The translations under genes and the position numbers were made by a program. Under the pieces are notes generated by a model, which did not search any database, was not told where the DNA came from, and saw only the letters and a program-made list of their open reading frames with translations. 39,497 bases of DNA. It comes from a virus. Shown piece by piece: positions 1 through 39,497 of the stretch. Within the stretch, counting starts at the first letter, position 1, and the number at the start of each line of letters is the position of its first letter. The stretch lies in IMG/VR virus record IMGVR_UViG_3300010153_000023, positions 1 through 39,497 of that record, one strand, 5' to 3'.

Positions 1-150
1 ATCATCCATTATGTATGGCTTAATAATGTTAGTCATATAACGATCTACTGTTTCAGCCCACGTCTCTCTTCTGTTCTCTGTCTCTAACCAACGAGCATAA
101 CGTGACGTATGAATAAAGGCTTGGTAGTCTGTAGGTAAGTAATTGTTCAT
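1..150 (-). CDS. nrdJ: Class II (B12-dependent) ribonucleotide reductase, N-terminal fragment
   Basis: Only the first 50 codons are present; the gene runs off the left edge. The start MNNYLPTDYQAFIHTSRYAR is followed by WLETENRRETWAETVDRY. The SRYARWL and RRETWxETVxRY blocks are typical of the N-terminus of monomeric adenosylcobalamin-dependent ribonucleoside-triphosphate reductases. Such enzymes reduce ribonucleotides for phage DNA synthesis. It lies 2 bases downstream of the MazG-like gene, so it belongs to the same leftward operon and the same nucleotide-supply task. The catalytic cysteines and glycyl-free active site lie outside the window, so assignment rests on the N-terminus alone. Confidence 0.78.
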   Translation of the reverse strand, partial: MNNYLPTDYQAFIHTSRYARWLETENRRETWAETVDRYMTNIIKPYIMDD

Positions 151-152
151 AA

Positions 153-629
153 TCAGTCTTTCTTTGTTATAATTAAATCGGATAGGTCTGGTTCTTTGTA
201 GTCTGGTCCTTTAAGAACCTTACCATCTTCTCTAAAGATAGGCTTACCATCACGCCCTAACTTACTCATATTACTTTTGTGTACTCTAGTAAAAGCTTCA
301 CCTACTACTTCAGCAGTATACAAATTAAAGTACATAGTAATACTTTCTCTAGCTTTATCTATGCCTTCATTTATTTCAGCTAACTCTTCTTCAGATATAA
401 GATCACCTGCAAACTTAGGTGTAGTTAACATCATACCATTGTATACATACATAACGTCACACAGTTCTTTTAGGTGTCCTGCTGTACCGTAGTCTTCTGC
501 ACGTAACTCTACTAGTTCTTCTTCTATTAGGTTCATCCACAGACGTAGATCTAAAGAACCCTTAAACGTCTGTATAAACTCTTTAAGCATTTGTTCTTCA
601 GGGGTTATTCTTATTTCGTATTCAGTCAT
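153..629 (-). CDS. MazG-like nucleotide pyrophosphohydrolase
   Basis: A 158-aa protein of the all-alpha NTP pyrophosphohydrolase superfamily. The metal-binding pattern is visible as an acidic helix (E36-E41, IEEELVEL) followed by E55-x2-D58 in KELCDVMYV. The C-terminal part FTRVHKSNMSKLG, then GKVLKGPDYKEPDL, is the usual tail of phage MazG-like and PRA-PH-like proteins. It probably hydrolyses (d)NTPs to monophosphates, sanitising or reshaping the nucleotide pool. Its start codon overlaps the stop of the zinc-ribbon gene upstream by 8 bases, and the reductase follows directly. The exact substrate cannot be read from sequence. Confidence 0.85.
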   Translation of the reverse strand: MTEYEIRITPEEQMLKEFIQTFKGSLDLRLWMNLIEEELVELRAEDYGTAGHLKELCDVMYVYNGMMLTTPKFAGDLISEEELAEINEGIDKARESITMYFNLYTAEVVGEAFTRVHKSNMSKLGRDGKPIFREDGKVLKGPDYKEPDLSDLIITKKD

Positions 630-777
630 TAGTACCTTCTTTCGGATAATATACGTCTACGTGGCAGTTACACTCAGGACAACTTAGGTTAGTTACCATA
701 GACCACGTATCGTCTTCATGATCTATGTCGTGATCTCCACCCCATATAAGCTGGGTTTTGCAGTGCCAACAATTCAT
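622..777 (-). CDS. Small zinc-ribbon protein
   Basis: A 51-aa protein (MNCWHCKTQLIWGGDHDIDH at the N-terminus) with two metal-binding knuckles, CWHC at residues 3-6 and CPECNC near residues 33-38. This layout is a compact zinc ribbon and is a common small protein of marine phages. Its start overlaps the upstream stop as ATGA, and its end overlaps the MazG start by 8 bases, so it is translationally coupled on both sides. Function is unknown; nucleic-acid or protein binding is a guess from the fold. Confidence 0.8.
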   Translation of the reverse strand: MNCWHCKTQLIWGGDHDIDHEDDTWSMVTNLSCPECNCHVDVYYPKEGTND

Positions 778-941
778 TTTCTATGCCTAACTAATACATT
801 AGATAATTTTACGTCATCAATATCGTGAATCATGTTATGAAACATATCGTAGATATCTTCTGTGTGTAAATCTTCTGTAGCACTTAAAAGATTGTTAGGC
901 TCGTCTACCTCTACAACTAAGGTGACACTAAAGGTCTTCAT
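774..941 (-). CDS. Hypothetical 55-aa acidic protein
   Basis: The reading frame starts MKTFSVTLVVEVDEPNNLLS and ends LSNVLVRHRK. It overlaps the DUF3310 stop and the zinc-ribbon start by ATGA at each end, which is good support for a real coupled gene. The sequence looks like a short beta strand, then an acidic helix, then a strand. I recognise no family. Confidence 0.72.
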   Translation of the reverse strand: MKTFSVTLVVEVDEPNNLLSATEDLHTEDIYDMFHNMIHDIDDVKLSNVLVRHRK

Positions 942-1243
942 TTGTGTACCTCTTTGTACTTTTTAATTAATCTTTGTAGATACCACTCAGCTTTTTCTAA
1001 GTCTTCTAGGCCATTCTTATACTCGAACCGCCACAGGTACTTAAGTATAGCTCCTGCGTGATAAGCATACTTCTGATCCATAGTAGTTATTAATGCTTCA
1101 ATAGCTTGTATACATTCCATACTACCATTTTGATTATAGTGTATAGGTTTATTGACTACATCAATATCTTTTTCAACTGTTTCTGTGTAATAACCATGCT
1201 TATCTTTTGCTGGTTTCCATTCTTCTGTTGACCATTTAGCCAT
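938..1243 (-). CDS. DUF3310 (SaV-like) family protein
   Basis: A 101-aa protein. The core VNKPIHYNQNGSMECIQAIE (about residues 30-50), followed by AGAILKYLWRFEYKNGLEDL and KAEWYLQRLI, matches the DUF3310 family found in many tailed phages. The family often sits beside nucleotide-metabolism genes, as here next to MazG and the reductase; its biochemical role is not established. It is separated from the upstream gene by no gap and overlaps the downstream start by 4 bases. Confidence 0.88.
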   Translation of the reverse strand: MAKWSTEEWKPAKDKHGYYTETVEKDIDVVNKPIHYNQNGSMECIQAIEALITTMDQKYAYHAGAILKYLWRFEYKNGLEDLEKAEWYLQRLIKKYKEVHK

Positions 1244-1549
1244 TTATGCTGACCCCTTCGTAGGACTGAATAAACTAATCACGTTACTGCCTCTTTCTTT
1301 TTGTTCTAAATCTATAAGATCGTTTTGTACAAATTCACGGAAGGTATCATCTTCATTCAACAGAAACGTACAATGCTGTAGTAGTCGTATAAGTGTTAAG
1401 AAGTAACTCTTTGTTTCTTTGGTGTCTCTGTTGTTAGGACTTATTACTGCGTTCATTTCAAATTGATCATCCCACTCCTCAAACGTATCGTGATCAGATG
1501 CAATAAAAGCTAACAAATAAGTATGGTCACTCTTTATACCATCTGTCAT
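1244..1549 (-). CDS. Hypothetical protein, 101 aa
   Basis: Starts MTDGIKSDHTYLLAFIASDH and is predicted helical and acidic in the middle (TFEEWDDQFEM). Its ATG overlaps the stop of the endonuclease I gene by 4 bases and its stop abuts the DUF3310 start, so it is a middle member of the operon. No recognisable domain or metal site. Confidence 0.72.
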   Translation of the reverse strand: MTDGIKSDHTYLLAFIASDHDTFEEWDDQFEMNAVISPNNRDTKETKSYFLTLIRLLQHCTFLLNEDDTFREFVQNDLIDLEQKERGSNVISLFSPTKGSA

Positions 1550-2007
1550 ATTGCTTTCCTTCTTTTTTGTTTAAGCTTAACTACCTTCTTCGTTGTACGT
1601 CTGCCTTTTTCTTTTAACCAAACTTCAGGTATTATTCTGTGTGACCACTTAAATTTATTCTTATCACACCAATCTGAATAAGTACTCTTAGCACCCTTAT
1701 ACAACTTAGCTTTAGCGTTACTAAACACAAAACGTATATCTAATTCAGGATGTTGTTTTCTAACACACTTGTGTTTATGCCTATCTTCAGAGTCAAACAT
1801 ACCTTTAGCTTCAACTATAATACCGTTGTCTAATAAAAAGTCAGGCGTGTAAGTACGATAGCGTAAGTCTTCCCACTCTATCTTTAACTGCTCATACCTG
1901 ACTTCTTTTTGTATTTTAGATAGACTCTCTACTAATCTGTCTTCTAAGCCACTACGATAGGTATTCCATTTAGGATTGTATCTACGTTTCACTTGGCTTA
2001 TCAGCAC
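1546..2007 (-). CDS. T7-type endonuclease I (Holliday-junction resolvase)
   Basis: Clear relative of phage T7 gp3. The catalytic PD-(D/E)xK set is intact: SGLED (E22), TYTPDF (D56), and IIVEAKG (E66, K68), matching T7 residues E20, D55, E65 and K67. The blocks QHPELDIRFVFSNA and LYKGAKSTYSDWC are also diagnostic. It cleaves four-way junctions and branched DNA, clearing recombination and replication intermediates before packaging. A basic tail (RRTTKKVVKLKQKRRK) follows the catalytic core. Only GTG starts are available, at 2007 or 1992; the latter overlaps the upstream gene by 11 bases and gives MKRRYNP, closer to the T7 length. Neither has a strong ribosome binding site. Confidence 0.92.
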   Translation of the reverse strand: MLISQVKRRYNPKWNTYRSGLEDRLVESLSKIQKEVRYEQLKIEWEDLRYRTYTPDFLLDNGIIVEAKGMFDSEDRHKHKCVRKQHPELDIRFVFSNAKAKLYKGAKSTYSDWCDKNKFKWSHRIIPEVWLKEKGRRTTKKVVKLKQKRRKAI

Positions 2008-2197
2008 TCTCTGAAGTTAAAGAATGTGCTAATTGTTGGCTAAGGACTTTAGCGTAAGTGTCGTAGCTATCAAACTTTAATTTAACTGACCCTATTTCAT
2101 TTTGTATGTTTAATATGGTGTTAAATAATCGTTTTTGATCTTCATTCATATCTTCTTCTGCGTAAGATTTATCGTCTATTGTAAACGTCCTGTTCAT
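1982..2197 (-). CDS. Small DUF6447-like protein, 71 aa
   Basis: N-terminal FTIDDKSYAEEDMNEDQKRL followed by an amphipathic helix (NTILNIQNEIGSVKLKF). The ItidgxxY plus helix pattern resembles the small DUF6447-like phage proteins; I am only moderately sure of that family. Its ATG shares a base with the nuclease stop (TAATG at 2197) and its end overlaps endonuclease I, so it is coupled between two nucleases. Confidence 0.7.
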   Translation of the reverse strand: MNRTFTIDDKSYAEEDMNEDQKRLFNTILNIQNEIGSVKLKFDSYDTYAKVLSQQLAHSLTSESADKPSET

Positions 2198-3060
2198 TAA
2201 ACTGCTTCCTTATTGTCATTTATTAATACGTAATCTACCATAGGTAACACTCTTGCTTTTGATACCCTGGAAGGTAAGGTCTGTAGGTTCTCCCAACAAA
2301 CACTCTTAAAGTTGCACCATCTACACGTCTCACCTAATTTCATATTGCCTGAAGGTTGTCTGTTGTGATACTCAGGTACAGGTTCGAAACAGCGTTCAAA
2401 AGGTTTATCCTCTTGTATATACGACACCGTTTCTTTTATTTTTTCTAGTACGGATTCTTTATCTACTGCATTAATGTTAACGTATTTAAAAGAACCGTTC
2501 TCTTTATTAATTACCCAGAAACCTCCTATATTTTTATCAGCGGCTACACCATACCCTACTAACTGTGGTATATAACCAAAAGTATCTTTCTCTATTAGTT
2601 TCTCAAAAGAAGAAAAGCGTGTGTTAAATGAGTAGTTACTAGCTGACTTAACATCATCAACAGCACCATCTAGTATCATATCATACTCACCTTTTATATG
2701 ACCTAACTCCCCTAAATCTAAAGATACTGTATCGTTGTCGTCAAACACAATCCCTGCAGATGTAAGTAACCCTTTAAACACTGCCTCAACGATGTCACCT
2801 ATAATCATGTTAATTAAAAAGTGAGGTTCGTAGGGTGCTTTACTTTCAGCTTTATTCTTTTGATGCCACAACTGACACGTAGGCTTACCTATGTTACTCA
2901 TACGTAAACGAAAATCATCTCTTGGACCACCAGAGAATTGCTTAAGCATTGCTGACCTAACGTCAGAGGCAACCTTATCAGCCACCTCCTCAGTTATAGT
3001 CGTCTTACCCTCAAGAGCGTTCTGTAAAAACAGATTAACTTTAAGCTCGGTAGGATGCAT
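2197..3060 (-). CDS. PD-(D/E)XK exonuclease, Cas4/RecB-like with Fe-S cysteines
   Basis: A 287-aa nuclease. The active-site pattern is GEYDMIL (D127) followed by VDDVKSAS (D136-V-K138). Four cysteines are placed as in Cas4/AddB-type nucleases, one before the core (C62 in KPTCQLW) and three after it (C246, C249, C255 in CRWCNFKSVC), which normally bind a 4Fe-4S cluster. It probably degrades or resects DNA ends during replication, recombination or host DNA breakdown, similar in role to T7 gp6 exonuclease. It is coupled to neighbours at both ends (TAATG overlaps). Confidence 0.86.
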   Translation of the reverse strand: MHPTELKVNLFLQNALEGKTTITEEVADKVASDVRSAMLKQFSGGPRDDFRLRMSNIGKPTCQLWHQKNKAESKAPYEPHFLINMIIGDIVEAVFKGLLTSAGIVFDDNDTVSLDLGELGHIKGEYDMILDGAVDDVKSASNYSFNTRFSSFEKLIEKDTFGYIPQLVGYGVAADKNIGGFWVINKENGSFKYVNINAVDKESVLEKIKETVSYIQEDKPFERCFEPVPEYHNRQPSGNMKLGETCRWCNFKSVCWENLQTLPSRVSKARVLPMVDYVLINDNKEAV

Positions 3061-3953
3061 TAATTGGATTCCTCAACATTAACCATTGAAGCTACTAGGT
3101 CAGCATCAGTAGCACTAAACGAACTTACATTAGCTCTATCCCATTCATCATTTACATACTTATCGTGCTTAGTTATCCAATCAGAAAAGATAATAAGTTT
3201 ATCAGAGTCATCCTCTAAGTGACCTATCTTATCTCCTACCTCAGATTCAAAAACAGCATAAGTGTTACCGTTAGCCATCGTAGCTTCTACACCATTAAGT
3301 TTTTGAGAATATACTATAGTACCTGTCTCTCCACTTTTACTTTGTAATGCAGTGTATACCTTTTTAAGTTTATTATAAGAAGGCATATTCTTGAACTCAA
3401 ATACGCAAGGTGTCCACTTATCTATGTAATCCTCTTTAATAACACCTTCTTCATCGACAGGATTATTAAGTTTAACTTCACCTAAGACAAGAACAGTTCT
3501 TTTCACATTACGTATAGATTGCTGTTGATCAGGCGTAAGAGTATAGAAGTCTTCAACGTAACCCATATGCCTGTTACCATTAAAGCCACCCTGTGTATCT
3601 TTAAGATCCATACTAAATATACTACCTTGAGCAGGACTTATTGTGACACTTTTTAAGAAGTTATTGTCTTCAGCTAACCACTTACTCCATCTCTCTCTTA
3701 CAGAGAAAGTTCGTATTTCTACACCATCACTATATAAATTCTCTTCTTTACTTAAACTAAGCTTAAAAGATGTAGGCGGTACTATTTCAGTTTTAACTTT
3801 CTTACCATTCACTTCTACTTCACCCATAATAGACTTATTTAAAAGACTAAGTTGAGCTAAAGAAGACTGAGAAACTGTATTTGTGTAGACGGGTATACCC
3901 ATCATTTCCTTAATTGATGTACCCTCTTGAGGTACTAATGCTATATCTGACAT
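3060..3953 (-). CDS. Hypothetical replication-cluster protein, possible ssDNA-binding protein
   Basis: A 297-aa protein with no recognisable motif. It starts MSDIALVPQEGTSIKEMMGI and ends in an acidic, polar tail (DADLVASMVNVEESN). It sits between the polymerase and the Cas4-like nuclease, the position that T7 gp2.5-type single-strand binding proteins occupy in related genomes, and an acidic C-terminus is common in such proteins. That role is positional inference only. A 42-base gap with an AAAGGA ribosome binding site separates it from the polymerase gene. Confidence 0.7.
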   Translation of the reverse strand: MSDIALVPQEGTSIKEMMGIPVYTNTVSQSSLAQLSLLNKSIMGEVEVNGKKVKTEIVPPTSFKLSLSKEENLYSDGVEIRTFSVRERWSKWLAEDNNFLKSVTISPAQGSIFSMDLKDTQGGFNGNRHMGYVEDFYTLTPDQQQSIRNVKRTVLVLGEVKLNNPVDEEGVIKEDYIDKWTPCVFEFKNMPSYNKLKKVYTALQSKSGETGTIVYSQKLNGVEATMANGNTYAVFESEVGDKIGHLEDDSDKLIIFSDWITKHDKYVNDEWDRANVSSFSATDADLVASMVNVEESN

Positions 3954-3995
3954 TTTGTATCCTTTGTTGTCAAAAAATGAAGTTAAGTTATACCA

Positions 3996-6044
3996 TCAAA
4001 CGTCTTTTGTGTCAAGCCAATTAGCTCCTATTTTAGCTTCTAAAAGTAGTGGAACGTTCATGGTCACACCATACGTTTCTTCTATGATAACATTAAGATC
4101 TTTGTTAAGTGTATCTATTATAGATATGACGTAAGGTATCTCTGTAGGGTGTACGTCAACTACTGTTGAGTCATGCACCGTATTAACTAGACAAGACTGC
4201 AGTTTACTTAGTCTCTCCTCTAGTTCTACCAATACAAGGGGTACTATATCTCCAGTACTAAACCCTTGCACAGGGTAATTCTTAATCATAGTGAAGCTAG
4301 ACACTCCACCATTTTGCCTACGTACTACTTTAGGAAAAGCGTACTGCCTTCCGCTGGGTGTAGTAATCTTCTCGAAGCGTAACGCCTCTTCAGCTAAACT
4401 CTGATGCCAAGCAGCTATGCCTTGGTACTTCTCGTTAAAGTGATCGTAGTATGCACCCTCTGCTTTTGATTTACCATATGAACTCGCACCAAAAAGAGGG
4501 GCAAATGTATGAGATTTTGCGGTAGTACGAGAAATAGGCTGCCCTGCATCACTAATAACTTTAGCTGTGTAGCTATGTACATCAAACCCTTGGTTGATCT
4601 CTGTGATAGCTACAGGGTCTTGTGAGAGAAATGCAGCTACACGGAACTCTAGTTGAGCGAAGTCTGCCTCCAGGATCTGACCGCCATCCCATCTAGATAT
4701 AAACACTTTCTTAACTGGGAACGTATTTCCACGGGGCATATTCTGCATATTAGGATTACGACCTGAGAACCTACCTGTAGATGTTACGTGTTGTGTAAGA
4801 CTTACGTGTAAGAAGTTATCTGGTTTAGTAAATATATCTATACCTTCAACGAAAGAAGATAAGTAAGACGATACAGCAGATAGTCTTTTTAAATCAGTCA
4901 AGAACTTTATAGCTTCATCCATATTATTATTCTTAGCTGTAGCTATTAGTGTATCTAAGTTCTGTTTACTCGTACTAAAACCATTAGCACTAACCCACTT
5001 CTTCGAGGGTGCAATAAGTCCTAGCCCAGCTAACTGATTTAATTGCTTCAGTTGATAGCCACGAGTATCACACCCCACACACCTATTAGGTTTAGCGAAA
5101 CGAGTGCCATCTTTCTTAGTTTTATAGGTCTTACCTTCACCTAAACATACAGGGCAAGTGTAAGCAGTTGTACGCCTAATTAATTTACTGTTAGCTTCTA
5201 CGGCATCTTTGTACTCAGCAGGTGTCCTAGTATGCTCAAATAAATCAGCCCACTCTTTCTTATTATCTACCTTACGGCTAAATATAACTTGTGACATTTG
5301 TTCTGGGGAGTTTAAATTAATAGGAGTGTCACCCATTAATAGCTTGACTTGATCGTGCAACCTATCTTCTAGTATTGCTTTCTCATTCTCAAACTCAGTA
5401 CGCACTTTTACTAATGCGGCTCTGTCTACCTTAAAGCCTGACATATACATACGAGTAAGCGTCTGACAAACTTTAAATGTTAGATCTCTTACAGTAACCA
5501 TGCCTAATGATTCATCTAAAGAATAACTCTTGAGTTGGTGTTCATACAAGGCACACGTAGTATCTAAGTCACACCCTAAGTAATAAGTTAACTCATCAAG
5601 AGGTATCTCATCTGTGTTGTAACCTTTCTTAAAGTAAGCCTTGAGTGTATCATCTTTCTGAAAAGGTAAGTTTGCTCTGATAGCACATTGCTCTAAGGAC
5701 AGCGGAAACTTTTGTCCTCGTATGAGTATGTATGCCGCCAGCATCGTATCCCACACCGCCCCATCATACTTGAAGCCACTCGCCCAGAGCCACATCAAGT
5801 CGTACTGAGCATTGTGCATGATGAGTAGTGTAGTCTCGTCTAATGCTTGCTGTACTAACTTATAGTTAGCACCACTAGTATCCTTATATTCAGTGTGATC
5901 AAACGTAAGCATATATCTCTCTGTTGGTATGTCTACGTTCTTAAACCCTACCTGTACTAGAGAGTTTGTTGGCTCAAAGGGATCTAGATGTTTCTTACCA
6001 CCTCGTTTAGTTACTGTATTCTCTACATCTAATACTAGTCTCAT
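3996..6044 (-). CDS. Family A DNA polymerase with DnaJ-like zinc finger
   Basis: A 682-aa replicative polymerase. The 3'-5' exonuclease domain is complete: D6 and E8 (Exo I), N78 and D82 (Exo II), Y155-x3-D159 (Exo III). A central DnaJ-type zinc finger carries CPVCLGEG (C297, C300) and CVGCDTRG (C322, C325). Polymerase motif A is LEADFAQLEFR (D461). Motif B is RTTAKSHTFAPLFG (K510, F514, F518), aligning with E. coli Pol I Lys758, Phe762 and Tyr766. Motif C is VHDS (D625) where HDE is usual. The embedded DnaJ-like finger is known from HMO-2011-type marine phages. The gene lies 2 bases downstream of the helicase in the replication operon. Confidence 0.95.
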   Translation of the reverse strand: MRLVLDVENTVTKRGGKKHLDPFEPTNSLVQVGFKNVDIPTERYMLTFDHTEYKDTSGANYKLVQQALDETTLLIMHNAQYDLMWLWASGFKYDGAVWDTMLAAYILIRGQKFPLSLEQCAIRANLPFQKDDTLKAYFKKGYNTDEIPLDELTYYLGCDLDTTCALYEHQLKSYSLDESLGMVTVRDLTFKVCQTLTRMYMSGFKVDRAALVKVRTEFENEKAILEDRLHDQVKLLMGDTPINLNSPEQMSQVIFSRKVDNKKEWADLFEHTRTPAEYKDAVEANSKLIRRTTAYTCPVCLGEGKTYKTKKDGTRFAKPNRCVGCDTRGYQLKQLNQLAGLGLIAPSKKWVSANGFSTSKQNLDTLIATAKNNNMDEAIKFLTDLKRLSAVSSYLSSFVEGIDIFTKPDNFLHVSLTQHVTSTGRFSGRNPNMQNMPRGNTFPVKKVFISRWDGGQILEADFAQLEFRVAAFLSQDPVAITEINQGFDVHSYTAKVISDAGQPISRTTAKSHTFAPLFGASSYGKSKAEGAYYDHFNEKYQGIAAWHQSLAEEALRFEKITTPSGRQYAFPKVVRRQNGGVSSFTMIKNYPVQGFSTGDIVPLVLVELEERLSKLQSCLVNTVHDSTVVDVHPTEIPYVISIIDTLNKDLNVIIEETYGVTMNVPLLLEAKIGANWLDTKDV

Positions 6045-6046
6045 AG

Positions 6047-7273
6047 CTACACCAAGTACTGACTGCGTTCACCGTCTAAGTTACAATGAATAGTACCGTG
6101 CCAGCCTCCTGTTAACTTATTCTTAGCTATTACTAAGTGCCTCTGTCTGTCTTCTTCTTCGCTCTCATCCGTTATAGGGTTACGAGCTACAAGTAATATA
6201 AGATCCGCTTCAGCGGCTTTACCTGTTCGGCTACCTTCAAGCATAGATTGATCTACACGCACCCTACCTTCAGCTTCAGCATTGAGCTGTGACATCCATA
6301 TCACTGCACAGTTGTACTGTTTAGCTATGTTACGTGCGTATATAGCGGCATCTTTTAGGTATACATCAGACTTATCACTTGTCTTAGGTGCAAACTTATC
6401 TCCGATATCTATGATAACTATGTCTGGCTCATCTTGTTTTATAATAGATTCAACCCACGCTAAGTCTTTAGATGTACTATCTATAATTGTTATGTTTTTA
6501 CGGACTTTACTGTATCGTGACATAGCTAAAGATTGATTAGTATTAATCTCTTCTAGAGACATACTAGAAGCTGCACATAAGTACCTAGCGGCTACTCTAA
6601 TGTAGTCTTCTTCGTTGCACAGCACCATACATTTAGCACCTTGGTGAGCAAAACCATTAGGTGCAGCTATAGAGGAAGCATGGAAAGAAGTCTTACCTGT
6701 ATTAGGTCTAGCTCCTACAATTATAAAGTGACCACCAGAGATACCTTCTACCTTACGCTTTAAGCTAGGTATGTTAAACTTCCATTGTGATTGTATCTTC
6801 GAAGATTTAAGTATTGTTTCAAAAGATATGTCACCGTACTCAATCTTGAGGTTAGGCGTAAAGTCATCCTGATATTTTTCTAAGATGTTACGCAGAGGCT
6901 CTAGCGAATTGGTTGTACCATTAACGTAATCAAAACCTAAGTTAGCTACCTCTTCGCCTACAACTTGTTGAAACAATTTAGATAGCACCTCTTCAGCTAT
7001 GCTATCATTCATGGGTTGTTCTTTAGTTAGCTTACTAAAAAGTATTTTATACATCTCTTTGTTTGATGTAGTCATAGTCTGATTAGTAGAAAAGAATAGA
7101 GCTTCTAAGTCTGATGCTGATAAGTCAGTGTCGTATTCTTTCATAGCGACATCTAGTGATTGTTTAATTTTACGAGTGTCTTTAGTAAAGATTTTATCTG
7201 GGCAACGTATACCTTTATGTCTTTCATAGAACTCTTTATTCATCATCGTTTTGATGAGAGCCAGTTCCATCAT
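6047..7273 (-). CDS. DnaB/T7 gp4-like replicative helicase (RecA-like ATPase)
   Basis: A 408-aa protein. The Walker A motif is VGARPNTGKTSF (K194) and Walker B is IVIIDIGDKF (D289), followed by the conserved WMSQLNAEAEGR segment and an arginine-rich EGSRTGKAAEADLILL stretch, as in DnaB-family ring helicases. The first ~150 residues look like a helical N-domain; no primase motifs are fused to it. It should unwind DNA 5'-3' for the neighbouring polymerase, with priming by the separate primase gene. Start is one of two adjacent ATGs and overlaps the stop of a 57-aa gene. Confidence 0.9.
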   Translation of the reverse strand: MMELALIKTMMNKEFYERHKGIRCPDKIFTKDTRKIKQSLDVAMKEYDTDLSASDLEALFFSTNQTMTTSNKEMYKILFSKLTKEQPMNDSIAEEVLSKLFQQVVGEEVANLGFDYVNGTTNSLEPLRNILEKYQDDFTPNLKIEYGDISFETILKSSKIQSQWKFNIPSLKRKVEGISGGHFIIVGARPNTGKTSFHASSIAAPNGFAHQGAKCMVLCNEEDYIRVAARYLCAASSMSLEEINTNQSLAMSRYSKVRKNITIIDSTSKDLAWVESIIKQDEPDIVIIDIGDKFAPKTSDKSDVYLKDAAIYARNIAKQYNCAVIWMSQLNAEAEGRVRVDQSMLEGSRTGKAAEADLILLVARNPITDESEEEDRQRHLVIAKNKLTGGWHGTIHCNLDGERSQYLV

Positions 7274-7443
7274 TGAGCGGCTTCCAGTTCTTTTAGTCTT
7301 TTCTTAGCTGATCTAATAGAATCTAAAACCATAACGGATATATTACTACAAGCATTAAACCCATCTTTAGGTTCATTTTTAATTAACTCTTCTAGTGTCT
7401 CTATCTCTACTTTAACATTCTCTATCTCACCACATATACTCAT
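7270..7443 (-). CDS. Small coiled-coil protein between primase and helicase
   Basis: A 57-aa frame, MSICGEIENVKVEIETLEEL at the start, ending RLKELEAAQ. It is coupled by ATGA to the primase stop and by overlap to the helicase ATG. The heptad-like pattern (IENVKVEIETLEELI and IRSAKKRLKELEAA) suggests two helices forming a coiled coil. By position it could be a small replisome accessory; no family recognised. Confidence 0.7.
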   Translation of the reverse strand: MSICGEIENVKVEIETLEELIKNEPKDGFNACSNISVMVLDSIRSAKKRLKELEAAQ

Positions 7444-8228
7444 TGTAATATCCTTTCTAACTTAGCTATGTCGTCCTCTATTTTATATTTTATATCATCT
7501 TCTAGCCGCATGGCTATAGTGTTTAATCCTGTCCAAGCCTCTATCTCTCGTTTGTATGTCAAGGTCTTGTGTGCGGCATCAGGGTCTAACGCTACAACTA
7601 CCTTAGAATAGTTTTGTATGTGTTGCATTTGAGCCTCACCTAGTGAAGTACCTAAGATAGCTAACCCCGTTGTTCTAGGAAAAAGATGTGCAATAGTTAT
7701 AGCACTAATGACATCCTCAACTATTACTACTGTATCGTTTGAGTTACCTAACACTCTTGTAAAAACAGTAGCTTCTCCTGTATACCTAAACCACTTAGGT
7801 TTAGACCCATTTAAAGATCTACCAGTGGCATCTAGCAACCTGTTGTTTTCTTTTATCAGAAATACTGCACGACTATCCTTAACGTCATACATTAAGTCTT
7901 CTGTATAAAGGTTCCATTTCCTTATAAACTTTTGCATTTCTGTGTGTTGATGTGATGGTTTAACTAAGTACTCTGGCACTACCATACGCTCTGTATCAAT
8001 AGGCTTATCGGTAGAGTGACCCTGCATCTTAACTTTAATCTCATCAGCAGTCATGCCTATTCCGTATGCACCCCTAACTGTACAACTAAGTTTGAAGCAG
8101 TGGTAAACTAATACACCGTCATCCTTCCATACAGTAAATGTATTTTTAGCTCTGCACTGTGGGCAATCCATTCTTAAACGCTGACCCTCAGCTATCGTTA
8201 AAGTATCTAGGTGAGACTTAACATTCAT
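7440..8228 (-). CDS. DNA primase, zinc-binding and TOPRIM domains
   Basis: A 262-aa protein. The N-terminal zinc ribbon has C22, C25, C44 and C49 (CPQC and CFKLSC), matching the template-recognition domain of T7-type primases. The TOPRIM fold is shown by VVIVEDVISAI (E171, D172) and VVALDPDAA (D215, D217). It makes RNA primers for lagging-strand synthesis with the helicase and polymerase downstream. It is shorter than T7 gp4 because the helicase is a separate gene. ATGA overlaps join it to the recombinase upstream and the coiled-coil gene downstream. Confidence 0.88.
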   Translation of the reverse strand: MNVKSHLDTLTIAEGQRLRMDCPQCRAKNTFTVWKDDGVLVYHCFKLSCTVRGAYGIGMTADEIKVKMQGHSTDKPIDTERMVVPEYLVKPSHQHTEMQKFIRKWNLYTEDLMYDVKDSRAVFLIKENNRLLDATGRSLNGSKPKWFRYTGEATVFTRVLGNSNDTVVIVEDVISAITIAHLFPRTTGLAILGTSLGEAQMQHIQNYSKVVVALDPDAAHKTLTYKREIEAWTGLNTIAMRLEDDIKYKIEDDIAKLERILQ

Positions 8229-9154
8229 TCTTTATTAGCCTTTCTTTTATTTAATGCTGTTGATGCCCCACGAAAAGTATTAACTAGATAAGGCGTGACG
8301 CTATCAGGACTACTGTGTCCACTAACTTGCATGATACCTGTAACGTCAACTCCTGCTTCAACCATTTCAGTTATAACTGTACGTCTTAAGTCCATAATCC
8401 ATAACTCTTTAGGTAGACCTGCCTCTTCTTTAACTTCATTAGCTAAAGTAGATATCTCTGACATATTATACGGTGAGTAGCCACCATTTCTAGGATACAC
8501 ACGAGGTGCAACGTATTCAGAAATATCTTTAACGTATTCATACTGCTTCTTAAGTATTTTTATAAGATCATCACTAATTGGTAAGTGTACATTAGCTCTT
8601 CTTTTACTTTGTTCTAAGTCTAGTCTTTTCTCATTTAAGTTTAATGTATCCCACTTTAAATTACGCATATCTCCAGGTCTTTGACCCCATTCATATGCCA
8701 TATAAGCTATCAAGCCTATTGCTTTCCACCTGTATTCACTAAAGGCAGTAGCTAAAAATAGTTTTACTTGGTTCTCTGTCCATTTAACTTTACGAGCCGT
8801 ATCTGGTGTGCCTTTAACTAAAGACATTGGATTAGATACAATAGCTTCATTACGTATAGCAGTATTAAAAACAATACTCATACAAGTACGATGAAAGTTA
8901 GCTTGTCTGACACCTATGTTAGCTAACCAAGTATCATATAAATGAGTAGCGTGTTTAAACCTAACGTCTTTTAATCGTATGCCACCGAACAACTTATTGT
9001 TTTGCACGGGTGTGTTACACGCTTTAATCATAGTGTTGTAATAATCTTTTTGGCTTCTACCTGATATTTTAAGATAGGCAGGGGTGCTAAAGTAAAACTC
9101 ACACGCCTGTCTAACTGTTGAACTTTCTGATATAACTAACTTCTTTCGTTTCAT
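8225..9154 (-). CDS. int: Tyrosine recombinase / integrase
   Basis: A 309-aa tyrosine recombinase. An N-terminal SAM-like DNA-binding region (residues ~10-110) precedes a catalytic domain with R159 (GQRPGDMRNL), a lysine in the SKRRAN beta hairpin, R257 (MDLRRT), H280 (VSGHSS) and the nucleophile Y289 (TPYLV), spaced as in XerC/D. The histidine normally three residues before the second arginine is methionine (M254). The gene is embedded in the replication operon: its stop overlaps the primase start, and it follows a coupled 28-aa frame. It may integrate the phage, resolve genome multimers or be a remnant of temperate life. No attachment core was recognised. Confidence 0.9.
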   Translation of the reverse strand: MKRKKLVISESSTVRQACEFYFSTPAYLKISGRSQKDYYNTMIKACNTPVQNNKLFGGIRLKDVRFKHATHLYDTWLANIGVRQANFHRTCMSIVFNTAIRNEAIVSNPMSLVKGTPDTARKVKWTENQVKLFLATAFSEYRWKAIGLIAYMAYEWGQRPGDMRNLKWDTLNLNEKRLDLEQSKRRANVHLPISDDLIKILKKQYEYVKDISEYVAPRVYPRNGGYSPYNMSEISTLANEVKEEAGLPKELWIMDLRRTVITEMVEAGVDVTGIMQVSGHSSPDSVTPYLVNTFRGASTALNKRKANKE

Positions 9155-9237
9155 TTATTTGTAACCCAGTATGACCAAGCGTGAGAACAAAAGTCTTTTC
9201 CCATAAATGCATCAATAAGTCTACATTTATTTCTCAT
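9151..9237 (-). CDS. Tiny 28-aa coupled frame upstream of the recombinase
   Basis: Starts MRNKCRLIDAFMGKDFCSHA and ends in WSYWVTNK; its TGA overlaps the recombinase ATG (ATGA) and its start overlaps the upstream gene by 11 bases. The perfect double coupling suggests translation, perhaps as a leader peptide for the recombinase. Two cysteines and three aromatic residues are the only notable features. It is short, so chance cannot be excluded. Confidence 0.5.
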   Translation of the reverse strand: MRNKCRLIDAFMGKDFCSHAWSYWVTNK

Positions 9238-9397
9238 TCTTTTTCTTCTTAGTTTGTGTTGTGCTACTGCGTACTGATTTATCTTCTCCCTCATCTTTTT
9301 TGATAGGAACATTATCTTCTCCTTTATCCTCTAATTTAGTTAAGTCGGTGGATGCCCAATCATCAACTGGGTCATCCTCCTCACCATCAACACTCAT
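9227..9397 (-). CDS. Hypothetical highly charged 56-aa protein
   Basis: Starts MSVDGEEDDPVDDWASTDLT and ends in a lysine-rich tail (TQTKKKKNEK); the sequence is low-complexity, with an acidic start and a basic end, and looks disordered. No Shine-Dalgarno sequence precedes the ATG, which is odd in this genome. The 84 bases upstream (9398-9481) are very AT-rich, with short dyads (CTGTT-ATA-AACAG) but no convincing promoter pair. It leads the recombinase-primase-helicase-polymerase run. Confidence 0.55.
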   Translation of the reverse strand: MSVDGEEDDPVDDWASTDLTKLEDKGEDNVPIKKDEGEDKSVRSSTTQTKKKKNEK

Positions 9398-9481
9398 GAA
9401 ATAAAACTAAATGCTACACCATAAAAAACGTATGTAACAAAACATAAAAACATAAAATATAGTATACTGTTTATAACAGAC

Positions 9482-9688
9482 TTAACTATCTTCATCATCT
9501 ATAGTTTCCTCTACAACAAAGTTTACAGTTCTTAGTCCTTCCTCGATGCCTACCATCAGGTAATCAAACGGACACGTCTTTAACCAAGCGTGTAACTTCT
9601 CTTCCTCTGACAAGAGATCCCACTCAGCTTGCGTGTGACCGTGTAGCGATTTTACTGGGTGGGTACTACTAAGTATAACTTTTCTCAT
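9482..9688 (-). CDS. Hypothetical 68-aa protein
   Basis: Starts MRKVILSSTHPVKSLHGHTQ and contains AEWDLLSEEEKLHAWLKTCP. It lies 2 bases downstream of the next leftward gene, so is co-transcribed. Acidic C-terminus (EETIDDEDS). No family recognised. Confidence 0.68.
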   Translation of the reverse strand: MRKVILSSTHPVKSLHGHTQAEWDLLSEEEKLHAWLKTCPFDYLMVGIEEGLRTVNFVVEETIDDEDS

Positions 9689-9690
9689 TG

Positions 9691-10044
9691 TCAGTGTATC
9701 TCCTCTAACTCTTTTAGTTTTTCGAAGACACGTTTAAGAGACTCTCTTGCTGCTCCTGCCTGTTCGAATGCATTCTTTAGGTTGCTTTTATCTATAGGTG
9801 AAACTCTAGGCTTGATAGCGACTACCTCACCCTCATCATCATGGACAAACTCATGTGAACTTGTTGGCGTTACATATTTAACTGGCTTTATAACATTAGC
9901 CGCACCAACTTTATGTACATTGAGAAACTCAAGTAACTCAGCCTTACTTGTGGGTACATCTGTAGTATCCCATTGGTCTAAATCTTTTTTAGCGTCAGCT
10001 TGAGTGCCTCTCCAATTGCCTTTCTGATCTGTGTATAGTCTCAT
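9691..10044 (-). CDS. Hypothetical 117-aa protein
   Basis: N-terminal MRLYTDQKGNWRGTQADAKK has the look of small phage proteins that begin with a short beta hairpin (YTDxxGxWxGTQ). The C-terminal third is a long amphipathic helix (NAFEQAGAARESLKRVFEKL). It is flanked by 1-2-base gaps on both sides. Role unknown; it could be a small host-takeover or DNA-binding protein, but nothing in the sequence decides this. Confidence 0.7.
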   Translation of the reverse strand: MRLYTDQKGNWRGTQADAKKDLDQWDTTDVPTSKAELLEFLNVHKVGAANVIKPVKYVTPTSSHEFVHDDEGEVVAIKPRVSPIDKSNLKNAFEQAGAARESLKRVFEKLKELEEIH

Positions 10045-10045
10045 A

Positions 10046-10294
10046 TCAATGTATCTCCTCTAAGACATACTCAAACTTTAAACCATCAGCATACATAAAT
10101 TTTCTTAGCCATTCTCTTTGCATTACGACTAAGTCTTCTATGTCGTTTATATATTTATCTGTGCCAACTAGTTTATACTTCCACTTTTTTTCGTCTTTAT
10201 GTCTTTTAATTTCATAACGCCTTGGAAAACCTTTAACTTTTACTTTGTATGACTTATCAACTTCATAGATTCTTACTGTTCCATAACAATTCAT
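10046..10294 (-). CDS. Hypothetical basic 82-aa protein
   Basis: Starts MNCYGTVRIYEVDKSYKVKV; beta-rich and lysine/arginine-rich in the first half (RRYEIKRHKDEKKWKYKL). A good ribosome binding site (GAAGGAA) precedes it, following a leader that contains a hairpin at 10323-10344. No known family. Confidence 0.68.
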   Translation of the reverse strand: MNCYGTVRIYEVDKSYKVKVKGFPRRYEIKRHKDEKKWKYKLVGTDKYINDIEDLVVMQREWLRKFMYADGLKFEYVLEEIH

Positions 10295-10322
10295 TTATTA
10301 ATTCCTTCTAAGTTAAATTAAA

Positions 10323-10344
10323 GTACCCCCAGAAGCAGGGATAC
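10323..10344 (-). promoter_or_regulatory. Leader hairpin upstream of 10294 gene
   Basis: In the leftward transcript GUAUCCC pairs with GGGGUAC across an 8-base loop. One pair is a U-G wobble that would be a C-A mismatch on the other strand, so the stem is intact only in the sense RNA. A TATAAC hexamer lies 6 bases upstream (10351-10356), but I see no good -35, so whether this is a 5' end or an internal leader is unclear. Confidence 0.4.
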
Positions 10345-10365
10345 CTTGTTGTTATACAACTAATG

Positions 10366-10491
10366 TTACTCGTCAGTTGTAGTAGTAGTTGTAGTACTAT
10401 CATCTTTATTGACAGCATCATCTACTGTTGTAGACGGAGCTGTAAAAGCTATCAATAGCATTACTGCTATTAGACCACTAAATATACTCAT
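10366..10491 (-). CDS. Small membrane or secreted peptide, 41 aa
   Basis: MSIFSGLIAVMLLIAFTAPS is a hydrophobic segment, then VDDAVNKDD and seven consecutive threonines ending in DE. This looks like one transmembrane helix or an uncleaved signal anchor with a short polar Thr-rich tail. Its ATG overlaps the upstream stop (ATGA). Function unknown. Confidence 0.55.
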   Translation of the reverse strand: MSIFSGLIAVMLLIAFTAPSTTVDDAVNKDDSTTTTTTTDE

Positions 10492-10661
10492 ATTATTTTC
10501 CCCCTTTCTTGAATAGTTTTTTTATATGTAAATAAATCTGGGTTTTGTTCTATAGCATGAAAGGCGTTTTCATATGCGTGATGCCAATCTGTTATGTAAC
10601 CTGTTTTAGCATCTTGATTGGCTATAGCTTTTGCTAGTGCATTTATTTGGCTATCATTCAT
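10488..10661 (-). CDS. Hypothetical 57-aa helical protein
   Basis: Starts MNDSQINALAKAIANQDAKT. Overlaps both neighbours by ATGA, part of a tightly coupled string of tiny genes from 10971 down to 10366. Predicted helical, with tryptophan and histidines in the middle (TDWHHAYENAFHAI). No family recognised. Confidence 0.62.
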   Translation of the reverse strand: MNDSQINALAKAIANQDAKTGYITDWHHAYENAFHAIEQNPDLFTYKKTIQERGKII

Positions 10662-10828
10662 TTTATTTCCTTTCTTTCTGAAATGTAATTCTCTACAAAA
10701 TTTAACTGGTTTTGTATTTGTTTTATATCATTTAAATAATCAGATACTGTTCTATCTGTATCATCTAACAGACACGCAACTAAGCTGTTTGCTTTACGTA
10801 CTTCTTCTAATAGTTCCTTATTCATCAT
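10658..10828 (-). CDS. Hypothetical 56-aa coiled-coil protein
   Basis: Starts MMNKELLEEVRKANSLVACL and continues as two helices with coiled-coil character (DYLNDIKQIQNQLNFVENYI). Start at 10828 chosen because that ATG overlaps the upstream TGA; a second in-frame ATG follows directly. Role unknown. Confidence 0.62.
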   Translation of the reverse strand: MMNKELLEEVRKANSLVACLLDDTDRTVSDYLNDIKQIQNQLNFVENYISERKEIK

Positions 10829-10971
10829 ATTATTTCCTCCACTGTTGCATCTGATGAAAAGTTTTCAAGTATTGTTTCACCTTTTTCTGCAACTGTTAGT
10901 AGTGCTTCCCAACGATCAGTAGCTTCTACTTCTTCTTCATATGTAAACGCTACTTTATATTTCTTCATCAT
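10825..10971 (-). CDS. Hypothetical 48-aa acidic protein
   Basis: MMKKYKVAFTYEEEVEATDR, then a helix (WEALLTVAEKGETILENF). A short beta-hairpin-plus-helix layout is suggested. It begins 1 base after the upstream stop and ends in an ATGA overlap. No family recognised. Confidence 0.6.
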   Translation of the reverse strand: MMKKYKVAFTYEEEVEATDRWEALLTVAEKGETILENFSSDATVEEII

Positions 10972-10972
10972 A

Positions 10973-11236
10973 TTATTCTTCCTTCTCTTGTATTTCAGTT
11001 AGTTTTTTAATTTTATTTAAAGTTCTAACAGCTACACTTATTTTCTTTAGAAAATCAGAGTAAGTTTTTAGTTGAACAGAAACAGATTTTTTTCCTTGAT
11101 GTAATTCTTCTTGTTTAAAAGGGAAACAAGGATAGAAATCAAATTTAAAAGCATCTGCGTTGTCTTCTATGAAATGATCGAGGCATACGTTTATACAATT
11201 TAGTTCATCGTCTTCGAATTTAATTATAGGTTTCAT
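10973..11236 (-). CDS. Hypothetical 87-aa protein
   Basis: Starts MKPIIKFEDDELNCINVCLD; predicted helical, with an acidic first half and a lysine-rich helical end (KKISVAVRTLNKIKKLTEIQ). It shares one base with the upstream stop (TAATG). No recognisable domain. Confidence 0.65.
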   Translation of the reverse strand: MKPIIKFEDDELNCINVCLDHFIEDNADAFKFDFYPCFPFKQEELHQGKKSVSVQLKTYSDFLKKISVAVRTLNKIKKLTEIQEKEE

Positions 11237-11439
11237 TAGTTATCTCCTTCATCTACTAAGTGTACGTCGTCGCTCAAATACCAACCGCCATCCATTATGC
11301 CGTCATGCTGTATGAACTCACCACCGTCCACGTTGCGTTTGATCCATGTACGCCGTTCATCTTCGGGTACGTCATCGGGTACGTCTCCCTCCCATTTCAG
11401 ATAGGTTTCCATTGTTGCGCTAATCCATACTTTAGGCAT
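11236..11439 (-). CDS. Hypothetical 67-aa acidic protein
   Basis: Starts MPKVWISATMETYLKWEGDV and contains VPDDVPEDERRTWIKRNVDG. Beta-rich, tryptophan-containing and acidic, a style typical of small phage host-takeover or inhibitor proteins, though no specific role can be named. It overlaps the upstream gene by 8 bases and the downstream gene by 1 base. Confidence 0.65.
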   Translation of the reverse strand: MPKVWISATMETYLKWEGDVPDDVPEDERRTWIKRNVDGGEFIQHDGIMDGGWYLSDDVHLVDEGDN

Positions 11440-11575
11440 TAATCTTCTCCTTTATTATAGCCATAGCGTAGCAGATATCATCCCACGTCTCATCGTTGTT
11501 ATCAATACCCTCTGGAATGTTGTCTTCCCGATAGGCGTGTAATACTTCCCATATCGTATCTAAATGTTCAGTCAT
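11432..11575 (-). CDS. Hypothetical 47-aa acidic protein
   Basis: MTEHLDTIWEVLHAYREDNI at the N-terminus; helical and acidic (DNNDETWDDICYAMAIIKE). Overlaps the next gene by 8 bases and starts 3 bases after the upstream stop. No family recognised. Confidence 0.6.
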   Translation of the reverse strand: MTEHLDTIWEVLHAYREDNIPEGIDNNDETWDDICYAMAIIKEKINA

Positions 11576-11578
11576 TAG

Positions 11579-11890
11579 TTATCCTTTCACTAAGGTTAGA
11601 TGTGGTGTTTTCTTTTTAAGACTAAGGTAATCTGGATGATCTTGTAACATAATGTTTACCGCCTCCCTAAACATCTCAGGAAAAGCATTTCCCATATGCT
11701 GACTAGGTGATCTCTTTTCTACAGAAAAACTGTACTCAGGAAACTTATGTTTTAACACCTTGCATTTCTGCAAGGCATTATCTTTCCTTAAAAAGGACAT
11801 AACAAAATACCTGTTTTGCTCGTGAGATAAAGGAACAAAATGTATATCTTGTTGTGTCTCCATAATTATATTGAATGATTTATTACTCAT
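11579..11890 (-). CDS. Hypothetical 103-aa protein
   Basis: Starts MSNKSFNIIMETQQDIHFVP. Contains FPEMFREAVNIMLQDHPDYL and a basic end (KKKTPHLTLVKG). ATGA overlap with the DUF932 gene upstream indicates coupling to it, so a partnership is possible. No known domain. Confidence 0.66.
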   Translation of the reverse strand: MSNKSFNIIMETQQDIHFVPLSHEQNRYFVMSFLRKDNALQKCKVLKHKFPEYSFSVEKRSPSQHMGNAFPEMFREAVNIMLQDHPDYLSLKKKTPHLTLVKG

Positions 11891-12768
11891 GCCGCTAGTA
11901 GCTCCTTAAATGTTGTTGAGTTAGTCCACTTGACTACCTTCTGTTCACGTTCCCACATTGATGTAGCACGAGTATCGTTACCCATATCTTTTAACTTAAA
12001 GCCGTTATCAGTGTGACTACTGTAGTTAGTCATGGCACTATACAAAGCCCAGAGGTTCTTACCTCTAACAGAAGCTTCATCTATAAACAAGTCATACATA
12101 TTACTAGCCATACGCTTAGACATACCCATAGGCTCTAACAATTCTTTTAAGTTGTCCATTTGAGACGCACCGAAGTTTGTGTCAGCCATACGCTGTAGGT
12201 ACTTAGCGTGTTCTATGAAGTTATTGTGTGACTGCTTTATCTCATCAACGAAGTTACTAAGACTAAAGCCTGATGTATTCTTCTTACGTACTTGCTCGTA
12301 TGTACCAGTAATAATACCGTTAGTACAAAAGTTATCGACTGCACCGAACACACCCAAGTTACTCTTAGTGCCGTCTATACCGTGCCACAAGATAGCTCGT
12401 TGAGATACCTCAGTTGTATGCTTATCAGTACGGATAGTGTAAGATATGTTAGGGAACACTATGTCTAGTAATGCTACTGCACCATTATGTGCTGAACTAA
12501 ACCTAGGTATAACCTCTGACGTATCCTCTGAACCGAAGTTCTCTACGATTGCATTGACGATGTTCCTGAAGAAGTCACCGTGAGGTACAGACGGAAACCC
12601 TGCACCCACAATACCCAAGACCTCATCAGTATTGCCGTTGATGACATACTTCTTACCCTTGAAGCGTGTGTCTTCGTATCTAATAGGGAAGTCTAGGTGC
12701 TGAGGCACTTCGAAGTCTGTAGTTAAGTTAAAGTATTCTTTTTGGTAGTTTGTTGTATCTAAAGCCAT
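11887..12768 (-). CDS. DUF932 phage/plasmid-like protein
   Basis: A 293-aa protein starting MALDTTNYQKEYFNLTTDFE. This ATG was chosen over one 15 bases upstream because AAAGGAAA sits at the right distance. The pattern YVINGNTDEVLGIVGAGFPSV, the IVFPNISYTI strand and the FGAVDNFCTNGIITGTYEQV segment are typical of the DUF932 (TIGR03299-like) family found on phages and plasmids. The role is unknown, though relatives lie among replication or anti-host genes. The leader contains dyad element 1 and an upstream TTGACA inside an inverted repeat. Confidence 0.85.
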   Translation of the reverse strand: MALDTTNYQKEYFNLTTDFEVPQHLDFPIRYEDTRFKGKKYVINGNTDEVLGIVGAGFPSVPHGDFFRNIVNAIVENFGSEDTSEVIPRFSSAHNGAVALLDIVFPNISYTIRTDKHTTEVSQRAILWHGIDGTKSNLGVFGAVDNFCTNGIITGTYEQVRKKNTSGFSLSNFVDEIKQSHNNFIEHAKYLQRMADTNFGASQMDNLKELLEPMGMSKRMASNMYDLFIDEASVRGKNLWALYSAMTNYSSHTDNGFKLKDMGNDTRATSMWEREQKVVKWTNSTTFKELLAA

Positions 12769-12803
12769 TTGTTTTCCTTTCATAGCTTAGTGAGTTGAGC
12801 GTC

Positions 12804-12819
12804 CGAGGTAATGACCTCG
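12804..12819 (-). promoter_or_regulatory. Leader dyad element 1 (CGAGGT-N4-ACCTCG)
   Basis: Six-base-pair dyad around a 4-base centre, 35 bases upstream of the DUF932 start. On the leftward strand it reads GTTCGAGGT-CATT-ACCTCGGAC. It is one of five related copies in leader regions between 12.8 and 16.5 kb. Confidence 0.75.
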
Positions 12820-12833
12820 AACACTTTAGTTGT

Positions 12834-12868
12834 ACAACAGAGATATCATATAGTAATCCTGTTGTCAA
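12834..12868 (-). promoter_or_regulatory. Inverted repeat with TTGACA, probable control site
   Basis: ACAACAG (12834-12840) and CTGTTGT (12859-12865) form a 7-bp inverted repeat with an 18-base spacer. Leftward TTGACA lies at 12863-12868, overlapping one arm; the best -10 at 17-base spacing (TATCTC) is weak. GTTGTACAAC, a 10-bp palindrome, overlaps the other arm. It could be a promoter with an overlapping operator for the DUF932 gene. Confidence 0.45.
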
Positions 12869-13116
12869 ATGAGGTTCTGCATACTTATATATTTACCGTA
12901 TGCTTTTTTAAGTGATGATGCTGATCCTTTTACTTTTCTGTCGCTAGATTGATAAAACAAACAGTCAGCCCACAACAGTATGGAATCCATCTTGGGTTTA
13001 TCATCTACGTCTATCCAATAATACATATGAGATTTTTTGAAGATGCGAGGTACTGGTTCTTTATTTAAAACGCACCAATCATAAAGACGTTTAGTTATAC
13101 GAAGTTTATTATTCAT
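12865..13116 (-). CDS. Hypothetical basic 83-aa protein
   Basis: Starts MNNKLRITKRLYDWCVLNKE; basic, with an aromatic YYWIDVDDKPKMDSILLWAD middle. Overlaps the upstream gene by 8 bases. It ends just before the inverted-repeat region and so closes this leftward group. No family recognised. Confidence 0.65.
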   Translation of the reverse strand: MNNKLRITKRLYDWCVLNKEPVPRIFKKSHMYYWIDVDDKPKMDSILLWADCLFYQSSDRKVKGSASSLKKAYGKYISMQNLI

Positions 13117-13360
13117 CTCGATACAAATCTATTAAACGATAGTGTTCAACTGGATCATCAGTGTTACCTGCTACATAAATAGAAAAAACTTTGCGTCCTT
13201 TATTATCTTTCCATAAACGCAGATCTAATACATTATCGTATTCTATTGTTTCATCATCAGGGTAACTCCATAGATTATTATTCTTGGGATCACCGTACTC
13301 CCTATTCATCTTAATTTTCTTTCCGTGATGCATTACGGATTGTTTTATTATCTGTTTCAT
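13109..13360 (-). CDS. Hypothetical 83-aa protein
   Basis: Starts MKQIIKQSVMHHGKKIKMNR after a clear GAGGAG ribosome binding site. Contains WSYPDDETIEYDNVLDLRLW; beta-rich. Overlaps the downstream gene by 8 bases. Function unknown. Confidence 0.66.
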   Translation of the reverse strand: MKQIIKQSVMHHGKKIKMNREYGDPKNNNLWSYPDDETIEYDNVLDLRLWKDNKGRKVFSIYVAGNTDDPVEHYRLIDLYRDE

Positions 13361-13454
13361 TAGTATCTCCTCTGTTTTTAGATAACATTTGTTTTAAGTA
13401 GGCACTACTCCACCACTTATCTGCGCGTAGTGCCTTACGTGTACGTTTGCACAC
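13311..13454 (-). CDS. Possible GTG-started 47-aa basic peptide
   Basis: A frame starting GTG reads MCKRTRKALRADKWWSSAYL and fills the otherwise empty 105-base gap between two genes, then overlaps the next gene by 50 bases. The ADKWW-x3-YLKQML pattern resembles a small basic peptide family I have seen in marine phages. The ribosome binding site is weak and the start is not ATG, so this is uncertain. Confidence 0.35.
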   Translation of the reverse strand: MCKRTRKALRADKWWSSAYLKQMLSKNRGDTNETDNKTIRNASRKEN

Positions 13455-13465
13455 CGTAGTTTTTC

Positions 13466-13723
13466 TTAGGTTCTTTTTGCAAAACAATATAGTGCCTCCT
13501 CCATAGTGGCGTAGTAGCTACCCTCAGCCCAAGAGTTGTCATCTATATTGTGACGGTAAGCAGTGAAGCATACGTAAGGGTGTAGCTTATGATTGTGCCT
13601 GTAACATACACCACACCAGTACGCATTCTTGAAGTCTCGTAGTGGTATGGGTCGCCACGCTATTATAGGAAAGCTGTTAAGGCTTTCGGGTATGTCTTGT
13701 ATATAAGTTAATCCTATAAGCAT
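13466..13723 (-). CDS. Hypothetical 85-aa protein
   Basis: Starts MLIGLTYIQDIPESLNSFPI and contains WRPIPLRDFKNAYWCGVCYR with two cysteines and several histidines further on (CYRHNHKLHPYVCF), which could bind a metal. It starts 2 bases after the upstream stop. No family recognised. Confidence 0.62.
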   Translation of the reverse strand: MLIGLTYIQDIPESLNSFPIIAWRPIPLRDFKNAYWCGVCYRHNHKLHPYVCFTAYRHNIDDNSWAEGSYYATMEEALYCFAKRT

Positions 13724-13725
13724 TT

Positions 13726-13944
13726 TTATTTTACCTCCTCTAATAGTTTTTCTACATACTCTAAAGCCTTCTCAATCCTAGCCATAGCCAATGCACTTTT
13801 ACCTCTAGCTTGTCTTATTCTAGTTTGTTCCAACAAAGTAGATCGTATGTACTCTAAGTACATTTTATGTGTTTTTAGTTTTTTAGTTAAGAACTTTAGG
13901 TTTGCATCAGTAACAAATTTTATTTCTTTAATCATATTGTGCAT
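13726..13944 (-). CDS. Hypothetical 72-aa helical protein
   Basis: MHNMIKEIKFVTDANLKFLT at the N-terminus, then a long basic helix rich in arginine and lysine (LLEQTRIRQARGKSALAMAR). The start codon overlaps the upstream stop by one base and has AAGGAG at 8 bases. Likely a small helical nucleic-acid or protein-binding factor, but without a named family. Confidence 0.66.
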   Translation of the reverse strand: MHNMIKEIKFVTDANLKFLTKKLKTHKMYLEYIRSTLLEQTRIRQARGKSALAMARIEKALEYVEKLLEEVK

Positions 13945-14339
13945 TATTTTATCTCCTTGTTTTGTGTTTCAGTGAATAGATCTAGGTTACGCCATCTAAC
14001 GTAACCTAACTCATTTTTATAGAAGTCTTTAAGCCATTGGCTATCTGACTTGTTATCCCAGTTAGTGTGTAAACCTATATGCTTTTTGATGTCATTTATA
14101 GTGATAGGTCTATCTACAACCTTACCTCGTACCTCTGTACGTAAGTAAACACCTCGCATAGCTTCAATGAAAGCCATACGTTTGTGGTAATTAACGTAAT
14201 TCTTTTTAGTGATCTCTCCGTAGCCTACACTAGCTCCAGCCCATATTAGTGTTTCGGTTAAGTTAGATAAGGTATTATCTTCTTTCATACATACATTATC
14301 GAAGTCTTCTACTGCTTCGCAGTTCCAGTTAAGTGACAT
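13944..14339 (-). CDS. Conserved phage protein of unknown function, 131 aa
   Basis: Starts MSLNWNCEAVEDFDNVCMKE. The segments TETLIWAGASVGYGEITKKN and TINDIKKHIGLHTN resemble a conserved hypothetical family of marine tailed phages with no assigned role. It follows dyad element 2 by 30 bases and a strong ATGGAGGA ribosome binding site, so it is probably controlled as its own unit within the left arm. Confidence 0.74.
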   Translation of the reverse strand: MSLNWNCEAVEDFDNVCMKEDNTLSNLTETLIWAGASVGYGEITKKNYVNYHKRMAFIEAMRGVYLRTEVRGKVVDRPITINDIKKHIGLHTNWDNKSDSQWLKDFYKNELGYVRWRNLDLFTETQNKEIK

Positions 14340-14369
14340 TCTATGTCCTCCATAAGTTAAAGTTTAGTA

Positions 14370-14385
14370 CGAGGTAGCTACCTCG
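14370..14385 (-). promoter_or_regulatory. Leader dyad element 2 (perfect 16-bp palindrome)
   Basis: CGAGGTAGCTACCTCG is fully self-complementary. It lies between the stop of the 197-aa gene and the start of the 131-aa gene, 30 bases before that ATG. No good promoter hexamers lie directly upstream, so here it seems to be an internal leader element. Confidence 0.75.
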
Positions 14386-14404
14386 AATGGTTATCGTTAC
14401 TTGA

Positions 14405-14998
14405 TTATCCTCCTATTATGCAAGTTGCGTGATACGCAGATACCGCATCACCTGTAGTTAATTTCTTGTTAGCTCTGTTACCAGCTACGTAGTCGCACCA
14501 AGTATTCCACCAATACTCAGAGCCACCAGTTTCCTGAGTTAAGAGTACGTATTTCTGTATCTTCTTAAGCTTAGTCTCTGGCTTAACAGTCTTAGCGAAC
14601 TTTAGTGCAGCACGATCTAGGCCTAACCTATCGAGGTTATGACTATCGAGACACGCTACATCTAACCCTACTAACTGAGCCACAAATGCCGCCTTGACTA
14701 TGCCTAAGTTGGGTACGTTAGTGAGTACATCTATAGCACCAACTGGGTCGTTATGTTTGACTGCTACCTTGAGTGCTTGATGCAATACGTGCTTGTGTTC
14801 TACAGCGTACAAGTAACCATTACGTTTCATAGTCATTGCTATACTGGTTGCACCCTCATTAGCTACACCATCCATAAACTTGCCTACGTTAGACAATGCA
14901 TTCTGAATAGTGCCAAGCACAAACGTTATACCTATTACAGTGTTGTCGGGGTTCTTCAGTATGAACTTAGCTATTTTTTTGTTGTCACGTTTATACAT
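14405..14998 (-). CDS. Helix-hairpin-helix-like phage protein
   Basis: A 197-aa protein starting MYKRDNKKIAKFILKNPDNT. An ATG 12 bases upstream overlaps the GGAG ribosome binding site and was rejected. Residues 95-121 (VPNLGIVKAAFVAQLVGL, then ACLDSHN) resemble the helix-hairpin-helix and Asp motif of HhH DNA glycosylases (vPGxGxxxAxfxxxLxG, then a DxHNxxR-like block). A DNA-binding or base-excision role is possible, but the catalytic lysine of true glycosylases is not evident. It has its own TTGACA/TATACA promoter and dyad element 3 in its leader. Confidence 0.68.
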   Translation of the reverse strand: MYKRDNKKIAKFILKNPDNTVIGITFVLGTIQNALSNVGKFMDGVANEGATSIAMTMKRNGYLYAVEHKHVLHQALKVAVKHNDPVGAIDVLTNVPNLGIVKAAFVAQLVGLDVACLDSHNLDRLGLDRAALKFAKTVKPETKLKKIQKYVLLTQETGGSEYWWNTWCDYVAGNRANKKLTTGDAVSAYHATCIIGG

Positions 14999-15034
14999 AT
15001 TATTCTCCATGTTGTTTAAGATTAAATTGTAGTG

Positions 15035-15050
15035 CGAGGTCGTTACCTCG
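15035..15050 (-). promoter_or_regulatory. Leader dyad element 3
   Basis: On the leftward strand GTTCGAGGT-AACG-ACCTCGCAC, 36 bases before the 197-aa gene. The best promoter of the left arm ends 11 bases upstream, so transcription would start about 5 bases before the element and the mRNA would begin with this hairpin. Confidence 0.78.
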
Positions 15051-15061
15051 AACTGTTTACT

Positions 15062-15090
15062 TGTATAACTAAAGATAAAGGGGATGTCAA
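15062..15090 (-). promoter_or_regulatory. Sigma70-type promoter TTGACA-N17-TATACA
   Basis: Leftward -35 TTGACA (15085-15090) and -10 TATACA (15062-15067) with an exact 17-base spacer. The -35 starts just after the stop of the 32-aa membrane peptide. It would drive the HhH-like gene and those downstream using the host RNA polymerase, which fits the absence of a phage polymerase in this window. Confidence 0.75.
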
Positions 15091-15091
15091 A

Positions 15092-15190
15092 TCACCGCCA
15101 ATCATCCCACAGCATATACAATGCAAACGCTATGAATGGCACAAATATAAATACATAAAGGCCAATCAATATAGTAATATCAGTATTCAT
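15092..15190 (-). CDS. Tiny transmembrane peptide, 32 aa (copy B)
   Basis: MNTDITILIGLYVFIFVPFI, then AFALYMLWDDWR. One hydrophobic helix with a short charged C-terminus. Its ATG overlaps the stop of copy A by one base. The C-terminal halves align (VPFIAFALYMLWDDWR against TPIVAFIVYILWEQWLWR), so the two look like a tandem duplication. Function unknown; small membrane peptides can act in lysis timing or superinfection effects, which is speculation here. Confidence 0.6.
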   Translation of the reverse strand: MNTDITILIGLYVFIFVPFIAFALYMLWDDWR

Positions 15191-15282
15191 TATCTATCCC
15201 TCCACAGCCACTGCTCCCACAATATATAAACTATAAATGCTACAATAGGCGTAGCTATGATTGCTGTTAGTGCCATAAGCAT
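15190..15282 (-). CDS. Tiny transmembrane peptide, 30 aa (copy A)
   Basis: MLMALTAIIATPIVAFIVYI, then LWEQWLWRDR. A single membrane helix ending in a tryptophan-rich basic tail. Stop and next start share a base (TAATG), so both copies should be made together. Short length limits confidence, but the paralogous neighbour supports it. Confidence 0.58.
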   Translation of the reverse strand: MLMALTAIIATPIVAFIVYILWEQWLWRDR

Positions 15283-15289
15283 TATGTCA

Positions 15290-15526
15290 TCATGCATCGT
15301 AGGCATCCTCATCATACATAGCCCCATCAAGTATAGCTAAGATAGCGTTAGCTAATTGCCTAGCTGTCTCAAACTTTACGCTACGCCCATGCACTAAATC
15401 ACCATTATTTGTTATAATAGCTACCTCACAGTGATTATCAAACTTAACGATACTTACATTACCTATAGTAATATGCGGTGTATTTAATGCACCTGTAGTA
15501 CACTGAAATTTAAAATCTTTATCCAT
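15290..15526 (-). CDS. Hypothetical 78-aa protein
   Basis: Starts MDKDFKFQCTTGALNTPHIT and contains FDNHCEVAIITNNGDLVHGR followed by a helix (FETARQLANAILAILDGA). Beta-rich with one helix and an acidic end. Preceded by AAAGGA and by dyad element 4 at 29 bases. No family recognised. Confidence 0.68.
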   Translation of the reverse strand: MDKDFKFQCTTGALNTPHITIGNVSIVKFDNHCEVAIITNNGDLVHGRSVKFETARQLANAILAILDGAMYDEDAYDA

Positions 15527-15555
15527 TTATATATCCTTTACTTTAAAGTTTAGTC

Positions 15556-15571
15556 CAAGGTAGCTACCTCG
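15556..15571 (-). promoter_or_regulatory. Leader dyad element 4 (one wobble pair)
   Basis: Leftward strand reads GTTCGAGGT-AGCT-ACCTTGGAC, 29 bases before the 78-aa gene. The only change in the family, C to T in the second arm, turns a G-C pair into a G-U pair in leftward RNA but would be a C-A mismatch in rightward RNA. Confidence 0.72.
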
Positions 15572-15655
15572 AACGGTTAATATGAAACGCCTAACGCGCC
15601 CCATGCAATACATACTATCATGATTTACAGTATGCATAGCATAAGACAAGCTTAA

Positions 15656-15683
15656 GCCTAGCGCATAATTAAACACGCTAGGC
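15656..15683 (-). terminator. Stem-loop after the 208-aa gene, possible terminator
   Basis: GCCTAGCG and CGCTAGGC form a perfect 8-bp stem with a 12-base loop, 27 bases past the stop of the 208-aa gene. In leftward RNA the trailing sequence is UUAAGCUUG, a weak U-tract, so it may attenuate rather than fully terminate. A second dyad (CATACT/AGTATG, 15611-15634) lies between it and element 4. Confidence 0.5.
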
Positions 15684-15709
15684 GAAATATTAAATTGTAA
15701 TAGTTTAGT

Positions 15710-16336
15710 TTAAGATAGGTCTTTAAAGTTGTCCTGAATTAAAGCAACAACCTGAGCTTCAGTTTGACCTAGTGATAGAGCTAATGTGACTAGTTCAAGT
15801 GACATATCGACAATGGCATCTAAACCGTTCTCCGATTTATTTTGAGCCTTAAATGCTACGTTTGATTTAGACTTAGACTTAGACGTTTTCTTAGGCTTAG
15901 TGGTTGCAGTAGGTCGAGTATAGCCGCGCGCTTTTTTGGCTAGGCTGTCTAGGCCTTGGAAAGCAATTGACGGATCTTTAACGAAGGCCTTGCGAATGTT
16001 ATCCGCGTTGGTAGCGATATTCATTAGAGCCGTTCTAGACTTAGAGTTATATTCCATGCCAAACCTAGATTTATCTACTGAAGCTTTAAATTTTTGGTTA
16101 TTAGTTGGATATAGTAATTTGTATTGCTCAATAGCATTACCCACAGTGATATAAGTTTCAATTTGAGATACACCATTTAGTTTCGCTTGATCCATTAAAT
16201 CCGCGCAATAGTCTAATAATTCGTTTGGTTGATAGGCCACAGCCTCTTTGCCTCGACCTATTGTGAAAACGCCTGAGCTATCCATAACGCACTTTAGAGT
16301 TGAAGGTGTAGCGATCTTTAGTTGTACTTGTGTCAT
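15710..16336 (-). CDS. Leading left-arm protein, 208 aa, possible regulator
   Basis: Starts MTQVQLKIATPSTLKCVMDS; this ATG was chosen because ACGGAGAA sits directly upstream, while an earlier ATG has none. The middle is helical, a basic linker follows (TKPKKTSKSKSKSNVAFKA, about residues 145-165) and the end is an acidic helical domain. It is the first gene of the left arm, next to the divergent control region, so an early regulatory or DNA-binding role is plausible, but no helix-turn-helix is evident. Confidence 0.72.
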   Translation of the reverse strand: MTQVQLKIATPSTLKCVMDSSGVFTIGRGKEAVAYQPNELLDYCADLMDQAKLNGVSQIETYITVGNAIEQYKLLYPTNNQKFKASVDKSRFGMEYNSKSRTALMNIATNADNIRKAFVKDPSIAFQGLDSLAKKARGYTRPTATTKPKKTSKSKSKSNVAFKAQNKSENGLDAIVDMSLELVTLALSLGQTEAQVVALIQDNFKDLS

Positions 16337-16438
16337 TTTTATTCTCCGTAAATTAAGATTAAGTTTTAGTAGTACAACTCTTATTACAAATTGAGTAACA
16401 TAAGTCAAGCGACCCTAAGTAAAATAATTTATTTAGTG

Positions 16439-16454
16439 CGAGGTAACGACCTCG
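16439..16454 (-). promoter_or_regulatory. Leader dyad element 5
   Basis: Leftward strand GTTCGAGGT-CGTT-ACCTCGCACTAAA, in the control region 102 bases before the 208-aa gene, further than in the other four copies. A leftward TTGACT follows it, so the gene may have a second promoter downstream of the element. Confidence 0.75.
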
Positions 16455-16499
16455 AACTGCTATAGATATGGGTATACCATTTAGAAAAACTTTTAGAGG

Positions 16500-16525
16500 G
16501 GGATATGGTTTTGGGATATGGTTTT
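16500..16525. repeat. 13-bp tandem repeat, two copies
   Basis: GGGATATGGTTTT occurs twice head to tail without a gap. It lies 45 bases from dyad element 5, in non-coding DNA. It could be a protein-binding site or chance expansion. Confidence 0.6.
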
Positions 16526-16837
16526 CTGGTTAGTGATGAGTAAAACTTTTTTTTGCATATATATAGTCATGCATCAAAACAATAAAAACACCTCTTTTTT
16601 TGTAGGCCTAGCAAACACTTGTTTTTTATACCTTAAAGAATAACTAATCCGTATAAATATATAATGATATCAATAGTTTATATGATAGTATGTGTATCCT
16701 AGCAAAAACCAAACACAATATTGACCCCTGCGAGTGCCACCCCCACCATACCCGTTACGTATATATGTACAAATACACAGAAGTGATTTTTGAAACGCCC
16801 TTTTATTGTTGTATACAAGCACAACCACTACAAGAAA

Positions 16838-16889
16838 TGTTACAAAGTGTTACAACTAGTATAACTATTAGTATCAAGATTTGTTACAA
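16838..16889. repeat. Three TGTTACAA direct repeats
   Basis: Copies at 16838-16845, 16848-16855 and 16882-16889, spaced 10 and 34 bases start to start, roughly whole helical turns. They lie just upstream of the TTGACA at 16915, an arrangement expected for an activator or operator cluster or for small iterons. Confidence 0.55.
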
Positions 16890-16914
16890 TATGTAATATA
16901 CTTGATTTAGGGTA

Positions 16915-16942
16915 TTGACACAGCACGAACTTTAAGTATAAC
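16915..16942 (+). promoter_or_regulatory. Rightward promoter TTGACA-N16-TATAAC
   Basis: Consensus -35 TTGACA and -10 TATAAC followed by TA. The same TTGACA-N16-TATAAC-TA form recurs upstream of the capsid gene, and TATAAC-TA also before the DUF1127 gene. It lies 158 bases before the first rightward gene. Confidence 0.62.
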
Positions 16943-17021
16943 TACGTAGTAGTAGTAGGTAAGTAATACTTTAAAGTTAAATAATAAAAAAAGTACGTAA
17001 CATAAAAAGTTATACTTACCA

Positions 17022-17050
17022 TTGACGTAATCTTTTTGTTGTGTTAGTAT
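17022..17050 (+). promoter_or_regulatory. Rightward promoter TTGACG-N17-TAGTAT
   Basis: TTGACG and TAGTAT with an exact 17-base spacer; start predicted near 17057, about 43 bases before the first rightward gene. Its closeness to the gene makes it the likeliest main promoter of the right arm's first group. Confidence 0.6.
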
Positions 17051-17099
17051 TAACTATTCCCCCCTAATATGTAATTAATAAAATAAAGGCTTGACTTAT

Positions 17100-17369
17100 A
17101 TGTTAAAGCAAGTAAAACTATGTAATACTAGTAATAACACAGATGATGTGTTAGGTAACTTTTACAGAGCTTTAGCTTCTAACAATTCTAATGCGTTAAA
17201 GAACATACACATTCCTAGATCTGATGTATTTTACGTAAGACAAGCAATATATAATGACACAGGAACTTTGTATTCTTTAGATCACGTAGAGAGAGCTATG
17301 TATCTTGAGGGTCACTTAGACCGTAAAGATGTGTTAGACCCAGATAGGATAAGACCGTATGCGGATTAA
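17100..17369 (+). CDS. First right-arm gene, hypothetical 89-aa protein
   Basis: Starts MLKQVKLCNTSNNTDDVLGN; the ATG at 17100 was preferred to an in-frame TTG nine bases earlier because AAAGG sits 10 bases upstream of the ATG. Contains FYVRQAIYNDTGTLYSLDHV and ends DPDRIRPYAD. Overlaps the spanin-like gene by 11 bases. Small proteins of this style (variable length with YSLDHVERAMYLEG) occur in marine phages; no function is known. Confidence 0.72.
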   Translation: MLKQVKLCNTSNNTDDVLGNFYRALASNNSNALKNIHIPRSDVFYVRQAIYNDTGTLYSLDHVERAMYLEGHLDRKDVLDPDRIRPYAD

Positions 17370-17754
17370 ACACATTGTAATATTATTGTTATGCATAATG
17401 CCACTCAGCGGATGTTTAGGTACAGGCTTTGTAGTTAGCAAACTGATAGGAGGCGGTAAGTCCAGCGGTCCTACAGTTAACGCTGATGTACAAGCAGGTA
17501 AGAACAACACTAAAGCCCTTGTATCTAACTCAGAGTCAACTGAAACTAAAGCTGGCGACAACGCTACCATAACAAACACTAAAGTTGAAAGCCAACTAGC
17601 ACCACAAGGTAACGTAGATAGCATAAACGTTATGAACCAAGACATACCCTTGTGGATGATCTTGTTACTTGTACTGGGTTGGGTACTACCTTCTCCTATA
17701 GAAATATGGAGAGGATTCCTCAAGACTATTACGTTAGGTAGATACCGTGGGTGA
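17359..17754 (+). CDS. Unimolecular spanin-like lipoprotein
   Basis: A 131-aa protein with an N-terminal lipoprotein signal MRIKHIVILLLCIMPLSGC (lipobox LSGC, modified cysteine C19), a polar middle (about 20-95), and a C-terminal transmembrane helix (IPLWMILLLVLGWVLPSPIE). A lipidated N-terminus plus C-terminal membrane anchor is the layout of u-spanins, which bridge outer and inner membranes and fuse them in the last step of Gram-negative lysis. It also tells us the host is Gram-negative. No endolysin is visible beside it. Confidence 0.72.
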   Translation: MRIKHIVILLLCIMPLSGCLGTGFVVSKLIGGGKSSGPTVNADVQAGKNNTKALVSNSESTETKAGDNATITNTKVESQLAPQGNVDSINVMNQDIPLWMILLLVLGWVLPSPIEIWRGFLKTITLGRYRG

Positions 17755-18043
17755 TAATAAAAAAGCTATACCAAAAACTACTACAGGTAAGAACGCTAAT
17801 TACCGTAAGACTAGAGACGGTGCAGGTATGACCGCTAAAGGTGTTGCAGCGTATCGAGCTAAAAACCCAGGTAGTAATTTAAAGACTGCTGTTACAGGTA
17901 AAGTTAAAAAGGGTGGTAAACTAGCAGCCAGACGAAAGTCGTACTGCGCTAGATCTTTAGGTCAACTAAAGAAAAGTTCAGCTAAGACTAGGAATGATCC
18001 TAACTCTAGAATAAGACAAGCTAGAAGACGGTGGAAGTGTTAA
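17747..18043 (+). CDS. Small basic DUF6321-like protein
   Basis: A 98-aa, strongly basic protein with GTG start at 17747 overlapping the spanin-like gene by 8 bases. The core TAKGVAAYRAKNPGSNLKTA followed by KLAARRKSYCARSLGQLK and RRRWKC matches a small conserved family of marine phages (DUF6321-like). The conserved cysteines (YCAR, WKC) suggest a structural or metal role; basic charge suggests nucleic-acid binding. Function unknown. Confidence 0.78.
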   Translation: MGDNKKAIPKTTTGKNANYRKTRDGAGMTAKGVAAYRAKNPGSNLKTAVTGKVKKGGKLAARRKSYCARSLGQLKKSSAKTRNDPNSRIRQARRRWKC

Positions 18044-18061
18044 CACACATAAGGAAGTAAG

Positions 18062-18412
18062 ATGAGTATATTCACAGACAAGAAGAGCAACCTAGAAGCT
18101 AAAGGCTTTGTAGTACAAGATGACAACACAGTCTTAGGACTTAACGGTCAACCCGAAGCAGGTATGGATGCCTACGGACAGGTATGGTTTAAAGACGAAG
18201 AGATAGAAGCTATATGTAATAAAGTAGAGGAAGAAGCTACACCCGAAGAAGCCCTTGTAGCTGCTGACCCAGTTGAGACAGAACTAGTACGAGCTAGAAA
18301 CGATAAAGGCCACTACATTAAAGATGACCCAGATACAGAAGTCAACGAAGCGTGGACTACTAAGGTAATTAAAAAGATAAAACCTAATAAGAAAAAGAAA
18401 AAGACTAAGTAG
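18062..18412 (+). CDS. Hypothetical 116-aa acidic protein with lysine tail
   Basis: Starts MSIFTDKKSNLEAKGFVVQD after AAGGAAG. Largely acidic (KVEEEATPEEALVAADPVET) and ending in a lysine run (IKPNKKKKKTK), probably disordered at the end. Its TAG stop overlaps the GTG start of the EF-hand membrane protein. No family recognised. Confidence 0.68.
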   Translation: MSIFTDKKSNLEAKGFVVQDDNTVLGLNGQPEAGMDAYGQVWFKDEEIEAICNKVEEEATPEEALVAADPVETELVRARNDKGHYIKDDPDTEVNEAWTTKVIKKIKPNKKKKKTK

Positions 18413-18738
18413 TGTCACCTAAGAAGCTACAAGTAGACAGTAAGTACGCTATGGCTGACACTGATGGTGACGGCATTATTACTGACGAAGAAATGGATCG
18501 CCACGAAAGGTGGATACGCCTAGAGAACGAAGATAAGCTAATGGACACACAGCGTATAATGGCGTGGCTGGCAATGTCTGTAACTATAGTAGCAGTTATA
18601 ATATTGTTTACACCTATTGTAAGTGCAGAAAAAATGGAATCCGCTGCTAGTTTTTTAAATACTTTTATAGTAGCTCAGTTAGGAGTAGTTGTAGGATTCA
18701 TGGGTGCTACAGCAATAAGTAAAACAAAGTCTAAATAA
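18412..18738 (+). CDS. EF-hand membrane protein, possible holin
   Basis: A 108-aa protein with GTG start. Residues ~16-28 hold a canonical EF-hand loop, DTDGDGIITDEEM (ligands D1, D3, D5, E12). Two hydrophobic helices follow (MAWLAMSVTIVAVIILFTPI and a second around FIVAQLGVVVGFMGATAI). A short protein with two membrane helices next to a spanin-like gene could be the holin, with calcium binding as an unusual extra. That is inference from layout; similar proteins in marine phages are unassigned. Confidence 0.75.
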   Translation: MSPKKLQVDSKYAMADTDGDGIITDEEMDRHERWIRLENEDKLMDTQRIMAWLAMSVTIVAVIILFTPIVSAEKMESAASFLNTFIVAQLGVVVGFMGATAISKTKSK

Positions 18739-18750
18739 AGGGTAAGTACT

Positions 18751-19326
18751 ATGGGTAGAGAAGAAGAAGAAGCTAAACGTCAAAAAAGACTAGAGAAACT
18801 TAGAAAAGAAGCTAAGAAGAAAAAGAAAACTAATAAAGCTAAACCATTGAAGATGGACAGAGAGTCCGTAGAAAAACGTAGAATGGAAGAGCTAGAGCGT
18901 TTACGTAAAGAGTATAAAGATAAAAAACAAAAAAAGAGTATAGCTAAAGAAAACGAAAAGCTTAGTAAAACTAGAAATAGATCTAGCCTAGATAAACTAG
19001 AAAAAGTTTCAATGTTCGGTAAGAAAAATAAGAAAGCAGATAAAGTAACAGAATTAAAAATGTTTAATGGTAAAATGATACCTAAGAAAGAGTATGACTT
19101 AATAATGGCTACTCGAAAAGCACTAGGTAAAAACAAAGGTGGTATAATGTACGGTAAAAAGAAAATGGGTTATATGTCAGGCGGTCAATCTAAATTAGAT
19201 AAAAACAAAGATGGTAAAATATCTGGTTCAGACTTTAAAATGATGAACCGTGGTGGTATGTCTAAAAAAGGTATGTCGGACTATCGTGGTGGCGGTATGT
19301 TCTACAACAGTAAAAAGAAAAAGTAA
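18751..19326 (+). CDS. Lysine-rich coiled-coil protein with EF-hand and Gly motifs
   Basis: A 191-aa protein. Residues 1-90 are an extremely Lys/Glu/Arg-rich coiled coil. A second EF-hand-like loop, DKNKDGKISGSD, lies near residues 150-161. The end is glycine- and methionine-rich (GGMSKKGMSDYRGGGMF) with a lysine tail, the same style of GG-hydrophobic tag seen on several structural proteins here. It may be DNA-binding or virion-associated. ATG follows AAAGGGT. Confidence 0.7.
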   Translation: MGREEEEAKRQKRLEKLRKEAKKKKKTNKAKPLKMDRESVEKRRMEELERLRKEYKDKKQKKSIAKENEKLSKTRNRSSLDKLEKVSMFGKKNKKADKVTELKMFNGKMIPKKEYDLIMATRKALGKNKGGIMYGKKKMGYMSGGQSKLDKNKDGKISGSDFKMMNRGGMSKKGMSDYRGGGMFYNSKKKK

Positions 19327-19523
19327 TGTGGTTAGCTGTCATACTTCACTGTATTACACTAGAAGCTGACACCTGCGATATAATGGTTAGAACGGGAGGT
19401 TTGTTTCAAGACAAACCTGCGTGTTCAGACAGTGTAACTAAAATGGGTAAGGCACTAAGTAAGAATAAAGTGTATGTAGCAACACACTGTTTTAAGTTAA
19501 AGTCATTAGGTAAAACAGCTTAG
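19326..19523 (+). CDS. Small cysteine-containing exported protein, 65 aa
   Basis: Starts MWLAVILHCITLEADTCDIM; the first ~10 residues are hydrophobic and could act as a signal. Four cysteines (positions 9, 17, 33, 55) could form disulphides in the periplasm. One-base TAATG overlap with the upstream gene. Similar tiny MWxAVIL proteins occur in marine phages, without known function. Confidence 0.66.
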   Translation: MWLAVILHCITLEADTCDIMVRTGGLFQDKPACSDSVTKMGKALSKNKVYVATHCFKLKSLGKTA

Positions 19524-19535
19524 ATCATATCGGGG

Positions 19536-19564
19536 TTGCAATAATAGCATTTTTATGATATAAC
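19536..19564 (+). promoter_or_regulatory. Promoter TTGCAA-N17-TATAAC
   Basis: A good -10 (TATAAC followed by TA) at 17 bases from TTGCAA. Transcription would begin near 19571, just before a hairpin that covers the DUF1127 ribosome binding site. It gives this gene its own expression unit inside the right arm. Confidence 0.58.
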
Positions 19565-19572
19565 TAAATATG

Positions 19573-19607
19573 GTATAACTTCCTTAGTCATTAAAGAGGA
19601 GTTATAC
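19573..19607 (+). promoter_or_regulatory. Hairpin sequestering the DUF1127 ribosome binding site
   Basis: GTATAACT (19573-19580) pairs perfectly with AGTTATAC (19600-19607). After a one-base bulge, CCT (19582-19584) pairs with AGG (19597-19599). The Shine-Dalgarno AGAGGAG (19595-19601) is therefore inside the stem. The shape predicts low translation until the stem is melted or remodelled, for example by temperature, a ligand or a protein. Confidence 0.65.
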
Positions 19608-19610
19608 AAA

Positions 19611-19754
19611 ATGATCAGACGATTAATTAACATATATAAAACATACACAGAAAACAAAACAGCATACTGGCAGCTAATGAATATGACAGAAAGAGAACTA
19701 AACGATTTAGGTATCTGTCGTGGTGACATTAAAAGATTAACAATAGGAGAATAA
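19611..19754 (+). CDS. DUF1127 small regulatory protein
   Basis: A 47-aa protein, MIRRLINIYKTYTENKTAYW at the start, then LMNMTERELNDLGICRGDI. The W-x2-L plus ERELxDLGIxRxDI pattern is the DUF1127 (YjiS-like) signature, a family abundant in Alphaproteobacteria, where members affect phosphate and carbon metabolism and RNA turnover. A phage copy is likely host-derived and may tune host metabolism or mRNA fate. It has its own promoter and a leader hairpin over its ribosome binding site. Confidence 0.84.
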   Translation: MIRRLINIYKTYTENKTAYWQLMNMTERELNDLGICRGDIKRLTIGE

Positions 19755-19759
19755 CAACT

Positions 19760-19924
19760 ATGGATTGGATTAAAGGAAGACTAAAAGAACCTTCAAGCTA
19801 CCTAGCAGTTGCTGTAGCTGGTGTTGGTTTAGGTATATTATTTAGTAACCCTGTATTTACTTGGGCAGGTATTATCTGTGGTATATTTGGCTTAGTGCTA
19901 AAAGAAAAAGGTGGGGCAGAGTAA
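19760..19924 (+). CDS. Small membrane protein, 54 aa
   Basis: MDWIKGRLKEPSSYLAVAVA at the N-terminus, then two hydrophobic stretches (about residues 13-28 and 33-46) separated by SNPVF. The glycine-rich helices resemble very short class II holin-like proteins, so it is a rival holin candidate to the EF-hand protein. It ends GGAE and is followed one base later by the Cys-rich peptide. Confidence 0.62.
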   Translation: MDWIKGRLKEPSSYLAVAVAGVGLGILFSNPVFTWAGIICGIFGLVLKEKGGAE

Positions 19925-19925
19925 C

Positions 19926-20006
19926 ATGGCTTACATTAAACGATTAATAAGATCCTTACTTAATATGCCTTGTAGTTGTTGCGATAAATGTCAGTGTGGT
20001 AGCTGA
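19926..20006 (+). CDS. Cys-rich 26-aa peptide
   Basis: MAYIKRLIRSLLNMPCSCCD, then KCQCGS: a basic amphipathic helix followed by five cysteines in 9 residues (CSCCDKCQC), which strongly suggests metal binding. It fills the gap between two genes, and similar tiny frames occur in marine phages. The length makes it tentative. Confidence 0.5.
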   Translation: MAYIKRLIRSLLNMPCSCCDKCQCGS

Positions 20007-20007
20007 C

Positions 20008-20184
20008 ATGAAAGGCGTAAAACATTATCTTCGTGACGGTACAGTTCATACAGGTGGTATGCATAAAATGTCTAACGGTGTATTGCATACAGGTAAAACA
20101 CACAATAAGAATAGTAAAAAGTTATACCACCTTAGTGAGTTATCTAAAACAGTACAAAAAAAACTTAGAAAAAAGAAATCATAA
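20008..20184 (+). CDS. Conserved small basic protein, 58 aa
   Basis: MKGVKHYLRDGTVHTGGMHK, then MSNGVLHTGKTHNKNSKKLYH and a lysine-rich end. The repeated GxVHTGGxHK and GxLHTGKTH segments form two short beta hairpins. ATG at 20008 was chosen; an in-frame GTG 12 bases earlier is possible. This is a recurring marine-phage protein with no known role. Confidence 0.7.
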   Translation: MKGVKHYLRDGTVHTGGMHKMSNGVLHTGKTHNKNSKKLYHLSELSKTVQKKLRKKKS

Positions 20185-20186
20185 CT

Positions 20187-20351
20187 ATGGCAGCAAAATC
20201 TAAAAAAACAAGTTCACCTACCCCTAGTAATAAAAAACTATACAATGCAGTAAAATCAGAAGCTAAAAGTAAATTTAAAGTCTATCCTTCTGCTTACGCT
20301 AATGCTTGGTTAGTTAGAACATATAAAAAACGTGGTGGTGGGTATGCGTAA
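20187..20351 (+). CDS. DUF5872-like small protein, 54 aa
   Basis: KLYNAVKSEAKSKFKVYPSA, then YANAWLVRTYKKRGGGY. The KxKFKVxPSAYANxWLVxxYKxRGG pattern is the conserved core of a small basic family (DUF5872-like) found in marine phages and giant viruses. Stop and next start overlap by one base (TAATG). Possibly nucleic-acid binding; function not established. Confidence 0.78.
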   Translation: MAAKSKKTSSPTPSNKKLYNAVKSEAKSKFKVYPSAYANAWLVRTYKKRGGGYA

Positions 20352-20617
20352 TGGCCCCTAGAAAAACAAAACCAAAAACTAGTTCTTATAAGGGTGGTTT
20401 ACGCAAATGGTTTAAAGAAGATTGGCGTGACGTAAAAACAGGTAAACCCTGTGGTCGTAGTGGTAAAAAAGATAAAGGCAGACCATACCCTGCTTGTAGA
20501 CCTGCTAACGTAGCTTCACGAATAACTAAAAAAGAAGCAGCTAAAAAAACGTCATCTAAAAGAGTAAACTGGTCAGTGACAGCATCAGGTAGAAGAAGAA
20601 AAAAGGTAACAGCGTAG
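20351..20617 (+). CDS. Conserved basic marine-phage protein, 88 aa
   Basis: Segments GGLRKWFKEDWRDVKTGKPC, GRSGKKDKGRPYPACRPA and KRVNWSVTASGRRRKK define a conserved small basic family of aquatic phages and giant viruses. Two cysteines and many Arg/Lys residues suggest a DNA- or virion-associated role. It lies just before the terminase genes, with a 2-base gap. Confidence 0.76.
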   Translation: MAPRKTKPKTSSYKGGLRKWFKEDWRDVKTGKPCGRSGKKDKGRPYPACRPANVASRITKKEAAKKTSSKRVNWSVTASGRRRKKVTA

Positions 20618-20619
20618 TT

Positions 20620-20988
20620 ATGGCTAGACAATTAACGGAAAACCAACAGAACTTCTTAGAGGTACTGTTCGATCAAGCAGCAGGTGATGTAGTCCTAGCT
20701 AAGAAGCTATCAGGCTACAGCGATAATACACCTACACGTATTATAGTTGAGTCGCTCAAAGAAGAGATACTAGACGCTACACGCTCATATTTTGCTAGAA
20801 CTGCGCCTCGTGCAGCTTTTGCGCTAGGTAACGCTGTGAACGACCCTACAGAGCTAGGTATAAAAGAGAAGATGGTTGCAGCTAAAGATGTGTTAGATAG
20901 GGCTGGTTTGATTAAGACTGATAAAGTAGACATACAAGCATCTAGTAGTGTATTTTATTTACCACCTAAAGAGGGTAATAATGAATAG
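20620..20988 (+). CDS. terS: Terminase small subunit
   Basis: A 122-aa protein, MARQLTENQQNFLEVLFDQA at the start, with LAKKLSGYSDNTPTRIIVES as the DNA-recognition helix region. A central helical stretch follows, with a conserved KEKMVAAKDVLDRAGLIKTD block, as in small terminase subunits that select genomic DNA for packaging. It is upstream of the large subunit, as expected, separated by two short genes. Confidence 0.8.
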   Translation: MARQLTENQQNFLEVLFDQAAGDVVLAKKLSGYSDNTPTRIIVESLKEEILDATRSYFARTAPRAAFALGNAVNDPTELGIKEKMVAAKDVLDRAGLIKTDKVDIQASSSVFYLPPKEGNNE

Positions 20989-21226
20989 AAACTATAAGAG
21001 TGAATACAAAAACTACCAAGGTAAACCTGCACAGATAAAGAAACGTGCATCTCGCAACACTGCAAGAGCTAAAATGGTAGCTGGTGGTGTAGCTAAGAAG
21101 AATGACGGCAGAGATGTAGCTCATAAAAACAATAACCCACTAAACAATAGCCGTAAGAACCTTAAGATGTCTACTAAAGCATCAAATAGGTCTTTTCCTA
21201 GAACAAAAACAGCTAAAAGAAGATAA
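20981..21226 (+). CDS. HNH-like small basic protein
   Basis: An 81-aa protein, MNRNYKSEYKNYQGKPAQIK at the start. The section GRDVAHKNNNPLNNSRKNLK resembles the HNH core DVDHIDGNPLNNSPSNL, with NPLNN and the N-terminal KKRASRNTARAKMV helix well kept, but the usual DH is AH, so catalytic activity is uncertain. HNH proteins next to terminase often help packaging cuts. It overlaps the small terminase gene by 8 bases. Confidence 0.72.
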   Translation: MNRNYKSEYKNYQGKPAQIKKRASRNTARAKMVAGGVAKKNDGRDVAHKNNNPLNNSRKNLKMSTKASNRSFPRTKTAKRR

Positions 21227-21241
21227 ATACAGTACTATACT

Positions 21242-21661
21242 ATGCGTACAAGATATACAGGGTTAGGGTACTGGGAATTACCTAAACCTAATAAAGGTAA
21301 AGAGAAAGAATGGCACACTATAGCGCGTGTAAGTCGTACCATACCTTTCGGTTACACAATAGATGAAGCTAACGATAAACTTTTACAACCTGTATTTATA
21401 GAACTAGAAGCATTAGAACTTGCTAAACGACATTTAAAGCAGTATGCTTACAAAGATGTAGCTATTTGGTTAACTAAACAAACTAATCGTTATATTTCTG
21501 GTGAAGGTTTAAGAAAGCGAATAAAAGTTGAGCAAAAACGTAAGAGATCAGCTAAAATTAAACGCGAACTTGCCAGAAGGCTCAAAGAAACGCTTGAAGA
21601 AATCCAAAAACTCGAAGAAAAAGGTATCGGCAGCTACTCCTACAGAGAAGAAACAGCCTAA
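21242..21661 (+). CDS. Helix-turn-helix protein before the large terminase
   Basis: A 139-aa protein. The middle AYKDVAIWLTKQTNRYISGE, then GLRKRIKVEQ, has the form of a resolvase-like helix-turn-helix, followed by a long basic and acidic helix (KRELARRLKETLEEIQKLEE). It is a common neighbour of marine phage terminases and may act in packaging or regulation. Its last 134 bases overlap the apparent large terminase frame. Confidence 0.75.
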   Translation: MRTRYTGLGYWELPKPNKGKEKEWHTIARVSRTIPFGYTIDEANDKLLQPVFIELEALELAKRHLKQYAYKDVAIWLTKQTNRYISGEGLRKRIKVEQKRKRSAKIKRELARRLKETLEEIQKLEEKGIGSYSYREETA

Positions 21662-23105
21662 AACAGTAGCAGCTACGCCTATACCATCAGAAATACCTGT
21701 AGAAGAGCTACAAAACGTAGTGTTTTCTCCTAACGCAGGACCACAAACAGATTTCTTATCTTCTTCAGAGCGAGAAGTACTATTTGGGGGCGCAGCAGGT
21801 GGTGGAAAAAGTTTTGCGATGCTTGCTGACCCCTTACACGGCTTAAATAACCCTAATTTTAGTGGTTTATTAGTCCGACACACGACAGAGGAACTACGTG
21901 AGCTTATACAGAAAAGCCAAGAGCTATATCCTAAAGCAATACCAGGAATTAAGTGGTCTGAACGAAAAAGCCAATGGATTTCCCCTAGAGGTGGTAGACT
22001 CTGGATGTCTTACCTCGATAAAGACATGGATGTCATGCGTTATCAAGGTCAGGCTTTCAATTGGATTGGTTTTGACGAACTTACACAATGGAGTACTCCT
22101 TACGCTTGGAATTATATGAGATCAAGACTCAGGAGCGCACACTCTGACGAGTTAGGTTTGTATATGAGAGCAACTACCAACCCAGGAGGTGCAGGACATC
22201 AGTGGGTTAAGAAGATGTTTATCGACCCTAGTCCAGCTAAAGATCCTTTCTGGGCTACAAACATAGAGTCAGGCGATACATTAATATACCCTAAAGGTCA
22301 CAGCCGCGAAGGACAGCCTTTATTTAAACGTAGGTTTATACCTGCTAGTTTGTTTGATAATCCTTACTTGTCAGAGGGTGGTGACTACGAAGCGATGCTT
22401 CTATCTCTACCTGAACATCAACGTAAGCAACTACTAGAAGGTAACTGGGATGTAAACGAAGGTGCAGCATTCCCTGAGTTTAACCGTAACATACACGTAG
22501 TAGATCCGTACACTATACCTAAGAGTTGGACTAGATTTAGAGCGTGTGACTACGGATACGGTAGCTGGACTGGTGTAGTATGGATAGCTGTAACTCCAGC
22601 AGAACAGTTAGTAGTATACAGAGAAATGTATGTTACTAAAGTTACAGCTACAGATTTAGCTGACATGATACTTGACGTAGAACAAGAAGATGGTACAATT
22701 AGATATGGTGTGTTAGACTCTTCACTGTGGCACAACAGAGGCGACACAGGACCTAGTTTAGCTGAACAGATGAACATGAAGGGTTGCAGATGGCGACCAT
22801 CCGACAGAAGTAAAGGCTCTCGTGTATCAGGTAAAAACGAAATACATAGAAGGCTACAGGTAGACGAGTTTACAGAAGAACCAAGGTTAGTGTTTTTTTC
22901 TAGTTGTACTAATACAATAGCGCAAGTACCTAGTTTACCTTTAGACAAACGTAATCCTGAAGATGTAGATACACACGCAGAAGACCACTTATACGATGCC
23001 TTACGATATGGTGTTATGACAAGACCAAGAAGTTCATTATGGGATTTTAATCCTGCTACACAACGCTCTGGCTTTCAAGCGTCAGATACAACATTTGGAT
23101 ATTAA
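21528..23105 (+). CDS. terL: Terminase large subunit
   Basis: The packaging motor and headful nuclease. Walker A is FGGAAGGGKSF (K94), Walker B is WIGFDEL (D183, E184), and the RNase H-like nuclease begins at RACDYGYG (D341) with further acidic residues in YGVLDSS and DTHAEDHLYDALRYG. It moves DNA into the capsid through the portal. The extreme N-terminus is unclear: only TTG starts (21528, then others) precede the conserved part, and the frame overlaps the upstream gene by 134 bases. The true start may be further in, near 21660-21720. Confidence 0.93.
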   Translation: MSKNVRDQLKLNANLPEGSKKRLKKSKNSKKKVSAATPTEKKQPKTVAATPIPSEIPVEELQNVVFSPNAGPQTDFLSSSEREVLFGGAAGGGKSFAMLADPLHGLNNPNFSGLLVRHTTEELRELIQKSQELYPKAIPGIKWSERKSQWISPRGGRLWMSYLDKDMDVMRYQGQAFNWIGFDELTQWSTPYAWNYMRSRLRSAHSDELGLYMRATTNPGGAGHQWVKKMFIDPSPAKDPFWATNIESGDTLIYPKGHSREGQPLFKRRFIPASLFDNPYLSEGGDYEAMLLSLPEHQRKQLLEGNWDVNEGAAFPEFNRNIHVVDPYTIPKSWTRFRACDYGYGSWTGVVWIAVTPAEQLVVYREMYVTKVTATDLADMILDVEQEDGTIRYGVLDSSLWHNRGDTGPSLAEQMNMKGCRWRPSDRSKGSRVSGKNEIHRRLQVDEFTEEPRLVFFSSCTNTIAQVPSLPLDKRNPEDVDTHAEDHLYDALRYGVMTRPRSSLWDFNPATQRSGFQASDTTFGY

Positions 23106-23108
23106 CAT

Positions 23109-25256
23109 ATGGCTGAAGATGATCTAGAATACAACATTGAATCTGACGAGTCTTCCTTTATAGATGACGCTAAAAAAACGGAAGATAATGTAGACCCGTC
23201 AGTAGGTAGAATAGCTAATTTTGTTGAGGGTAAGTTTAGTAAAGCAGAAGACGCTAGACAAAATGATGAGACACGTTGGTTACAAGCTTACAGAAACTAC
23301 AGAGGTTTGTATGGCCCTGATGTACAGTTTACTGACACAGAACGTTCTCGTGTATTCGTTAAAGTAACTAAAACTAAAACACTTGCAGCATACGGGCAAG
23401 TCATTGACGTGTTGTTCGGTAATAATAAATTTCCTCTTAGTGTAGACCCTACTACCTTACCTGAAGGTGTAGCTGATACAGTGCATTTTGATGCAGATCC
23501 TAAAGCAGAACAAGGCATAGAGGAGATAAAAGAAGCATTTAATAGACCTACTTTCTCGCCTGATAATACACTAGAACCAGGTGACACAATTAATTCTATT
23601 AAAGACAGATTAGGTGCATTACAAAATAAGTTAGAACCCGTAGAAGAAAAACTTGTTGAAGGTCCAGGTACTACACCTACAAGTATTACTTTTCATCCTG
23701 CGTTAGTTGCAGCTAAGAAAATGCAGAAAAAAATACACGACCAGCTAGAAGAGTCTGGTGCTAACAAACAATTAAGGTTAGCAGCATTTGAGTTAGCTCT
23801 ATTTGGTACGGGTATAATGAAAGGTCCGTTTGCTGTATCTAAAGAATACGCTAACTGGGATGAAGGTGGTGAATATAATCCTACAATTAAAACTGTACCT
23901 TCAACTAGCAACGTATCTATATGGAACTTCTACCCTGATCCTGATGCAGCTAACATGGATGAAGCTGAATATGTAGTAGAACGACATAAGATGTCTCGAT
24001 CACAGATGAGAGCATTAAAAGATAGACCCTTCTTCCGTAAAAACGCTATAGATATGTCTTTAAACATGGGTGAGTCCTACACTAAAAAGTGGTGGGAACA
24101 AACTATGGAAGAAGCAGAACACGGCTCACAAGCTGAACGCTACGAAGTACTAGAGTTCTGGGGTTTTGTAGATAGAGAGATATTAGAAGAACACGAAATA
24201 GATATACCTAAAGAGCTAAAAGACGCAGAGCAACTAAACGTAAACATATGGATATGTAACAACGAAGTACTGCGTTTAGTTATGAACCCATTCAAGCCTT
24301 CCTATATTCCGTACTACGCTGTGCCGTATGAAGTATCACCTTATAGTTTCTTCGGTGTAGGCATAGCTGAAAACATGGATGACACACAGACCTTGATGAA
24401 TGGCTTCATGCGTATGGCTATTGATAATGCTGCGTTGTCAGGTAACTTAATTATAGAAGTAGACGAGACTAACTTAGTACCTGGGCAAGACCTAAGTGTG
24501 TATCCAGGAAAGACGTTTCGTAGGCAAGGTGGTGCGCCAGGACAAGCCATCTTCGGCACTAAGTTCCCTAATGTAGCCCAAGAAAATATGCAACTATTTG
24601 ATAAAGCAAGGGTGTTAGCCGATGAAAGTACAGGGTTCCCGTCTTTCGCGCATGGGCAAACAGGTGTCTCTGGAGTGGGGAGAACTGCTTCTGGGATTTC
24701 TATGCTTATGTCTGCAGCTAATGGTTCTATACGAACTGTTATAAAGAACGTAGATGACTACTTGATTAACCCATTAGGTAAAGCATTCTTTAACTTTAAT
24801 ATGCAGTTTGATTATGATCCAGAAATAAAGGGTGACTTAGACGTTAAAGCGCAAGGTACTGAATCATTGATGGCTAACGAAGTACGTAGTCAACGATTGA
24901 TGCAGTTCTTACAGGTAGCACAGAACCCGATACTAGCTCCTTTCGCTAAGATGGATTACATTATACGTGAAATAGCTGTTAGTATGGACTTAGATCCAGA
25001 TAAAGTAACTAACTCTTTACAAGACGCAGCTATACAAGCTGAAATACTTAAAGGCTTTCAAGCACCTCCAGAACCTGCTGGAGTACCTCCTCAAGCAGGA
25101 GTACCTCCTACTCCTAATCCTGCTGGTGGAAGCGCACCTGCTGCAGGTCCTGCTCCTCAAGCTACTACTGATATGACAGGCGGTGGAGGTTCTAATATAG
25201 GAATAGGAAGTGCAGCAGCACCAGGTGAACAAGGCTTTAGTGGGAACGTACAATAA
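23109..25256 (+). CDS. Portal protein
   Basis: A 715-aa protein placed directly after the large terminase. It shows the long podovirus portal layout: a polar N-terminus, a wing and stem region with YPDPDAANMDEAEYVVERHK and PYEVSPYSFFGVGIAENMDD (typical of P22-like and marine podovirus portals), and a Pro/Gly/Ala-rich flexible tail after about residue 660. It forms the dodecameric DNA gate at one capsid vertex and docks the terminase. Its stop shares a base with the next start. Confidence 0.88.
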   Translation: MAEDDLEYNIESDESSFIDDAKKTEDNVDPSVGRIANFVEGKFSKAEDARQNDETRWLQAYRNYRGLYGPDVQFTDTERSRVFVKVTKTKTLAAYGQVIDVLFGNNKFPLSVDPTTLPEGVADTVHFDADPKAEQGIEEIKEAFNRPTFSPDNTLEPGDTINSIKDRLGALQNKLEPVEEKLVEGPGTTPTSITFHPALVAAKKMQKKIHDQLEESGANKQLRLAAFELALFGTGIMKGPFAVSKEYANWDEGGEYNPTIKTVPSTSNVSIWNFYPDPDAANMDEAEYVVERHKMSRSQMRALKDRPFFRKNAIDMSLNMGESYTKKWWEQTMEEAEHGSQAERYEVLEFWGFVDREILEEHEIDIPKELKDAEQLNVNIWICNNEVLRLVMNPFKPSYIPYYAVPYEVSPYSFFGVGIAENMDDTQTLMNGFMRMAIDNAALSGNLIIEVDETNLVPGQDLSVYPGKTFRRQGGAPGQAIFGTKFPNVAQENMQLFDKARVLADESTGFPSFAHGQTGVSGVGRTASGISMLMSAANGSIRTVIKNVDDYLINPLGKAFFNFNMQFDYDPEIKGDLDVKAQGTESLMANEVRSQRLMQFLQVAQNPILAPFAKMDYIIREIAVSMDLDPDKVTNSLQDAAIQAEILKGFQAPPEPAGVPPQAGVPPTPNPAGGSAPAAGPAPQATTDMTGGGGSNIGIGSAAAPGEQGFSGNVQ

Positions 25257-27892
25257 TGGGTCAACTAGCTAGACAATTCGCTAATGGTTTTAGAGATATA
25301 CTATTAGGCGTTAAGGGTAAGGATATAGGTAAAAATGACTTAGATGCTCCTATTGATTTTGGAGAAGTTAATCCTTTATTTAAAACTACAGTTTCTTCAG
25401 AAGGAGAAGATAGACTTATTAAAGAAGGGCAGATACTAGATCCCTATACTGCTGAAGATAGAATGCGATATCCTATAGCTGAAGGTTTTCCTGTTAAAGA
25501 TGAATATAATTTTGACAGTAATTTTGAACCTAGGTTTTATAGTGGTTCTAAAAGTGAAATACAAACTAAAGAAGAAGTTTTTTCAGAAAGTACAGGAGAC
25601 ATTACTTACGACTTTCAGAGATTTGAACCCGAAGCAGATAATCCTTATTTTAAACCTGTTGTAAATAATCCTAGAACAGGACCAAGAGGAGATGATCTTA
25701 CTATACGTAGGTCTGAGACTGCCATCCCTGAATCTGCATCTACAGAGTTGATGCCTTTTTATAGTACTATAGAGTCTTCTTTACGTTCCTTAAATATAAA
25801 AAATACAGGAATGTTAGGTAAACAAATTAAACAAAAATTAAACAAAGTAAAAAATTATAACGAAGAAGAAGCAGCGTTTATAGGTTTTAACTTAGATGAC
25901 AACACTACATATACTAATAAAGACCTTAATAAATTATTAGAAGATAAAGGTATTATAGTTACAGCTAATATTAAAACTAAATCTGACACTTTAAACAGAT
26001 TAAAAAAAGAAAATGCTTCTGTTAATACTATTTATGATAAAGATAAGGATTGGTCGTATTCTCAAACACAACGACAAAACATTAAAAATGTTATAAATGA
26101 TGAAGACTTAGCACAAAAATATCCTGATAACCCTTCTGATAGTTTTGAATTATCTATAAATGTTAATCCTGTTTTTGTTAAGGGTAGCGATACGTATGAG
26201 GGAAGAGCTAATTTTATAGATAAAAATATAGGACTAACTCATTCTATAAATAAAGAAGCAGGTCCGACTTTAGCTCACGCTAGAGGAGATGTTTACACTA
26301 CACATGATGGTATTAAAGAAATTCTCATGTCAGAGTTTCAAACTGATGCTATGCGTGACTTAAAAGGTCCTAATGCATTAGGTTATAATAATAGACCTAA
26401 AAAACCTAACTACTCAGATGAATACTTTGAGAAAGAAGCTCATTCAGTTAGAGAAGGAGAGATACTTAGTGATGCTCTTATGCTATCTAATTTTAATAAA
26501 AGAAATAAAGCTGAAAGCGCACTAGACGCTTTAGATAGAAATTATGCTGAACAGTCAAGAAGAGGTAGAATAAGTCCTGAAGAACAAGCTGAACTTGACA
26601 CTCGAACTTCTTTTATGGTTAAGCAACCTTATTACGGAGAATACAGTGATTTAACACCGTCAGAGGTTTTGTTTTTAAGAAATGAAAGCCCTAAAGATGC
26701 AGTAAAAATAGAGTATTTATATCTGTCAGAACAAAATTGGATGAACGAGATAGGATTAAAAGGTCCATATGGAAACACAAGATCTGATAGAGGGTTTGAA
26801 TTAATTGATCAAGCAAATGATTCAATATCTGGACAATTTATGCTTGTGGATAAACCCGATCTTCGAGACGAACAATTAGATACTATAAATAATTTTTTAT
26901 ATAAGACCACTCCTAAGTTTGCAAAAGATATTAAATACAAGGATGGATCTATTTTTGCATATAAAGGTGATGCAGTTTCAACAAAACAATTAGACAAAAT
27001 AGTAGATGAAGAACTTACTAAAAACATTGAGATTTCTTTCTTTGAATTTGATAAAAATACTTCGTTTAATATGAGTAAAGACTTTCCCTTTAAATATTTA
27101 CTTAAAGCTGCAGACCCTAAGTATAAACACACTAGAAAAATAAAAACTATTTCTTTAGAGCCTATAAAAGGACAAAAACAAGGACCGCTTGATAAAAGAC
27201 AACTATTAAAGAACGTTAAAGTAAAAAACCCTGGTTTTGTAGAAAGAAAATTACCTATACCTACAGGTAGATATTCTGCACCTGAAAGGTACTTAGAAAA
27301 ACTTCTACAATCTATAATTGTATATGCAAAACGAGAAGGCATAGACACTATACGTATTCCTGCACCTTTTGACATAGGTAAAGAAAGAGGGATAGATTTC
27401 TTAAAAGGTTCAGTTCTTAAAGATAACTATATAATAAGTATGGATAGAGCATTAAAAAATATAACTACAGAAGAACCTAAAATAAAAGTAAAACGTACAC
27501 AAAGAGAAAATCCCTATAAAGGAAGACGTGAAGACTGGGAAAATGATCAAGAAGTTGAAGTAGATTTTGCTGATATCCTTCTTGATGATGAAGGTCCTCT
27601 TGATGAAGATTTTATTCCTAATGTTGAAAATGCAGATGATCTTGCAGGAGCAGGTATCTTTCAAGATGCAGATAGAGAAACAGTAGATTTAGCTACTGGT
27701 AATGTAACTCGTATAGGTCAATATAAACCAGGACCAGAAGAAGAAATATGGGATGCTTCAAAACCTAGATTTAAAGAAATAATAACTATAGACATTAAAG
27801 GTTTAAAGTTAGATAATATAGAAGGTTTAAAAGGTAGGTACGCTAAGGGTGGTTTAGTTACAGCACCCAACAACGGATTAATGAGTAGGTAA
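25256..27892 (+). CDS. Large polyvalent-like protein between portal and head genes
   Basis: An 878-aa protein with no complete match I can name. Residues 341-365 (HARGDVYTTHDGIKEILMSE, then FQTDA) resemble the HxR...(E)E-x-Q-(S/T)-D core of large polyvalent protein domains; the key residues are H341, E360, Q362 and D364. A second block near residues 680-710 (YLEKLLQSIIVYAKREGIDT, then IRIPAP) fits the distal helix-strand part of the same domain. It ends in RYAKGGLVTAPNNGLM, a Gly tag also seen in neighbours. It may be an ejected or internal virion protein with enzymatic activity. Its codon use is more AT-rich than its neighbours, hinting at separate origin. Confidence 0.68.
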   Translation: MGQLARQFANGFRDILLGVKGKDIGKNDLDAPIDFGEVNPLFKTTVSSEGEDRLIKEGQILDPYTAEDRMRYPIAEGFPVKDEYNFDSNFEPRFYSGSKSEIQTKEEVFSESTGDITYDFQRFEPEADNPYFKPVVNNPRTGPRGDDLTIRRSETAIPESASTELMPFYSTIESSLRSLNIKNTGMLGKQIKQKLNKVKNYNEEEAAFIGFNLDDNTTYTNKDLNKLLEDKGIIVTANIKTKSDTLNRLKKENASVNTIYDKDKDWSYSQTQRQNIKNVINDEDLAQKYPDNPSDSFELSINVNPVFVKGSDTYEGRANFIDKNIGLTHSINKEAGPTLAHARGDVYTTHDGIKEILMSEFQTDAMRDLKGPNALGYNNRPKKPNYSDEYFEKEAHSVREGEILSDALMLSNFNKRNKAESALDALDRNYAEQSRRGRISPEEQAELDTRTSFMVKQPYYGEYSDLTPSEVLFLRNESPKDAVKIEYLYLSEQNWMNEIGLKGPYGNTRSDRGFELIDQANDSISGQFMLVDKPDLRDEQLDTINNFLYKTTPKFAKDIKYKDGSIFAYKGDAVSTKQLDKIVDEELTKNIEISFFEFDKNTSFNMSKDFPFKYLLKAADPKYKHTRKIKTISLEPIKGQKQGPLDKRQLLKNVKVKNPGFVERKLPIPTGRYSAPERYLEKLLQSIIVYAKREGIDTIRIPAPFDIGKERGIDFLKGSVLKDNYIISMDRALKNITTEEPKIKVKRTQRENPYKGRREDWENDQEVEVDFADILLDDEGPLDEDFIPNVENADDLAGAGIFQDADRETVDLATGNVTRIGQYKPGPEEEIWDASKPRFKEIITIDIKGLKLDNIEGLKGRYAKGGLVTAPNNGLMSR

Positions 27893-28113
27893 TGACAGGA
27901 AGTTATGTGGAACATATAATATCAATTAAAAAAATAACTAACGATAAAACCGTATGGGATGCTTTTTGTAAAGTATTAGATGAAAAAATAAATCAAGTAC
28001 ACGTTAAAATGGAGCAAGTGCAAGGTGAAGCAGATATCTATAGGTGTCAAGGTGAGGTAACAGCTTTACGTAAATTAAAATATTTAAGGGATGAGATAAA
28101 TGGCAGTAAATGA
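27892..28113 (+). CDS. Conserved small head-region protein, 73 aa
   Basis: MTGSYVEHIISIKKITNDKT, then WDAFCKVLDEKINQVHVKME and QGEADIYRCQGEVTALRKLK. An all-helical protein with a terminal helix, a common small gene between portal and scaffold in marine podoviruses. It shares a base with the upstream stop and overlaps the next gene by 14 bases. Function unknown. Confidence 0.7.
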   Translation: MTGSYVEHIISIKKITNDKTVWDAFCKVLDEKINQVHVKMEQVQGEADIYRCQGEVTALRKLKYLRDEINGSK

Positions 28114-29299
28114 TCAAATGGAGATGGCTCTATCTGAGTCAGGAAGACAAGACCCAGTAAGCGGTAATGATGTACCAATGGGATCTCTGCCAGAAGAAGT
28201 AAGAGATGATGTACCAGCTATGCTGAGTGAAGGAGAATATGTAGTACCTGCTGATGTATTACGATTCTACGGGTTAAAGTTTTTTGAAGATCTTAGAGAG
28301 AACGCTAAGATGGAAATAGCTAAAATGGCAGATGAAGGTCGCATAGGTGGAGAACCTGTTGCTGGACCTGGCCCTACTGCACCAACCCCAGATCAACCTA
28401 ATGGTTTAGATCTATCACCAGATGATATGCAGCAGTTAGAATCTGTGCTACAAGCTAGTGAGGGTGGTGCAGTAGGTTTTAACGTAGGTGGTCTAGAACA
28501 AGGTTTAGATCAAAGTGAGCAAGGCGGTGCAGTAACACAGAAGGCCTCTATGAATATGGAAGATGACGCTAAAACAGATCAACTAATAGATCGTATCATG
28601 GGTGCAGTGCAGAAGAATCCTTCCTTACAACAAAAGTTAGCCGATAAAGGTGTAGGATTTATGGAAGGTGGCGTAGTTCAAGGATACGCTCACGGAGGAG
28701 ATCACTCTAAAGATAATTATAGTGCTGATGATTGGTTATCTATGATGCAACAACAACAGCTAAACGAGGCTTTTAATCCTTATGCTTTCTTAACTCCAGG
28801 AACAGGAGGAGGCTACGGTAGTTCGTCTTTTAAAACAGCGGATACTATACAAAAAGGAGCTGCACCTACAGAAGCAGTAAAAAAGAAAATACCAAAAGAA
28901 CAACCCGATGGACCAGATGATGTTCCAATGACACCTACTTTTAGTAAAATGTCATTAGAGCAACAACAAGATTACATGAGTAAAGCTAATGATATGATTA
29001 ATTATACAGGTCCTTTTTCTTGGGCTGTTAATGCATTAGGAAGATTTAATAAACAACACGCTGATAAACATAATGAAAAAACAAAAGCATATCAACAAGC
29101 TACAATAGCTAAAGCAAAAGCAGACCCTGATAGTCAATATACAGGGGATGGCTATTCACTTGATGGCACTCCTGGTTATGGATCTGCTCAAGGTGCAGCA
29201 AACGCTGCAGCCGCAGGTATAGATGATGGTACGGAGGGTTCAGGTTTCACGGGGCCTATGAATAAAGGTGGTTTTATCTCACGCAGAAAGAAAACATAA
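28100..29299 (+). CDS. Conserved virion-region protein with DDVPAMLSEGEYV motif
   Basis: A 399-aa protein. Residues 33-66 (EVRDDVPAMLSEGEYVVPAD, then VLRFYGLKFFEDLRE) form a highly conserved segment of marine podovirus structural-region proteins. The rest is Gly/Pro/Gln-rich with repeated hydrophobic-glycine tags (SEGGAVGFNVGG, MEGGVVQGYAHGG) and ends MNKGGFISRRKKT. It is probably virion-associated; the exact role is not known. The expression unit seems to end here, since a promoter and hairpin follow. Confidence 0.72.
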   Translation: MAVNDQMEMALSESGRQDPVSGNDVPMGSLPEEVRDDVPAMLSEGEYVVPADVLRFYGLKFFEDLRENAKMEIAKMADEGRIGGEPVAGPGPTAPTPDQPNGLDLSPDDMQQLESVLQASEGGAVGFNVGGLEQGLDQSEQGGAVTQKASMNMEDDAKTDQLIDRIMGAVQKNPSLQQKLADKGVGFMEGGVVQGYAHGGDHSKDNYSADDWLSMMQQQQLNEAFNPYAFLTPGTGGGYGSSSFKTADTIQKGAAPTEAVKKKIPKEQPDGPDDVPMTPTFSKMSLEQQQDYMSKANDMINYTGPFSWAVNALGRFNKQHADKHNEKTKAYQQATIAKAKADPDSQYTGDGYSLDGTPGYGSAQGAANAAAAGIDDGTEGSGFTGPMNKGGFISRRKKT

Positions 29300-29301
29300 T
29301 A

Positions 29302-29330
29302 TTGACACAGTAATACAAATAAGGCAAAAT
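29302..29330 (+). promoter_or_regulatory. Probable promoter before the scaffold gene
   Basis: TTGACA, 17 bases, CAAAAT, directly after the stop of the 399-aa gene. The -35 is perfect and the -10 is fair. Transcription would start near 29337, just before a small hairpin. Confidence 0.5.
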
Positions 29331-29345
29331 AACAACTAGGCTACT

Positions 29346-29359
29346 CCGTAAAATTACGG
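29346..29359 (+). promoter_or_regulatory. Leader hairpin CCGTA-AAAT-TACGG
   Basis: A perfect 5-bp stem with a 4-base loop at the 5' end of the predicted scaffold mRNA. No U-tract follows, so it is not a classical terminator. It parallels the other promoter-then-hairpin leaders. Confidence 0.5.
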
Positions 29360-29387
29360 ACCCCATATAACAAAAGGAAATACAATT

Positions 29388-30266
29388 ATGCCAGAGCCAG
29401 AAGCAGTAGTAAAACCTAAAACAGCAGGTTTCGTAGATAGCAAACACAATAACGCTAATAAGAGACGCATCGAAGAAGAGCAAGCTGAATTAGATAAACT
29501 TACAGCAGCACCAGAAGAAGAAGCTTCTACAGAAGAACCCGTAGAAGAAAAAGTAGAAGTTAAAAAGGAAGAAAACCTTAGCCCAGAAGAAAAAACTTAC
29601 AAGAAAAGACACACAGATGCTCGTAAGTATATAAACGAACAAGACGCTAAGATAAAAGCTCTAGAAGAACGCCTCAATAACCCTGACCTAGCAGCAGATA
29701 TTAGACCACCTAAGTCAGACGAAGATATAGGTGCATGGGCAGAGAAGTACCCCGATGTAGCTGCAATAGTTGAAACTATAGCTGAAAAGAAAGCGCAAGA
29801 AAAGTTTAGTCAAGCAGAAGATAGACTACAACGTATAGACGAGATAAACGCTGAAGCTCAAAGAACTAAAGCTGAAAATGAAATACGTAAGTCTCATTCT
29901 GATTTTGATGAACTAAAAGACAGTGATGCGTTTCATGATTGGGCAGACGTACAACCTAAATGGGTTAAAGATGCCTTATACAAAAACTCAGACGATGCAA
30001 TGTCTGTAGTAAGAGTAATAGATTTGTATAAAGTAGATAACGGCATAGACACTAAAGGTAAAAAAGCATCAACTAAAGAAGCAGCGTCTGTAGTAGTACC
30101 TAAACGTAATTCAGCTAATCCTGATCAAGACTCATCTAAACCTAAGTACACAGAATCTATGGTTGACAAAATGTCTATGGAAGAATACGAAAAGCATCAG
30201 GATGCTATACTTCAAGCGTCTAGAGATAACCCTAACTTTTACGATATTACGGGAGCAGCCCGTTAA
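29388..30266 (+). CDS. Capsid scaffold protein
   Basis: A 292-aa acidic, Glu/Lys-rich helical protein directly before the major capsid gene, as expected for a scaffold. It has a disordered acidic N-terminal third (EEEASTEEPVEEKVEVKKEE), a coiled coil (YINEQDAKIKALEERLNNPD) and a helical end (MEEYEKHQDAILQASRDNPN). It guides capsid assembly and is then lost. A small GC stem, ACGGG-N5-CCCGT (30249-30263), overlaps the stop and is followed by an AT-rich stretch, possibly a weak terminator. Confidence 0.82.
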   Translation: MPEPEAVVKPKTAGFVDSKHNNANKRRIEEEQAELDKLTAAPEEEASTEEPVEEKVEVKKEENLSPEEKTYKKRHTDARKYINEQDAKIKALEERLNNPDLAADIRPPKSDEDIGAWAEKYPDVAAIVETIAEKKAQEKFSQAEDRLQRIDEINAEAQRTKAENEIRKSHSDFDELKDSDAFHDWADVQPKWVKDALYKNSDDAMSVVRVIDLYKVDNGIDTKGKKASTKEAASVVVPKRNSANPDQDSSKPKYTESMVDKMSMEEYEKHQDAILQASRDNPNFYDITGAAR

Positions 30267-30279
30267 ATTAATTTAGTTA

Positions 30280-30307
30280 TTGACATTGTGTTTTATTTGT
30301 ATATAAC
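30280..30307 (+). promoter_or_regulatory. Capsid gene promoter TTGACA-N16-TATAAC
   Basis: Perfect -35 and TATAAC -10 followed by TA, the same form as the central promoter at 16915. It sits 14 bases past the scaffold stop and gives the major capsid gene its own strong promoter, with an unusually long leader of roughly 225 bases. Confidence 0.7.
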
Positions 30308-30320
30308 TATACGAGATAAG

Positions 30321-30375
30321 TAACCAATAACTTTAAGACCCTTCAGATATGTAGCTACTCTTAAAGTTAGGTTAT
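30321..30375 (+). ncRNA. Structured 5' leader of the capsid mRNA
   Basis: AACTTTAAGA (30329-30338) pairs perfectly with TCTTAAAGTT (30359-30368). Outside this, TAACC (30321-30325) pairs with GGTTA (30370-30374), giving a long stem with a small internal loop and a 20-base apical loop, beginning about 7 bases after the predicted start. The remaining leader to 30540 has no gene and no further clear stem. It could protect the mRNA or bind a regulator. Confidence 0.5.
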
Positions 30376-30540
30376 TTATAAACCCCAAGCCTATACTACT
30401 TACTAAGACTACCTGATAAGTATAAGCCCGTTAATTTTAGCTAGGCATAGTTACAGTTAATGCACCTTAGAAAACATCAGCCTCTTCGCTAAGTGTTACG
30501 CTTTTAACTCAAGCCAAACATCTTAATGGAGGATTTTATT

Positions 30541-31614
30541 ATGGCTTTCACAACCGCAGCAGGTTATGGCAACTTACCGAATGGTAATTTTAGTGCTATA
30601 ATCTATTCAAAAAAAGTACAGCTTGCATTCCGCAAGAGTACTGTTGTGGGCGATATAACTAACTCAGATTATTTTGGAGAAATTAGTGGTCAGGGCGACA
30701 CAGTCAAGATCATTAAGGAGCCAGAAATTTCGGTTAGTTCTTATGCCCGTGGCACAACTGTTCAAGCGCAAGATCTTGATGATGAAGACTTCTCACTTGT
30801 AGTCGATAAAGCAAATTACTTTGCATTTAAAATGGACGACATTGAAGAAGCACATTCACACATTAACTTCATGCAACTTGCAACAGATCGTGCTGCATAT
30901 CGTTTATCTGATCAATACGACCAAGAAGTACTTGGTTATTTGGCAGGTTACAAACAGTCATCACTTAGTTCATCTGCCGATGCGGTAAATGCAACTACTA
31001 ATGGTACTGTTGCAGTAGCTACTGCTGGCACAGACGAATTGTTGTCCAGTATGAAGCTAAATAAAGGTTCTTTTGGTAACATTACTACAAGTTCCGCAGG
31101 GTCGCACTCTATTCCGATTGCTGCTCGTCTACCTGGTGCAACTGCACTACCAACAGCGACTGCTTCACCTCTTATGGTAATAGCTCGTATGGCTCGTTTG
31201 CTTGATCAACAACAAGTTGATACAGCAGGTCGTTGGTTAGTCATTGACCCAGTATTCATGGAAATCTTACGAGATGAGGATTCACGTCTTCATAACGCTG
31301 ATTTCGGTGCGTCAGGAAGTATACGTAATGGTTTAGCAGTCAGCAATTTAGGCGGCTTCCGTGTATATGTTTCTAGTAACCTACCATCCGTTGGCACAGG
31401 TCCAGGTACTACAGGTACTGCAAACCAACTCGCTAACTTTGGTGTAATCGTAGCTGGACACGACTCAGCTATAGCAACCGCAGAACAGATCAATAAAACA
31501 GAAACCTATCGAGATCCTGATAGTTTTGCTGATATTGTTCGTGGGATGCATTTGTACGGCAGAAAGATACTTCGTCCTGAAGCTATCACTGTTGCACAGT
31601 ACAACGCAGCGTAA
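30541..31614 (+). CDS. Major capsid protein
   Basis: A 357-aa protein starting MAFTTAAGYGNLPNGNFSAI. An ATG 15 bases upstream overlaps the GGAGG ribosome binding site and was rejected. The N-terminal FSAIIYSKKVQLAFRKSTVV, then ITNSDYFGEISGQGDTVKI, and the C-terminal KTETYRDPDSFADIVRGMHLYG, then GRKILRPEA, are typical of HK97-fold capsid proteins of marine podoviruses. It has a strong promoter, long leader and excellent ribosome binding site, fitting its high expression. A decoration-like gene follows by 14 bases. Confidence 0.92.
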   Translation: MAFTTAAGYGNLPNGNFSAIIYSKKVQLAFRKSTVVGDITNSDYFGEISGQGDTVKIIKEPEISVSSYARGTTVQAQDLDDEDFSLVVDKANYFAFKMDDIEEAHSHINFMQLATDRAAYRLSDQYDQEVLGYLAGYKQSSLSSSADAVNATTNGTVAVATAGTDELLSSMKLNKGSFGNITTSSAGSHSIPIAARLPGATALPTATASPLMVIARMARLLDQQQVDTAGRWLVIDPVFMEILRDEDSRLHNADFGASGSIRNGLAVSNLGGFRVYVSSNLPSVGTGPGTTGTANQLANFGVIVAGHDSAIATAEQINKTETYRDPDSFADIVRGMHLYGRKILRPEAITVAQYNAA

Positions 31615-31628
31615 GGGAGGACTGACAA

Positions 31629-32141
31629 ATGGCTACATATTCATCAAGTTTACAAGCGGTTCACAGACCTTCTGCTCCTGCTCCATACTTAGTAAGTAAT
31701 ACTATTGATATTGCTGTAGAAAACACAAATAACGCTGCGGCATTAGCTGCAGACGATATTTTGCAAATCTTCACAATACCAACAGATACTCTTATTATGG
31801 CTGCAGGTTACGAAATTGAGGCTCTATTGACTGGAGAATCAAACGACACAACATTCAACTTAGGTATTACTACTGCCTCTACAGGTGGTATTGCTGCTGA
31901 TGTTGATGAGTTCGTTGCAGCAATGGACACAGACGCTATGGCGGTTGGTTCCTATGCTACTATGATTCCTGGTGTGTTCCCGAACCTCACTGGTTCCACG
32001 GCAACAACAATGGATCTAGAACTTCAAGCAGCAACTACAGCACCGACAGGTGGTAAGATTCGGGTATGGATGGTTCTTATGAACATAGATAATCCTGGAG
32101 ATTACGATGCTAATGAAGTTGATAGAGATCTATTAGCTTAA
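31629..32141 (+). CDS. Capsid decoration or head-fibre-like protein
   Basis: A 170-aa, Ala/Thr-rich, beta-rich protein, MATYSSSLQAVHRPSAPAPY at the start. Position right after the major capsid gene and the soluble beta-sandwich look (IDIAVENTNNAAALAADDIL, then LFTIPT-like strands and GKIRVWMVLMNIDNPGDYD) fit a capsid decoration protein. No family named with certainty. It shares the capsid promoter and is followed by a stem-loop, probably to lower expression of the tail genes. Confidence 0.68.
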   Translation: MATYSSSLQAVHRPSAPAPYLVSNTIDIAVENTNNAAALAADDILQIFTIPTDTLIMAAGYEIEALLTGESNDTTFNLGITTASTGGIAADVDEFVAAMDTDAMAVGSYATMIPGVFPNLTGSTATTMDLELQAATTAPTGGKIRVWMVLMNIDNPGDYDANEVDRDLLA

Positions 32142-32153
32142 ATTACTATAATG

Positions 32154-32177
32154 AGGGGGCAGGGCAACTTGCCCCTT
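32154..32177 (+). terminator. Stem-loop after the capsid genes, likely partial terminator
   Basis: AGGGGGCA (32154-32161) pairs with TGCCCCTT (32170-32177), eight pairs including one G-U, with an 8-base loop. A short, poor U-tract (CTACTAC) follows. Between highly expressed capsid genes and lower-expressed tail genes it is well placed to attenuate transcription. Confidence 0.6.
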
Positions 32178-32196
32178 CTACTACATAGGAGCTATT

Positions 32197-33135
32197 ATGG
32201 CTGAGACATATCTCACACTAACTAATAAAGTTATAACTAAATTAAATGAAGTTGTATTAACTTCTTCTAACTTTACCTCAGCTAGAGGTATGCAAGTACA
32301 AGCTCAGAATGCTGTTAATGAAGCTATACGCTACATAAATCAAAGAGAATATAATTATCCATTTAATCATGCACTTGCCACACAGACACTAACAGCAGGT
32401 GTAGTATCTTACGCACTACCTACTTCTACTAAGACAGTAGACTACAATACATTTAGAGTAGCTAAAGACTCAGACTTAGGTAGCTCAGGTGGTAAACTAA
32501 AGATACTAAACTATAATGATTACATTGATAAGTATATCTCACAAGAAGATGAAATAGAAACTACTACGTTAAGTACATCGCACACTGACTCTGTAACTAC
32601 TATCACCGTAGCTAGTACATCAGGTTTTTCAGCATCGGGTAGTTTGTATATAGGTAACGAGATTGTATCTTATACAGCTATAGGTTCGTCTACTACGTTT
32701 ACAGGTGTAACCCGTGCTACGTCTGCTACTACAGCGGCTGCTCACGATAGTGGTGTTACTGTAGCTCAGTTTGACGGTGGTGGTTTACCTCAGTACGTAG
32801 TTAGAAAGCCAGACAATAATTACTTATTATATCCACACCCTACAAAGTCATATCAAATAAAGTTCGACTATTTTACTTTTCCTGCAGATCTAGCGGCTCA
32901 CAGTGACACTACTACTATACCCGATAGGTTTTCTTACGTTATTGTTGCAGGAGCTACAGCTTTCGTTTATCAATACAGAGGTGAGGTTGCTCAATACCAA
33001 TTAAACATGGAGTTGTTTAACGATGGTATTAAAAGTATGCAATCACTACTAGTTAATAGATTTGAGTATTTACGCTCAACATACCCATTAGGAACGTCTT
33101 CAGTTGCAAGACCTAACGCTTTAAGAGTATCTTAA
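32197..33135 (+). CDS. Tail tubular protein A-like connector, with inserted module
   Basis: A 312-aa protein. The N-terminal NKVITKLNEVVLTSSNFTSA, then AVNEAIRYINQREYNYPFNH is the style of T7 gp11-like head-tail connectors in marine podoviruses. Residues 131-192 hold a small beta module (STSGFSASGSLYIGNEIVSY, then FTGVTRATSATTAAAH) which recurs in the next gene. The rest resumes the connector fold. It joins portal to tail. Spacing to the next gene is one base. Confidence 0.8.
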   Translation: MAETYLTLTNKVITKLNEVVLTSSNFTSARGMQVQAQNAVNEAIRYINQREYNYPFNHALATQTLTAGVVSYALPTSTKTVDYNTFRVAKDSDLGSSGGKLKILNYNDYIDKYISQEDEIETTTLSTSHTDSVTTITVASTSGFSASGSLYIGNEIVSYTAIGSSTTFTGVTRATSATTAAAHDSGVTVAQFDGGGLPQYVVRKPDNNYLLYPHPTKSYQIKFDYFTFPADLAAHSDTTTIPDRFSYVIVAGATAFVYQYRGEVAQYQLNMELFNDGIKSMQSLLVNRFEYLRSTYPLGTSSVARPNALRVS

Positions 33136-33136
33136 T

Positions 33137-34858
33137 ATGCCAGATAGTTCACAGGTAGAACCAGCCTCCTTTAACTGTGAGGGTGGTCTTATACTAAATC
33201 GTTCTACGTTTATGATGCAACCAGGAGAGGCATTAGAACTAGAGAACTTTGAACCAGACATTCAGGGTGGCTACAGACGTATTAGTGGTTTTAAAAAGTT
33301 CGTTAATCAAGTTGTACCTTTTACAACAGCTAACTCAGAAAAAGTGTTAATGGTAGCTGCTTTTAGTGATAATGTATTAGCCGCTCGTGGTGAAAAGATA
33401 TGGAGTTCCGCTAGTAATGTATTAGGATCAAGTATAGCTGCTAATATAGCAATGACAGGTTCAGGTACTATTAATGTAGATTCTACTACAGGGTTTAGTT
33501 CTAGTGGTACACTACAGGTTAACAGTGAGTTTTTTACTTATACAGGTATTACAGCTACTACATTTACGGGAGTAACTCGCGCTACATCTTCTACTACAGC
33601 AGCAGCACACGCTAAAAGTGATATAATTTCCGAAGACTGGACTGTAAGAGATACAGGAAGAACAAACGCAGGTAAGTATAAGTTTGAGCGTTTTAACTTT
33701 GATGGCAACGATAAAATAGTTGTAGTTGATGGTGACAACCCTCCAACAGTATTTAATACTTCTTTAGCTGCAACAGATATAAGTGAGAGTTCTGTATCTA
33801 ATGCTAAGTTTGTCATATCTTTTAAGCAACATATGTTTTACGCTGGTATGTCAGCTACACCACAAGAACTAGTATTTAGTCAACCTTTTGATGAGGATGC
33901 CTTTAACAGTGGTAGCGGTGCAGGTAGCATTAAAATAGATGATACTATAACAGGTATAAAATCTTTCCGTGATGCATTGTATATATTCTGTGAAAACAGG
34001 ATCTTCGCATTGACTGGAACATCGTCAGCTAATTTTGCTGTAACTCCAGTTACACGTAACATTGGTTGCATAAACGGTGACACAATACAAGAGTTTGCTG
34101 GTAACTTAATATTTCTTGGTCCTGACGGATTACGAACAGTAGCTGGTACTGCTAACATTGGTGACGTTGACTTAGGTACAATAAGTACAAACGTACAGTC
34201 TTTGTTTGACGAGAATATAGCTGACTCAACTTTATTTGACAGTGTAGTTGTAGCAGACAAAACACAATACAGAATATTCTTTACTAAAGACGGAAGAACA
34301 GAATCAGCTACTAAAGGTATAATCTGTGTTAAAAGAGATAACAAATACGAGTTTTCTGAAATAAGAGGTTTAAAACCTTCTGCAACAGATGACTTAATTA
34401 CTACAGGTGATGTAAAAGTTCTTCATGGTGGGTTTAACGGTTACGTATACAGACAAGAACTAGGGAATGACTTTGACGGTACTACTATATTTGGTAAGTA
34501 TCGTAGTCCAGACTTAACGTTTCAAGATCCAGGTATTAGAAAACATATGCAACGAGTTATTGTTAACTATAAACCCGAAGCAGCAATAGATGCTGATCTC
34601 TTTATAAGATATGACTACGAAGACCCAGAGTCAGCTAGACCTGCAGCATATCCTTTAGATTCGACTGATGTTGTTGCTATATACGGAACTTCATCTTATG
34701 GCGCACCTACTTACGGTGGTGTATCACAACCTCTAGTTAGGCAATCCGTTGAGGGTTCAGGGTTTGCTGTAGCTTTACGTGTTAATGATGGCGGTAATAC
34801 AGCCCCTTATTCACTTAAAGGATTTCAATTAGAGTATCAAACAGGAGCAAGAAGATAA
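33137..34858 (+). CDS. Tail tubular protein B-like, shares the module
   Basis: A 573-aa protein. MPDSSQVEPASFNCEGGLIL, then MMQPGEALELENFEPDIQGG and YRRISGF is a common start of marine podovirus tail nozzle proteins (T7 gp12-like). Residues 106-166 (STTGFSSSGTLQVNSEFFTY, then FTGVTRATSSTTAAAH) repeat the module of the preceding gene. The remainder is a beta-propeller-like nozzle (GIKSFRDALYIFCENRIFAL; GLRTVAGTANIGDVDLG). It forms the tail tip through which DNA leaves. The next gene starts directly. Confidence 0.85.
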   Translation: MPDSSQVEPASFNCEGGLILNRSTFMMQPGEALELENFEPDIQGGYRRISGFKKFVNQVVPFTTANSEKVLMVAAFSDNVLAARGEKIWSSASNVLGSSIAANIAMTGSGTINVDSTTGFSSSGTLQVNSEFFTYTGITATTFTGVTRATSSTTAAAHAKSDIISEDWTVRDTGRTNAGKYKFERFNFDGNDKIVVVDGDNPPTVFNTSLAATDISESSVSNAKFVISFKQHMFYAGMSATPQELVFSQPFDEDAFNSGSGAGSIKIDDTITGIKSFRDALYIFCENRIFALTGTSSANFAVTPVTRNIGCINGDTIQEFAGNLIFLGPDGLRTVAGTANIGDVDLGTISTNVQSLFDENIADSTLFDSVVVADKTQYRIFFTKDGRTESATKGIICVKRDNKYEFSEIRGLKPSATDDLITTGDVKVLHGGFNGYVYRQELGNDFDGTTIFGKYRSPDLTFQDPGIRKHMQRVIVNYKPEAAIDADLFIRYDYEDPESARPAAYPLDSTDVVAIYGTSSYGAPTYGGVSQPLVRQSVEGSGFAVALRVNDGGNTAPYSLKGFQLEYQTGARR

Positions 34859-37756
34859 ATGGGTGCTACTTACACAAGGCAATCGTCTTACACTGACGGA
34901 GATACGATTACCGCAGACCACACTAATAACGAGTTTGACCAGCTACTAGCTGCTTTTGCTGCAAGCTCAGGACACACACACGATGGTACAACCGCAGAAG
35001 GCGGTCCTATAACTAAGTTATTAGGTACAACTATTACTATAGGTGATGGAACATCAGGACAAAACATTGTAGTAACGTATGACGGTGAATCTAATGACGG
35101 TGTAATGTCGTGGATGGAAGACGAAGACTACTTTGAGTTCTCTGATGACATACTCGTAGCTTCTACAGAAAAACTACAGTTTCGTGATACAGCAATATAC
35201 ATTAACTCTTCAGCAGATGGGCAGCTAGATCTTGTAGCTGACACAGAAATACAGATAGCAGCTACTACTATAGACATGAATGGTGCTGCTGATATATCTG
35301 GCAACCTAGCAGTAGGTGGTAACTTAACAGTAGCAGGTAATGCGACAGTTACAGGTACTACCACATTTAATGGTGGCACACTTACGTTAGGCGACAGTGC
35401 GTCAGACAATGTTGTGTTTGGTGCAGATGTAGACTCACACATTATACCTGACGATGACAATACGTATGATTTAGGTAGCTCCAGTCAAGAATGGCGTGAC
35501 ATTTTTATAGATGGCACAGCTCACATTGATACACTTGACGTTGACGTTAATGCTACTGTAGCTGGTACACTAGGTGTAACTGGAGCTATAACTGGCTCTA
35601 GTACAATAGTTGGTACTACTATATCAGCAAGTACAGCGTTTGTTCCTACAGTAGCTGACGGTGCTACACTAGGTACATCTAGCTTAGAGTTCGGTGATCT
35701 TTACTTAGGTGACTCAGGAGTTATCTACTTAGGTGCTGACCAAGACGTATCACTTACACATATTCCAGACACAGGTGTAAGAGTAAACAGCACTAGAAAA
35801 ATAGAATTTAATGATGCATCACAGTTTATACATGGCTCAAGTGCTACTGTATTATCGCTAGGTGCTACAGATGAGATAGACCTTACAGCTACTACAATAG
35901 ACATAAACGGTACTGCTAGTGTTAGTGGTAATGTTACTATGTCTGCTGATGCTACAGTAGGTGATGATCTTACACTTTTATCTGATGCTGCAGTACTAGG
36001 TTTTGGTGCTGATACAGATGTCACACTGACACACGTAGCTGACACAGGCTTGTTACTTAACAGCACAATGGCACTGCAGTTTAACGATGCGTCACAGTTT
36101 ATTAACGCTCCTAGTGCTACAGTCTTAGACATTAACGCAACAGATGAGATTGAGCTTAACGCTACAGCTATTGACGTTAACGGTACAATGGATGTTAGTG
36201 GCACATTAGGTGTAACTGGTATTGCTACATTTGCTGATGACATAATCATAGGTGACGGTAAGACTATAGGATCTGCATCAGATGTAGACGCTATAACTAT
36301 TGCCTCTAATGGTCAGGTAACACTGACACAGACACTGATAGGTACAGCACTAGATATATCTGGTGATATAGATATAGACGGTACAGCTAACTTAGACATA
36401 GTTGATATTGATGGTGCGGTTAACATAGCTGCTGCTACAACTATAGCTACAGACAATAAGATACAGTTCCGTGATACAGGGCTATACTTAAACTCTAGCA
36501 CAGATGGTCAACTAGACATTGTTGCTGATACAGAGATACAATTAGCTGCTACTACAGTAGATCTAAATGGTAACTTAGATGTATCAGGTACAGTAGTTGC
36601 AGCAGGTAACATTACTACTTCAGGTACAGTAGAGCCAGCAGGTGACACAGCAGCAGGAGATAACGCAGCTATAGGTTACACATCTGTTGAAGGTCTTATC
36701 CTTACAGGTCAAGGTTCAACAAATGATGTAACAATTAAAAACGATGCTGATACTATTGTTATGCGAGTTCCTACAGGAACAGACGATGTAGTATTTACAG
36801 ACAATGTAACTATATCGGGTGACTTAACTGTAACAGGTACAACTACACAAGTTGACACAGTTACTATGGAAGCAGCTAACGCTGTAGTGTTTGAAGGTGC
36901 TACTGCAGATGACCACGAAACTACACTTACAGTTGTAGATCCTACAGCAGACAGAACAATTAACTTACCTAACCAATCAGGTACACTACCCGTTCTAGCT
37001 GCAGCAAGTAATACTCAAGTTAGCTCTACACCAGAAGAGTTAAACATACTAGATGGAGCTACTGTAGTTGTAGGTGAGATCAACGCACTAGACTTAGGTA
37101 GTACTGCAATAGGTACAGCGATTGCATCTAAGGCAGTTGTATTAGACGCTAACAAAGACTACACAGGTTTACGTAACTTTACTGTTACTGGTGAACTAGA
37201 CGCAGCTACAGGTGACTTCTCTAGTGACGTAGATATAGACGGTGATCTTCTTGTAGGTGATGATTTAACATTAGACAGCGATGCTGCAGTATTAGGGTTC
37301 GGTGCAGATAAAGATGTAACGTTGACACACGTTGCAGATACAGGTATACTTCTTAATGCAGCTATGGTGGTTCAGTTTCGTGACAGTGCCATTAACATTG
37401 GTTCACCTGCTGACGGTGATTTAGACATTAATGCAGACGATGAGATTGAGCTTAACTCTACATTAATAGATATCAATGGTAACGTAGAAATAAGTGGAAC
37501 TACTGCCCAGGTAGGTATATCAACATCAACAGCTAAAGATATATTTAATGCAGGTATGTCACTTAAGAATGGAGCTACATCAGCAGGTTTTGTAGAGTTC
37601 TTTGAGGACTCAGATAACGGAACAAATAAAGTAACATTAATCGGTCCAGCATCAACGGCTGATATAACATTAACCTTGCCTAGTGTAGCTGGAACCATAG
37701 CCACCACTACTTCGGCAGCAGATGATGCAACAGCCCTAGCCATTGCACTAGGATAA
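34859..37756 (+). CDS. Tail fibre or tail spike built from repeats
   Basis: A 965-aa protein. The N-terminal MGATYTRQSSYTDGDTITAD, then GHTHDGTTAEGGPI is a common marine-phage fibre start for docking to the tail. The body is made of about five related units of ~45-75 residues: an AVLGFGADTDVTLTHVADTG half, a QFNDASQFI or QFRDTAIYINSSADGQLD half, and a DEIELNATAIDVNG ending. These probably fold as an intertwined beta fibre. It binds the host receptor. Recombination between the near-identical units could change its length. No chaperone domain is seen at the end. Confidence 0.86.
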   Translation: MGATYTRQSSYTDGDTITADHTNNEFDQLLAAFAASSGHTHDGTTAEGGPITKLLGTTITIGDGTSGQNIVVTYDGESNDGVMSWMEDEDYFEFSDDILVASTEKLQFRDTAIYINSSADGQLDLVADTEIQIAATTIDMNGAADISGNLAVGGNLTVAGNATVTGTTTFNGGTLTLGDSASDNVVFGADVDSHIIPDDDNTYDLGSSSQEWRDIFIDGTAHIDTLDVDVNATVAGTLGVTGAITGSSTIVGTTISASTAFVPTVADGATLGTSSLEFGDLYLGDSGVIYLGADQDVSLTHIPDTGVRVNSTRKIEFNDASQFIHGSSATVLSLGATDEIDLTATTIDINGTASVSGNVTMSADATVGDDLTLLSDAAVLGFGADTDVTLTHVADTGLLLNSTMALQFNDASQFINAPSATVLDINATDEIELNATAIDVNGTMDVSGTLGVTGIATFADDIIIGDGKTIGSASDVDAITIASNGQVTLTQTLIGTALDISGDIDIDGTANLDIVDIDGAVNIAAATTIATDNKIQFRDTGLYLNSSTDGQLDIVADTEIQLAATTVDLNGNLDVSGTVVAAGNITTSGTVEPAGDTAAGDNAAIGYTSVEGLILTGQGSTNDVTIKNDADTIVMRVPTGTDDVVFTDNVTISGDLTVTGTTTQVDTVTMEAANAVVFEGATADDHETTLTVVDPTADRTINLPNQSGTLPVLAAASNTQVSSTPEELNILDGATVVVGEINALDLGSTAIGTAIASKAVVLDANKDYTGLRNFTVTGELDAATGDFSSDVDIDGDLLVGDDLTLDSDAAVLGFGADKDVTLTHVADTGILLNAAMVVQFRDSAINIGSPADGDLDINADDEIELNSTLIDINGNVEISGTTAQVGISTSTAKDIFNAGMSLKNGATSAGFVEFFEDSDNGTNKVTLIGPASTADITLTLPSVAGTIATTTSAADDATALAIALG

Positions 37757-37771
37757 GAAAGGAACTAAATC

Positions 37772-38137
37772 ATGGCAAACACGTTTAAGGTTGTAAACTT
37801 TGCAGCAGAACCTGCTAGTGCAGGTACACCGTATGTAATGTACACTGCTGCTTCTAGTACAACTACAGTTGTTTTGGGGTTGATATTATCTAATATACAC
37901 ACATCTCAAGTTACAGCTACAGTTAGACTAGTAAGTGATACAGCAAACAGAGCAGTAACTAATAACACCGCTAACGGTACAAGCATTATAGTTCAAGATG
38001 CACCTATACCTGCTAGTAGTGCATTAGAGCTTATGTCTGGTAACAAAGTGGTACTAGAAACTACAGATCAAATTACGATTGATTGTTCTGTAGCAGACAA
38101 ACTAAGCGGAACATTGAGTATAATGGAGATCACCTAA
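37772..38137 (+). CDS. Small tail-region beta protein, 121 aa
   Basis: MANTFKVVNFAAEPASAGTP, then YVMYTAASSTTTVVLGLILS and LELMSGNKVVLETTDQITID. A compact beta-sandwich pattern, common next to marine-phage fibres. It may be a fibre cap or virion decoration; no proven role. Stop and next start share a base (TAATG). Confidence 0.72.
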   Translation: MANTFKVVNFAAEPASAGTPYVMYTAASSTTTVVLGLILSNIHTSQVTATVRLVSDTANRAVTNNTANGTSIIVQDAPIPASSALELMSGNKVVLETTDQITIDCSVADKLSGTLSIMEIT

Positions 38138-39153
38138 TGGCATACATTGGTAACGCACCAGCAGATAGATTTACTAGCATACCTACTGTACAACAGTTTA
38201 ATGGCGATGGTAGTACAACTGCCTTTACATTAAGTAGACCAGTAGGCACAGACCAAGACTTATTGGTATCTGTAGATGGCGTTATCCAAGACACTGCAGC
38301 TTACGCAGTATCTAATGGTACTACACTTACATTTAGTGCAGCACCCTCTACAGGTACAGCAAACATCTTCGTTAACTATTTAGGTGTAACCATAGGCTCA
38401 GTTGTACACCCAGCTAGTTCAGCACTTGCTGCTACTACAGGTACTTTTAGTGATGCTGTAGGTATTGGAGAAACTTCTCCATTAGGAAAATTGCACGTTA
38501 AGTCTGGGGATAGTGCAGCTTCATCTGTAAATGGTAATGCTAATGAATTAGTTGTAGAAAATTCAGACTATTCAGGCATCACGATACTTGGTGAAAATGA
38601 AACATCTATTATGTTTGGTGATAACGAAGACCCAGATGTAGGTAGGATTGAATATTTTCATAGCACTAATTCTATGAGCTTTAGGACTAATGCTAGTGAT
38701 GCAATGCTTATTGATGGTAATGGTCATGTTACTATGCCATTACAACCAGCGTTTCTTGTAAATCCTGCAAGCAATCAAAATAATATTGCTACTGGTACTC
38801 AAGTTACAGTTGTTTTTGGTACAGAAGTATATGATGTAGGTTCTAACTTTGCGTCTAACACATTTACTGCCCCAGTTACAGGTAAGTATCAACTAAACTT
38901 TCAATTAACCTTACTAAATGTAGACTCTGCTTCTTTGTATTATGAAGCAAAATTAGTAACTAGTAACAGAACGTATAATTTTATTATAGACCCAGACTTT
39001 GGGCAAGATGCAGGTTATTGGTCTATTTCTGGGGCTATGCTTGCTGATATGGATGCTAACGATACTGTTATTTTAAATGTAGTACACCATTCAGGTACTG
39101 CACAAACAGATATTCAGACAGCTACTTTTTTCTCAGGCTATTTAGCTTGCTAA
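38137..39153 (+). CDS. Tail fibre-like protein with C1q-like head
   Basis: A 338-aa protein. Start at 38137 was chosen because it is coupled to the upstream stop and matches the common MAYIGNAPADRFTSIPTVQQ opening. Residues ~25-90 form a beta domain (FNGDGSTTAFTLSRPV; SVDGVIQDTAAYAVSN) seen in many marine fibres. The C-terminal ~120 residues (TGTQVTVVFGTEVYDVGSNF, NTFTAPVTGKYQLNFQLTLL) fit a C1q/TNF-like jelly-roll, a trimeric binding head. It probably contacts the host surface as a second receptor-binding protein. Confidence 0.82.
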   Translation: MAYIGNAPADRFTSIPTVQQFNGDGSTTAFTLSRPVGTDQDLLVSVDGVIQDTAAYAVSNGTTLTFSAAPSTGTANIFVNYLGVTIGSVVHPASSALAATTGTFSDAVGIGETSPLGKLHVKSGDSAASSVNGNANELVVENSDYSGITILGENETSIMFGDNEDPDVGRIEYFHSTNSMSFRTNASDAMLIDGNGHVTMPLQPAFLVNPASNQNNIATGTQVTVVFGTEVYDVGSNFASNTFTAPVTGKYQLNFQLTLLNVDSASLYYEAKLVTSNRTYNFIIDPDFGQDAGYWSISGAMLADMDANDTVILNVVHHSGTAQTDIQTATFFSGYLAC

Positions 39154-39193
39154 CCATCGGGTGAAATAACCCTGTCATAAAGGAGACATAACA

Positions 39194-39478
39194 ATGGCAA
39201 ACCACACTAAAACAATAACACTTACAGATTTACAGCAAAAGATACTCGCTAATGATCTATACACAGCAGCAGATAACTCAGGCTTAGATGCTTGGATTGA
39301 CGGTGCAGTTACTGGCAAACTTAACAACTGCTGGAAACGTATGCAGTCTGAGTGGACTACTAAGCTCATGAATGATGAGAGCTTTACGGATAGCATACCT
39401 AGTAACCAAGCAGACTTTGTAGCACTTGTAACAGCTAGGTCAGACTATAAAACTCGTAAACAGCGAGATGATGCATAA
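39194..39478 (+). CDS. Conserved tail-region protein, 94 aa
   Basis: MANHTKTITLTDLQQKILAN, then GAVTGKLNNCWKRMQSEWTT and SNQADFVALVTARSDYKTRK. This small helical protein is a regular companion of marine-phage fibre genes (KTITLxDLxQKxLANDL and ARSDYKTR are conserved). A chaperone-like role in fibre assembly is sometimes supposed but not shown. It has a strong AAAGGAGA site. The next gene's ATG appears at 39494 after AAAGGAAA, cut by the window end. Confidence 0.75.
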   Translation: MANHTKTITLTDLQQKILANDLYTAADNSGLDAWIDGAVTGKLNNCWKRMQSEWTTKLMNDESFTDSIPSNQADFVALVTARSDYKTRKQRDDA

Positions 39479-39497
39479 TAAAGGAAACGCACAATGG

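Follow-up and report, generated by a model that had tools for sequence, protein, structure and literature searches.

The window, by which we mean the whole 39,497-nucleotide stretch analysed (IMG/VR record IMGVR_UViG_3300010153_000023), contains a leftward-read left arm in which five inverted repeats, or dyads, lie among the genes. Its gene order (integrase, primase, helicase, polymerase) is that of HMO-2011-type phages, and its DNA polymerase is 57-68% identical over the full length to those of HMO-2011 and the CRP phages (68% to CRP-207, 57% to HMO-2011), so the label HMO-2011-type given to it earlier is correct. A nucleotide search of the region among isolate phages returned no match. The 60,448-bp contig IMGVR_UViG_3300025099_000002, which contains the window, has the identical five dyads and no further ones. 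The features of the left arm, in the order in which they are read, are as follows.

16436..16457, minus strand: dyad 1, GTTCGAGGT-CGTT-ACCTCGCAC, some 100 nt ahead of the gene for the 208-aa candidate regulator
15710..16336, minus strand: 208-aa candidate regulator, the left arm's first gene, whose product would bind the dyads
15553..15574, minus strand: dyad 2, GTTCGAGGT-AGCT-ACCTTGGAC, with one change; 29 nt before the 78-aa gene
15290..15526, minus strand: 78-aa gene, behind dyad 2; its homologue in the relative L007 has no dyad in front
15062..15090, minus strand: promoter-like TTGACA-N17-TATACA, immediately upstream of dyad 3, read directly from the letters
15032..15053, minus strand: dyad 3, GTTCGAGGT-AACG-ACCTCGCAC, before the 201-aa gene
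14405..15010, minus strand: 201-aa gene, following dyad 3; probably starts at 14998 with MYKR
14367..14388, minus strand: dyad 4, ATTCGAGGT-AGCT-ACCTCGTAC, about 20 nt past the stop codon of the 201-aa gene
13944..14339, minus strand: 131-aa gene, following dyad 4; its L007 counterpart is 86% identical and likewise has a dyad in front
12801..12822, minus strand: dyad 5, GTTCGAGGT-CATT-ACCTCGGAC, within the leader of the 298-aa gene
11887..12783, minus strand: 298-aa gene, following dyad 5 and conserved in HMO-2011-type phages; probably starts at 12768 with MALD

The original prediction placed five copies of CGAGGT-N4-ACCTCG at 12804, 14370, 15035, 15556 and 16439, and rechecking the letters found every one of them there. 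Four are exact, and the copy at 15556 (dyad 2) has a single change, which is a G-U pair when read as RNA. With at most one mismatch allowed, the window contains five matches, compared with a mean of 0.00 and a maximum of 0 in 100 dinucleotide shuffles. With up to three mismatches the count in the window is not above chance, and the family is therefore limited to the five copies. A weak copy with two mismatches occurs at 12051, within the 298-aa gene. Read leftward, the copies have in common the string GTTCGAGGT-N4-ACCTCG-N-AC and the variable centres described before, with a deviation at 14370, where ATT replaces GTT. All five are intergenic, as had been claimed, and are flanked by credible genes. 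A spacing of 29-36 nt to the start codon, reported for four copies, stands provided that the 298-aa protein starts at MALD and the 201-aa protein at MYKR; dyad 4 is 30 nt before the 131-aa gene. The similar stretch said to follow several dyads is clear at 14370 and 15556, which are followed by a ACTAAACTTTAA-like sequence, and weaker at 15035 and 16439.

Dyads and candidate regulators in related phages

Absence of the element from the equivalent leaders of close relatives had been named as grounds for refuting the prediction. CGAGGT is indeed absent there, so this condition was formally met, but at the same leaders the relatives have another dyad family, accompanied by a diverged regulator, as expected if operators and regulators are matched. 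In L007 there are five TGCGGA-N3-TCCGCA dyads; most of the neighbouring proteins are 86-89% identical between the window and L007, whereas the regulator is only 30% identical and every arm has changed. TGCGGA is retained in L209, which has a regulator 86% identical to the L007 one. At the position of dyad 5, L006 and L007 have other dyads instead, and outside it the window's exact operator turned up in IMG/VR only as isolated, chance-like matches. Further families occur in HMO-2011, CRP-345, CRP-1 and many IMG/VR contigs, with at least 10 arm sequences overall; across families the sites are palindromes of 13-22 bp, mostly 2-9 per locus.

The dyads co-occur with a candidate regulator. Among 80 IMG/VR contigs found by their encoding a regulator of one branch, the GTCC branch, all 80 have a dyad family within the same few kb as the regulator gene. 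Two cases looked like exceptions but are not: in L056 the family is a separate one, CCCCAA-N2-TTGGGG, which a letter filter had missed, and L048 has hybrid sites. When loci were instead fetched via the unrelated 298-aa gene, 25 of 77 had a dyad family, versus 0 of 77 random sequences. The isolates CRP-345, CRP-1 and HMO-2011 have both regulator and dyads, and the scanned regions of CRP-207, -603, -2, HTVC033P, CRP-738, -212 and -3 have neither. L023 (GTCAGA-N3) was excluded from the argument, no regulator having been identified there.

The 208-aa protein, which had been suggested for a binding test, emerges as the prime candidate regulator. Its gene is the first in the early arm, with dyad 1 upstream and four dyads downstream, as in the GTCC branch, and the product of this first gene (about 200 aa) diverges far faster than its neighbours. 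The protein has a helical N-terminal part, a Lys/Ser/Thr linker and a helical C-terminal part. Against Pfam, PHROGs and NCBIfam the regulators scored no better than sub-threshold noise, with no credible family, and the L093 model, one of a set of structure models of middling confidence, had no significant match among PDB folds. A resemblance to DUF3102, guessed by eye, had no library support and was dropped. Searches of bacterial genome contigs and plasmids turned up no relative of the regulator, and we therefore do not adopt a role in prophage or lysogenic immunity, which is unsupported.

The window regulator matches that of L007 at E=1e-7. An HMM of 78 GTCC-branch regulators matches the L007 regulator (E=2.6e-4) and gives no direct match to the 208-aa protein; a profile of the window and L007 proteins matches the GTCC branch at E=1.1e-4, with a probability of only 57%. 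That the 208-aa protein belongs to the same family as the GTCC-branch regulators is thus an inference from distant homology and synteny, by way of L007.

Covariation of candidate regulator and proposed operator

Within the GTCC branch, 75 aligned regulators could be compared with their operators, which read GTCCAA or GTCCGA. The combination S113+K117 was found in 11 of the 11 regulators with GTCCGA and in none of the 64 with GTCCAA. Over the whole set of 75, the operator letter (A or G) can be read without exception from residues 113 and 117, which share a face of a predicted helix, and the association runs in the same direction in 8 of 8 independent tree contrasts. The best-ranked columns were 113, 120, 117 and 121, all within the helix at 112-126; column 130, which corresponds to an embedded operator, was set aside. 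L048 and L092 carry S113+R117 and have hybrid GTCCGA-N2-TTGGAC sites. In 68 non-redundant loci, 65 exact operators are embedded in the regulator's own gene, where GTCCAA is encoded as TCC AAY GTT GGA (SNVG) and GTCCGA mostly as TCC GAT GTC GGA (SDVG). Such an operator within the regulator's own linker is absent from the window and L007 genes. These alignments strongly support a pairing of protein and DNA within the branch; for the window the pairing is inferred, by way of distant homology and synteny.

Two explanations do without an early-gene regulator. The first is that the dyads belong to a leader cassette that is mobile or has been duplicated, spreading within each phage by recombination, with no partner acting in trans and with an identity inside a genome that reflects recent duplication. 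In its favour, flanks are shared past the dyad (44-nt repeats in L007, a leader consensus in the GTCC branch), and the window and L007 have different genes behind dyads 2 and 3. However, the centres vary while the arms are constant, the embedded coding copies have differing flanks, the arm letter is tracked by regulator residues in all the contrasts, and a dyad family is present at every regulator-bearing locus examined. Duplication probably spreads sites, but it does not account for these patterns, and as an explanation we give it the least credence of all.

The second, scarcely more credible, is that the dyads are partition, replication or packaging sites and the first-gene protein is ParB-like or a structural DNA-binding protein. 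In outline, parS and ParB do resemble the arrangement here, as multi-copy palindromes beside a dedicated DNA-binding gene, and some dyad copies do lie within genes. But the regulators match neither ParB nor any known protein family, and the sites are found only in the early arm, where they are enriched just before start codons (119 of 210, far above the 23% of the control).

A more serious competitor is that the dyads are RNA hairpins in 5' leaders that control translation, mRNA processing or antitermination in the manner of N and nut, whether or not the same phage protein binds them. On the transcribed strand, leader copies precede start codons by 15-24 nt in the GTCC branch and by 29-36 nt in the window, the window leaders fold as hairpins of 6-9 bp, two of the five well beyond shuffles, and the regulator is the first early gene, like lambda N. 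The L006 and L007 dyads differ by an exchange of A-U for G-C on both sides, and every asymmetric site (those of L048, L092 and L116 and the one at 15556 in the window) retains a G-U on the transcribed strand, although these represent only about three lineages. Against this, the arms are invariant within each phage and the loops are free, the opposite of hairpins recognised by their loops, and the GTCC branch, the larger one, has 337 exact copies against 3 with one mismatch, none of which is a G-U. Spacers of 1-2 nt do not by themselves exclude a hairpin, because a shorter stem could form; what counts in this respect is only that the innermost pairs, too close for RNA pairing, stay complementary (GTCCAA-N2, GTCGCAA-N1, TGTCACT-N1). 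Moreover, many copies lie within genes and some about 224-306 nt upstream of the regulator, an identical 16-mer occurs in both orientations in HMO-2011, and the operator letters covary with one predicted helix face. A search of Rfam with the window region and the isolate heads gave no match. We regard the RNA hairpin as the less likely reading, with a small chance of being right, and do not exclude it.

A putative early-gene regulon and its counterparts

The explanation we favour, at a probability of roughly 80% and in the absence of binding or expression data, is that the five dyads are double-stranded DNA operators of a phage-encoded regulator, most likely the 208-aa product acting as a dimeric, autoregulating early-gene repressor. 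Of the two readings suggested earlier, that of a dimeric regulator's operator and a private regulon is the one that the evidence favours. A dimer would read both CGAGGT half-sites and leave the centre unread. Made from the first gene of the leftward early arm, the regulator would repress the early genes and its own gene by binding in 5' leaders, close to +1 in the case of dyad 3, within the 5' UTR for dyad 5 and between genes for dyad 4. Where a promoter adjoins the site, RNA polymerase would be stopped from initiating, and elsewhere it would be stopped while elongating, as with stoperators, so that early expression would be limited as infection proceeds. Direct binding, dimerisation, repression and the roadblock are all inferred, and repression by blocking the polymerase in 5' leaders is only probable. 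Many sites are within genes or without an obvious promoter, and no promoter was seen at dyad 4; a consensus promoter scan omitted 15062..15090 because it demands a T at the end of the second hexamer. The scans revealed no promoter conserved at a constant spacing from the dyads, so the mechanism of repression is not settled.

Early-gene control in this abundant marine phage group appears to be undescribed so far; the two isolate papers searched mention no promoter, operator or repressor. We propose, tentatively and at somewhat less than even odds, that HMO-2011-type phages, among the sea's commonest, have an undescribed regulator family with a repeatedly switched DNA address code, including no fewer than 8-9 switches between A and G within one branch, intermediate regulators with hybrid operators, and a self-embedded operator that forces a change of linker residue. 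Each lineage has its own pair of regulator and probable docking sequence, so the group offers a natural record of how the address code of a gene switch changes. The work names a candidate regulator family with sites in the cultured phages HMO-2011, CRP-1 and CRP-345, and its natural series with repeated switches and hybrids makes the joint change in specificity of a transcription factor and all its sites testable. The series also suggests a possible route to predicting phage cross-repression from sequence. Should the regulator work in trans against superinfecting phages as well, arm sequences would define immunity groups readable from metagenomes.

Several known systems resemble parts of this arrangement. 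In lambda N/nut, as here, the early operon's first gene has its cognate dyad in front and the pairs are phage-specific. Lambda N recognises an RNA hairpin whose loop is conserved (boxB), together with boxA, whereas here the arms are fixed and the loops free, and the leader consensus has no boxA-like stretch. Lambdoid CI and Cro bind as dimers to palindromic half-sites, and heteroimmune relatives differ in both recognition helix and operator. Their operators cluster at two promoters; the single sites here are instead scattered over leaders and genes, and the protein has no CI or Cro match.

Mycobacteriophages offer further parallels. The ESAS of Cluster K (TM4, Adephagia) are inverted repeats just before the starts of non-structural genes, with a subcluster-specific consensus, and DNA-binding sites of differing specificity have been suggested (PMC3203893); the dyads here likewise lie upstream of starts with a group-specific consensus. 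Each ESAS is an imperfect 17-bp repeat linked to a distinct SAS that lies at the ribosome-binding site, and the factor binding it is left undetermined (PMC3203893), whereas the dyad arms here are exact and a cognate gene is proposed. Our leader consensus has a plain Shine-Dalgarno stretch, with no GGGATAGGAGCCC-like sequence corresponding to the conserved 13-bp SAS at the start. In Cluster A (L5, Bxb1), the L5 stoperators are asymmetric 13-bp sites, bound by a monomer and numbering 20-30 per genome (PMC6550527, PMC9283540). The dyads do not share this asymmetric, transcription-oriented form, being palindromic with a free centre and fewer per locus, and their regulator matches no known family. 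Cluster A phages nevertheless have many similar repressor sites, intergenic and genome-wide; autoregulation of the repressor has been proposed, and site consensus and repressor differ together among relatives (PMC6550527, PMC9283540). In these respects, multiple similar intergenic sites, autoregulation, and a consensus and regulator that change together, Cluster A is like the system we infer here.

Dyads in the window and its close relatives

Integrase, primase, helicase and a family-A polymerase are encoded leftward in the window, and terminase and portal rightward; the polymerase groups the window with the HMO-2011-type phages, the assignment made in the original prediction. The five CGAGGT-N4-ACCTCG dyads claimed there, which we number 1 to 5 from 16439 down to 12804, are present at the predicted coordinates. 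Allowing at most one mismatch, we found 5 matches in the window, all within 12804-16454, and 0 in 100 dinucleotide shuffles. A 60,448-bp contig containing the same phage has the identical five dyads and none further. A two-mismatch dyad with symmetric changes (AGAGGTTCTTACCTCT, 12051-12066) lies within the 298-aa gene behind dyad 5; chance is not excluded.

The element was also expected at equivalent leaders in close relatives. For L006 and L007, two phages whose 298-aa proteins are ~90% identical to that of the window, this was borne out for the presence of a dyad but not for its letters: CGAGGT is absent, and another dyad stands at the equivalent leader. The dyad 5 locus is bordered by the same conserved sequences in all three phages, GTTGTACAACTAAA at one end and GCTCAAC with AAGCTATGA at the other, and between them L006 has GTTTACGGA-AAG-TCCGTAGAC and L007 has GTTTGCGGA-AAA-TCCGCAGAC. 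L007 contains five dyads of its own family, at spacings similar to the window's. Dyads 4 and 5 are followed by homologous genes in these two phages and dyads 2 and 3 by different ones; in L007, no dyad precedes the homologue of the 78-aa gene, which follows dyad 2 in the window. Neighbouring proteins of the window and L007 are mostly 86-89% identical, with one small protein at 49%; the first gene of the arm shows only 25-30% identity.

The palindrome GTTGTACAACTAAA (window about 12829-12842) lies between the promoter and dyad 5 and is kept in all three phages, and GTTGTACTACTAAA (about 16361-16375) recurs 5' of the 208-aa gene; together they are possibly a second operator.

The first-gene protein and its probable operators

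In a blind search, any 6-base arm and spacer with three or more perfect dyad copies counted as a family. Families turned up in HMO-2011 (AGTCCG-N4), the isolates CRP-345 and CRP-1 (GTCCAA-N2), L016, a distant class (TGTCACT-N1, 8 copies), and others. Of the 77 contigs retrieved via the unrelated 298-aa gene, 25 have a family; of their shuffled versions, 0 do. The arms were CGAGGT, TGCGGA, GTCCAA, GTCCGA, CCCCAA, AGTCCG/GGTCCG, GTCGCAA, TGTCACT, TCATGG and TTTTCA, each with many copies directly 5' of a Shine-Dalgarno stretch.

In nearly all family loci that reach far enough, the product of the first arm gene (208 aa in the window, 15710-16336, minus strand) is about 170-220 aa long, its N- and C-terminal parts helical and joined by a low-complexity linker. 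This protein had no match to a known family in the family libraries. An IMG/VR search with its alignment gave 80 loci, and 80/80 contain a dyad family: GTCCAA-N2-TTGGAC in 69 and GTCCGA-N2-TCGGAC in 11. Two more regulator loci, apparently dyad-free at first, have five copies of CCCCAACGTTGGGG (L056) and four of the hybrid GTCCGACGTTGGAC (L048).

Copies of CCCCAACGTTGGGG in regulator locus L056
4266, operator
5020, operator
5961, operator
6443, operator
7400, operator

The L056 regulator reads PDQRR where DRRRR is otherwise found, hinting that this segment helps to read the outer two operator bases. For the distant classes L016, L065 and L091, the first gene was assigned by position and architecture only, without detectable homology. 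Neither the regulator protein nor a dyad family was found in the regions scanned of seven isolates of the group. In L023, a distant phage, GTCAGA-N3-TCTGAC dyads (3642, 5019, 15468) lie seemingly just 5' of -35 boxes, with a second palindrome near -10; no regulator was identified for them.

The tree of 75 regulators contains at least 8-9 switches of the operator letter between A and G. Tree-independent contrasts ranked columns 130, 113, 120, 117 and 121 best. Column 130 is an operator embedded within the regulator gene itself. The predicted model has two adjacent helices, and in the second (112-126) residues 113, 117 and 120 are spaced as on a single face. S113 with K117 occurs in 11/11 GTCCGA and 0/64 GTCCAA regulators, and 8/8 independent pairs agree in direction, a combination picked post hoc, after inspection of the data; residue 113 by itself follows that direction in 6/8 pairs and the opposite in none. 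The two A-class regulators with S113 in this tree (L132, L092) both have R117, and that of L048, with its hybrid sites, likewise reads S-R-R.

The embedded operator is present as 65 exact copies in the linker, within the regulator's own reading frame (68 non-redundant loci). Most GTCCAA phages have TCC AAY GTT GGA (Ser-Asn-Val-Gly) and most GTCCGA phages TCC GAT GTC GGA (Ser-Asp-Val-Gly), the third base of the Val codon, a silent position, changing together with the other half-site. Selection here acts at the nucleic-acid level, at a site remote from start codons. We infer that the dyads are DNA-level operators of the first-gene protein, with a probability of about 0.93 in the GTCC branch (regulators paired with GTCCAA-N2 or GTCCGA-N2) and 0.8 in the window.

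DNA sites or RNA hairpins, and proposed action

The leaders fold into hairpins and the few asymmetric sites retain G-U on the sense strand, as would suit dyads acting as RNA hairpins in leaders. What counts for DNA is that the arms are fixed and the centres free, that exact copies number 337 and one-mismatch copies 3, and that about 96% of GTCC sites have a pyrimidine-purine step at the centre; symmetry is also retained where positions cannot pair in RNA, sites occur inside genes and far upstream, and HMO-2011 uses one 16-mer in both orientations. Action as DNA is very likely.

The tails of CRP-345, CRP-1 and HMO-2011 share a conserved stretch of ~90 nt (GCCTCGC ... GAAACGGCA-G-GCAGAGGAT), located after dyad 1 and ahead of the regulator gene and containing a hairpin. 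This stretch has no Rfam match and may be a structured leader RNA.

In the window, a TTGACA-N17-TATACA promoter adjoins dyad 3, and the 5' UTR that contains dyad 5 has another likely promoter ahead of it; for dyad 4, which comes after a stop codon, no promoter was seen. A regulator bound at these three dyads would block both initiation and elongation, which by inference would limit the early genes and the regulator itself. That the regulator represses is inferred as probable; an elongation roadblock as part of repression remains a tentative inference.

A further, longer inverted repeat, GTTATATAACACTT-GA...TGA-AAGTGTTATATAAC, lies 5' of leaders in five loci (L125, L126, L131, L132, L135) and at the start of HMO-2011 (L033), has compensated variants such as GTTATTTATACTT, and overlaps a promoter-like TTGAAA/TATAAC 5' of the dyad. 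Several copies of TGTGATCACA occur in the non-coding head region of CRP-603 (L044), CRP-2 (L045), L041 (CRP-345) and L042 (CRP-1); CRP-603 has four, and none of the present dyad families occurs in this phage.

The stoperators of Cluster A mycobacteriophages are closest in working to the regulator-dyad system, and the ESAS repeats of Cluster K are similar in placement, but each has defining features that this system lacks. The system is a new regulator family employing a known kind of multi-site control.
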